Assembly: GCF_023148685.1 (NCBI RefSeq)
Contig: NZ_JAHXNL010000022.1
Span: 1-43,301 of the forward strand
From: Georgenia sp. EYE_87
Lineage (GTDB): Bacteria > Actinomycetota > Actinomycetes > Actinomycetales > Actinomycetaceae
DNA: 43,301 nucleotides
Direction: 5' to 3'
Shown: piece by piece, positions 1 to 43,301 of the stretch
Numbering within the stretch: the stretch's first letter is position 1
Layout: each line of letters begins with the position of its first letter
Program-made: the position numbers and the translations under genes
The notes under the pieces: generated by a model
Database searches by the model: none
What the model saw: the letters and a program-made list of their open reading frames with translations, nothing else
Told to the model about the DNA's origin: nothing

Positions 1-1
1 G

Positions 2-298
2 TGGCGGGACGGGGACAACTGGACGTACAAGCACCGGGACTGGATCGCGGCCCAGCACTTCGACGACCTCGCCGCCCAGACGACCCTGCGCCACTACATG
101 GCGACCCTCGACGCCCGCGAGGCCGCGCTGACGGCCAGGCCACCACACAGGGCCCGGCGCGTGGCTATCTCGGCAAGACAACCCCACAGCGTTAACCAGG
201 GTCCCACCTGTCCGCGCCATCAAAGGATTCTGGACGCGCACCCACGGCCTCAAGGGTCGCTACGCGATCGCTCCGCGACGGCCTACGGCCGCCCTTGA
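2..298 (+). mobile_element. 3' remnant of an IS110-family-like transposase
   Basis: The open frame enters from the left edge, so the 5' part is outside the window. Its first 45 or so residues have the pattern of the linker region of IS110-type (DEDD/serine) transposases: a Gly-x-x-Trp-Thr segment, then H-R-x-W-(I/L)-A, F-D-D-x-A-A-Q, and a Tyr-containing helix ending in A-R-E-A-A-L. The catalytic C-terminal domain expected after this is missing, because the frame runs into unrelated Arg/Pro-rich residues and stops at 296-298. It therefore looks like a truncated, decayed copy. The similarity is recognised by eye from family pattern, so the family call is moderate. Confidence 0.45.
250..298. 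repeat. Small palindromic (REP/MITE-like) element
   Basis: The segment is bounded by inverted TCAAGGG (250-256) and CCCTTGA (292-298). Inside are a GTCGC...GCGAC stem (256-260 with 275-279), a CGATCG palindrome and a GGCC-TAC-GGCC stem (281-290). Several nested hairpins within 49 bp directly after the transposase remnant resemble extragenic palindromic elements seen near IS scars in actinobacteria. No second copy is in this window, so repetitiveness is unproven. Confidence 0.4.
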
Positions 299-367
299 CC
301 CCGCACGCCCGCGCCCAGAACCAGGGCGACTACGCGGAATCCCCCTACTTGACAGAGCCGTTCCACA

Positions 368-1174
368 TCAGTCCTCCTGCGAGGCCAGCTGCGCCAGCAC
401 GGCGTCGTGCAGCAGAGAGTTGGTCACCACCGCGTTGCCGCCCCACGGACCGTCGACGCCGTCGAGGCTGGTGAACCGTCCGCCGGCCTCGGTGACGATG
501 GGGACGAGCGCGGCCATGTCGTACAGCTCGAGGTCGGGCTCGCAGGCGATGTCCACCGCGCCCTCGGCCACGAGCATGTACGACCAGAAGTCCCCGTACG
601 CGCGGGTGCGCCAGACCTGCTGCGCCAGGCCGAGGAACGAGCGGAGCGAGCCTCGCTCGGCCCAGCCGTCGAGGCTGGAGTAGCTCAGGGACGCGTCGGT
701 GAGATCGGCGACGCCGGAGACGCGGATCTGCCGCGCCGCGGACAGGGAGCGGCCGGTCCAGGCGCCCGATCCCTTGGCAGCCCACCAGCGGCGGTTCAGC
801 GCGGGGGCCGAGACCACCCCGAGAACAACCTCGCCGTCCTCCACGAGACCGATGAGCGTGGCCCACACCGGCACGCCGCGCACGAAGTTCTTCGTCCCGT
901 CGATCGGGTCGATCACCCACTGCCGCTGGGAGTGACCGGTGGTTCCGAACTCCTCGCCGAGGACGGAGTCCCGCGGCCGCGTCCGGGCGAGCTGGGCGCG
1001 GACGATCTCCTCGGCGGTGCGGTCCGCGTCGGAGACGGGGGTGAGGTCGGGCTTGGTGTCCACCCGCAGGTCCTGCGCCCCGAAGCGGCCCATCGTCTGC
1101 CCGTCGACCTGGTCGGCGACCACGTGCGCGAGGCGCAGGTCGTCGGTGTAGCGGCTCGCGCCTTGCACAGTCAT
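368..1174 (-). CDS. hisN: Histidinol-phosphatase, inositol-monophosphatase family
   Basis: Predicted to hydrolyse L-histidinol phosphate to histidinol in histidine biosynthesis (cytosolic, Mg-dependent). The 268-residue protein has the metal-binding motifs of the inositol-monophosphatase superfamily: GEEF at 73-76, DPIDGT at 89-94, and the C-terminal block [17 protein letters not shown] near 216-232 containing Asp219. This size and these blocks match the actinobacterial HisN subgroup better than SuhB or CysQ, although substrate cannot be proven from sequence. The ATG at 1174 lies 6 nt after a TAGGTT hexamer (1181-1186, minus strand), suggesting a leaderless transcript in addition to read-through from rsgA, whose stop is 77 bp upstream. 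Confidence 0.85.
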
Positions 1175-1251
1175 GCGGGGAACCTATCGCGGGCGCGGTG
1201 CCGGGCCGGTCATTCGTCGAACAGGTGGCACCTCGACCAGAAGGGGCGAGG

Positions 1252-2280
1252 CTAGTCGGCGGCCTCGGTCTTCGCGGCGAGCAGCCGCCGGAAGGACGCG
1301 AGCCGGGCCTCGCCGGCCGCGCCGGCCCGGCCGCCGGCCACCCACTCGTCGAGCGCGCAGTCGGGCGCGTCCGCCGCGTGGGAGCACCCCCGCGGGCAGT
1401 CCTGTGCGACGGCGTGAAGGTCCTCGAACGCCGCCAGCAGGCCGTCGGGGCTCACGTGGCTGAGCCCGAAGGAGCGCACCCCGGGGGTGTCGATGGCCCA
1501 CCCGCCGCCCGGCAGGGGCAGCGCGACGGCGGAGGAGGAGGTGTGCCGCCCGCGCCCTGTCACGACGTTGACGTCCCCGGTCGCCCGACCGGCACCGGGC
1601 ACGAGCGCGTTGACGAGGGTCGACTTTCCGACGCCGGAGTGACCGATGAGCACCGAGATACGCCCGGCGAGCCGCTCCCGCACCGCGTCGAGGCCGCGGA
1701 CCTCGCCGCCCACGAACGACGTCACCAGGGCCGGCACCTCCAGCGCCTCGTAGAGGGAGAGGAACGGCGCCGGGTCCGTCAGGTCCGCCTTGGTCAGGCA
1801 CAGCACCGGTTCCATGCCCGCGTCGTACGCCGCCACCAGGCACCGGTCCACCATGCGCGGGCGGGGCTCGGGGTCGGCCAGCGCGGTGACGATGACGAGC
1901 TGGTCGGCGTTGGCGACGATGACCCGCTCGACGCCGGCCGTCTCGCCGTCCTCCGCGGAGCGGCGCAGCGCGGAGGTGCGCTCCTCGACCCGGACGATCC
2001 GGGCGAGGGTGTCCTTGGCGCCGGACACGTCGCCCACCACCCGGACGCGGTCCCCGACGACGACGGCGGAGCGGGACCCGCGCCCCAGCTCGCGCGCCTT
2101 CATCCCGACCACCGCGACGCCGTCGTCCGTGAGCAGGTGGTACCGGCCACGGTCCACCCCGAGGACCAGGGCGCCCACCGCGTCGTCGAACGCGGGCCGC
2201 TTCTTCGTGCGCGGCCGGTTCCCCTTCGGGTTCGGCCGGACGCGGACCCGCGCGTCGTCGGTGCCGGTGTCGCGAACCAT
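1252..2280 (-). CDS. rsgA: Ribosome small-subunit-dependent GTPase RsgA
   Basis: Circularly permuted GTPase that acts in late 30S maturation. The permuted order is visible: G4 LTKAD at 162-166 comes before the P-loop GHSGVGKS at 213-220 and G3 DTPG at 264-267. An N-terminal OB-fold region occupies about 35-110. The C-terminal zinc knuckle has Cys295, Cys299, His301 and Cys308. The length (342 aa) is normal for actinobacteria. The ATG lies 4 bp after the aroA stop with no clear Shine-Dalgarno, so translation is probably coupled to aroA. The aroA-rsgA-hisN order is common in actinobacteria. Confidence 0.95.
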   Translation of the reverse strand: MVRDTGTDDARVRVRPNPKGNRPRTKKRPAFDDAVGALVLGVDRGRYHLLTDDGVAVVGMKARELGRGSRSAVVVGDRVRVVGDVSGAKDTLARIVRVEERTSALRRSAEDGETAGVERVIVANADQLVIVTALADPEPRPRMVDRCLVAAYDAGMEPVLCLTKADLTDPAPFLSLYEALEVPALVTSFVGGEVRGLDAVRERLAGRISVLIGHSGVGKSTLVNALVPGAGRATGDVNVVTGRGRHTSSSAVALPLPGGGWAIDTPGVRSFGLSHVSPDGLLAAFEDLHAVAQDCPRGCSHAADAPDCALDEWVAGGRAGAAGEARLASFRRLLAAKTEAAD

Positions 2281-2284
2281 CGGC

Positions 2285-3634
2285 TCAGCGGGCCCCGGCG
2301 AGCATCGCCTGCCACATCCCGGTGAAGTCGGGCAGGGTCTTGGCGGTGGTGCCGACGTCGACGATCTCGACGCCGGGCACCCGCAGCCCGATGACGGCGG
2401 CGAAGGTGGCCATCCGGTGGTCGGCGTAGGTCTCCACCCGGGCGCCGTGCAGCGCGGCGGGCTCGATCTCTACACCGTCGTCCGTCTCGCGGGCGCGGCC
2501 CCCGAGCCGGTTGATCTCGGTGACGATCGCGGCGAGCCGGTCCGTCTCGTGCCCGCGGAGGTGGGCGATGCCGCGCAGCCGGGACGGCGCGGCGGCCAGC
2601 GCGCACAGGGCGGCGACCGTCGGGGCGAGCTCGCCGACGTCGTGCAGGTCGGCGTCCAGGCCGCGGATCACGCCGTCGGCGGGGCCGGTGACCGCGAGGA
2701 CGCCGTCGGTCAGGTCGACGGTGGCGCCCATGCGGGCGAGCAGGTCGCGCAGCCCGTCGCCGGCCTGGGTGGTGGCCGCCGGCCAGCGCGGCACCCGGAC
2801 CGTGCCGCCGGCGGCGAGGGCCGCGGCGAGGAAGGGGCCGGCGTTGGAGAGGTCCGGCTCGACGACGATGCGCCCGCCGGCCACCGCCCCGGGGTGCACC
2901 CGCCAGCGGCTGGGGGCGACGCCGGTGCGCCCGCCCGCGGGTCCGCCGTCGGCCGTGAGCTCGTCGACGGCGACGCCGCGCCCGCGCAGGAGGGCGACAG
3001 TCATGTCGATGTGGGGGAGCGAGGGAAGGGTGGGGCCGGTGTGGCGCAGGTCGATGCCGCCCTCGAACGCCGGGGCGGCGAGAAGGAGCGCGGAGACGAA
3101 CTGGCTGGAGCCGGAGGCGTCGACGTCGACCGCCCCGCCCGCGAGCTTGCCCCTCCCGTGCACGGTGAGGGGGAGGACCGCCGCGCCGCCCGGACCGGAG
3201 GCGGCGTCGATCTGGGCGCCGAGGTCGCGCAGCGCACCGACGACGGGGGCCATCGGGCGCTCACGGGCGCGCTCGTCGCCGTCGAGGCGCACCTCGCCGT
3301 CGGCCAGGACGGCGAGCGCGGGCACGAACCGCATGACGGTGCCCGCGAGCCCGCAGTCCACCTGCGCGGGCCCCCGCAGCGGGCGCGGGGTGACGAGGAG
3401 GTCCGAGCCGTCCTCGCCGGCGGGCCGGACCTCCGTGCCGAGGGCGCGCAGCGCCCCGACCATGAGCTCGGAGTCGCGCGAGTGCAGCGGGCGTACGAGC
3501 TCGGTGGGGCTCTCCGCGAGGGCGGCGAGGACGAGGTAGCGGTTCGTCAGCGACTTGGACCCGGGGACGTCGACGAGGGCGTCCAGAGGCTGGGTGGCGG
3601 TCGGGGCGGGCCAGGCGGCGGTGGACACGGGCAT
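2285..3634 (-). CDS. aroA: 3-phosphoshikimate 1-carboxyvinyltransferase (EPSP synthase)
   Basis: Transfers enolpyruvyl from PEP to shikimate-3-phosphate, the sixth step of the shikimate pathway. The 449-residue protein carries the N-terminal signature PGSKSLTNR (24-32, with catalytic Lys27) and the family's two-domain repeat pattern, including the Asp/Arg-rich C-terminal block HRMATFAAVIGLRVPGVEI. The ATG at 3634 lies 7 nt downstream of TAGGCT (3642-3647, minus strand), so the mRNA is probably leaderless. The TAG of that hexamer is also the stop codon of the upstream doxX-like gene. Confidence 0.95.
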   Translation of the reverse strand: MPVSTAAWPAPTATQPLDALVDVPGSKSLTNRYLVLAALAESPTELVRPLHSRDSELMVGALRALGTEVRPAGEDGSDLLVTPRPLRGPAQVDCGLAGTVMRFVPALAVLADGEVRLDGDERARERPMAPVVGALRDLGAQIDAASGPGGAAVLPLTVHGRGKLAGGAVDVDASGSSQFVSALLLAAPAFEGGIDLRHTGPTLPSLPHIDMTVALLRGRGVAVDELTADGGPAGGRTGVAPSRWRVHPGAVAGGRIVVEPDLSNAGPFLAAALAAGGTVRVPRWPAATTQAGDGLRDLLARMGATVDLTDGVLAVTGPADGVIRGLDADLHDVGELAPTVAALCALAAAPSRLRGIAHLRGHETDRLAAIVTEINRLGGRARETDDGVEIEPAALHGARVETYADHRMATFAAVIGLRVPGVEIVDVGTTAKTLPDFTGMWQAMLAGAR

Positions 3635-3641
3635 ACCGCGG

Positions 3642-3647
3642 AGCCTA
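3642..3647 (-). promoter_or_regulatory. -10 hexamer of aroA overlapping the doxX stop codon
   Basis: TAGGCT on the minus strand, 7 nt before the aroA ATG. Its first three bases are the TAG terminating the preceding gene. Typical actinobacterial -10 (TAnnnT) at the spacing used for leaderless transcripts; no convincing -35 is visible. Confidence 0.5.
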
Positions 3648-4145
3648 GTCAGTCGACGCGTACCGGGCCTTCACGCGGGCCGTGACGGGGCGGGCGGCGG
3701 CGCGCTCCCTGCGCGCGTTGGCCAGGCGCCAGCCCCAGGAGGGCTTCCCGGCGAGGTCGGCGGCCGCGACGAGCAGGCCGCCGCCGAGGCTCACGCCGCG
3801 CACGAGACCGCCGAGGTAGCGCTTGCGCTCCTCGCCGTGCGCGGCCCAGACGGGGTTGTTGAGCAGCGTGAGCGGGACGTTGACGAGCGCCAGCGTCAGG
3901 GCGGCGCTGCGCGGGCGGCGGCCCGTGGCGAGCATGAGCCCCGAGACGGCGGTGACCGCGCCGCTGACGCGGGCGAGCATCTTCGGGTCGGCGTACAGCG
4001 CGGCCGGCACCCCGGCCCGCTCCAGCGCCGGAACCACCTTCCTGAACTTCTCCGCGTGCGCCTCGGGGCGGATCACGGAGTCCACCCCGTCCGTGACGAA
4101 CGTGGCGGCGAGCATCGGGCGCGCGATCAGGCGTAGGAGGTTCAT
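3645..4145 (-). CDS. DoxX-family membrane protein
   Basis: Small integral membrane protein of 166 residues in the DoxX family. The N-terminus ([20 protein letters not shown]) has the characteristic first helix with an FV-x-x-G-x-D segment, followed by a loop with [13 protein letters not shown] and two further hydrophobic segments near 60-80 and 85-105, with a weaker one near 125-140. The basic tail is cytoplasmic by the positive-inside rule. DoxX proteins are linked to membrane-associated redox and thiol stress in actinobacteria, which fits its divergent position beside sigR; that functional link is inference. It is upstream of aroA on the same strand, with its stop codon inside the aroA -10. 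Confidence 0.85.
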
Positions 4146-4231
4146 GTCACATTGCTACCGCACAACCGCGGTGAGGGCGACCGTTCCGGCGGTGCCGCTG
4201 CCACATGTCTCGAATAGGCGGGCCGGTGCCC

Positions 4232-4257
4232 GGAATGGACCGGGCGGGCTCGCGGTT
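4232..4257 (+). promoter_or_regulatory. SigR-type promoter (GGAAT-N18-GTT)
   Basis: GGAAT at 4232-4236 and GTT (GTTG) at 4255-4257 are separated by exactly 18 nt, matching the established SigR/SigH consensus of actinobacteria. It is placed for autoregulation of sigR. The predicted start site (about 4264-4266) falls just before an in-frame ATG at 4267. Confidence 0.8.
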
Positions 4258-4354
4258 GTACCCGGCATGACCAGCCCGACCCTCGTCCTGCACGCGACCG
4301 CGCCACCCGCCCCGGCAGCCTTGGGCACCGCGGGACCGGAGGGCGGACCCGGGT

Positions 4355-4360
4355 TAGGCT
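4355..4360 (+). promoter_or_regulatory. Proximal -10 hexamer of sigR
   Basis: TAGGCT ends 8 nt before the ATG at 4369, as expected for a leaderless housekeeping transcript. It gives sigR a second, basal promoter beside the distal SigR-type one. Confidence 0.45.
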
Positions 4361-4368
4361 CGTGGGTG

Positions 4369-4989
4369 ATGAGCGAGACCCACGAGGGCGACCTCGACCG
4401 CACTCCCGACGGCGAGACGGGCGCCGAGCGGGCCGAACGTTTCGAGCGCGACGCGCTGCCGTACCTGGACCAGCTGTACGGCGCCGCGATGCGCATGACG
4501 CGCAACCCCGCCGACGCCGAGGACCTCGTCCAGGAGACGTTCGCCAAGGCGTTCGCCTCCTTCCACCAGTACCGACCGGGCACGAACCTGAAGGCGTGGC
4601 TGTACCGGATCCTGACGAACACCTTCATCAACTCGTACCGGAAGAAGCAGCGCGAGCCGCAGCAGTCGGACGCCGAGCAGGTCGAGGACTGGCAGATCCA
4701 CCGCGCCGCCTCCCACACCTCCACCGGGCTGCGCTCGGCCGAGGCGGAGGCCATGGACCTCCTGCCCGACTCGGAGATCAAGCGCGCGATGAACGAGCTG
4801 CCCGAGGACTTCCGCATCGCGGTGTACCTCGCGGACGTCGAGGGCTTCGCCTACAAGGAGATCGCGGACATCATGGGCACGCCGATCGGGACGGTGATGT
4901 CCCGGCTGCACCGCGGGCGGCGGCAGCTGCGCGAGCTCCTGGTCGACCATGCCCGCGACATGGGGATCCGGACGGAGGCCAAGGCATGA
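4369..4989 (+). CDS. sigR: RNA polymerase sigma factor SigR/SigH (ECF, thiol-oxidative stress)
   Basis: ECF sigma factor for disulfide stress. Sequence shows region 2 ([49 protein letters not shown]) and region 4 ([42 protein letters not shown]), 206 residues from the ATG at 4369. The pattern is that of the SigR/SigH group rather than SigE. Its stop overlaps the start of the gene for its anti-sigma factor. The frame stays open far upstream, and an in-frame ATG at 4267 would add 34 residues, directly at the predicted start of the SigR-type transcript. Two promoters are therefore likely: basal leaderless and autoregulated. Confidence 0.93.
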
Positions 4990-5312
4990 GCGAGGACACT
5001 GAGAACCTCACCGAGCGGGCCGAGAAGGCGTTGCGGGCGCGCGCCGAGGGGCGCACCACGCCGTGCAGCTGCGACGAGCTTCTCGAGCACCTCTTCGAGT
5101 TCCTCGACTCCGAGCTCGACGAGGACCAGGTGGAGCGGTTCCGGCGGCACGCGGCGGAGTGCCCGACGTGCACCGAGGCCACCGACGCCGAGCAGCACAT
5201 CCGCGCCCTCGTACGGCGCTCGTGCGCGGAGGTCGCCCCCAGCTCGCTGCGCCTGCGCGTGCAGTCCCAGCTCACGGTGCTGCGGGTGAACGGCATCCGC
5301 GCGGTCGACTGA
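4986..5312 (+). CDS. rsrA: Zinc-binding anti-sigma factor RsrA/RshA
   Basis: Redox-sensing anti-sigma factor of 108 residues that should hold SigR inactive while reduced. The ZAS motif is His55-x3-Cys59-x2-Cys62. Additional cysteines at 27, 29 and 80 can supply the disulfide partner used in this family. The ATG overlaps the sigR stop (ATGA), which couples the stoichiometry of sigma and anti-sigma. An acidic, helical segment at 30-55 ([19 protein letters not shown]) is the usual sigma-contacting region. Confidence 0.92.
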
Positions 5313-5432
5313 CCCGGTCCGCGGCACCTCGGGCGCACGCCGCCGCCCCGTCCCGCGCGGGAGCCTGCGGATGTGTGGGAGGATGATCGGCGTAAATCCG
5401 CCCGTCCGGGCGAGCACAGATCGGGAGACAAC

Positions 5433-5507
5433 ATGAGCAAGCGCGGTCGCAAGCGCCGGTCCCGCAAGGGCAGTGCCGCCAACCACGGCAAGCGCCCCAA
5501 CGCCTGA
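5433..5507 (+). CDS. 50S ribosomal protein bL37 (24 residues)
   Basis: A 24-codon gene starting ATG with GGGAGA 7 nt upstream. The product (MSKRGRKRRSRKG... ending NHGKRPNA) is almost entirely basic and matches the small actinobacterial large-subunit protein bL37 first seen in mycobacterial ribosome structures. The KRGRK start and the ANHGKRPNA end are the recognisable parts. It is easily missed because of length. A strong hairpin follows 30 nt after the stop. A location just after sigR-rsrA is consistent with conserved actinobacterial synteny. Confidence 0.9.
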   Translation: MSKRGRKRRSRKGSAANHGKRPNA

Positions 5508-5536
5508 GTCCGGCGGGCGTAGCGCCCCCTGGCTCC

Positions 5537-5568
5537 ACGGGCCGGTCACCCACGGGTGACCGGCCCGT
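5537..5568 (+). terminator. Hairpin terminator after bL37
   Basis: Perfect 14-bp stem (5537-5550 with 5555-5568) and a 4-nt loop. The top strand reads ACGGGCCGGTCACC on the left arm. There is no T tract, as is usual for GC-rich actinobacterial terminators. Confidence 0.7.
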
Positions 5569-5637
5569 CGTCGTCCCCAGGGGTCAGCCCCGTCGTCGTC
5601 CTGGGGCGCCCTCCGTCGGCCCGGCCCGTCGTCGTCC
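5564..5637 (+). repeat. Three copies of CCCGTCGTCGTCC
   Basis: Identical 13-mers at 5564-5576, 5589-5601 and 5625-5637, with centre spacing 25 and 36 bp, in the gap between the bL37 terminator and the next gene. The first copy overlaps the terminator arm. The gap has no other recognisable content except the TAGGGT of the next gene. Confidence 0.6.
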
Positions 5638-5661
5638 CGGAGCTGCCGACGACGGCGCCGC

Positions 5662-5667
5662 TAGGGT
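5662..5667 (+). promoter_or_regulatory. -10 hexamer of the oxidoreductase gene
   Basis: TAGGGT, 7 nt before the ATG at 5675, so the transcript probably starts at or within a base of the start codon (leaderless). Confidence 0.45.
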
Positions 5668-5674
5668 GTCCGCC

Positions 5675-6664
5675 ATGCGCTGCGCCTTCGTCCGGAGCCA
5701 GGACCCCGACGACCCGCTCGCGGGCCTGGAGATCGGCGAGCTGGACCCCGAGCCGCCCGCCGGCTGGGTGCCGGTGACGGTGCGCGCGGCCTCCCTCAAC
5801 CACCACGACCTGTGGTCGCTGCGCGGGGTCGGCCTGCCGGCGGACCGGCTGCCGATGATCCTGGGCACCGACGCCGCCGGCGTCCTCGACGACGGCACCG
5901 AGGTGGTCGTGCACTCGGTGCTCCCCAGCCCGGCCTGGCACGGCGAGGAGACCCTCGACCCGCGCCGCACCCTGCTCTCCGAGAAGCACCCCGGCACGCT
6001 CGCCGAGCGCGTGTGGGTGCCCGCGCGCAACCTCGTCCCCAAGGACCCCGCGCTGAGCTGGGCCGAGGCGGCGTGCCTGCCCACCGCCTACCTCACCGCC
6101 TACCGGATGCTCTTCGACGCGGCCGGCCTGCGCCCCGGCGGGACGGTGCTCGTGCAGGGGGCCGGGGGCGGGGTCGCCACCGCGGCCATCCTCCTCGCCC
6201 GGGCCGCCGGGCTGCGCGTGTGGTGCACCTCCCGCACCGAGGCCAGGCGCGCCCGCGCGGTCGAGCTCGGCGCCCACGAGGCCTTCGAGACCGGCGCCCG
6301 GCTGCCCGAGCAGGTCGACGCGGTGCTGGAGACGGTCGGGGAGGCCACCTGGTCCCACTCCCTCCGGGCGCTGCGGCCGGGCGGCACCGTCGCGGTGGCC
6401 GGGGCGACGTCGGGCGCCATGCCGCCCGCCGACCTCAGCCGGGTCTTCTTCCGCTCGCTGCGCATCGCGGGGACGACCATGGGCACCCGTGAGCAGCTCG
6501 TCGCCGTGCAGCAGATGCTGCTCGCCACGGGGGTGCGCCCCCTCGTCGACTCTGTCGTCCCCCTCGACGGCGTCCGGGACGCCCTGGCCCGGATGGCGGG
6601 GGGCGACGTCGTGGGCAAGATCGTCGTCGAGCCCGGTGGGGTCGACGCGGCGGCCGCCGCGTAG
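5675..6664 (+). CDS. Zinc-independent alcohol dehydrogenase/quinone oxidoreductase-like protein (MDR superfamily)
   Basis: Medium-chain dehydrogenase/reductase of 329 residues. An N-terminal GroES-like domain (SLNHHDLWSLRGVG, then GTDAAGVLDDG) is followed by a Rossmann domain with VQGAGGGVATAAILLARAAG as the nucleotide-binding turn. The structural-zinc cysteine cluster of classical ADHs is absent, which fits quinone-reductase-like members using NADPH. The substrate is unknown. The ATG at 5675 was preferred over the in-frame GTG at 5666 because the latter lies inside the TAGGGT -10. The stop TAG doubles as the start of the -10 of the next gene. Confidence 0.8.
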   Translation: MRCAFVRSQDPDDPLAGLEIGELDPEPPAGWVPVTVRAASLNHHDLWSLRGVGLPADRLPMILGTDAAGVLDDGTEVVVHSVLPSPAWHGEETLDPRRTLLSEKHPGTLAERVWVPARNLVPKDPALSWAEAACLPTAYLTAYRMLFDAAGLRPGGTVLVQGAGGGVATAAILLARAAGLRVWCTSRTEARRARAVELGAHEAFETGARLPEQVDAVLETVGEATWSHSLRALRPGGTVAVAGATSGAMPPADLSRVFFRSLRIAGTTMGTREQLVAVQQMLLATGVRPLVDSVVPLDGVRDALARMAGGDVVGKIVVEPGGVDAAAAA

Positions 6665-6667
6665 GGT
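6662..6667 (+). promoter_or_regulatory. -10 hexamer of the DUF4097 gene overlapping the preceding stop codon
   Basis: TAGGGT whose TAG is the stop of the upstream gene; 7 nt separate it from the ATG at 6675. This is the same arrangement as at doxX/aroA. Confidence 0.45.
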
Positions 6668-6674
6668 CGGGGGC

Positions 6675-7490
6675 ATGGCTACCCGGTCCTGGATCGTCCC
6701 CGGCCCCTCCCAGCACGACGTCGAGGGCGTCGCCCGCCTGCGCGTCCAGCTTGTGGCGGGTTCCGTCACCGTCCTCGGGCACGACGCCCCGCACGTGCGG
6801 GTGGACGTCGCCGAGGTCGTGGGGAACCCGCTGGAGCTCACCGTCGAGGGGGACCGGCTCACCGTCGGCTACCCGTTCCTCGGCTGGGACGGCTGGGTCA
6901 AACGGCTGCGCTCGTACCGTTCCACGGACACCGCCCGCCTGACCGTCCACGTCCCCCGGGCCACGGCCGTCACCGTCGCCACTGCACTCGCCGAGGCCAC
7001 CGTCGGCGACGTCGCCGAGGACGTCACGCTGACCACGGCCAGCGGGCGGCTGCGCGTCACCGGCTGCCGCGGCGCGGCGTCGCTCAAGTCGGTGTCCGGG
7101 ACGGTGGACGTTCTCGGCCACGACGGACCGGTGCGCGTGAGCACGGCCGCGGGCCGCACCACCCTGACGGGCGACCTGCCGCGGGTGGAGGCCAGCACCG
7201 TCGCGGGCGCCGTCGACGTCGCCACCTCCGCCCGGACCTCCATGGTCGACCTGTCCACGGTGTCCGGGGCGCTGGCCGTGTCCCTGCCCGCCGGCACCGG
7301 GGTGTCGATGACGGCCCGGACCGTCGCGGGCCCGGTGCGCCTCGACGGCACCGACCGCCGGTCCCCGGGCCTGGGCGCCACCACCGTGGAGGACCGCACC
7401 GACGGCGGCATCTGCTTCCTCACCACCCGGTCGGTCTCCGGCAGCGTCGACGTCACCCGCGCCGCCGTGCTGCCGGAGGGGCTGCGGTGA
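6675..7490 (+). CDS. DUF4097-family beta-repeat protein
   Basis: The 271-residue protein is built of short repeating beta strands typical of DUF4097/adhesin-like beta-solenoids. The repeats include TLTTASGRLRVTG, LKSVSGTVDVLGHDGPVRVSTAAGRTTLTGDLPRVEASTVAGAVDV and DLSTVSGALAVSLPAGTGVSMTARTVAGPVRLDG read as successive turns, each with a (T/S)-x-x-G core. There is no signal peptide or membrane segment. In bacilli, relatives sit with membrane-stress regulators; no function can be assigned here. The next gene starts by GTGA overlap, so the two form an operon. Confidence 0.75.
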   Translation: MATRSWIVPGPSQHDVEGVARLRVQLVAGSVTVLGHDAPHVRVDVAEVVGNPLELTVEGDRLTVGYPFLGWDGWVKRLRSYRSTDTARLTVHVPRATAVTVATALAEATVGDVAEDVTLTTASGRLRVTGCRGAASLKSVSGTVDVLGHDGPVRVSTAAGRTTLTGDLPRVEASTVAGAVDVATSARTSMVDLSTVSGALAVSLPAGTGVSMTARTVAGPVRLDGTDRRSPGLGATTVEDRTDGGICFLTTRSVSGSVDVTRAAVLPEGLR

Positions 7491-8107
7491 GCGAGGACGG
7501 GCGGCTGGCCCCGGTCGAGGGCATCGCGGAGGACACCGCTGCCGGGTTCCGCGCCCAGGTGGCGCAGGCGGCCAGGGACCGGGCGGGCAGCTGGGACGCC
7601 GTCGCCGACGTGCTCGCGGCCCCCGGGCCCGAGCTGGTCGAGCGTCTGCGCGCCGGCGAGCTCGCCACGGTCTGGCGCCTCGGGGCGCGCTGGCTGGGGG
7701 CCGACGCCGAGCTGTTCACCCGGGACCTCATGAGCCTGGACGTCTACGCGCGCGGGTCCAGGCGTCGCAGCGCCGACGACGACCTCGCCGCGCTGCGGGC
7801 CGACCACGACCGCTCGGTCGCCGCCGAGGGTGACCTGGTCTCGCCCGTCCGCCGCGTCGCTGACCTCTGTCGCGAGGAGGCCGACGCCTGGGCCGCCGGG
7901 GACATGGCGGCCGGGCGGGCCGTCCGCGCCCGGGAGCGCACCCTCATCGAGGACACCCTCGTGCCGGGCCTCCCGAACGCCGGCGGGCGCCTCGCCCAGG
8001 AGGCCGAGGCGCGAGTGTCGAGCACGCTCGGCCGGCTGGTCCTCGCGGTGCTCTCCGTGGAGAGCGGCCGGGACTACCTGCGCGCGGTGCTGGGCGACGA
8101 GGGCTGA
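7487..8107 (+). CDS. Helical protein, possibly a divergent TorD-like chaperone
   Basis: A 206-residue, almost all-helical acidic protein with no recognised motif. Its layout (W-x-x-V-x-x-V-L-A-A-P near residue 40, an L-x-A-D-H-D-R near 107, then a C-terminal pattern LVPGLPNAGGRLAQEAE...SSTLGRLVLAVLSVE) resembles the helical plan of TorD/DmsD chaperones. The LFRGP-type segment seen in the true TorD nearby is absent. It is translationally coupled to the DUF4097 gene and converges on the DMSO-reductase-like operon. The TorD relation is a weak inference; otherwise it is a conserved hypothetical. Confidence 0.6.
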   Translation: MSEDGRLAPVEGIAEDTAAGFRAQVAQAARDRAGSWDAVADVLAAPGPELVERLRAGELATVWRLGARWLGADAELFTRDLMSLDVYARGSRRRSADDDLAALRADHDRSVAAEGDLVSPVRRVADLCREEADAWAAGDMAAGRAVRARERTLIEDTLVPGLPNAGGRLAQEAEARVSSTLGRLVLAVLSVESGRDYLRAVLGDEG

Positions 8108-8132
8108 GTCGACCGCAGGCCGTGCCAGGACG

Positions 8133-9080
8133 CTAGACGGCCGCGCGCTGCGCCGCCGGCGGGACCACAGAGCCGAACGGGTTCGCCCGGCGGTAGGCGC
8201 ACACCGGGCACAGCCGCTCGCCCGACGGCGTGGGGAAGCGGGTGCCGCACCGCTCGCAGGGCGCCGTGGAGAGCGTCTGGACCGGCGCGAGCCCGCCGCC
8301 CAGCACCTTCTTCCAGGACTCCTGGCCGGCCGCCGTGAGCGCGTCCTGCGGGCACAGGTCGACGCAGCGGAGACAGCCGTCGCAGGCCGCCGGGTCCTGC
8401 AGCAACGTGGTGATCGCCGGTCCGGACGCGGCGCTGTGCCGCAGGGCGAGCGCGTCCGTGGGGCACGCCTGGACGCACACCCCGCACGCGGTGCAGCCGC
8501 GGGCGGACAGCGCCGCCGCGGGCCCGGCCAGCGCGGCGAGCGCGGGGGCGTCGGGGGCGACGAGCTGCCGGGCGGCCGCGACGAGGCGCACCTGCGGGTG
8601 GGCGTCCTCGTCGGGGAGCTGACGGGGCGCCGGGTCGGCCAGCCCCATCACCTGGCGACGGCTCAACGGCATGTGCTCGGCGTCGAGGACGGCGCGGCGA
8701 CGGCGCGACCCGCGAGGCCACCGGCCTGCCGCCCCCGGGCCCTCAGCGTCCGTCGGTCCGGCGTCCGGCCCGTCGACGCGGAGCCGGTCCACGCCGGACG
8801 ACTCGAGCAGGGCGACGAGCGGGCCGAGCCGCGACGTCGCCATGGTGGCGGCGGCGCAGCCGTCGAGCCGCACGAGAACGTCCGGGGCGCCGAGCGTGAG
8901 GAGCTCGAGCAGCTCGTGCGCGGCGAGGTCCGCGGCGCACGAGCCCAGCCGCACGACCACGCGCCGGCGGTCGCCCAGGGAGGCGCCCGGGTGCTCGGCG
9001 CACACGAGCTCCAGGGGGCGCGGCTCCGGCTGGCGCACGAGCCAGGCCTGCACCCCGCGCAGCCCGACGGTGCCGCTCAT
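8133..9080 (-). CDS. Dicluster 4Fe-4S ferredoxin-like protein of the molybdoenzyme operon
   Basis: A 315-residue electron-transfer or maturation protein. Two ferredoxin motifs lie at Cys196/199/202/206 and Cys233/236/239/243, each ending in CP, followed by a four-cysteine zinc-ribbon-like element (275, 278, 291, 294). The N-terminal 110 residues contain spaced cysteines (27, 48, 75) in a beta-alpha pattern (VRLGSCAADLAAHELLELL...VLVRLDGC) reminiscent of MvhD/hydrogenase small iron-sulfur domains; this is tentative. An internal SRRQVMG (140-146) looks like a twin-arginine core but is not N-terminal. The start ATG overlaps the torD stop (ATGA). Confidence 0.8.
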   Translation of the reverse strand: MSGTVGLRGVQAWLVRQPEPRPLELVCAEHPGASLGDRRRVVVRLGSCAADLAAHELLELLTLGAPDVLVRLDGCAAATMATSRLGPLVALLESSGVDRLRVDGPDAGPTDAEGPGAAGRWPRGSRRRRAVLDAEHMPLSRRQVMGLADPAPRQLPDEDAHPQVRLVAAARQLVAPDAPALAALAGPAAALSARGCTACGVCVQACPTDALALRHSAASGPAITTLLQDPAACDGCLRCVDLCPQDALTAAGQESWKKVLGGGLAPVQTLSTAPCERCGTRFPTPSGERLCPVCAYRRANPFGSVVPPAAQRAAV

Positions 9081-9784
9081 GGCAGGAAGGTGACCCGTGC
9101 CAGGTCCAGGGTGCCGAGCCCGAGCGCGGCGACGCCCTGGTAGAAGAACGTGGTCGAGCCGTTCGCCGCCTGCGTGAGGCAGCGCGGGGCCCACGCGAGC
9201 AGGTGCTCGTCCAGGAACGCCACCAGAGCACGGAGGAGGTGCGCGAGCTCGCGGTCGTCGCCGAGCTCCAGCGCGTCCAGGCCCCGCACCGCCAGCGTCG
9301 CGACGAAGCTCAGCTCGAGCCCGAGGTGGTCGTCCGGCTCGCTGTTGAGGCGCGGCGCCACCAGGCCGAACTCGGCGTAGGCGGCGCGCACCTGCATCGT
9401 CTCCGCCTCGAAGAGCAGACGGTCCTCGGACCGGTGCACGGACTCGTAGGGAGGTGCCTTCATCGGACCTGGCCCGCGGAACAGCCGGAGGTAGTCCCGG
9501 CGGATGCGCGTCTCGTCCTCGTCGGCGGCCGCAGACTCGGCGAGGAGCGCGACGCCCCGCCGACAGTCGGCGTGACCGGGCAGCGGCCACTCGCGCAGCA
9601 GGTCGGCGTCACGGACGCGGGCGAGGACGTCCGCGGACGGCGCCGCGACCAGCAGCGAGGACAGCGTCGTGAAGGCGGCGGCGAACCGGTCGAGCGTCTG
9701 CGCGAGGACCGCGCGGTCCCCGAGCAGGGTGGCGACGGGCGTGGGGTCCGCGGTCGCACCGGGGCGGACGGGTGTGGCGGTCAT
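9077..9784 (-). CDS. TorD/DmsD-family molybdoenzyme chaperone
   Basis: Cytoplasmic chaperone expected to bind the Tat signal of the catalytic subunit and hold it until cofactor insertion. The 235-residue helical protein has the family hallmark RRDYLRLFRGPGPMKAPPYES near 95-115, followed by the E-x-x-x-V-x-x-x-Y helix and the DHLGLELSF segment. It sits between the membrane anchor (14 bp upstream) and the ferredoxin (4-bp overlap), which fits assembly of this operon's enzyme. Confidence 0.9.
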   Translation of the reverse strand: MTATPVRPGATADPTPVATLLGDRAVLAQTLDRFAAAFTTLSSLLVAAPSADVLARVRDADLLREWPLPGHADCRRGVALLAESAAADEDETRIRRDYLRLFRGPGPMKAPPYESVHRSEDRLLFEAETMQVRAAYAEFGLVAPRLNSEPDDHLGLELSFVATLAVRGLDALELGDDRELAHLLRALVAFLDEHLLAWAPRCLTQAANGSTTFFYQGVAALGLGTLDLARVTFLP

Positions 9785-9798
9785 GTCATGGCCTTCCC

Positions 9799-10731
9799 TC
9801 ACATGCCGATCCGGGTCATGGAGTCGTAGAACAGCGAGCGGCCGATCAGCTCGCCCCCGAGGACCAGCACCAGGGCGGTGACGGCCAGCACGGCCAGCGG
9901 CACGGCGCGGGCGGTCGGCGACGCGCGCCGGACGAGGAAGACGGACAGGAGCCCGGCGCCGGCGAACACCAGCACCAGCCGGGCGACGAACCAGCCGCCG
10001 GAGAAGACCGCGGCAGACTCGGCCGCGGCCCCGCCCGCCGTCGTGAGGCTGGTCAGGTGGAGCGGGATGATGAGGAACTCGACGCCCAGGAGTGCGACGG
10101 CGGCGACCCCGACGCCCTTGAGGGAGGAGGACAGCAGCTCCCGGGTGGGGGCGTCCACCTCGTCCGTGCGTCCCGCGCGGGCGGCCGCGCGCCGCCGCCA
10201 CAGGACGGTCCCCATGAACGCGGCCCCGACGGCCAGCGAGCCGAGGAGGAACGTCGTGGTGAAGAACTGCGCCGGCGTGGCCCAGGTGTGCCAGGCCGGG
10301 ACGGTGACGAGCGAGTAGTAGATCATGCTCATGGAGAGGACGAGCAGCAGCCCGACCGCCGCGGCGACCACGGCGAGCGCCTGACGCAGCCTGACGGATC
10401 CCCACCGGAACCACTGGGCGAGGGCGAACAGGAACCCCAGCCCCGCGAACGTGGTGCCGGCGATGATCTCCCGCGAGAGCCACGAGGTCTCCACGTGGCG
10501 GATGACGTTGAGCGTGTTCGTCACGTCGTTCATGTGGAACATCGAGGCGATCAGGCCCAGCACCAGGGTCGGTCCGATGGCGTAGAGCGCGGGGTCGGTG
10601 ACGCGGTCCACCGCCTCACGACCGAACCGGCGCGCGGCGACGACCTGGACCACGCCGAGGACGACGAACGCGCCGACGCTCATCTGCGCGAGCACGGTGA
10701 AGATGATCATGGGCAGCTCGTGCGTGTTCAC
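9799..10731 (-). CDS. dmsC: DmsC-type membrane anchor of a DMSO-reductase-like enzyme
   Basis: Polytopic protein of 310 residues with about eight hydrophobic helices. It begins MNTHELPMIIFTVLAQMSVGAF, the usual start of DmsC/NrfD-like anchors, with the Glu in the first helix. It should oxidise menaquinol and pass electrons to the iron-sulfur subunit. It follows dmsB by 3 bp. Confidence 0.9.
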   Translation of the reverse strand: MNTHELPMIIFTVLAQMSVGAFVVLGVVQVVAARRFGREAVDRVTDPALYAIGPTLVLGLIASMFHMNDVTNTLNVIRHVETSWLSREIIAGTTFAGLGFLFALAQWFRWGSVRLRQALAVVAAAVGLLLVLSMSMIYYSLVTVPAWHTWATPAQFFTTTFLLGSLAVGAAFMGTVLWRRRAAARAGRTDEVDAPTRELLSSSLKGVGVAAVALLGVEFLIIPLHLTSLTTAGGAAAESAAVFSGGWFVARLVLVFAGAGLLSVFLVRRASPTARAVPLAVLAVTALVLVLGGELIGRSLFYDSMTRIGM

Positions 10732-10734
10732 GGT

Positions 10735-11352
10735 TCACAGCTCCTCGGGGTTGGCCACGGCGCCGGTCCCGGCACCCGTGGGCTGCGCGTCGCGGTGGGG
10801 GGTGATGACCAGGCGCGGGCGGGTGATGGAGGGGTCGGGCAGCGGCTCGACGGCGGCCAGGTCGCCGTGCCGGGCGCGCAGCTCGTCGATCGGGCCCCAG
10901 TCGAGCGCGCGGGACGGGCAGGCCGCCACGCACGCGGGGTCCTCGCCCTCGGCCCGGTAGTCCGCGCACATGTCGCACTTGGACATGTGACCGGTCTGCG
11001 GGTTGAACTGGGGGGCCGAGTAGGGGCAGGCCCACTCGCAGTAGCGGCAGCCCACGCACTTGTCGTCGTCGACGCTGACGATCCCGTCCTCGCCGACGTG
11101 CATCGCGGTGGTGGGGCAGACCTCCACGCAGATCGGGTTCTCGCAGTGGTTGCACGCCATCGACGTGTAGTACGAGAAGACGTTCGGGACGAACGTGTCG
11201 CCGTCCTGCTGCCAGGTGCCGCCGGTGTACTCGGCGACGCGGCGCCAGGTCACCCCGGTGGGGAGGTCGTGCTTGTCCTTGCAGGCCACCGAGCAGGCCT
11301 TGCAGCCGTTGCACAGGGTCTGGTCGAAGTGGAATCCGAGTTGCTGAGCCAT
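10735..11352 (-). CDS. dmsB: DmsB-type iron-sulfur electron-transfer subunit
   Basis: A 205-residue ferredoxin with four cysteine clusters: 14/17/20/24, 67/70/75/79, 99/102/105/109 and 126/129/141/145. This is the standard four-[4Fe-4S] wire of the DmsB/NarH-like family, which links the anchor's quinol site to the Mo subunit. There is no signal peptide, so it is probably exported together with DmsA. The ATG is 14 bp after the dmsA stop with an AGGAG ribosome-binding site. Confidence 0.94.
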   Translation of the reverse strand: MAQQLGFHFDQTLCNGCKACSVACKDKHDLPTGVTWRRVAEYTGGTWQQDGDTFVPNVFSYYTSMACNHCENPICVEVCPTTAMHVGEDGIVSVDDDKCVGCRYCEWACPYSAPQFNPQTGHMSKCDMCADYRAEGEDPACVAACPSRALDWGPIDELRARHGDLAAVEPLPDPSITRPRLVITPHRDAQPTGAGTGAVANPEEL

Positions 11353-11366
11353 GTTCCTCTCCTGCC

Positions 11367-13823
11367 TCAGACCTTCTGGACCTGAGCGAGCGTGGTGTGC
11401 TGGGCGTTGCCCTTGGCGATGGGGGACGGGTGCCAGGAGGTCAGCGAGTTCACCGAGCCTCCGACGTCGACCCCCCGCTTGTCGGGGGAGTACCAGGCGC
11501 CCTGCGGGACGGACATCACCCCGGGGGCGATCCGCGCGGTGACCCTGGCGGGCAGCTGGATGCGGCCGCGGTCGTTGAACACCTGCACGAGGTCACCGTT
11601 GGCGATGCCGCGCGCGGCGGCGTCGCCGGGGTTGATCCACACCACCTGCGGGTGCGCCTCCTTCATCCAGTCGACGTTCCCGTAGGAGGAGTGCGTGCGC
11701 TGCTTGTAGTGGTGGCCGATGACCTGCAGCGGGTACGTGGCGTTCGTCCTCGCCTCGGCGGCGCCCTCCCAGGTGTCGAGGTGCTCGGGCAGCGCCGTGA
11801 TCCGGTCCCCCTCGGGCAGCTCCCACGTCCTCGCCAGCTCGAAGAGCTGCTGGGAGAAGATCTCGATCTTTCCCGACGGCGTGGCGAGGGGGTTGGCCTC
11901 GGGGTCGGCACGGAAGTCGGCCAGGGCGACGTTGCCGCTGTCGGTCGGCGCCTTGACCTTCCACACGCCCATCTCCCGCAGCTCCTCGAAGCTCGGCAGG
12001 TCGGGGATGTTCTCCCGGGAGGCGTCGACGACCGCGGCCACCCACTCCTCCTGGGTGCGGCCCTCGGTGAACTCCTGCTCCACCCCGAGCCGCCGCGCGA
12101 TCTCGGTCATCATGTCGTAGACGGTCCTGCAGTCGTAGAGCGGCTCGATGACCTTGTCCGCCACGATCGTGTACCCGAGGTTGCCGGCGCTGCCCTGCTG
12201 GATGATGTCGAGCTGCTCGGCGTTGGAGACGTCCGGCAGGACGATGTCGGCGTACCGGGCGGACACCGTCATCTGGTTGTCGATGACGACGATGAGCTCG
12301 CACTTGGTGTCGTCCTCGAGCAGCCGGACGGTGCGGTTGATGTCGCCGTGCTGGTTGGTCAGGGCGTTCCCGGCGTACTGCCAGACCATCTTGATCGGGA
12401 CGTCGAGCTTGTCCTTGCCCCGCACGCCGTCGCGGAGGGCGGTCATCTCCGGGCCGTGGTCGATGGCGTCGGTCCACCCGAACACCGAGATCGCCGTCTC
12501 GACGGGGTTCTCCGTGGCGAACGGGTTCGCCATCGGCAGGGAGTAGGCGCCCTCGCGCTCGCCGGTGCCGCCGCCGGGCACGCCGACGGAGCCGGTGAGG
12601 GCGGCGAGCGTGAAGATCGCCCGGGCCTGGTTCTCCCCGTTCGCGTGGCGCTGGGGACCCCAGCCCTGGGTGATGTGCACGGGGCGGGCGCGCCCGATCT
12701 CCCGGCCGAGCCGGATGATCGACGACGCCGGCACCCCGGTGACCGAGGCGGCCCACCGGGGGGTCTTCTCGGTGCCGTCGGGGCCCTCGCCCATGATGTA
12801 GGAGCGGTAGGAGCTCCCCGCGGGCACGCCGTCGGGCATGTGGTCCTCGTCGAAGCCGACGCAGTACCGGTCGAGGAACGCCTGGTCGTGCAGGTCCTCG
12901 GAGATCATCACGTGCGCGATTCCGGCGACGAGCGCGGCGTCGGTGCCGGGCCGCAGCGCGACCCACTCGTCGGCCAGGCCGAGCGCCGTGTCGGAGTACC
13001 GCGGGTCAACGACGATCGTGCGGACGTTGTGCAGCTTCTTGGTCTGCTGGCTGACGAACGTCTCGCCGCCGCCCGACATGCGGGTCTCGAGCGTGTTGTT
13101 GCCGAACAGGATCTGCAGCTGGGCGTTCTTGGCGTCGTCGAGGCTGTTGGAGCCGATCCAGCCGCCGTAGTGGTAGCCGACGGCGCCGGCGATCTGCGCG
13201 GAGGAGTAGTCGCCGTAGTGGTTGAGGTAGCCGCCGACGCAGTTCATCAGCCGCGCGACCGGGGTCTGGACGGGCGGCCAGCTGCGGGTGATCGTCCCGC
13301 CGAGCGTGCCGGTGCCGTAGTTGAGGTAGATGGACTCGTTGCCGTAGTCCTTGATGAGGCGCTGGATCGTCGCGGCGATCTCGTCGAAGGCCTCGTCCCA
13401 GCTGATCTCCTCCCACTCGCCGGCGCCGCGGGTCGTGCCGGGCACCCGGCGCAGCGGGGTCTTGAGCCGGTCGGGGTTGTAGATGCGGTGCCGGATGGAG
13501 CGGCCGCGCACGCAGGCGCGGATCTGCTGGGTGCCGAGCTCGTCGTCGCCGGTGTTGTCCGGCAGCACCCGGACGATCCGGCCGTTCTTGACCTGCATCC
13601 GCAGCGGGCACCGGGAGCCGCAGTTGACGTTGCAGGAGGACCAGACGGTCCGCTCGACGTCGAGCGAGGAGGCGGTCGCGGCGTTCGCCGGCCCCACCCC
13701 GGGAAGCACGCCGAAGTGCGAGGCCGCGCCGGCGAGGGCAACGGTGCCGCCGGCCGCCGCGGACCACTTCAGGAACGAACGGCGCTCCAGACCTGCCGGT
13801 CGTTCGGTGATGTGCGTGGTCAT
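11367..13823 (-). CDS. dmsA: DMSO-reductase-family molybdopterin catalytic subunit (DmsA/YnfE-like)
   Basis: An 818-residue molybdo-bis(PGD) oxidoreductase. The Tat signal has Arg14-Arg15 in ERRSFLKW, with a hydrophobic stretch to about residue 40. The FS0 cluster ligands are Cys64, Cys68, Cys72 and Cys104. The segment LNYGTGTLGGTITRSWPP and then NHYGDYSSAQ follow; in this family the Ser after GDY (Ser207) ligates Mo. The C-terminal MPT-binding block NDRGRIQLPARVTARIAPGVM is present. The natural substrate (DMSO, another S- or N-oxide, selenate) cannot be fixed. It is the first gene of a five-gene operon, with GGGAGG as ribosome-binding site. Confidence 0.93.
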   Translation of the reverse strand: MTTHITERPAGLERRSFLKWSAAAGGTVALAGAASHFGVLPGVGPANAATASSLDVERTVWSSCNVNCGSRCPLRMQVKNGRIVRVLPDNTGDDELGTQQIRACVRGRSIRHRIYNPDRLKTPLRRVPGTTRGAGEWEEISWDEAFDEIAATIQRLIKDYGNESIYLNYGTGTLGGTITRSWPPVQTPVARLMNCVGGYLNHYGDYSSAQIAGAVGYHYGGWIGSNSLDDAKNAQLQILFGNNTLETRMSGGGETFVSQQTKKLHNVRTIVVDPRYSDTALGLADEWVALRPGTDAALVAGIAHVMISEDLHDQAFLDRYCVGFDEDHMPDGVPAGSSYRSYIMGEGPDGTEKTPRWAASVTGVPASSIIRLGREIGRARPVHITQGWGPQRHANGENQARAIFTLAALTGSVGVPGGGTGEREGAYSLPMANPFATENPVETAISVFGWTDAIDHGPEMTALRDGVRGKDKLDVPIKMVWQYAGNALTNQHGDINRTVRLLEDDTKCELIVVIDNQMTVSARYADIVLPDVSNAEQLDIIQQGSAGNLGYTIVADKVIEPLYDCRTVYDMMTEIARRLGVEQEFTEGRTQEEWVAAVVDASRENIPDLPSFEELREMGVWKVKAPTDSGNVALADFRADPEANPLATPSGKIEIFSQQLFELARTWELPEGDRITALPEHLDTWEGAAEARTNATYPLQVIGHHYKQRTHSSYGNVDWMKEAHPQVVWINPGDAAARGIANGDLVQVFNDRGRIQLPARVTARIAPGVMSVPQGAWYSPDKRGVDVGGSVNSLTSWHPSPIAKGNAQHTTLAQVQKV

Positions 13824-14060
13824 GGGTCCTCCCGGTGGCTGCGCTCGGATACCCGTTCATTAACGCCCACCCGGAGGGTGTGAAACGTGGGGCGATGGTC
13901 CCGCGGGCCCCCGCGGCGGGGCCGCCGCGGTGTGACGCACGTCCCGACCGGGACCTTCCGCCCGGTCCGCCCGCCCCGGTCCGGGCGGGCCCTCGGGGCG
14001 GCACGGGCGGTGTGCCACGATGAGCAGGACCCGAGACCGCCACCGCGGAAGGAGCACCCC
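13824..14060. other. Divergent intergenic region, dmsA / CMD gene
   Basis: 237 bp that must hold the dmsA promoter (minus) and the promoter of the plus-strand Mo-cofactor genes. A hairpin with an 8-bp stem GCCCGCCC (13969-13976) and GGGCGGGC (13983-13990) sits upstream of the plus-strand gene. No FNR box (TTGAT-N4-ATCAA) or CRP box is visible despite the anaerobic function of the operon. Confidence 0.5.
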
Positions 14061-14381
14061 ATGCCCGACCACCTGCCCGAGGTCTACACCGACTTCCGGA
14101 GGCGCTTCGGCGAGGTCGCCCGCAGCCAGGACGCCCTCGCGGCGGCCGTCGACGCGGCGGGCCCGCTCGACGAGCGGACGACGCGCCTGGTCAAGCTGGG
14201 CATCGCCGTCGGCGCCCAGGCCGAGGGGGCGGTCCGCTCGAACGTGCGCAAGGCGCTCGCGGCCGGGGCGAGCGTGGAGGAGGTCGAGCAGGTGGTCCTG
14301 CTCGGGATGACGACCCGCGGCTTCCCCGCCACCGTGGCCGCGTGGCAGTGGCTGAACGAGGTCGTGGGGGAGCGGGCGTGA
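14061..14381 (+). CDS. Carboxymuconolactone-decarboxylase-family protein lacking the CxxC pair
   Basis: A 106-residue helical protein of the CMD/AhpD family (RTTRLVKLGIAVGAQAEGAVRSNVRKALAAGASVEEVEQVVLLGM). In AhpD-like members the segment A-x-x-C-x-x-C-x-x-H carries the redox cysteines; here it reads EGAVRSNVRK, and the protein has no cysteine at all. A peroxidase or disulfide role is therefore unlikely. It is fused by start/stop overlap to DUF6457 and moaE, so it may serve the Mo pathway, which is inference. GGAGC 9 nt upstream supports the ATG. Confidence 0.85.
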   Translation: MPDHLPEVYTDFRRRFGEVARSQDALAAAVDAAGPLDERTTRLVKLGIAVGAQAEGAVRSNVRKALAAGASVEEVEQVVLLGMTTRGFPATVAAWQWLNEVVGERA

Positions 14382-14791
14382 ACGCCCCGCGGACCGGGCC
14401 CGCAGGCGCCCCCCGCGGCGGCACGGAGGAACGCGGCGACGAGACCCGCAAGATGACGGCGATGAACGCCTGGCTCGACGACGTGTGCGCCGAGCTCGGC
14501 GTCGACCGTGCCCTGCTGAGCGCGGTCACCCCGCCGATGCTGCGCCTCATCAGCGAGGTCGCGCACGGCCCCAGCCGGCCGGGCGCACCCCTGACGGCGT
14601 TCGTCGTCGGCCTCGCGGCCGCCCGCGCGGCCGGCGACGCCCAGGAGCAGCGGGCGGCCGCCGTCGTCTCGCGGGTCGAGGCCGTCAGCGCGCTGGTGGC
14701 GCGGTGGACGGAGCGTCAGGCGGGCGACGCCGGGCCGGGCGCCGTCCCCACCGCGGAGCAGGGTGCGAGCCGCCCGGACGGTGCGCGATGA
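14378..14791 (+). CDS. DUF6457-domain protein
   Basis: A 137-residue protein whose core (MNAWLDDVCAELGVD...ISEVAHGPSRPGAPLTAFVVGLAAAR, about 28-95) matches the small helical DUF6457 domain, often fused to or encoded beside MobA-type nucleotidyltransferases. The GTG at 14378 overlaps the preceding stop; a shorter form could start at the ATG at 14454. The stop overlaps the moaE ATG. The function is unknown, but the context is molybdenum cofactor. Confidence 0.75.
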   Translation: MNAPRTGPAGAPRGGTEERGDETRKMTAMNAWLDDVCAELGVDRALLSAVTPPMLRLISEVAHGPSRPGAPLTAFVVGLAAARAAGDAQEQRAAAVVSRVEAVSALVARWTERQAGDAGPGAVPTAEQGASRPDGAR

Positions 14792-15240
14792 CCGACCGCT
14801 CGCGGGTGAGCCCGCCCGGTCACCGGGTGGTGCTCGCCGACGTGCGTGACGGCGCGGTCGAGGTGGGGGAGTGCGCGTCCGCGGTGGACGACCCGGCGGC
14901 CGGCGCCGTCGTCACGTTCGGCGGGGTGGTGCGCAACCACGACGGCGGCCGCAGCGTCACCGAGATCGAGTACGTCGGCCATCCCAGTGCCGGGCAGGTG
15001 GTCGCGGAGGTCGCCGCCGACGTCGCCGCACGGTACCCGGTCGACGCGGTCGCCGTCGTCCACCGGGTCGGGACGCTGCGGGTGGGCGACGTGGCCCTCG
15101 CCGCGGCGGTCTCAGCCGCCCACCGCGCCGAGGCGTTCGAGGCGACGGCGGAGCTGGTCGAGGAGATCAAGCGGCGCCTGCCGGTGTGGAAGCGGCAGGT
15201 GTTCCCCGACGGCACCCACGAGTGGACCGGGAGCGCCTGA
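14788..15240 (+). CDS. moaE: Molybdopterin synthase catalytic subunit MoaE
   Basis: Converts cyclic pyranopterin monophosphate to molybdopterin with sulfur from MoaD. The 150-residue protein has the family blocks GAVVTFGGVVRNHDGG (39-54), VHRVGTLRVGD (91-101) and EEIKRRLPVWKRQ (125-137), with Lys128 and Lys135 as the conserved active-site lysines. It overlaps DUF6457 by 4 bp and converges on moaD, 28 bp away. Confidence 0.93.
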   Translation: MTDRSRVSPPGHRVVLADVRDGAVEVGECASAVDDPAAGAVVTFGGVVRNHDGGRSVTEIEYVGHPSAGQVVAEVAADVAARYPVDAVAVVHRVGTLRVGDVALAAAVSAAHRAEAFEATAELVEEIKRRLPVWKRQVFPDGTHEWTGSA

Positions 15241-15268
15241 GGCCGACCCCGGGCTCAGCGCCGGCTGC

Positions 15269-15568
15269 TCAGCCGCCGGCGAAGGGCGGCAGGACGTCGA
15301 CGCGCACCGCCGCCGCGCCGGGTGCGCCGAGCGGCGCCGAGCGGTCCTCCCGGACGACGTCGTCGACCAGCAGGCTGGAGATAGCAAGCACGCGCCCGAG
15401 GGCGGGGCCGTGGGCGGCGGCGAGGGCGTCGACGAGGTCGCCGGCGCTGGCCCCGGCCACCAGCGGGACGTCCTCGGCCGGGACGCCCGCGGCCTCGGCC
15501 GCCGCGGCGAAGTAGCGGACGCGGGCGGTGAGGGTGCCCACAGCGGGCGGGTCGAGCCGGGTGGTCAT
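15269..15568 (-). CDS. moaD: Molybdopterin synthase sulfur carrier MoaD
   Basis: A 99-residue beta-grasp protein (TARVRYFAAAAEAAGV, then LAISSLLVDD). It ends in Gly-Gly, which is adenylated and thiocarboxylated for sulfur donation to MoaE. The gene lies 1 bp downstream of moaA's frame on the same strand in reverse order (moaD ends the moaA-moaD pair) and converges on moaE. Confidence 0.9.
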   Translation of the reverse strand: MTTRLDPPAVGTLTARVRYFAAAAEAAGVPAEDVPLVAGASAGDLVDALAAAHGPALGRVLAISSLLVDDVVREDRSAPLGAPGAAAVRVDVLPPFAGG

Positions 15569-15569
15569 G

Positions 15570-16667
15570 TCATCCTCCGATGGCGCTCATGGGACGCTGC
15601 GGCTGCAGGAAGCCGGGGTCGTCGATGCCGTGGCCCGCCTTCTTGCCCCACATGGCCACCCGCCACGTCTCCGCGATCTCGGCGTCGGACGCGCCCGCCC
15701 GGACCAGGCCGCGCAGGTCGGTCTCGGTCCGGGAGAAGAGGCAGGTGCGCACCTGGCCGTCGGCGGTGAGGCGGGTCCGGTCGCAGGCCCCGCAGAACGG
15801 CTGGGTCACCGAGGCGATGACGCCGACGGTGCCGCCGGGGGTGTCATCGGTGGGCTCGACCGTCCAGCGCTCGGCCGGCGCGGCCCCCCGCTCGCCGGGG
15901 TCGTGAGGGGTGAGGGTGAACCGCCGGCGGAGCGTCGCCAGGATCTCCTCGGCGGTGACCATCTCGCCGCGCCTCCACATCTCGGGCGGGCCCAGCGGCA
16001 TCTGCTCGATGAACCGCAGCTCGAACCCTCGGCGCAGCGCGAAGGCGAGCAGGTCGGGCGCCTCGGCGTCGTTGAGGCCGCGCATGAGGACGGAGTTGAT
16101 CTTCACCGGCGTCAGCCCGGCCGCCTCGGAGGCGTCGATGCCGGCCAGGACGTCGGGCAGCCGGTCGCGGCGCACCAGCGTCGCGTACGTCTCGCGGTCC
16201 AGGGAGTCCAGGGAGATGTTCACGCGGTGCAGCCCCGCGGCGGCCAGCCCGGCGGCCCGTCGCTCGAGGCCCAGACCGTTGGTCGTCAGCGAGGTCTCCG
16301 GCACCTCGCCGGTGTCGGTGCGCAGCGCGGTGGTCGCGGCGACGATGCCCTCGAGGCCCTTGCGCAGCAGCGGCTCGCCGCCGGTGAAGCGGACCTCGCG
16401 GATGCCCAGGTGCTCGACGGCGACGGTGACCAGGCGCACGACCTCGGCGTCGGAGAGCACCTCCGCGGTGGGCAGCCAGTCGAAGCCCTCCGGCGGCATG
16501 CAGTACTCGCAGCGCAGGTTGCACCGGTCCGTCAGCGAGACGCGCAGGTCCCGGGCGACCCGCCCGAAGGAGTCCACCAGCCCGGCCGTCCCGGGCCGGG
16601 GGCTCGCCGGTGCGCCGGCCACCGCCGTCCGGGGCGGGCCGGGCAGACCGAGATCGACTGGGGCCAC
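15570..16667 (-). CDS. moaA: GTP 3',8-cyclase MoaA (radical SAM)
   Basis: First step of molybdenum cofactor synthesis. The radical-SAM cluster is Cys49-x3-Cys53-x2-Cys56 (DRCNLRCEYCMPPEG). The C-terminal second cluster is visible as FCGACDRTRLTADGQVRTCLF, and the protein ends in the Gly-Gly tail typical of MoaA. The frame stays open upstream to 17198 but that part is a repeat-rich shadow. The GTG at 16667 gives a 365-residue protein of normal family length. No strong ribosome-binding site is visible, so the start is uncertain. Confidence 0.9.
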   Translation of the reverse strand: MAPVDLGLPGPPRTAVAGAPASPRPGTAGLVDSFGRVARDLRVSLTDRCNLRCEYCMPPEGFDWLPTAEVLSDAEVVRLVTVAVEHLGIREVRFTGGEPLLRKGLEGIVAATTALRTDTGEVPETSLTTNGLGLERRAAGLAAAGLHRVNISLDSLDRETYATLVRRDRLPDVLAGIDASEAAGLTPVKINSVLMRGLNDAEAPDLLAFALRRGFELRFIEQMPLGPPEMWRRGEMVTAEEILATLRRRFTLTPHDPGERGAAPAERWTVEPTDDTPGGTVGVIASVTQPFCGACDRTRLTADGQVRTCLFSRTETDLRGLVRAGASDAEIAETWRVAMWGKKAGHGIDDPGFLQPQRPMSAIGG

Positions 16668-16740
16668 CTCACCACTGTAGCCATGACCGTCCGGGACGTT
16701 CGCCCCGACCGGAGCCGCCGTCGGCGTGCGGCGCGTGAGG

Positions 16741-16806
16741 GCCGTCGTCGTGCGGTCGGTCAGGGCCGTCGTGCGGTGGGTCACGCCGTCGTCGTGGGGT
16801 GGGTCA
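16741..16806. repeat. Three imperfect 19-22 bp direct repeats upstream of moaA
   Basis: GCCGTCGTCGTGCGGTCGGT-CA at 16741-16762, a 3-bp-shorter copy at 16765-16783 and a third copy at 16785-16806. The last overlaps the stop codon of the upstream SGNH gene. They lie 75-140 bp upstream of the moaA start. Confidence 0.6.
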
Positions 16807-17430
16807 GGAGCCGTCGGACGGGACGCCGAGCCAGGCGTGCCAGCCGTTGTGCAGCACCAGCCAGGCGAGCAGGCCGTACCCGGCCTGGCCGGGGTGGGCG
16901 CCGTCACCGGCCGCGACGTCGGCGTGCCACTGCTCGTGGGTGCGCAGCGGCTCGTGCGTCTCCACGTAGGGGATGTGCCGCCGCTGGCACACGTCCGCGA
17001 AGGCGGCCGAGAGCTGGGCGAGGGCGACGTCGTCGACGTCCGGCCTGGGCGGGGGGCCGACGACGAAGCACCCGACGCGGGAGGCGGTGGCGCCGTCGAG
17101 AATGTTGGCAAGGTTGAGGCGCGACCGGGCGAGCGAGAGGCCCTCGTCCAGGTCGGCCGAGCCGAGCCCGATGACGAGCCGGTTGTCGCTATGGGCACCG
17201 AAGCGTCGGTGCGCCTCCGTCTCCCACCGGGCGGAGAGGCTGGTGGTCGACTCCCGCGGCACGGCCAGCTGGGCGACGAAGACGGGGTCCTCGGTCCGGG
17301 TCCGGGCCATCACCCGGCCCACCCAGCCCAGCCCGCGGGCGTCTCCCAGCCCGGCGACGAGCTCGTCGCCGATCACGCACACGCGCAGTCCCTCGTCCAC
17401 AGATTCACCTTCCGTCGCCGTCCTGCTCAT
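16804..17430 (-). CDS. SGNH/GDSL-hydrolase-fold protein with altered catalytic blocks
   Basis: A 208-residue protein with the SGNH layout: block I VCVIGDELVAGLGD (18-30), block III VIGLGSADLDE, block V DGAHPGQAGYG near the C-terminus. The nucleophile position of GDSL is Glu (GDEL) and the block III Asn is Ala, while the block V Asp and His are kept. The usual esterase chemistry is thus unlikely unless another residue substitutes. Similar GDEL variants occur in actinobacteria, so it may be a fixed subfamily with another activity. The ATG at 17430 is supported only by context. Confidence 0.8.
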   Translation of the reverse strand: MSRTATEGESVDEGLRVCVIGDELVAGLGDARGLGWVGRVMARTRTEDPVFVAQLAVPRESTTSLSARWETEAHRRFGAHSDNRLVIGLGSADLDEGLSLARSRLNLANILDGATASRVGCFVVGPPPRPDVDDVALAQLSAAFADVCQRRHIPYVETHEPLRTHEQWHADVAAGDGAHPGQAGYGLLAWLVLHNGWHAWLGVPSDGS

Positions 17431-17496
17431 CCTGCCCCGTGCGACCGCCGGACCCGTGGACCCGCGCCGGGCCCAGCCCGTCCGGCAGGACGACGG

Positions 17497-17536
17497 AGGG
17501 GCCGGCCCAGGACCCGCGGGTCCTGGGCCGGCCCCT
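17497..17536. terminator. 40-bp perfect palindrome downstream of kgd
   Basis: Left arm AGGGGCCGGCCCAGGACCC and its exact complement meet at a GC centre (17516-17517). It lies 33 nt downstream of the kgd stop and upstream of the SGNH gene on the same strand. It would form an exceptionally stable terminator hairpin for kgd. A further CCGGCA/TGCCGG pair flanks it. Confidence 0.75.
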
Positions 17537-17568
17537 GCCGGAGGCCGTCATGCGGTGCGCGGCACCGC

Positions 17569-20500
17569 TCAGCGGGCGAAGGCGCGGGCCATCAGGTCCG
17601 CGTTCTCCTCCTTGTGGCGCTTGCCCGAGCCGGTGGACGGCGAGGCCGCCTCCGGACGGGAGACGACGCGCAGCTCGCGACCGCCCAGGGCGTCACCCAG
17701 GTGGTCGGAGACGAACGTCCAGGGGCCCTGGTTCTGGGGCTCGTCCTGGACCCACACGACCTCGGCGCCCGGGAAGACGTCGAGCTCTGCCCTGATCTGC
17801 TCCAGCTCGAGCGGGTAGAGCTGCTCGAGGCGGAGGATCGCGGTGCGCGAGTCGTCGTTCTTGATCCGCTGGGCCGCCAGGTCGTAGTACACCCGGCCCG
17901 AGCACAGGAGGACGCGGTCGACCTGGTCCGCGGCCTCACGGACGCGGGACTCCACCTCGCCGATGATCGGGCGGAACGTGCCCGACGTGAACTCCTCCAC
18001 CGGGGACGCGGCCGCCTTGAGGCGCAGCAGCTGCTTGGGGGAGAAGACGATCAGCGGCTTGCGCGGCCGGGCGTAGGCCTGGCGGCGCAGCATGTGGAAG
18101 TGGTTCGCCGGCGTGGACGGCTGGGTCACCACCATGTTCTCCTCGGCGCACATCTGCAGGAAGCGCTCGATGCGGGCGGAGGAGTGGTCCGGCCCCTGAC
18201 CCTCGTAGCCGTGCGGCAGCAGCAGCACGAGCGAGGACGACTGTGCCCACTTCTGCTCCGAGGAGGAGATGAACTCGTCGATGACCGTCTGGGCGCCGTT
18301 GGCGAAGTCGCCGAACTGGGCCTCCCACAGCACCAGGGCGTCCGGACGCTCGACCGAGTAGCCGTACTCGAACGCCATGGCGGCGTACTCGCTCAGCGAG
18401 GAGTCGTACACCCAGAACTTCGCCTGGTCGGGCGTGAGGTACATCAGTGGCGTCCACTCGGCACCGGTGCGGTGGTCGTGGAGGACCGCGTGACGCTGCA
18501 CGAACGTGCCACGCCGCGAGTCCTGGCCCGCCAGGCGCACCGGAGTGCCCTCCATCAGCAGGGAGCCGAAGGCGAGGATCTCGCCGAAGCCCCAGTCGAT
18601 GCCGCCCTCGGCCGCCATCTTCTCGCGGCGCTCGAGCAGCTGCATGAGCTTGGGGTGGACGTCGAAGCCCTCCGGCGGGCGCACGTGCGCCTGGCCGACG
18701 CGCTCGAGCACCTCCGGGCCGACGGCGGTCTGCCAGCCGACCATCGTGCCGGCGTCCTCGAGCTGGGACTCGGGCAGCTCCAGCCCGGCGACCTGCTCGC
18801 CCTTCTGGGGCGGCGTCCAGCCACCCTCGCGGGTCTCGGTGAAGGCCCGCTCGAGCTCGCTCTGGTACTCCTTCAGGGCCGCCTCGGCCTGCTCCTCGGT
18901 GAGGTCGCCGCGGCCGATGAGGGACTCGGTGTACAGCTTGCGCACCGAGCGCTTGTTCTCGATCAGGGAGTACATCACCGGCTGGGTCATCGAGGGGTCG
19001 TCACCCTCGTTGTGACCGCGCTTGCGGTAGCAGACCATGTCGACGATGACGTCCTTGTGGAACCGCTCGCGGTACTGGAACGCCAGCTCCGCCACGCGGG
19101 CCACGGCCTCGGGGTCGTCCCCGTTGACGTGGAAGACGGGGACCTGCAGACCCTTGGCGATGTCCGTCGCGTAGTACGACGAGCGCGAGCTCGACGGGCC
19201 GGTGGTGAAGCCGATCTGGTTGTTGACGACGATGTGCACCGTGCCGCCGGTGCGGTAGCCGCGCAGCTGGGAGAGGTTGAGCGTCTCCGTCACCACGCCC
19301 TGGCCGGCGAAGGCCGCGTCGCCGTGGATGAGCACCGGCAGGACGGAGAAGCCCTGCTCGCCCAGGTCGATGCGGTCCTGCTTCGCGCGGACCACGCCCT
19401 CGAGCACGCCGTCGGCGGCCTCGAGGTGGGAGGGGTTCGCCGCCAGGTAGACCTTGGTGGTCGAGCCGTCGGGCGCGGTGAACTCGCCCACGGTGCCCAG
19501 GTGGTACTTCACGTCCCCGGAACCCTGGACCGTCCGCGGGTCCTGGTTGCCCTCGAACTCGGAGAAGATCTGCCCGTAGGACTTCCCGGCGATGTTGGCC
19601 AGGACGTTGAGGCGGCCACGGTGCGCCATGGCGATGCCCACCTCGTCCAGGCCCTCCTCGGCGGCGCCGGTCAGCAGCGTGTCCAGCAGCGGGATGAGGG
19701 ACTCCCCGCCCTCCAGGGAGAAGCGCTTCTGCCCGACGTACTTCGTCTGCAGGAACGTCTCGAACGCCTCGGCCTCGTTGAGCTTGCGCAGGATCCGCAG
19801 CTGCTGCTCGCTCGTGGGCTTCGCGTAGGGCGTCTCGAGCCGCTCCTGGAACCAGGTGCGCTGCGTGCGGTCGGCGATGTGCATGTACTCGACGCCGATG
19901 GTGCGGCAGTACGAGTCACGCAGCTGGCCGAGGATGTCGCGCAGCGGCATCTTCGCCGACCCGCCGAACCCGCCGGTGGGGAAGGTGCGCTCGAGGTCCC
20001 ACAGGGTCAGCCCGTAGTTGGTGATGTCCAGGTCGGGGTGCCGGCGCTGCCGGTAGGCGAGCGGGTCGGTGTCCGCCATGAGGTGGCCGCGCGAGCGGTA
20101 CGCGTGGATCAGCTCCGCGATCCGGGCCGACTTGCCCATCTCGTTCTCGGGGTCGTACTCGACGTCCTTCATCCACCGCACGGGCTCGTAGGGCACGCGC
20201 AGGGCGGAGAAGACGCGGTCGTAGAACCCGTCCGTGCCGAGGAGCTTGGTGTGGATGATCTTGAGGAACTCGCCCGAGGCGGCGCCCTGGATGATCCGGT
20301 GGTCGTAGGTGGAGGTCAGCGTCAGGACCTTGGAGACGCCGACGCGGGCGAGCGTCTGGGCGGAGGAGCCGGCGAACTCCGCCGGGTAGTCCATCGCGCC
20401 GACGCCGATGATCGTGCCCTGGCCCTTCATCAGCCGGGGGATCGAGTGGACCGTGCCGATGCCGCCGGGGTTGGTCAGCGTGATGGTGGTGCCGGCGTAG

Positions 20501-21375
20501 TCCTCGAGCGTCAGCTTGTTGTTGCGCGCCTTGCGGACCAGCTCCTCGTAGGCCGCCCAGAACTGGGCGAAGTCCATCTCGTCCGCCTGCTTCACGGACG
20601 GCACCACGAGGCTGCGGGTGCCGTCCGGCCTGGGCAGGTCGATGGCCAGGCCGAAGTTCACGTGGGCGGGCTGGAAGACGGCCGGCTTGCCGTCCTCGGT
20701 CTCCGTGTACGAGTAGTTCATGTCCGGCATCTCGGACAGCGCCTCGACCATCGCGAAGCCGATGAGGTGCGTGAAGGAGATCTTCCCGCCGCGGCCGCGC
20801 GCGAGGTGGCTGTTGATGACGATGCGGTTGTCGACCATCACCTTGGCGGGGACGGCGCGCACCGACGTCGCGACCGGCAGCTCCAGGCTGGTCTCCATGT
20901 TCGACACGGTGCGGGCCGCGACGCCGCGAAGCTTGACCGTCTCGTCCTCGGCCTGGTGCGCGGTCTCCCCGCCGCGGGCGGCGACGCGCGCGGCGTAGGG
21001 CGACGACGGCGGCTGCGCCGCGACCGGCGGCGCCGGCGGCAGGTCGCCGCGCAGCTCGTCGGTGGCGGGCTGCTCGCTGCGCGGGTCGACGCGCGTCACG
21101 GCGGTGGGCCGCGTCGCGGTGGAGGGGGCGTCGGTCGGGCCGGCGTCCGGCGTCCGTGTCTCCTGCTCGGGGGTGGCCGGGCGCTCGGCGGCGGTGCCGG
21201 AGGTCGGGGCACGGCCGGAGCCGTTGGCCCCACCGCCCTCGTAGCCCTCGAAGAAGTCCCACCAGGCCGGATCCACCGACTGCTTGTTCTGGCGGTACTT
21301 CTCGTACAGCTCCTCGATGAGCCACTCGTTGGCGCCGAAGGCGGCCATGGGGTCGTTGTGTTCCTGCGTGGACAC
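17569..21375 (-). CDS. kgd: Multifunctional 2-oxoglutarate decarboxylase/dehydrogenase (Kgd/OdhA)
   Basis: Actinobacterial fusion of an E2o-type acyltransferase and the ThDP-dependent E1o, acting at 2-oxoglutarate in the TCA cycle. From the GTG at 21375 it has 1268 residues. The N-terminal helix AAFGANEWLIEELYEKY is followed by a Pro/Ala/Thr-rich linker and the acyltransferase core ending in TYDHRIIQGAASGEF. The E1 part has MAHRGRLNVLANI, GDAAFAGQGVVTETLN and VNNQIGFTT (ThDP/Mg site), then the transketolase C-terminal part. There is no lipoyl domain, as usual for this family. In relatives the FHA protein GarA/OdhI inhibits it. The GTG was chosen over a TTG at 21420 because the family starts with this helix. 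A TAGGGT hexamer lies at 21421-21426 (minus strand). Confidence 0.95.
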   Translation of the reverse strand: MSTQEHNDPMAAFGANEWLIEELYEKYRQNKQSVDPAWWDFFEGYEGGGANGSGRAPTSGTAAERPATPEQETRTPDAGPTDAPSTATRPTAVTRVDPRSEQPATDELRGDLPPAPPVAAQPPSSPYAARVAARGGETAHQAEDETVKLRGVAARTVSNMETSLELPVATSVRAVPAKVMVDNRIVINSHLARGRGGKISFTHLIGFAMVEALSEMPDMNYSYTETEDGKPAVFQPAHVNFGLAIDLPRPDGTRSLVVPSVKQADEMDFAQFWAAYEELVRKARNNKLTLEDYAGTTITLTNPGGIGTVHSIPRLMKGQGTIIGVGAMDYPAEFAGSSAQTLARVGVSKVLTLTSTYDHRIIQGAASGEFLKIIHTKLLGTDGFYDRVFSALRVPYEPVRWMKDVEYDPENEMGKSARIAELIHAYRSRGHLMADTDPLAYRQRRHPDLDITNYGLTLWDLERTFPTGGFGGSAKMPLRDILGQLRDSYCRTIGVEYMHIADRTQRTWFQERLETPYAKPTSEQQLRILRKLNEAEAFETFLQTKYVGQKRFSLEGGESLIPLLDTLLTGAAEEGLDEVGIAMAHRGRLNVLANIAGKSYGQIFSEFEGNQDPRTVQGSGDVKYHLGTVGEFTAPDGSTTKVYLAANPSHLEAADGVLEGVVRAKQDRIDLGEQGFSVLPVLIHGDAAFAGQGVVTETLNLSQLRGYRTGGTVHIVVNNQIGFTTGPSSSRSSYYATDIAKGLQVPVFHVNGDDPEAVARVAELAFQYRERFHKDVIVDMVCYRKRGHNEGDDPSMTQPVMYSLIENKRSVRKLYTESLIGRGDLTEEQAEAALKEYQSELERAFTETREGGWTPPQKGEQVAGLELPESQLEDAGTMVGWQTAVGPEVLERVGQAHVRPPEGFDVHPKLMQLLERREKMAAEGGIDWGFGEILAFGSLLMEGTPVRLAGQDSRRGTFVQRHAVLHDHRTGAEWTPLMYLTPDQAKFWVYDSSLSEYAAMAFEYGYSVERPDALVLWEAQFGDFANGAQTVIDEFISSSEQKWAQSSSLVLLLPHGYEGQGPDHSSARIERFLQMCAEENMVVTQPSTPANHFHMLRRQAYARPRKPLIVFSPKQLLRLKAAASPVEEFTSGTFRPIIGEVESRVREAADQVDRVLLCSGRVYYDLAAQRIKNDDSRTAILRLEQLYPLELEQIRAELDVFPGAEVVWVQDEPQNQGPWTFVSDHLGDALGGRELRVVSRPEAASPSTGSGKRHKEENADLMARAFAR

Positions 21376-21707
21376 TCGGAAATCGCCCTCTTCCAGGGGG
21401 TGTGACGAAGATCCCTTCAACCCTATGCGGTGGTGGTCGGCGCGGGCGCATCACCCGGCACGGGAGGGCTGAAAATCACATCTCCGGACGCCGGGCGGGG
21501 CGGACCCGACCAAGGACGGGTCAAGCGTCCGTCACCGGCCGTCTAGGACCAAGGGCCCGGCAGTGGCACCCGTCCGACCGGCGGTGGGCCGGTCACGGGC
21601 GGCGACGCGGCGCGGTGACGGGTCCCGCGGTGCCGGCCGGCGGACGCCCGAACGACCTGCTCGTGCGCGGTGGACGGCCCGGGTCCCGCTCGTACAATCG
21701 AGCCACC
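21376..21707. promoter_or_regulatory. Divergent promoter region kgd / CNNM operon
   Basis: About 330 bp without a gene. It contains a minus-strand TAGGGT (21421-21426) as candidate -10 of kgd and a GACCCG/CGGGTC inverted repeat (21503-21508, 21517-21522). A plus-strand TACAAT (21693-21698) has GTGGAC 17 nt upstream as a weak -35. No known riboswitch is apparent. Confidence 0.5.
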
Positions 21708-21800
21708 ATGCGACGATCCCGCCGCGGTCGACATCCCGCCGACCCTCCAGAACCCAGCCCGGACAGGTCCGCGCACCCGACGCGGAGGAGCGCGTGCTGA
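21708..21800 (+). CDS. Possible 30-residue leader peptide in front of the CNNM operon
   Basis: An ATG at 21708 lies 9 nt after TACAAT, i.e. close to the predicted transcript start, with no room for a ribosome-binding site. It encodes 30 residues rich in Arg and Pro (MRRSRRGRHPAD... ending RRSAC) and stops at 21798-21800, overlapping the GTG start of the membrane-protein gene (21794) in another frame. Leaderless translation could thus be coupled to the downstream gene. It has no homolog known to me and may be a non-functional short frame. Confidence 0.3.
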   Translation: MRRSRRGRHPADPPEPSPDRSAHPTRRSAC

Positions 21801-23110
21801 GCGACTGGCTGCTCGTCCTCCTCGGCGTGGTCCTGACCGCCGGCACCTTTGTGTTCGTGGCGGCGGAGTTCTCGCTCGTCGCCCTCGACCCCGGCACGGT
21901 CGACCGCCGGGTCGCGGCCGGCGACAAGCGCGCCGCCGGGGTGAGCCAGGCCCTGAGGCACCTCTCGCTGGAGCTCTCCAGCGCCCAGGTCGGCATCACC
22001 GCGACCACGATCCTGCTCGGGTACACCACGCAGTCCGCCCTGGCGGACCTGCTCGTCGAGCCGCTCGGGTCCGCCGGGCTGGCGCAGACGGCCGCCACGG
22101 CGACCGCCGTCGTCCTCTCTCTCGTCCTCGTCAACACCTTCTCGATGGTCTTCGGCGAGCTCGTCCCCAAGAACCTCGCGCTGGCCGACCCGCTGGCGAC
22201 GGCCGGGTACGTCGCCCCGGTGCAGCGCGTCTTCACCCGGGCGCTCCGCCCGATGATCACCGGTCTGAACGAGTCCGCCAACTGGATCCTGCGCCGGTTC
22301 GGCGTCGAGCCCGCGGAGGAGCTCTCCGGCGGCCGGTCCGCCTCCGAGCTTGCGGCGCTCGTGCGCCGCTCCGCCGAGCACGGCACCCTCGACGTGTCGA
22401 CGGCGACCCTGCTGACCCGGTCCATCGGACTGGGCGCGCTCACCGCCGTGGACGTCATGACCGACCGTGGCCGGATCCATGCCCTCACCCGAGAGCAGAC
22501 CGCGGCGGACGTCGTGGAGCTCGCGCGCACCACCGGCCACTCCCGCTTCCCGGTGATCGGGGACGACAGCGACGACATCGTCGGGCTGGTGCACCTGCGC
22601 CGTGCCATCGCCGTGCCCTACGAACGCCGTGCCGAGGTCCCCGTCGCCTCCTCCTCGCTCATGGTCGAGGCACCGCGCGTGCCCGAGACGCTCGCGCTCG
22701 CGCCGCTGCTCGTCCAGCTGCGCGACGAGGGCCTCCAGATGGCCGTGGTGGTCGACGAGTACGGCGGGACCTCGGGCGTGGTCACGCTCGAGGACGTCGT
22801 CGAGGAGGTGGTCGGCGACGTCGCCGACGAGCACGACCGCCGTCGGTCCGGCGCGCACGCGGGGCCGGGCGGGACGTGGGTGGTGCCGGGTGTGCTGCGG
22901 CCGGACGAGCTCGCGCACAAGGCCGACCTCGTCGTGCCCGACGACGGACCGTACGAGACCCTCGGAGGCCTCGTGATGGAGCGGCTGGGCCGGATCCCGC
23001 GGGTCGGCGACGAGGTGCGGGTCAACGACGTGGTGCTGCACGTGGAGCAGATGGACGGCCGACGGGTGGACCGCCTGCGGGTGTGGCGAGCGGCGGGGGA
23101 GGAGTCGTGA
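21794..23110 (+). CDS. CNNM/CorC-type membrane protein with CBS pair
   Basis: A 438-residue hemolysin-C-like/CNNM family protein. The N-terminal CNNM domain has four hydrophobic segments ([47 protein letters not shown]), then a CBS pair at about 205-330 ([37 protein letters not shown]), and a C-terminal CorC_HlyC domain ([22 protein letters not shown]). Family members mediate or regulate Mg2+/divalent cation efflux. The start GTG has GGAGG 5 nt upstream. It forms an operon with a paralog by GTGA overlap. Confidence 0.92.
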
Positions 23111-24165
23111 GCACCGGGACCGCGCTGCTCGTCGGCCTCGTGCTGCTCGCGCTGAACGCCTTCTTCGTCGGCGCGGAGTTCGCCGTCATGTCCGCGCGGC
23201 GCTCCCGCATCGAGCCGCTGGCGGAGCAGGGGTCACGCCCGGCCCGGATCGTCCTGTACGCGATGGAGCACGTCACCCTCATGCTCGCCTGCGCCCAGCT
23301 GGGGGTCACCGTGTGCTCGACCGGCCTCGGCGTGGTGGCCGAGCCCGCGATCGCGAGCCTCGTCGAGGGCCCGATGGTGGCGGCGGGGCTCCCGGCGGAG
23401 GCGAGCCACGTGGTCGGCTTCACGGTCGCGGTCGCCCTGGTGGTGTACCTGCACGTGGTCGTGGGCGAGATGGTGCCGAAGAACCTCGCCGTGACCTCGC
23501 CCGAGCGGGCCGCGATGATCTTCGCGCCCCCGCTCGTGGCGATCTCGAAGGTGCTCCACCCGGTCGTCGCCGGGCTGAACTGGATCGCGAACTCGATGCT
23601 CCGGATCGTCGGGATCGAGCCGAAGGACGAGGTGACCTCCGCCTTCACCGCGCAGGAGGTGGCCTCCATCGTGGAGCGTTCCCAGGCGGAGGGCGTGCTC
23701 AACGACGACCTGGGCCTCCTCTCCGGCGCCATCGAGTTCTCGGAGGAGACGGCTGAGCAGGTCATGGTGCCGCTCGCCAAGCTCGTCACCCTGCCGGTCG
23801 GGTGCACGCCGGAGGACGTCGAACGTGAGGTCGCCCGCACCGGGTACTCCCGGTTCCCCGTCGTCGCCGACGACAGTTCGCTCGCCGGCTACCTGCACGT
23901 CAAGGACGTGCTCTACGCCGACGGCGAGGAACGCCGCGCCCCGGTCCCGCCCTGGCGGATGCGGGCGCTCGCCGAGGTCGTCCCCGGCGACGAGGTGGAG
24001 GACGTGCTGGCCGTCATGCAGCGGACCGGGGCCCACCTTGCCCTCGTCACCCGGGAGAGGGCCCCGGGGGAGAGGGTGGAGATCGGCGTAGTCTTCCTCG
24101 AGGACATCCTCGAGGAGCTGGTCGGCGAGGTGCGCGACTCCATGCAGCGGGCCGCGCGCAGGTGA
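23107..24165 (+). CDS. Second CNNM-domain membrane protein with CBS pair (paralog, no CorC_HlyC domain)
   Basis: The 352-residue paralog of the upstream gene keeps the same CNNM motifs ([30 protein letters not shown]) and CBS region ([40 protein letters not shown]), but ends right after the second CBS repeat, so the C-terminal CorC_HlyC domain is missing. Tandem long/short pairs of this type are frequent in actinobacteria and may form heterodimers, since CNNM proteins act as dimers (family knowledge). Translation is coupled to the first gene. Confidence 0.92.
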
Positions 24166-24183
24166 CGCCCGGGCCGCCGTGAA

Positions 24184-24197
24184 CGGTTCATGAACCG
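24184..24197. promoter_or_regulatory. 14-bp perfect palindrome CGGTTCATGAACCG
   Basis: It lies 18 nt after the CNNM stop and about 70 bp upstream of the candidate promoter of the M23 gene. It may be an operator or part of a terminator, as its right half overlaps the next hairpin. Confidence 0.45.
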
Positions 24198-24212
24198 CTT
24201 CGTGACGCGGTT
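24193..24212 (+). terminator. Possible terminator of the CNNM operon
   Basis: Stem AACCGC (24193-24198) with GCGGTT (24207-24212), loop of 8, followed by TTCT. Short but with a T run that is rare in this DNA. It competes with the 14-bp palindrome for the same bases. Confidence 0.4.
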
Positions 24213-24266
24213 TTCTCGCGTGCTGCGGCGTTCGTGCCAGGTGATCCACACCTCAGCGGAGAGGTA

Positions 24267-24296
24267 TTGGACGGGCAGGTGCACCTTCGTTATTGT
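24267..24296 (+). promoter_or_regulatory. Candidate promoter of the M23 peptidase gene
   Basis: TTGGAC (24267-24272) and TATTGT (24291-24296) with an 18-nt spacer, in a locally AT-richer patch. It predicts a 5' leader of about 85 nt. No c-di-AMP riboswitch core is recognisable in the leader. Confidence 0.45.
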
Positions 24297-24386
24297 TCCG
24301 TGACACACCGTTAACCGGGGTCGCCCGGCGGCGGTCCCCCACGGCCTCGCGCAGGTCGAGCTACTCCACCCTCCGGAGGTTGTTCC

Positions 24387-25520
24387 ATGTCGGAAAGTGC
24401 TGTGCCCGCATCCCAGGCACCGCTGACCCGACGACAGATCCGTGAGGCGGAGCGTGCGGCTGCGCTGGCCGCGGAGCGTGAGCGTGAGGCTGTGCTGGCC
24501 GCGGAGCGTGAGCGAGCGGCTGCGGAGCAGGCGCGGCAGACCGTGGTCGCGACGGACGTGACGGGCGCGCCGGCCAGGCACGACGCGGTGCCGCAGCGCC
24601 GGCAGCGTCGCCCGGCCCCCGCCACGACCCACGCGGTCGGGCGGGGCGCGGCTGACACCGAGGTGCTGCCCGTCCCGCAGACGCCTCCCTCCCGCCGTGC
24701 CCTCCGCCCCGCTCCACGCACTGCCGCCGTCGTGGGCCGCACGCACCGGTCATGGGCCCCGCGCGCGGCCGTGCTCGGCGCGATGGGAGCCCTCACCATC
24801 GTCGCCCCGCTCACCGGCTTCGCGGCGCCGGAGGCGGAGCCTGCCGCCGCCGTCGCGGTGGCTCCGCAGCCCAGCGTCCTCGACGTGCTCGACTCGCAGG
24901 CCGCCAACGTCGCGCTCGCGGCCGTGCCGGCCAGTCTCCTGAAGGACCCCGCGGCCTCCAGTCGGGCCACGGTCCTGCAGACCTCGCGCGCCGCGGACCG
25001 CGACGCGCTCACCTGCGCCCCCCTCGACGGGGCCAGCGGAGCCCGCGCCGCCGTGACCGAGCGGACAGCGCAGTACGTCCGCCCGCTCGCCGACGGCACC
25101 TACCGCAACTCGTCGCACTACGGGAACCGGTCGCACCCACTGTCCGGGGCGTACAGCTTCCACACGGGGACCGACTACGCCGCACCGCTCGGCACGCCCA
25201 TCTACGCGGTCGCGGACGGCACCGTGGAGTACGTCGGCGCCGGCAAGGACGGCCGCTCGAGCATGCTCGTGATCCTGCGCCACGAGGTCGACGGGCAGAC
25301 GGTCTACAGCTGGTACGTGCACATGTACCGCGACGGCATCCACGTCACCGAGGGGCAGCAGGTCGCCGCCGGCGAGGTCATCGCCGAGGTCGGCAACAAC
25401 GGCAACTCCACCGGCCCGCACCTGCACTTCGAGATCCACCTCGACGACCGGGGCACGACGACGGACCCGCTGCCCTGGCTGGAGAAGCTCGGCGCGGTCG
25501 AGGTCGCCGCTCTCTGCTGA
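24387..25520 (+). CDS. M23-family peptidoglycan endopeptidase with single membrane anchor
   Basis: A 377-residue LytM/M23 metallopeptidase. The cytoplasmic N-terminus has a charged coiled coil (about 17-50, RQIREAERAAALAAERERE), then a disordered Pro/Arg region, one hydrophobic segment (about 125-150) and an extracellular C-terminal catalytic domain. Zinc ligands are in HTGTDYA (about 258-264) and the HLHFEIH motif (about 345). GGAGG 7 nt before the ATG supports the start. It probably cleaves cross-links during growth or division. The coiled coil contains a 30-bp DNA duplication (24459-24488 and 24489-24518). Confidence 0.9.
   Translation: MSESAVPASQAPLTRRQIREAERAAALAAEREREAVLAAERERAAAEQARQTVVATDVTGAPARHDAVPQRRQRRPAPATTHAVGRGAADTEVLPVPQTPPSRRALRPAPRTAAVVGRTHRSWAPRAAVLGAMGALTIVAPLTGFAAPEAEPAAAVAVAPQPSVLDVLDSQAANVALAAVPASLLKDPAASSRATVLQTSRAADRDALTCAPLDGASGARAAVTERTAQYVRPLADGTYRNSSHYGNRSHPLSGAYSFHTGTDYAAPLGTPIYAVADGTVEYVGAGKDGRSSMLVILRHEVDGQTVYSWYVHMYRDGIHVTEGQQVAAGEVIAEVGNNGNSTGPHLHFEIHLDDRGTTTDPLPWLEKLGAVEVAALC
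24459..24518 (+). repeat. 30-bp tandem duplication inside the M23 coiled coil
   Basis: Two adjacent 30-bp units, almost identical, each encoding ten residues of the type A-x-L-A-A-E-R-E-R-(E/A), so the coiled coil is extended by an in-frame duplication. Confidence 0.7.
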
Positions 25521-25631
25521 GGCCTGCTGCTCGCCCCCGCGGACGCTTCCGGCAGCTGCGGCGGGCCCGCCCCACCCCGGCACCGCTCTCTCGGGGGCAG
25601 GGCCGCCGTGACCGTCCGTGACGCCGCGTCC

Positions 25632-25662
25632 CGCCTGCGGCGCAGCCTCTCGCCCGCAGGCG
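25632..25662. terminator. Hairpin downstream of the M23 gene
   Basis: Stem CGCCTGCGG (25632-25640) with CCGCAGGCG (25654-25662), loop 13 nt, 20 bp before the next -10. Probable terminator of the M23 transcript. Confidence 0.5.
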
Positions 25663-25682
25663 ATCCCTGCGTCGCCCGGGGG

Positions 25683-25688
25683 TACCCT
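25683..25688 (+). promoter_or_regulatory. -10 hexamer of the liv-type operon
   Basis: TACCCT at 25683-25688, a common actinobacterial -10; the start site would be near 25695, giving a leader of roughly 120 nt that contains the inverted repeat at 25707-25744. Confidence 0.4.
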
Positions 25689-25706
25689 GTAGTGAGCAAC
25701 GCCACA

Positions 25707-25744
25707 GCAAGCATGTGGTTTATGGCCGACCCCCACATGGTTGC
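25707..25744. promoter_or_regulatory. Inverted repeat in the leader of the liv-type operon
   Basis: Arms GCAAGCATGTGG (25707-25718) and CCACATGGTTGC (25733-25744) are complementary at 11 of 12 positions around a 14-nt spacer. Located just after the predicted transcript start, it is either an operator or an RNA hairpin. Confidence 0.55.
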
Positions 25745-25813
25745 GGCCGATCAGCCTTCCTAACGTTCACTGCACCGCACTCGTAGCGGCAAGGGAGCCA
25801 AGGAAGGAGCGGC

Positions 25814-26581
25814 GTGACGTCGACGACACAGGGGATCGCCCTGCGGGCCACCGGCCTGACGAAGGACTTCCGCGGCTTCCGCGCCGTCAACGACGTCGAT
25901 CTGACGGTCGCGGAGGGCGGCGTGCACGCCCTCGTGGGCCCGAACGGCGCCGGCAAGACCACGCTGTTCAACCTGCTCAGCGGTTTCCTCAGGCCCACCT
26001 CCGGCACGATCACGGTGCGCGGCGAGGACGTGACCGGGTTGCAGCCCGAGCAGATCGCCCACAAGGGCGTCGCCCGGTCGTTCCAGATCACGAGCCTGTT
26101 CGAGAACCTCGACCCGCGCGAGCACGTCGAGCTGGCGCTCCAGAGCCGCACCACGATGGGCAGGAAGTTCTGGCGCTCGGACCGCCTCATGCGCCGGTTC
26201 CGGCCGCGGGCGGACGAGCTGCTCGAGGAGGTCGGTCTGAGCCACCTGGCGACGAAGCCCGCGGGCGAGCTCGCGTACGGGCAGAAGCGTGCCCTCGAGA
26301 TGGCGCTGGTCCTCGCCCTCGACCCGGCGATCATGCTCCTCGACGAGCCCACCGCAGGCATGGGCATCGAGGACGTCACCCGCACCATCGAGCTGGTCAG
26401 GAGGATCGCGGTCGGCCGCACGGTCGTGTTCGTCGACCACAACATGCACGTCGTCGGCAGCCTGGCCGACCAGGTGACGGTGCTCCAGCAGGGCCGCGTC
26501 CTCGCCGAGGGCACGTACGAGGTGGTCCGCAAGGATCCCCGCGTGATCACCGCGTACCTCGGGGAGGCCAGCAATGCTTGA
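25814..26581 (+). CDS. livG: ABC transporter ATP-binding protein, LivG type
   Basis: A 255-residue ATPase of the branched-chain-amino-acid/amide family. Walker A GPNGAGKTT at 42-50, LivG-typical RSFQITSLFENL after it, an LAYGQKRALEMA signature, Walker B IMLLDEPTAGM and the VDHNMHVV switch region are all present. The C-terminal YLGEA tail is typical of LivG rather than LivF. The GTG is preceded by AGGAAGGAG. The livF ATG lies inside its 3' end. Confidence 0.92.
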   Translation: MTSTTQGIALRATGLTKDFRGFRAVNDVDLTVAEGGVHALVGPNGAGKTTLFNLLSGFLRPTSGTITVRGEDVTGLQPEQIAHKGVARSFQITSLFENLDPREHVELALQSRTTMGRKFWRSDRLMRRFRPRADELLEEVGLSHLATKPAGELAYGQKRALEMALVLALDPAIMLLDEPTAGMGIEDVTRTIELVRRIAVGRTVVFVDHNMHVVGSLADQVTVLQQGRVLAEGTYEVVRKDPRVITAYLGEASNA

Positions 26582-27266
26582 GATCCGGAACCTCAGCGCC
26601 TGGTACGGCGAGGCACGAGCGCTGGACGACGTCTCCGTCGACGTCGCGGCCGGGGAGGTCGTCACCCTCGTCGGGCGCAACGGCGCGGGCAAGACCACGC
26701 TGCTGCGCTCGGTGATGGGGCTGCACCGCCACGCGAGCGGCGCGGTGATCCTCGACGGCGCGGACGTCAGCGGCGTGCCGGTCCACCGCCGGGCGCGCCT
26801 GGGGATGGGCTGGGTCCAGGACGACCGCGGCATCTACGCCTCCCTCTCCGTGGAGGAGAACCTCCTGCTCCCGCCTGTGGTCTCGTCCGGCGCGTGGCCG
26901 CTCGCCCGCGTCTACGAGACGTTCCCGGTGCTGGCGGACCGGCGCAAGGCCGCCGGCACGACCCTCTCGGGCGGCGAGCAGCAGATGCTCGCCATCGCGC
27001 GCGTCCTCCGGACCGGCGCCAAGGTCCTGCTGCTCGACGAGCCCACCGAGGGGCTCGCCCCGGTGATCGTCGCAGCCATCGGCGACATCGTCCGCGAGGT
27101 CAAGGCGGCCGGGGTGACCGTGCTGCTGATCGAGCAGAACGTCAAGTTCGCCGCCACCGTGGCCGACCGCCACTACCTGCTGTCCCAGGGGCGCATCGTC
27201 GAGCACCTGGACAACGCGGAGTTCGTCGCGCGCGAGCACGAGCTCCTCGAGCACCTCGGGGTCTGA
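26574..27266 (+). CDS. livF: ABC transporter ATP-binding protein, LivF type
   Basis: A 230-residue ATPase: Walker A GRNGAGKTTLLRS, Q-loop region MGWVQDDRGIYASLSVEENL, signature LSGGEQQMLAIAR, Walker B KVLLLDEPTEGLAP and IEQNVKFA, all in the LivF pattern. It overlaps livG by 8 bp and precedes the binding-protein gene by 110 bp with no clear hairpin between. Confidence 0.92.
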   Translation: MLEIRNLSAWYGEARALDDVSVDVAAGEVVTLVGRNGAGKTTLLRSVMGLHRHASGAVILDGADVSGVPVHRRARLGMGWVQDDRGIYASLSVEENLLLPPVVSSGAWPLARVYETFPVLADRRKAAGTTLSGGEQQMLAIARVLRTGAKVLLLDEPTEGLAPVIVAAIGDIVREVKAAGVTVLLIEQNVKFAATVADRHYLLSQGRIVEHLDNAEFVAREHELLEHLGV

Positions 27267-27376
27267 CGCCACCGACGTCGCCAAGCCCTGCACCCCCCAG
27301 GTCCGGTCCCGAAGGCCGGCCCCACCCACGAACCGACCATCCACCAACGGCACCACTCATGAACGAAGGAGTTCGG

Positions 27377-28630
27377 ATGACCAAGAAGCTTGCGGGCAGC
27401 GCGGCCGCCCTGATGTCCGGGACGCTCCTGCTGGGCGCGTGCGCCGGCGGTGGCCCCTCGAGCGCGGAGGGGGCGTTCACCGACGACAAGATCGTCATCG
27501 GCGTCCTGAACGACCAGTCCGGCGTCTACAAGGACCTCTCCGGTCCGAACAGCGTGACCGCCGTCGAGATGGCCGTGCAGGACTACCTCGAGAAGTACGG
27601 GGACGACGCCGTCGTCACCGAGGAGCAGATCGAGGTCATCACCGCCGACCACCAGAACGAGCCCGACGTCGCCAACACCAAGGCCCAGGAGATGTACGAC
27701 CGGCAGGGGGCCGACATCATCCTCGACGTCCCCGCCTCCTCCGCCGCGCTGGCGGTGGCCAGCCAGGCCGACCAGAAGAAGAAGCTGCACTTCAACATCG
27801 GCGCCGCCACCACGGAGCTGACCGGCGCGCAGTGCAGCCCGTACGTCTTCCACTGGGCCTACGACACCTACATGCTGGCCAACGGCACGGGCAAGACCGT
27901 GACCGAGAACGGCGGCAAGGACTGGCAGATCATCTACCCGGACTACGCCTTCGGTCAGGACATGGAGAAGTCCTTCACCGAGGCCGTCACGGAGGCCGGC
28001 GGGACCGTCAGCGGGTCCATCGCGACCCCGTTCCCCAACGACAACTTCTCGACCTTCCTGACCAAGGCGGCCTCCGGCGGTCCGGACGTCATCGGCACCA
28101 TGCAGGCCGGCGGTGACCTGATCAACCTCGTCAAGCAGTACAACGAGGCCGGGCTGCGTGACCAGGGCATCAGCCTCGCCGTCGGCCTGATGTTCATCAC
28201 CGACATCCACTCCCTCGGGGTCGACCAGTTCGAGGGCACGACCTTCACCGACGCCTGGTACTGGGACATGGACGAGGAGTCCCGCGAGTGGGCCGACCGG
28301 TTCCTCGAGGAGGCCGGGAGCCGCCCGTCCTTCGCCCACGCCGGCAACTACTCGGCCGCCCTGCAGTACCTCGAGGCGGTCCAGGCCACCGAGACGGACG
28401 ACGCCGACACGATCGTCGAGGACCTCAACGGCAAGGAGGTCGAGGACGTCTTCCTGCGCAACGGCAAGATCCGCGCTGAGGACCACCGCGTCATCCACGA
28501 CGTCTACCTCGCCGAGGTGAAGGCCCCCGACGAGGTCACCGAGGACTGGGACTACCAGAACATCCTCAACACGATCCCGGCCGAGGAGGCCTTCCAGCCG
28601 GTCGACGAGTCCGGCTGCGAGATGGGCTGA
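27377..28630 (+). CDS. Substrate-binding lipoprotein of a branched-chain-amino-acid-type ABC transporter
   Basis: A 417-residue type I periplasmic-binding protein. The N-terminus has a lipoprotein signal with lipobox LGAC (acylated Cys22). The mature part shows the two-lobe Liv pattern: KIVIGVLNDQSGVYKDLSGP, then ILDVPASSAALAVASQADQKKKLHFNIGAATTELTG, and IIYPDYAFGQDMEKSF. The ligand is unclear: hydrophobic amino acids, amides, short-chain acids and aromatics are all bound by this family. GAAGGAG precedes the ATG. A 14-bp-stem hairpin after the stop separates it from the permeases. Confidence 0.92.
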   Translation: MTKKLAGSAAALMSGTLLLGACAGGGPSSAEGAFTDDKIVIGVLNDQSGVYKDLSGPNSVTAVEMAVQDYLEKYGDDAVVTEEQIEVITADHQNEPDVANTKAQEMYDRQGADIILDVPASSAALAVASQADQKKKLHFNIGAATTELTGAQCSPYVFHWAYDTYMLANGTGKTVTENGGKDWQIIYPDYAFGQDMEKSFTEAVTEAGGTVSGSIATPFPNDNFSTFLTKAASGGPDVIGTMQAGGDLINLVKQYNEAGLRDQGISLAVGLMFITDIHSLGVDQFEGTTFTDAWYWDMDEESREWADRFLEEAGSRPSFAHAGNYSAALQYLEAVQATETDDADTIVEDLNGKEVEDVFLRNGKIRAEDHRVIHDVYLAEVKAPDEVTEDWDYQNILNTIPAEEAFQPVDESGCEMG

Positions 28631-28646
28631 CCCGCATCGGTCACAC

Positions 28647-28678
28647 GTGCGCCGGGTGCCGTGAGGCACCCGGCGCAC
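28647..28678 (+). terminator. Intercistronic hairpin between binding protein and permeases
   Basis: Perfect 14-bp stem GTGCGCCGGGTGCC (28647-28660) with its complement (28665-28678), 4-nt loop GTGA. It lies 17 nt after the binding-protein stop and 22 bp before livH. It probably causes partial termination or protects the 3' end, raising binding-protein output over permeases. Confidence 0.7.
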
Positions 28679-28700
28679 CCCGGACGGGAAGGGACGGACG

Positions 28701-29570
28701 ATGAACGAAATCCTGCAGTACACGATCCAGGGCCTCGCGGCGGGCAGCTTCTACGCGGTCGCCGCCCTCGGGCTGGCGGTCATCTTCGGCGTGCTCGGCG
28801 TCGTGAACTTCGCGCACGGCGCCTGCTACATGCTCGGGGCGGTCGTCGCCGCAGTCCTCCAGGACGTTCTTGGGCTGAGCTTCTGGTGGGCGCTCCTCGT
28901 GGTCCCGATCCTGCTCTTCATCTTCGGGGTGATCATCGAGCGGCTGTTCGTCCAGTGGCTGCTGCGCCTGGAGCCGCTGTACAACTTCCTGCTCACCTTC
29001 GGGCTGGCGCTCTTCCTCGTCGACCTGGTCAAGCGTCGTTACGGCGTCTCCGGACTGCCCTACGAGCGTCCGGAGGTTCTCACCGGCCAGCTCACGGTCG
29101 GCGAGCTGCGCCTGCCGACCTACCAGGTGTTCGTGTTCGTCTTCTCGGTGCTGGTGTGCCTGGCGGTGTGGCTGGTCATGAGCCGCACCCGGGTGGGCAT
29201 GATCGTCCGGGCGGCCACCGAGCGCCCCGACGTCGCGCGGGCCCTGGGGGTCAACGTGGGCCGGTGGATCACGCCCGTGTTCGGCTTCGGGATCGCCCTG
29301 GCCGGGCTGGCGGGCGTGCTGGCGGCCCCGTTCCGCGCCATCACCGCAGACATGGGCTCGAGCTTCATCATCATCCTGTTCGCCGTCGTCGTCATCGGGG
29401 GGCTCGGCTCGATCGTCGGCGCCGTCGTCGCCGGCTTCCTCGTCGGTCTGGTCGAGGCCTTCGGCCAGGCCTACGCGCCGGCGTTCGCCCAGATCGTCAT
29501 CTTCGTGCTCATGGCCGTCGTGGTGCTGCTGCGCCCGGCCGGCCTGTTCGGACGGGAGGAGCGGGCATGA
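28701..29570 (+). CDS. livH: ABC transporter permease, LivH type
   Basis: A 289-residue inner-membrane permease with about eight hydrophobic helices. Family blocks: LAAGSFYAVAALGLAVIFGVLGVVNFAHGA near the start and the EAA-like cytoplasmic loop RTRVGMIVRAATERPDVARALGVNV, followed by GGLGSIVGAVVAGFLVGLVEAF. The ATG has GGGACGG upstream. It overlaps livM by 4 bp. Confidence 0.92.
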   Translation: MNEILQYTIQGLAAGSFYAVAALGLAVIFGVLGVVNFAHGACYMLGAVVAAVLQDVLGLSFWWALLVVPILLFIFGVIIERLFVQWLLRLEPLYNFLLTFGLALFLVDLVKRRYGVSGLPYERPEVLTGQLTVGELRLPTYQVFVFVFSVLVCLAVWLVMSRTRVGMIVRAATERPDVARALGVNVGRWITPVFGFGIALAGLAGVLAAPFRAITADMGSSFIIILFAVVVIGGLGSIVGAVVAGFLVGLVEAFGQAYAPAFAQIVIFVLMAVVVLLRPAGLFGREERA

Positions 29571-30580
29571 GCCCGACACCGCAGACCATGCTCGACGAGC
29601 AGGCGGCCAGCCGGATCGTCCCGAACTACGTCGCCCGCCGGTCGGTGAAGACCTGGGTCCTCATCGCCGTCGGCCTGGTCGCCGCGCTGGCGCTGCCGTG
29701 GATCATCTACCCGCCGGTCGCCATGGACATCGCCTGCTGGGCCCTGTTCGCCATCGCGCTGGACATCCTGCTCGGTTACACCGGCCTGCTCTCGTTCGGG
29801 CACGCGGCGTTCTGGGGCGGGTCGGCCTACGTCACCGGCCTGGTGGCGGTGCACCTCGGGGTGCCGTTCCCGCTGGCGGTGCTCGCCGGCGCGCTCGCCG
29901 CGATGCTCATCGCCCTGCCGGTCGGCTTCCTCTCCGTGCGACGCGCGGGCATCTACTTCGCCATGGTCACCCTGGCCTTCGCGCAGATGCTCTTCTTCGT
30001 CGCCAACCAGTGGCGCGACGTCACCGGCGGCGAGAACGGCCTGCAGTCGGTCCCGAAGACGTTCTTCGGCATCGAGGCGATCGAGACCGACTCCTTCTAC
30101 TTCTACTACGCGGCGCTGCCGATCATCGTCCTCGGCATGTGGATGGCCTGGCGGATCGTGCACTCCCCGTTCGGACGGGTCCTGGTCTCCATCCGCGACA
30201 ACGTGCCGCGGGCCCGTGCCCTGGGCTACGACGTCGAGAAGTACAAGGTGGCCGCCTTCGTCCTCTCCGCCGGCCTGGCCGGGCTCGCCGGCGGCATCTT
30301 CGCCATCAGTCACGGGTTCGTCTCGCTGCAGGAGGTCAACTGGACCACGTCCGGCAAGGTCGTGCTCATCACCGTCCTGGGCGGCATCGGCACCCTGTGG
30401 GGCGGCATCGTCGGTGCCGTCATCATCGTCATCCTCGAGGACCAGCTCGCCTCGTCCGGGTTCGAGGGCATCGGCATCATCACCGGCGCCGTCTTCGTCA
30501 CCGTGGTGCTGCTGTTCCGCCGGGGCGTGTGGGGCACGGCGCTGCACGCCGTGCGCACCCGGCGCCGTAAGCAGGAGTGA
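29567..30580 (+). CDS. livM: ABC transporter permease, LivM type
   Basis: A 337-residue permease with a cytoplasmic N-terminus of about 30 residues, then about nine hydrophobic helices. Recognisable parts are LDILLGYTGLLSFGHAAFWGGSAYVTG, LSVRRAGIYFAMVTLAFAQM and the coupling loop SPFGRVLVSIRDNVPRARALGYDVEKYK, as in LivM. It ends the operon and converges on the regulator gene, with a shared hairpin between. Confidence 0.92.
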   Translation: MSPTPQTMLDEQAASRIVPNYVARRSVKTWVLIAVGLVAALALPWIIYPPVAMDIACWALFAIALDILLGYTGLLSFGHAAFWGGSAYVTGLVAVHLGVPFPLAVLAGALAAMLIALPVGFLSVRRAGIYFAMVTLAFAQMLFFVANQWRDVTGGENGLQSVPKTFFGIEAIETDSFYFYYAALPIIVLGMWMAWRIVHSPFGRVLVSIRDNVPRARALGYDVEKYKVAAFVLSAGLAGLAGGIFAISHGFVSLQEVNWTTSGKVVLITVLGGIGTLWGGIVGAVIIVILEDQLASSGFEGIGIITGAVFVTVVLLFRRGVWGTALHAVRTRRRKQE

Positions 30581-30592
30581 CAGCCGAGAACG

Positions 30593-30633
30593 ACGACGAG
30601 CGCCGGTCCCGCGGGGGGCCGGCGCTCCGTCGT
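30593..30633. terminator. Bidirectional terminator between livM and the regulator
   Basis: Stem ACGACG-AGCGCCGG (30593-30606) pairs with CCGGCGCT (30619-30626) and, after a 1-nt bulge, CGTCGT (30628-30633), around a 12-nt loop. Placed between two convergent stop codons (30580 and 30650). Confidence 0.7.
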
Positions 30634-30649
30634 GCCGGGACGGGACGGC

Positions 30650-32533
30650 TCAGGCGAGGAGCGCGTGGAGCCGCAGCGCCAGCTGCACCTCGAGCTGACG
30701 GTCCGGCGCGTTCCACCCCTCGCCCAGCAGGTTGGTGATCCGCTCGAGGCGCTGGGTGACCGTGTTCGCGTGGACATGGAGCGCGCTGCCCGTCCGGCTG
30801 AGGTTGCCGCCCTGGCCGAAGTAGGTGCGCAGGGTCTCGAGCAGCGCGGTGCCCCGCTGGGCGTCGTAGTCCAGGACGGGGCCGATCACGGAGGCCACGT
30901 AGGACGGCACGTCACGGTCCTCGCCCAGGAGCAGACCCACGAAGCCGAGGTCGCCCACGTCCGCGACCTCCCCGCGGCGCCCCAGCACGAGCAGCGTGTG
31001 GAGGCAGCGCGCCGCCTCGGCCCGCGCGGCGGCGATCTCCGCCGGACCGCGGGCGGGTCCCGCCGTACCGGCGGTCACCGGCCGGCCGGCGGCCCGGCCG
31101 AGCTCCGAGCTGACCACCCGCGCGGCCTCGCGCGGCTGGAGACCGGGGAGGATGAGCACCAGCTCGCCCTCCTGCAGCGTGGACAGGCCCCCGCGGCCGC
31201 CCGCGAGGAACGCGGCCGCCTGCACCGCCCGGGAGCGGTCGCCGGCCACCTCCGCGACGACGACGGCGTGCGAGGCGTCGAGGTCGGCGCCGGCCAGGCG
31301 GGCGCGCTCGCGCAGGCCCTGCGGGTCCCTGCCCAGCAGCACGTCGTCGAGCAGCTCGCCGCGCAGCCGCTCCTCGGCGGCGGCCACCGAGCGCCGGAAG
31401 AGCAGCTGCAGGGCGGTCACCAGGGCGGCGCGCTCGAGGATGCGCCGGTCGGCCTCGTCGAGCGGCTCGGACCGGATGAGGACCAGCGCGCCGAGGGCCT
31501 CGCCGCCGGCGAGGACGGGGGCGGCGACGACGCCGTCGCCGGTCCGGGTCCGGCTCGTCGTCACGGCGACCCGAGCCGTCTCGGTCGCCGCGGCCGCCGC
31601 CGGCCCGGCGAGGGCGGCGGACGGCAGGTCGGCGGCCCCGGGGAGCCGGGCGCCGTCCGGGCCCGCCATGACCACGTGCCCGCCGAGCACCTCGCCCACC
31701 TCGCGGGCGACGTCGTCGACGTCCCCGCCCTGCAGGACCAGCTCGAGCAGACGGTCGTGGGCGTCGGCGGCGCGCTCGACGCTCACGGTCCGCGCGCGGA
31801 GCTCCTCGCCCGCGACCCGCAGGTCGTGCAGGGCGAGCTGGGTCTCGCTCAGCAGCCGCGCGTTGTCCAGGGCGATCGCGGCGTGGGCGGCGAAGGAGCT
31901 GAGCAGTGCGATCTCCGAGCGGCCGAACGGGCGGACCGTGCGGTTGGCGGCGTAGAGCACCCCGATCACGCGGCGCGCCAGCACCAGCGGGACACCCACG
32001 ATGGACGTGATGCCCTCGTCCGCCACGGCCGAGTCGATGCCCTCGGTGTGGCGGAACCGCTCGTCCTGGAAGTACGTCGCGGAGGCGTAGGGCGTGGCCG
32101 TCTGGGCGACGAGACCGCCGAGGCCGGCGCCCATCGGCAGGCGCACGGCCCGGAACAGGTCGGACGAACAACCCACGGTGACCCGCATGTAGGTGTCGCC
32201 GGCCTCCTCGTCGTTGAGGGAGAGGTAGGCGACGTCGCTGCCGAGCAGCTGGCGCGAGCGCCGGACGATCGCCTCGAGGACGGCGTCGACGTCGGTCAGG
32301 GACGCGAGGTCGCTGGCCGTCTCGAACAGTGCGGAGAGCTCGGTCTCCCGGCGTCGCCGCGACTCGAGCACGCCCCGCACCTGCAGCGCGAGGGCCTTGG
32401 CATGCTCGAGCAGCGCGATGGTCTCCGCGTCGGCGCCCGCGCTGCGCGCCGCGAGCAGCGGCCCCTCGAACTCGACCGGTGACGCGTCGCGCGCCAGCAG
32501 CTCCAGGTACTCCGTGCCTCTCACGCCCGCCAT
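30650..32533 (-). CDS. GAF-domain transcriptional regulator with PucR-type C-terminal helix-turn-helix
   Basis: From the ATG at 32533 the protein has 627 residues. A GAF domain occupies about 85-235 (LFETASDLASLTDVDAVLE...GLGGLVAQTATPYA...GVPLVLARRVIGVLYAANR), followed by a coiled linker, a second GAF-like stretch and the PucR/CdaR-type C-terminal HTH at 564-604 (LLETLRTYFGQGGNLSRTGSALHVHANTVTQRLERI). Proteins of this build activate catabolic genes on binding a small ligand. The frame is open to 32641, so the start is uncertain. It follows the 3-hydroxybutyrate dehydrogenase gene on the same strand and faces the liv operon, which are its likely targets. Confidence 0.85.
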   Translation of the reverse strand: MAGVRGTEYLELLARDASPVEFEGPLLAARSAGADAETIALLEHAKALALQVRGVLESRRRRETELSALFETASDLASLTDVDAVLEAIVRRSRQLLGSDVAYLSLNDEEAGDTYMRVTVGCSSDLFRAVRLPMGAGLGGLVAQTATPYASATYFQDERFRHTEGIDSAVADEGITSIVGVPLVLARRVIGVLYAANRTVRPFGRSEIALLSSFAAHAAIALDNARLLSETQLALHDLRVAGEELRARTVSVERAADAHDRLLELVLQGGDVDDVAREVGEVLGGHVVMAGPDGARLPGAADLPSAALAGPAAAAATETARVAVTTSRTRTGDGVVAAPVLAGGEALGALVLIRSEPLDEADRRILERAALVTALQLLFRRSVAAAEERLRGELLDDVLLGRDPQGLRERARLAGADLDASHAVVVAEVAGDRSRAVQAAAFLAGGRGGLSTLQEGELVLILPGLQPREAARVVSSELGRAAGRPVTAGTAGPARGPAEIAAARAEAARCLHTLLVLGRRGEVADVGDLGFVGLLLGEDRDVPSYVASVIGPVLDYDAQRGTALLETLRTYFGQGGNLSRTGSALHVHANTVTQRLERITNLLGEGWNAPDRQLEVQLALRLHALLA

Positions 32534-32648
32534 TGTTGCCGACGACGGTCGCCCGGTGGGCAGACGCGCGTGCTGACGTGGCGTCGCGCGGGAGGCGAAC
32601 GGGTCCATGGTGGTCTCGGTCGACGGCTCGGGCCGGTGCACGGAGGCC

Positions 32649-33410
32649 TCAGCGCGCCGACCACCCGCCGTCGAGGACGATGTTGCTGCCGGTCACGAAG
32701 GAGGCGGCGGGGGAGCAGAGGTAGGACACCGCCCGCGCCACCTCCGCCGGCTCGAGCAGGCGCTTGATCGCCGAGTTCTTGAGCATCACCCGGCTCAGCA
32801 CCTCCTCCTCGGAGAGACCGTGCACGCGGGCCTGGTCGCTCACCTGCCGCTCGACCAGCGGGGTGCGCACGTAGCCGGGGTTGACGCAGTTGCTCGTGAC
32901 CCCGCGGTCGGCGCCCTCCAGCGCGATGACCTTGGAGAGCCCCTCGAGGCCGTGCTTGGCGGAGACGTAGGCGGACTTGTAGGCGCTGGCGCGCAGGCCG
33001 TGGGCGCTGGAGATGTGGACGAGCCGGCCCCAGCCCCGGGCGTACATGTGCGGCAGGGCGGCCCGGGTCAGCAGGAACGGCGCCTCGAGCATGAGCCGCA
33101 GGATGTGCGCGAACCGCTCGGGCGGGAAGTCCTCGACCGGGCTGACGTGCTGGATCCCCGCGTTGTTGACCACCACGTCGGCCGACAGGCGGAGGTCCGC
33201 GAGCGCGCCGGTGTCCGCGAGGTCGAGGGCCCACGCCTCGCCGCCGATCTCGGTGGCGACGGCTGCGGCGCCGTCGGCGTCCACGTCGCAGACCAGGACG
33301 TGCGCGCCGTGAGCCGCGAGCTCACGGGCGACCGCCGCCCCGATCCCGCTCGCCCCGCCCGTGACCAATGCGGTGCGCCCGGCCAGCCCGACTCCGTCGT
33401 CGTCTCTCAT
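32649..33410 (-). CDS. 3-hydroxybutyrate dehydrogenase (SDR family)
   Basis: A 253-residue short-chain dehydrogenase. TGGASGIG at 17-24 binds NAD, NNAG is at 82-85, and the catalytic Ser135, Tyr148 and Lys152 are present. The segment GIQHVSPVEDFPPERF and the C-terminal CVNPGYVRTPLVERQVSDQA are characteristic of D-3-hydroxybutyrate dehydrogenase, which interconverts 3-hydroxybutyrate and acetoacetate. The ATG at 33410 was chosen because TAGGTT (33418-33423, minus strand) lies 7 nt upstream (leaderless) and the family length is met. The frame is open for 28 more codons. Confidence 0.88.
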   Translation of the reverse strand: MRDDDGVGLAGRTALVTGGASGIGAAVARELAAHGAHVLVCDVDADGAAAVATEIGGEAWALDLADTGALADLRLSADVVVNNAGIQHVSPVEDFPPERFAHILRLMLEAPFLLTRAALPHMYARGWGRLVHISSAHGLRASAYKSAYVSAKHGLEGLSKVIALEGADRGVTSNCVNPGYVRTPLVERQVSDQARVHGLSEEEVLSRVMLKNSAIKRLLEPAEVARAVSYLCSPAASFVTGSNIVLDGGWSAR

Positions 33411-33519
33411 GCCGAGCAACCTACGAAGCGCGCGGCGACCGCTCGATGGGGGGCCGCCACATACTTCACCGCGGGTGTGTGTGGGCACTCCCACGTACGG
33501 CGTCGGGCAGGATGAGGGG

Positions 33520-34302
33520 GTGAGCTCCTACCTCCACGGCCCGGGTCCCATCGCCCTCGCGCACCGCGGCGGCGGCCGCGAGGTGCCGGAGAACTCGCGC
33601 ACCGCCGTCGAGCACACCCTCTCGCTCGGGCTGAGCTACCTCGAGACCGACGTCCACGCCACCGCCGACGGCGTGGTCGTGCTCTCGCACGACCCCACGC
33701 TGGACCGGGTCACCGACGGCACCGGCGCCGTGGGCGAGCTGACCTGGGAGCGCGTCTCGGCGTACCGGGACCGCTCCGGCGAGCGGCTGGTGCGCCTCGA
33801 CGAGCTGCTCGGCGACTACCCCGGGCTGCGGGTGAACATCGACGCCAAGGACGACGCGGTCGTCGACCCCCTGGTCGAGACCCTGCGGCGCACCGCCGCC
33901 TGGGACCGGGTGTGCCTGGCCTCGTTCTCCGACGACCGGCTCGCGCGCCTGCGCGCCGTGCTCGGGCCCGGGGTGGCCACCAGTCTGGGCCGTCGGGACA
34001 TCGCCCGGCTCGTGGCCGTCTCCCGGCTGCCCGCGCCCGCGCAGGGGCGGGCGCTGCGCGCGCTGCCCGGCCCCGCGGACGGGGTGGTGTGCACCCAGGT
34101 CCCCGTCTCGCACCGCGGACTGCCCGTCGTCACGCCGCGGTTCGTCTCCGCCGCCCACCGCCACGGCCTGGCCGTCCACGTCTGGACGATCGACGAGCCG
34201 GACCGCATGCACCGGCTGCTCGACCTCGGGGTCGACGGCCTGGTCTCGGACCGGCCCCGGGTGCTGCGGGACGTCCTCACCGCGCGCGGGCCCTGGCACT
34301 GA
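33520..34302 (+). CDS. Glycerophosphodiester phosphodiesterase
   Basis: A 260-residue cytoplasmic GDPD TIM-barrel enzyme releasing sn-glycerol-3-phosphate from deacylated phospholipids. The first strand carries AHRGGGREVPENSRTAVE with the catalytic His-Arg and Glu-Asn, followed by LETDVHATADGVVVLSHDPTLDRVTDG (second metal site and general acid/base His), and VHVWTIDEPDRMHRLLDLGVDGLVSDRP at the end. There is no signal peptide. The GTG at 33520 has GAGGGG immediately upstream. It is divergent from the dehydrogenase gene and 25 bp from the tetR-like gene. Confidence 0.92.
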   Translation: MSSYLHGPGPIALAHRGGGREVPENSRTAVEHTLSLGLSYLETDVHATADGVVVLSHDPTLDRVTDGTGAVGELTWERVSAYRDRSGERLVRLDELLGDYPGLRVNIDAKDDAVVDPLVETLRRTAAWDRVCLASFSDDRLARLRAVLGPGVATSLGRRDIARLVAVSRLPAPAQGRALRALPGPADGVVCTQVPVSHRGLPVVTPRFVSAAHRHGLAVHVWTIDEPDRMHRLLDLGVDGLVSDRPRVLRDVLTARGPWH

Positions 34303-34327
34303 TCCCGGTGAGCGCCGAGGTCGTCGC

Positions 34328-34873
34328 ATGAGCACGGCGGAGCACGTCGACCCGCGCACCCGGCGCACCCGCGACGCGCTGGCGCGCGCGATGGCCGAGA
34401 CGGTGCTCACCGCACCCCTGGCGGAGGTGTCGGTGGCCGGGCTGTGCCGCGCCGCGGGGGTGCACCGGACCACCTTCTACAAGCACTTCCGCACGGTCAC
34501 CGAGCTCGCCGACGCGGTGCTCGGCGACCTCTTCGACCAGATCGACGCGCTCGGCCCGCTGTCGGACCGCGGGCGGTTCGAGGACCTGCTCGCGCACGCG
34601 GCGGCCCGTCGGCGCACGTACGCCGCGCTGATCGGCCCCGACGGCGACCCGGCACTGTCGCGCGCGGTGGCCGAACGTCTCGTCGCGGCGGTCGGGCGCG
34701 TGCCGGCCGCGTCGGAGCGCGACGGTGCCGTAGGCGTGGGGACGACGGCGCGGGTGTCGGGGTTCGCCGCGTACGGCGCGGTCGAGGCGGTCCTCCTCGG
34801 CGCGGAGCCCGCGGCGGCCGCCCGGGCCTGCGAGCCGATCCTTGCGTCGACCGAGGTCCTGCCCGACCGGTGA
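34328..34873 (+). CDS. TetR-family transcriptional regulator
   Basis: A 181-residue regulator. The N-terminal helix-turn-helix runs RTRDALARAMAETVL...EVSVAGLCRAAGVHRTTFYKHFRTVTELADAVL (about 14-62), with the TetR recognition-helix pattern GVHRTTFYKHF. The C-terminal ligand domain is short and unassigned. It is probably co-transcribed with the phosphodiesterase gene, but no target is evident. The last 16 bp including the stop codon are tandemly duplicated just downstream. Confidence 0.88.
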   Translation: MSTAEHVDPRTRRTRDALARAMAETVLTAPLAEVSVAGLCRAAGVHRTTFYKHFRTVTELADAVLGDLFDQIDALGPLSDRGRFEDLLAHAAARRRTYAALIGPDGDPALSRAVAERLVAAVGRVPAASERDGAVGVGTTARVSGFAAYGAVEAVLLGAEPAAAARACEPILASTEVLPDR

Positions 34874-34889
34874 CCTGCCCGACCGGTGA
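34858..34889 (+). repeat. Perfect 16-bp tandem duplication across the TetR stop codon
   Basis: CCTGCCCGACCGGTGA occurs at 34858-34873 and again at 34874-34889 without a gap. Each copy contains a TGA; the first is the real stop. Confidence 0.85.
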
Positions 34890-34922
34890 GCAGCCGTCCC
34901 GCGCCGGCCCGGTGAACGGCAA

Positions 34923-34950
34923 GAGCCCCCGCCCGGGTGGGCGGAGGCTC
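34923..34950 (-). terminator. Terminator of tRNA-Arg
   Basis: Twelve-base arms 34923-34934 and 34939-34950 with a 4-nt loop. Fully paired on the minus strand when one G-U wobble is allowed and followed there by TTG. It lies 11 nt after the tRNA 3' end. Confidence 0.6.
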
Positions 34951-34960
34951 GTGCTGTGCG

Positions 34961-35033
34961 TGCCCCCTACTGGATTCGAACCAGCGACCTTCTGCTCCGG
35001 AGGCAGACGCTCTATCCACTGAGCTAAAGGGGC
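34961..35033 (-). tRNA. tRNA-Arg (anticodon CCG)
   Basis: A 73-nt cloverleaf read on the minus strand. Acceptor GCCCCTT pairs with AGGGGGC (one G-U), the D stem is GCTC/GAGC, the anticodon stem TCTGC/GCAGA encloses loop CTCCGGA with anticodon CCG, and the T arm is GCTGG-TTCGAAT-CCAGT. The discriminator base is A, and the CCA end is not encoded. It decodes CGG, a frequent arginine codon in this DNA. Confidence 0.96.
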
Positions 35034-35056
35034 GCCGCTGCTGACAGCGCCTGGTG

Positions 35057-35085
35057 ATGTTATCAGTCACCGGGACGCCGCTTCA
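35057..35085 (-). promoter_or_regulatory. Candidate promoter of tRNA-Arg
   Basis: On the minus strand TGAAGC (35080-35085) and TAACAT (35057-35062) are 17 nt apart, placing the start about 15-17 nt before the mature tRNA 5' end. Confidence 0.45.
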
Positions 35086-35265
35086 CCTCCGTGCGCGGTG
35101 ACGGCCGGACGTGTGGCGCAGGTCACCGGCGGGGCGTTGAGGTGCCGGCACAGGGGGAGAACTCCCCGCCCCGGGGCAGCCCCAGGAGGCGGCGCAGGAC
35201 CGGCCGGGTGTCTAGCCTGAGCGCGGAGCACCGGGCATCCCGCCCGCCGCACGAAGGGGGGAGAG

Positions 35266-35997
35266 ATGACCCGGACGCCGCCCGAGGGACCTGACGAAGG
35301 CCGGCCTTCCTACGGGCCGCCGGCGAGCCAGCCTCCCTACGGGCCGCCGGCGGAGCGGAAGAACACCTGGCTCGTCCCCACCGTCATCGGCCTGGCAATC
35401 GTGCTGGTGGTCGCCGCCGTCGTGCTCCTGCTGACGCGCACCGGCGCGGGAACCACGACCGCGGACCCGAGCGCGCCGGGCGCGAGCGCCCCCGGGACAC
35501 AGCAGGCCACCGAGCCCACGGACGACGCCACGGCCGGCGGGACTCCCGGCGGTGCCGCGGCGACCGAGGACGCCCGCGAGGTGTCCGGCGAGCCGCTCGG
35601 ACCGCGGGTGGACCCCGAGGTCGTCGGCACCGACTTCGCCCTGAACGACGCGGGCTGGGCCGAGCACGCCCCGGCGCTGGCGGCGGGTGCGCGCGAGGCC
35701 GTCGCGGGCACCTACACGAACGGCTCGGTCGACGTGCCGGTCACCGCCGCCGCGTTCGACACCATCGAGGCGCAGGACGCCTACGGCGAGCAGCTGACGA
35801 CGGCCCTGAAGGACGACGGTGCGCAGCTGCTGTCGGACGGGCCGGTCTACCCGGACTCGACCGGCCATCACTGGGCCTACGTGCTCGCCGACGGCGTCAC
35901 CACCACGGTCGTGTGGCGCACCGACGACGGCGTCGTGCTCACTCTCACCGGCGACTCCGAGGCGGTCCCGGAGATCTACTCGAACATGCTCATCTGA
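35266..35997 (+). CDS. Single-pass membrane protein of unknown function
   Basis: A 243-residue protein: a short Pro/Gly-rich cytoplasmic N-terminus with two copies of YGPPA, one transmembrane helix at about 35-57 (LVPTVIGLAIVLVVAAVVLLL), a Thr/Ala/Pro-rich linker (60-115) and an extracellular domain of about 130 residues ending HHWAYVLADGVTTTVVWRTDDGVVLTLTGDSE. I do not recognise the outer domain. AAGGGGGGAGAG gives a strong ribosome-binding site for the ATG at 35266, and TAGCCT (35213-35218) is a candidate -10. Confidence 0.8.
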   Translation: MTRTPPEGPDEGRPSYGPPASQPPYGPPAERKNTWLVPTVIGLAIVLVVAAVVLLLTRTGAGTTTADPSAPGASAPGTQQATEPTDDATAGGTPGGAAATEDAREVSGEPLGPRVDPEVVGTDFALNDAGWAEHAPALAAGAREAVAGTYTNGSVDVPVTAAAFDTIEAQDAYGEQLTTALKDDGAQLLSDGPVYPDSTGHHWAYVLADGVTTTVVWRTDDGVVLTLTGDSEAVPEIYSNMLI

Positions 35998-36019
35998 GCG
36001 CGGGCGGGCGCTCTCACGT

Positions 36020-36045
36020 GGGACGTCGGCACCGGCCGGCGTCCC
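36020..36045 (+). terminator. Hairpin terminator before argS
   Basis: GGGACG-TCGG (36020-36029) pairs with CCGG-CGTCCC (36036-36045, one T-G wobble), loop 6, lying 23 nt after the membrane-protein stop. Confidence 0.5.
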
Positions 36046-36111
36046 GGCGGCTGTGACGAGGGCCGCACCACGGCGGCCGGCCTCGGACGTCGCCCGGCCG
36101 CAGGGGCCTAC

Positions 36112-36117
36112 TACCCT
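36112..36117 (+). promoter_or_regulatory. -10 hexamer of argS
   Basis: TACCCT, 7 nt before the GTG at 36125, so argS is probably leaderless. Confidence 0.45.
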
Positions 36118-36124
36118 GGGCCGG

Positions 36125-37771
36125 GTGACCCCAGCCGAGCTCGCCGCACTCATCCGCTCCGTCCTGCTCGAGGCCGTCGCCGCCGGCGACGTCGCCCTCT
36201 CGGCCGAGGACGTCCCCGAGCCCAAGGTCGAGCGGCCGCGTCAGCGCGAGCACGGCGACTGGGCCACCAACGTCGCCATGCAGCTGGCCAAGAAGGCGGG
36301 CACCAACCCCCGCGCCCTGGCGGAGCTGCTGGCGGCCCGGCTGGCCCGGGCCGACGGCGTCGCCGCCGCCGAGGTCGCGGGCCCCGGCTTCCTCAACATC
36401 CGCCTCGAGGCGGGCGCGGCCGGCGAGCTCGCCCGCGCCGTCGTCGAGGCCGGGCCCGCCTTCGGCCGCAACGAGGCCCTGACGGGCCACCGGATCAACA
36501 TGGAGTTCGTCTCCGCCAACCCCACCGGCCCGCTGCACGTCGGGCACACCCGCTGGGCGGCGCTCGGCGACGCCATGGTGCGGCTGCTGCGCGCCTCGGG
36601 CGCCGAGGTGGTCCCCGAGTACTACATCAACGACGCCGGTTCCCAGATGGACAAGTTCGGCGCCTCGATCGTCGCGCGGGCCACCGGCACCGACGTCCCC
36701 GACGGCGGTTACCAGGGGTCGTACGTCGCAGAGCTCGCCGCGAAGGTCCTCGCCGAGCGCCCGGACCTGCCCGAGCTGCCCCACGACGAGGCGGTCGCCG
36801 TCGCCCGCGAGCTCGGCTACCGCCTCCAGATGGCGGAGATCGAGGAGACCCTCGCCAGCTTCAACGTCCACTTCGACGTCTGGTTCTCCGAGCGCGAGCT
36901 GCACGACGGCGGGGCGGTCGAGGGCGCCGTCGAGCGACTGCGGGAGCAGGGCCACGTCTACGACGAGGGCGGCGCGGTGTGGCTGCGCACCACCGACTTC
37001 TCCGACGACAAGGACCGCGTGCTGGTCCGCGCCGACGGCTCGCCCACCTACTTCGCGGCCGACGCCGCCTACTACCTGTCCAAGAAGGACCGCGGCTTCG
37101 GGGAGAAGATCTACCTCCTCGGCGCCGACCACCACGGGTACGTCAACCGGCTCAAGGCGATCGCCTCGTGCGCGGGCGACGACCCGGAGAAGAACATCGA
37201 GATCCTCATCGGCCAGCTCGTCTCCGTCGCGGGCGCCCGCATGAGCAAGCGGGCCGGCAACATCATCGAGCTGCGCGACATCATCGAGTGGATCGGCACC
37301 GACCCGGTGCGCTACACCCTGGCGCGTTTCCCCGCGGACTCGCCGCTGACCCTGGACGGGGAGAAGCTGCGGGAGAAGAACCTCGACAACCCCGTGTACT
37401 ACGTCCAGTACGCCTACGCCCGGACCCGGAACGCCTCGCGCAACGCGGAGGAGCACGGCGTCCCGCGGGACGGCTTCGACCCCGCGGCGCTGGACCACCC
37501 GGCCGACACCGAGCTGCTCGGTGCCCTGGGGCAGTTCCCGGAGACCGTCGCCCACGCCGCGCGGCTGCGCGAGCCGCACCGCGTGGCCCGCTACCTCGAG
37601 CAGGTCGCCGCCGCCTACCACCAGTGGTACGGCCAGACCCGGATCTCCCCGCGCGGCGAGGACCAGGTCGACGCCGGTCACACGGCGCGGCTCTGGCTCA
37701 ACGACGCCACCAGCCAGGTGCTCGCCAACGGCCTGGACCTGCTGGGCGTCTCGGCCCCGGAGCGGATGTGA
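36125..37771 (+). CDS. argS: Arginyl-tRNA synthetase
   Basis: A 548-residue class I synthetase that charges tRNA-Arg. The N-terminal Add-1 domain occupies about 1-105. The HIGH-type motif is HVGH at 138-141 inside EFVSANPTGPLHVGHTRWAA, and the KMSKS counterpart is ARMSKRAGN near 371. The C-terminal anticodon-binding helices follow. The GTG fits a leaderless transcript and matches the family's length. It overlaps lysA by 4 bp, as in many actinobacteria, and starts the argS-lysA-hom-thrC-thrB cluster. Confidence 0.96.
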   Translation: MTPAELAALIRSVLLEAVAAGDVALSAEDVPEPKVERPRQREHGDWATNVAMQLAKKAGTNPRALAELLAARLARADGVAAAEVAGPGFLNIRLEAGAAGELARAVVEAGPAFGRNEALTGHRINMEFVSANPTGPLHVGHTRWAALGDAMVRLLRASGAEVVPEYYINDAGSQMDKFGASIVARATGTDVPDGGYQGSYVAELAAKVLAERPDLPELPHDEAVAVARELGYRLQMAEIEETLASFNVHFDVWFSERELHDGGAVEGAVERLREQGHVYDEGGAVWLRTTDFSDDKDRVLVRADGSPTYFAADAAYYLSKKDRGFGEKIYLLGADHHGYVNRLKAIASCAGDDPEKNIEILIGQLVSVAGARMSKRAGNIIELRDIIEWIGTDPVRYTLARFPADSPLTLDGEKLREKNLDNPVYYVQYAYARTRNASRNAEEHGVPRDGFDPAALDHPADTELLGALGQFPETVAHAARLREPHRVARYLEQVAAAYHQWYGQTRISPRGEDQVDAGHTARLWLNDATSQVLANGLDLLGVSAPERM

Positions 37772-39171
37772 GCGGCCAGCACGCCGCCCCGGAGGCGGCA
37801 CCCCTGCAGGCGCCCGAGCCCGACGGCGCACCCGCCGGCGTGTGGTCGACCGGAGTGCGCCGCGGCGACGACGGCGCCCTGAGCGTGGCCGGCGTCGACG
37901 TGCGGGAGATCGCCCGGACGCACGGGACCCCCGCGTACGTCGTCGACGAGGCGGACCTGCGCGGGCGCGCCCGCGCCTTCGCCGAGGCGTTCGACGCCGC
38001 GTTCGCCGAGTCCGAGGGCATGGCCGGCGCCGACGTCTACTACGCCGGCAAGGCCTTCCTCTCCCTCGCCGTCGCGCGCTGGGTCCACGAGGAGGGCCTG
38101 CGCATCGACACCTCCACGGCGGGCGAGCTCGCCGTCGCGCTGCGCGCCGGCGTCCCCGGCGAGGCGATCGGCCTGCACGGCAACAACAAGTCCGACGACG
38201 AGATCCGCACGGCGCTCGCGCACGGCGTGGGGCGCATCGTCGTCGACTCCCTCGCCGAGGTGGAGCGGGTGGCGGCGCTCGCGACGGGGGCCGGGACGCG
38301 CGCCCCCGTCATGGTGAGAGTGACCACCGGCGTGCACGCCGGTGGGCACGACTTCATCGCCACGGCGCACGAGGACCAGAAGTTCGGCCTCTCGCTCGCG
38401 TCCGGCGCCGCCCGCAAGGCCGTGGACGAGATCCTCGCCCACGACTCCCTCGAGCTCGTCGGCCTGCACTCCCACATCGGCAGCCAGATCGTCGACCTCG
38501 CCGGCTTCGAGGTGGCGGCCCGCGCCGTCCTCGGCCTGCGCGCCGAGATCGTCGCCGAGACCGGCTATCTCGCCCCCGAGGTGGACCTCGGCGGCGGGTA
38601 CGGCATCCGTTACACCGCGGCCGACGACGTCCCGCCCGCGCCGGCGCAGATCGCCGCCACCCTCGCCGACGCCGTCCGCCGGGTCTGCGCGGAGCTCGGC
38701 ACCCCCGTCCCGCGCGTCTCGGTCGAGCCGGGCCGCTCCATCGCCGGGCCGGCCGGGCTGACCCTCTACACGGTCGGCACGGTCAAGGAGGTCGCCCTCG
38801 ACGGCGGCGGCACCCGCACGTACGTCTCGGTCGACGGCGGCATGAGCGACAACATCCGCACCGCCCTGTACGACGCCGCGTACACCGCCACGCTCGCCGG
38901 ACGGCGCCCCGACGCCGCCACCGTGACCGCCCGGGTGGTCGGCAAGCACTGCGAGAGCGGGGACATCGTCGTGCGCGACGTGGCCCTGCCGGCCGACGTG
39001 CGCGCCGGCGACCTGCTCGCCGTGCCCGCCACGGGCGCGTACGGGCGCTCCATGGCGAGCAACTACAACATGGTGCCCCGCCCCCCGGTGCTGGCCGCGA
39101 CGCACGACGGCGTCCGGGTGCTGGTGCGCCGCGAGACGGTGGAGGACCTGCTGGCCCTCGACCTGGGTTGA
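37768..39171 (+). CDS. lysA: Diaminopimelate decarboxylase
   Basis: Last step of lysine synthesis, PLP-dependent decarboxylation of meso-diaminopimelate. The 467-residue protein has the PLP lysine in YYAGKAF (Lys95), the conserved GLHSHIGSQ block, DLGGGYGI, SVEPGRSIAGPAG and the CESGDIV active-site motif of the second subunit. The GTG overlaps the argS stop. The first 30 residues are a variable Pro/Ala-rich extension, as in other actinobacterial LysA. Confidence 0.96.
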   Translation: MSGQHAAPEAAPLQAPEPDGAPAGVWSTGVRRGDDGALSVAGVDVREIARTHGTPAYVVDEADLRGRARAFAEAFDAAFAESEGMAGADVYYAGKAFLSLAVARWVHEEGLRIDTSTAGELAVALRAGVPGEAIGLHGNNKSDDEIRTALAHGVGRIVVDSLAEVERVAALATGAGTRAPVMVRVTTGVHAGGHDFIATAHEDQKFGLSLASGAARKAVDEILAHDSLELVGLHSHIGSQIVDLAGFEVAARAVLGLRAEIVAETGYLAPEVDLGGGYGIRYTAADDVPPAPAQIAATLADAVRRVCAELGTPVPRVSVEPGRSIAGPAGLTLYTVGTVKEVALDGGGTRTYVSVDGGMSDNIRTALYDAAYTATLAGRRPDAATVTARVVGKHCESGDIVVRDVALPADVRAGDLLAVPATGAYGRSMASNYNMVPRPPVLAATHDGVRVLVRRETVEDLLALDLG

Positions 39172-39273
39172 ACCGCGCCCCGCGAGCTGTGGCGGTCCCC
39201 GGTGGGCGTCGCAGCACCGGTCGGCGAGGAAGCGACATGCCGCCAGCCGGCGGCGGTTGGTGGACAGCGCGGA

Positions 39274-39291
39274 GGCCCGCCGCGGCGGGCC
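39274..39291. promoter_or_regulatory. 18-bp perfect palindrome upstream of hom
   Basis: GGCCCGCCGCGGCGGGCC immediately precedes the TATCCT -10 (39294-39299), covering the -35 and spacer region. It may be an operator, or a weak terminator of lysA read-through. Confidence 0.5.
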
Positions 39292-39293
39292 CC

Positions 39294-39299
39294 TATCCT
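39294..39299 (+). promoter_or_regulatory. -10 hexamer of the hom-thrC-thrB operon
   Basis: TATCCT with a predicted start near 39306, giving about 39 nt of leader containing GAGAGGA as ribosome-binding site for the GTG at 39345. No Thr/Ile-rich attenuator peptide is present. Confidence 0.5.
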
Positions 39300-39344
39300 G
39301 GGCGCGGCGCCGGCCGGCGCTGCCTGAGAACGAGAGGATCCCCG

Positions 39345-40652
39345 GTGAGCACATCCGCGACCGACGGCGTCGTGCGCGTCGCCCTGCTGGGCTGCGGCAC
39401 GGTGGGGAGCCAGGTCGTCCGCCTGCTCCGCGAGCACGGTGACGACTGGACCGCCCGCAGCGGCGCGAAGCTGGAGCTGGTCGGCATCGCCGTGCGGGAC
39501 GTCGCCGCCGAGCGGGACCCGTGGGTGCCCCGCGAGCTTCTCACCGCCGACGCCGAGGGGCTCGTCACGCGGGCCGACGTCGTCGTCGAGCTGATCGGCG
39601 GCATCGAGCCCGCCCGCACGCTCGTGCTGCGGGCCCTGACCTCCGGCGCCACCGTGGTGACGGGCAACAAGGCGCTGCTCGCCGCCCACGGGCCCGAGCT
39701 GCACGCGGCCGCCGAGGCCGGCGACGCGGACCTGTACTACGAGGCCGCCGTCGCCGGCGCGATCCCGGTGGTCTACGGCCTGCGCGAGTCCCTGGCGGGG
39801 GACAAGATCACCGCGGTGCTGGGCATCGTCAACGGCACCACGAACTTCATCCTCGACGAGATGGCGACCCGCGGCCTCTCCTTCGACGAGGCCCTCGCCC
39901 AGGCGCAGGAGCTCGGCTACGCCGAGGCCGACCCGACGGCGGACGTCGACGGCCACGACGCCGCCGCCAAGGCCGCGATCCTCGCCTCCCTCGCCTTCCA
40001 CACCCGCGTGAGCATCGAGGACGTCCCCGTCACCGGCATCCGCTCGATCACCGCCGAGGACATGGCCGAGGCCCGCGAGTCCGGCCACGTCATCAAGCTG
40101 CTCGCCGTCGCGCGCCGCACGGTCGCCGAGGGCACCGAGGGCATCAGCGTGCGGGTCCACCCGGCGCTCCTGCCCGCCGCCCACCCGCTCGCCGCGGTGC
40201 ACGGCGCGTTCAACGCCGTGGTCGTCGAGGCCGAGTCCGCCGGACGGCTCATGTTCTACGGGCAGGGCGCGGGCGGCGCCCCGACGGCCTCGGCGGTGCT
40301 GAGCGACGTCGTCGCCGCCGCGAGCCACAAGGTCCACGGCGGCCACGCGCCGCGGGAGTCCACCTACGCCGAGCTGCCGCTCCACGGCCCGGTCACCACC
40401 GCGGCGCGCTCGCAGATCAAGCTGCGCCTCGCGGACCGGCCCGGCACGCTCGCCGCCGTCGCGGGCGTGTTCGGCGAGGAGGGCGTCTCGATCGACAGCG
40501 TGCGCCAGCAGCGCGCCGACGACGGCGTCGCCAGCATCACGATCGTCAGCGACGTCGCCACCGAGGCGGCGCTCGACCGCACGGTGGCACGGCTGGCCGA
40601 CGAGCCCAGCGTCCACGAGGTCATCTCGGTGACCCGAGTCGAAGGAGCATGA
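39345..40652 (+). CDS. hom: Homoserine dehydrogenase
   Basis: Reduces aspartate semialdehyde to homoserine. The 435-residue protein has a Rossmann GxGxxG at 16-21 (GCGTVG), the catalytic region with [13 protein letters not shown] and [12 protein letters not shown], the [12 protein letters not shown] block, and a C-terminal ACT domain (about 350-435, [29 protein letters not shown]) that mediates threonine feedback inhibition in the family. thrC follows immediately, downstream of an AAGGAG at the end of hom. Confidence 0.96.
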
Positions 40653-41752
40653 TGGCCCACCAGTGGCGAGGCGTGATCGAGGAGTACCGCGACCGGCTGC
40701 CGATCGGGGCCGACGACCCCGTCGTCACCCTCGGCGAGGGCGGCACCCCGCTGGTCGAGGCGCCCGTGCTCGGCGAGCGCACGGGGGCGCGCGTGTGGGT
40801 CAAGGTCGAGGGCGCCAACCCCACCGGGTCCTTCAAGGACCGCGGGATGACCATGGCCATCTCCAACGTCGCGGCCACCGACACCCGGATGGTCGTGTGC
40901 GCCTCGACCGGCAACACCTCCGCCTCGGCGGCGGCCTACGCGGTCCGGGCCGGGCTGGGGTGCGCCGTCGTCCTGCCCGCGGGCAAGATCGCCGCCGGCA
41001 AGCTCGCCCAGGCGATCGTGCACGGCGCGACGCTCGTGGCGGTCGACGGCAACTTCGACGACTGCCTGCGGATCGCCCGGGACCTCGCCGAGGCCTACCC
41101 GGTCGCGCTGGTCAACTCGGTCAACCCCTACCGCCTGCAGGGGCAGAAGACCGCCGCGTTCGAGGTCGTCGACGCGCTCGGCGACGCCCCGGACGTCCAC
41201 GTCCTGCCCGTGGGCAACGCCGGGAACATCTCCGCGTACTGGATGGGCTACAACGAGTACGCCGGGCGCACCACGGCCTCGTCCGTGGACGACACCGCCA
41301 CGCGCCTCGCCCCGGTCGCCACCCGGGTGCCGCAGATGTGGGGCGTGCAGGCCGAGGGTGCCGCCCCGTTCGTCAAGGGCGCTCCGGTCGAGCACCCGGA
41401 GACCGTCGCCACCGCGATCCGGATCGGCAACCCCGCCTCCTGGGACTACGCCGTCGCCGCCCGCGACGACTCCGGCGGGTGGATCGACTCGGTCACCGAC
41501 GCCCAGATCCTCGACGCCCAGGCGCTGCTCGCCGCGGAGGTCGGCGTCTTCGTCGAGCCCGCCTCCGCGGCCTCCGTCGCCGGGCTGCTGCAGGCCGCCG
41601 AGCACCGCAAGGTGCCCGCCGGTGCCCGCATCGTGTGCACGGTGACCGGCAACGGGCTGAAGGACACCGCCACCGCGCTCGGCCACACCTCCGTGGAGCC
41701 GGAGGTCATCGCGCCGACGCTCGAGGCCGCGGTCGCGGCCCTCGGCCTGTAA
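40652..41752 (+). CDS. thrC: Threonine synthase
   Basis: PLP enzyme converting phosphohomoserine to threonine. The 366-residue short-form protein has the PLP lysine Lys62 in SFKDRGM, followed by [18 protein letters not shown] and the glycine loop [17 protein letters not shown]. Two adjacent ATGs (40649 and 40652) are possible; the second lies 4 nt from GGAG and is preferred, while the first overlaps the hom stop and has almost no spacing. Confidence 0.96.
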
Positions 41753-41757
41753 CGACC

Positions 41758-42648
41758 GTGCGGCTCGCTCGCGACGCGGTCCGGGTCCGGGTCCCGGCCA
41801 CCTCGGCCAACCTGGGCCCCGGCTTCGACGCCCTCGGCCTCGCCCTGGGGGTCTGGGACGAGGTGACGGTGCGCGCCGTCGCCGGTCCCACGACCGTCAC
41901 GGTCGTGGGGGAGGGGGACGGCGCCCTGCCCGACGGCGAGGAGCACCTCGTCGTCCGCGCCGTGCGTCTCGGGCTGGACCGGGCCGGCGCGCCGCAGGCC
42001 GGGCTCGAGCTGGTCTGCCACAACGCCATCCCGCACGGGCGCGGGATGGGGTCCTCCGCGGCCGCCGTTGTCGCCGGTCTCGTCGCCGCCCGCGGGCTCC
42101 TCTCCGAGCCGGAGGCGCTCGACGACGACGCGGTCCTCACGCTCGCGACCCAGCTCGAGGGGCACCCGGACAACGCCGCGCCCGCCCTCCTGGGCGGGGC
42201 CACCGCCGCGTGGGTCGACGGCGACGGTCCGCACGCCGCCCGGATCCCGCTGGCGCCGGGCCTGCGGCCCACGGTCCTCGTGCCGCAGTCCCAGCTGCTC
42301 ACCCACACGGCGCGGGCGGTGCTGCCCACGCAGGTGCCCCACGCCGACGCCGCCTTCAACGCGGCCCGCTCGGCGCTCCTCGTCCTGGCGCTCGGGGGCC
42401 GCTCCGAGCTGCTGATGGCCGCCACCGAGGACCGGCTGCACCAGAGCTATCGCGCCGACGCCATGCGCGGCACCGCCCAGGCGGTCCGCGCGCTGCGCGA
42501 GGCGGGCTGGCCCGCGGTCATCTCGGGCGCCGGCCCCAGCGTCCTCGTCCTCGAGCGGCTCGACGACGCGACCGCCCGCACCCTGGAGGAGCACGGCTGG
42601 CAGGTGCTCGACCCGGGCGTCGCGACGACCGGAGCGCACCTGCTCTGA
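41758..42648 (+). CDS. thrB: Homoserine kinase
   Basis: GHMP kinase phosphorylating homoserine. The 296-residue protein has VRVPATSANLGPGFDALGLAL near the N-terminus and the ATP-binding glycine-rich loop PHGRGMGSSAA at 92-102. The C-terminal ISGAGPSVLVL motif 3 is present. The GTG at 41758 is 5 bp after the thrC stop with no clear ribosome-binding site, which suggests translational coupling. Confidence 0.95.
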   Translation: MRLARDAVRVRVPATSANLGPGFDALGLALGVWDEVTVRAVAGPTTVTVVGEGDGALPDGEEHLVVRAVRLGLDRAGAPQAGLELVCHNAIPHGRGMGSSAAAVVAGLVAARGLLSEPEALDDDAVLTLATQLEGHPDNAAPALLGGATAAWVDGDGPHAARIPLAPGLRPTVLVPQSQLLTHTARAVLPTQVPHADAAFNAARSALLVLALGGRSELLMAATEDRLHQSYRADAMRGTAQAVRALREAGWPAVISGAGPSVLVLERLDDATARTLEEHGWQVLDPGVATTGAHLL

Positions 42649-42954
42649 CCGGCTCACCCGGTGGGTTCGGCCGGTCCGCGGGCGGGCCGGCGGAGCGCCG
42701 TGACACGGCGTGAACTGTGCGACGCGAGCGGTTTCGGGCTGGTACGATCGAGGTGCACCGACTCCCTGCGGACGTCTTCCGCGCACCTGGGTGCGTCTAC
42801 CACGTCGTCGTACAGACGGAGCATCCGCCCCGACCGCCGTGCGCGCTGAGCGCCCGCGCCCGTGGCCCCCATCACCATCCAGCCCTTCAGGGCTGGGGAC
42901 CCGTCCCGCGTCCCCGCGTCAGCGCCGGGGACGTTCACCGAGGGAAGGAACCTC
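42649..42954 (+). promoter_or_regulatory. rho promoter and structured leader
   Basis: 306 bp between thrB and rho. In order: the near-perfect inverted repeat CGCCGTG-A-CACGGCG (42696-42710), an extended -10 TGGTACGAT (42740-42748) with no good -35, and two leader hairpins: CCAGCCC-TTCA-GGGCTGG (42879-42896) and GTCCCCG (42910-42916) with CGGGGAC (42926-42932). GGGAAGGAA precedes the rho GTG. The leader would be about 200 nt. Autoregulation of rho through its leader is known in other bacteria; the mechanism here is inferred. Confidence 0.6.
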
Positions 42955-43301
42955 GTGACCGAAACCGTCGACGCCCCCACCACCGGCTCCGCCGCGACGC
43001 GAGGGGGCTCGTTGACCACCATGCGTCTGCCCGAGCTTCAGGCGCTCGCCGCTGAGATCGGCCTCAAGGGCACCGCCAAGATGCGCAAGAGCGACCTCAT
43101 CACGGCCATCCGCGAGGCTCGCGGCGACGGCCGTGGCGCCCAGCGCACCACCTCCGCGCCGAAGCAGGTCCCTGAGGCCGCTGCCCCGGAGGCCGGCGCG
43201 CCCGAGGCCGCCGCCGGCCGCGGGAGCGCGGCCGCCGCGCCCCGCACGGACGCCCCGGCCGAGGCCGACCGGTCCGCCGCGCCGCTCGAGCTGCCCGACG
43301 C
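42955..43301 (+). CDS. rho: Transcription termination factor Rho, N-terminal part (truncated by window edge)
   Basis: The frame from the GTG at 42955 runs open to the window end (115 codons visible). It begins MTETVDAPTTG and contains the Rho N-terminal helical domain LTTMRLPELQALAAEIGLKG followed by MRKSDLITAIREAR. Then comes an Ala/Pro/Glu/Arg-rich stretch, the start of the long disordered insertion characteristic of high-GC Gram-positive Rho. The RNA-binding and ATPase domains lie beyond the window. Position after thrB is the usual actinobacterial order. Confidence 0.92.
   Translation, partial: MTETVDAPTTGSAATRGGSLTTMRLPELQALAAEIGLKGTAKMRKSDLITAIREARGDGRGAQRTTSAPKQVPEAAAPEAGAPEAAAGRGSAAAAPRTDAPAEADRSAAPLELPD

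Follow-up and report, generated by a model that had tools for sequence, protein, structure and literature searches.

RsrA releases the sigma factor SigR under thiol stress, and the sigR-rsrA locus of Georgenia sp. EYE_87 raises the question of whether the SigR made there comes in one form or in two. The original prediction had described, in the window (the whole stretch of 43,301 nucleotides analyzed), a GGAAT-N18-GTT promoter, an in-frame ATG at 4267, and a short-form ATG at 4369 behind TAGGCT. Inspection of the sequence confirmed this layout, which consists of the following features.

4232..4257, + strand: SigR-type promoter p2, GGAAT-N18-GTT (GGAAT at 4232-4236, 18-nt spacer at 4237-4254, GTT at 4255-4257)
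4267..4368, + strand: SigR N-terminal extension, 34 codons (long form from the ATG at 4267-4269)
4355..4360, + strand: TAGGCT, likely -10 element of promoter p1 of the short form (conserved TANNNT, 8-nt gap)
4369..4989, + strand: sigR short form, 206 amino acids, stop codon (4987-4989) included; TIGR02947
4986..5312, + strand: rsrA, anti-sigma factor, ATGA overlap with sigR; TIGR03988

Nine bases lie between the GTT (4255-4257) and ATG 4267, whose frame is in phase with sigR and stays open across 34 codons to the ATG at 4369-4371 and from there to 4987-4989; 8 nt separate TAGGCT (4355-4360) from the short ATG. The long form of SigR scored 357 bits against TIGR02947 (SigH_actino; cut-off, 251.55), and the RsrA-type anti-sigma gene directly downstream scored 86 bits against TIGR03988 (antisig_RsrA; cut-off, 62.5). 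A profile score above the cut-off, a downstream rsrA, and a GGAAT-N18-GTT regulon were thus all found for SigR (ECF12, SigH_actino) with RsrA. Immediately downstream of rsrA is a 24-residue open reading frame, MSKRGRKRRSRKGSAANHGKRPNA (window 5433-5507), which we take to resemble the small ribosomal protein bL37 of actinobacteria. Elsewhere in the window, GGAATCCCCCTACTTGACAGAGCCGTT at 336-374, together with the following 12 bases, was found again in the same genome at C20:470; both copies are near contig starts, and the repeat is perhaps a mobile-element remnant.

An open frame alone is weak evidence for an N-terminal extension, because the G+C content is high and frames stay open by chance; indeed, the sigR frame of the window is open far upstream, to 3823. 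This is what would be seen if p2 were a plain autoregulatory promoter, SigR were translated from ATG 4369, and the upstream ATG and open frame were by-products of high G+C, a reading that we regard as improbable. The open frame was therefore dropped as stand-alone proof in favor of the position of the start and the codon signal. That extensions differ in length by multiples of three was likewise dropped as evidence, since the loci had been picked as in frame.

For the comparison, SigR loci were collected at the level of the genus (9 of 9 genomes matching), the family (182 of 200), the order (270 of 297), and the class (189 of 197), as well as from 12 of 12 individually named genomes and 80 named best hits. 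The analysis covered part of this collection: the first survey took in 214 loci, which were reduced to 206 distinct ones by dropping 8 duplicates; the class and handle set added 70 loci, one of which (L252) repeats L140, and there were 272 distinct loci overall. The loci were chosen non-randomly, as near hits or with roughly one representative for each genus or family; as they also share descent, P values for start offsets overstate their independence. Offsets from the promoter were counted in the 235 of the 272 loci with one exact GGAAT-N18/19-GTT, the 37 loci without an exact GGAAT promoter being left out.

At offset +9 after GTT, ATG or GTG was observed in 102 of these 235 distinct single-promoter actinobacterial sigR loci (101 in frame), against a mean background of 6.6 loci per offset, with a largest value of 20, at offsets +11 to +36. 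The neighboring offsets yielded 13 (+8) and 15 (+10) loci. Offsets 0 (71 loci) and +7 (24 loci) were raised as well, the former because GTTGTG belongs to the promoter. The codons at +9, which follow a predicted transcription start, were 51 ATG and 51 GTG, and there were no TTG or CTG codons. Leaderless starts in mycobacteria have been described as needing nothing more than a 5'-terminal ATG or GTG, which is necessary and sufficient, with TTG and CTG performing poorly (PMC4633059). The +9 codons are as expected of leaderless starts, and at the level of sequence this comparison backs the leaderless reading of ATG 4267 that had been proposed. The in-frame position of 101 of the 102 starts and the missing TTG and CTG codons also argue against an upstream ATG that is a by-product of base composition.

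The +9 start was kept with both an 18-nt spacer (73 loci) and a 19-nt spacer (17 loci), which indicates that its position follows the -10 element. In the open complex of Mycobacterium tuberculosis sigma-H, as we read its description (PMC6411747), the two T of GTT occupy -10 and -9. Placing the TT of the window's GTT accordingly, the expected +1 is 4266, the base directly ahead of ATG 4267, and we infer that p2 transcription starts there or within 1-2 nt of this ATG; the start codon thus sits within 1-2 nt of the expected +1, much as predicted. Among the loci of the first survey, 112 of the 114 with ATG or GTG at +8 to +10 had it in frame, and a stop before sigR was present in 0 of the 112. The other two, L078 and L157, were left out because the start was out of frame, L157 also having an in-frame GTG at +10; in the class set, the ATG or GTG at +8 to +10 of L282, L309, L311, and L313 did not begin an open frame in phase with sigR. 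Of the 112 long starts, 8 were preceded by a Shine-Dalgarno-like match (5-7 nt), about the background rate. Judged from these positions, the promoter-to-start arrangement at sigR is more than chance.

Codon positions provided a second line of evidence. In 31 close pairs, differences within the extension were distributed over the three codon positions as 122/118/193, whereas upstream of the promoter the distribution, taken from 23 of these pairs, was 35/44/44. In the same 31 pairs, omega of the extension was 0.52 in frame, the other frames gave 1.16 and 1.55, and the SigR body gave 0.07; these values come from a repetition with stricter pairs, the more distant of which were still aligned with several gaps, after a first estimate (0.67 for the sigR frame; 1.13 and 1.47 for the two others) that contained many doubtful pairs. 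The G+C content by codon position across the 112 loci was 0.727/0.724/0.818 in the extension and 0.705/0.715/0.728 upstream. Frame +2 across the extension alone had 24 stops in 4,502 codons (112 loci); the 244 stops of frame +1 were not used as a control, since many of them, uncounted, were attributed to the TAG of TAGGCT. The third-position excess and the omega of 0.52 against 0.07 in the body point to a constraint on the extension, in the form of purifying selection, that is real but weak. A codon-position signal that is seen inside the extension and is missing upstream of the promoter is again at odds with a plain autoregulatory p2.

In the window, 18 of the 34 extension residues are Pro, Ala, or Gly. 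The predicted model has a pLDDT below 50 over residues 1-44 (mean, 65.3; pTM, 0.36; low overall confidence), and the extension is probably disordered. BLASTP against one Streptomyces extension gave no alignment, in line with the claim that the two are unrelated. In 72 non-redundant extensions, Cys was enriched at positions 3-4, with 19 of 144 residues versus 17 of 2,033 from position 5 on, and the position 3 Cys codons in all 112 loci were TGC (13) and TGT (13). Several Streptomyces extensions likewise have a Cys near the start (MGSxxCPxR). The Cys at position 3 or 4 of many relatives might react with thiol oxidants, which would suit an alternative in which both isoforms are made and the tag, rather than serving for degradation, alters RsrA binding, core binding, or the redox response. 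We consider this unlikely, as position 3 of the window's extension is Ser and the extension contains no Cys, and the precedent described for S. coelicolor is one of instability (PMC4921905, PMC5472188).

The short start shows a similar coupling to a promoter element. TANNNT stands at an 8-nt gap before the short ATG in 111 of the 112 loci and is TAGGCT in 94 of the 112, although the short start was located by demanding TANNNT 4-11 nt upstream, which favors finding one. In Streptomyces, AGGAGGTG was observed before the short start in 10 of the 10 loci examined. TAGGCT imposes xTA codons, and CTA and TTA account for 6 of the 889 Leu codons in the counted part of sigR. A Shine-Dalgarno match of 5 nt was found at none of the 112 short starts, so p2 mRNA should yield little short SigR, which is a further point against translation of that mRNA from ATG 4369. 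It is also conceivable that the long form alone is made and that TAGGCT and ATG 4369 do not act as promoter and start; the lack of a clear -35 element ahead of TAGGCT fits this, but the exact 8-nt gap and the recurrence of TAGGCT despite the rare codons it forces make it very unlikely.

The distribution of the extended form varied largely among families. All 9 searched genomes of the window's genus have the promoter-spaced start and the open frame, with extensions of 34 to 61 codons, and the stops or frameshifts in close relatives that would have spoken against the original prediction were thus not encountered in this genus. In the first survey, an in-frame open start at +8 to +10 was present in 112 of 206 loci and missing in 94. 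It was found in 34 of 45 loci of the window's GTDB family and in 17/19, 21/21, 3/3, 2/2, 1/1, and 1/1 loci of six others, while families mostly or wholly without it showed 0/6, 0/6, 2/14, 1/7, 1/5, and 1/4. Named loci without a family code had it in 28 of 72 cases in this survey, and in the class and handle set the 20 of 70 loci with such a start were scattered across many families. It was missing in all 8 loci of family f37 (presumed Streptomyces). The 11 own-family loci without the start fall within L193-L207, and in several of them the frame runs open for no more than 18-37 codons ahead of sigR, which suggests that the extension was lost there. That small-genome relatives of the same family retain the promoters without the extension is a point in favor of an ordinary p2.

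To place p2 among the SigR-type promoters of its own genome, GGAAT-N18/19-GTT was searched in the GGAAT form of the -35; 28 sites were found, versus 4 for a reversed control pattern. The genes behind them include HSP70 (dnaK-type), Clp_N/AAA, rhodanese, DsbA-like, FMN reductase, and PAC2 genes; the Clp_N/AAA protein is presumably ClpB, judged from its N terminus. A DsbA-like gene (L246:1536-2201) has an ATG at +9 and a GNAT gene (L245:1535-1846) an ATG at +8 after a GGAAT-N18-GTT promoter, and both may be leaderless SigR targets; starts at +8 to +10 at 3 of the 28 sites, versus a rough expectation of about 2, are no clear excess alone. A scan for GGAAY-N17-19-GTT at 0 mismatches and for N18 with 1 mismatch in the -35, which can miss weak promoters, found no SigR-type promoter in the 1,500 nt preceding either clpP1P2 or the presumed clpC of this genome. 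The single 1-mismatch match was located inside clpP1, and this consensus scan accordingly did not place these Clp protease genes in the SigR regulon, a result that would also suit a tag with a function other than degradation.

Our preferred reading is that the choice of promoter sets the isoform, with p2 giving long and p1 short SigR; we consider this likely, both proteins being deduced from the DNA. Under stress, SigR-RNA polymerase would initiate at p2, no more than one or two bases from ATG 4267, and translation would begin at this 5'-terminal ATG and produce a 240-residue SigR with a disordered tag of 34 residues. Without stress, the housekeeping polymerase would start at p1 (TAGGCT) and give a second leaderless mRNA from ATG 4369, encoding the 206-residue SigR. 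By analogy with S. coelicolor, the tag would shorten the life of the induced SigR and the long form would act as a transient amplifier; we rate the chances of such instability as about even, and a negative feedback via long SigR would follow the same analogy. A broader proposition is that in many families of Actinomycetia each of the two sigR promoters is fused to its own leaderless start, of which the leadered Streptomyces form is one variant, and that in part of the group Cys at positions 3-4 is a redox-gated degradation signal that makes the induced form thiol sensitive; taken as a whole, this is doubtful.

If the two-isoform reading is true, placing the start point of each promoter on its own in-frame start codon would be a simple bacterial route to two proteins from one gene without leader sequences. 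It would also extend the idea of a sigma-R' feedback from Streptomyces to many actinobacterial families, account for conflicting annotations of the sigR start, and provide a large natural set of tags for comparing degradation signals. SigR isoforms are a known kind of system; neither the leaderless build nor its breadth turned up in the open-access literature, where we found no description of a leaderless sigma-R', although an earlier report elsewhere is possible.

The closest known system is sigma-R/sigma-R' of S. coelicolor with sigRp1 and sigRp2, as described in PMC5472188 and PMC4921905. The window shares with it the sigR-rsrA operon with an ATGA overlap, the placement of an autoregulatory SigR-type promoter ahead of a housekeeping one, and the in-frame start between the two promoters that leads to an N-terminally extended SigR. 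What characterizes sigma-R' at the DNA level, a SigR-dependent promoter upstream of an in-frame extended start, is thus found here from sequence. The extension has 34 residues here versus 55 or 58 in S. coelicolor (PMC5472188, PMC4921905), and the short start, reported as GTC in S. coelicolor (PMC5472188), is ATG in the window. Unlike in those Streptomyces loci for which the upstream ATG could be placed, where it lies at +44 to +59 after GTT, both starts of the window look leaderless. In S. coelicolor, Clp proteases that themselves belong to the SigR regulon are described as degrading the p2 form, sigma-R', which is short-lived, at about 10 min (PMC4921905, PMC5472188). The full loop is not mirrored here, in that clpP1P2 and the presumed clpC lack a SigR-type promoter in our scan, whereas ClpB-like and dnaK-type genes have one. 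The proposed analogy with S. coelicolor therefore stood for the extended frame behind a SigR-type promoter and not for the protease genes, and the original interpretation is, overall, partly supported.

SigH of M. tuberculosis and SigH, with RshA, of Corynebacterium glutamicum are orthologous to the SigR of the window. The spacing of its GGAAT-N18-GTT promoter is that of the M. tuberculosis SigH consensus given as GGAAYR-N17-GTT (PMC4803200). For C. glutamicum sigH, SigA-type promoters with leaders of 22-131 nt have been described (PMC3489674), and the two loci of family f22 (presumed mycobacteria) have no start at +8 to +10. Compared with the leaderless genes of mycobacteria, the predicted leaderless start in the window would decide which of two forms of one protein is made.
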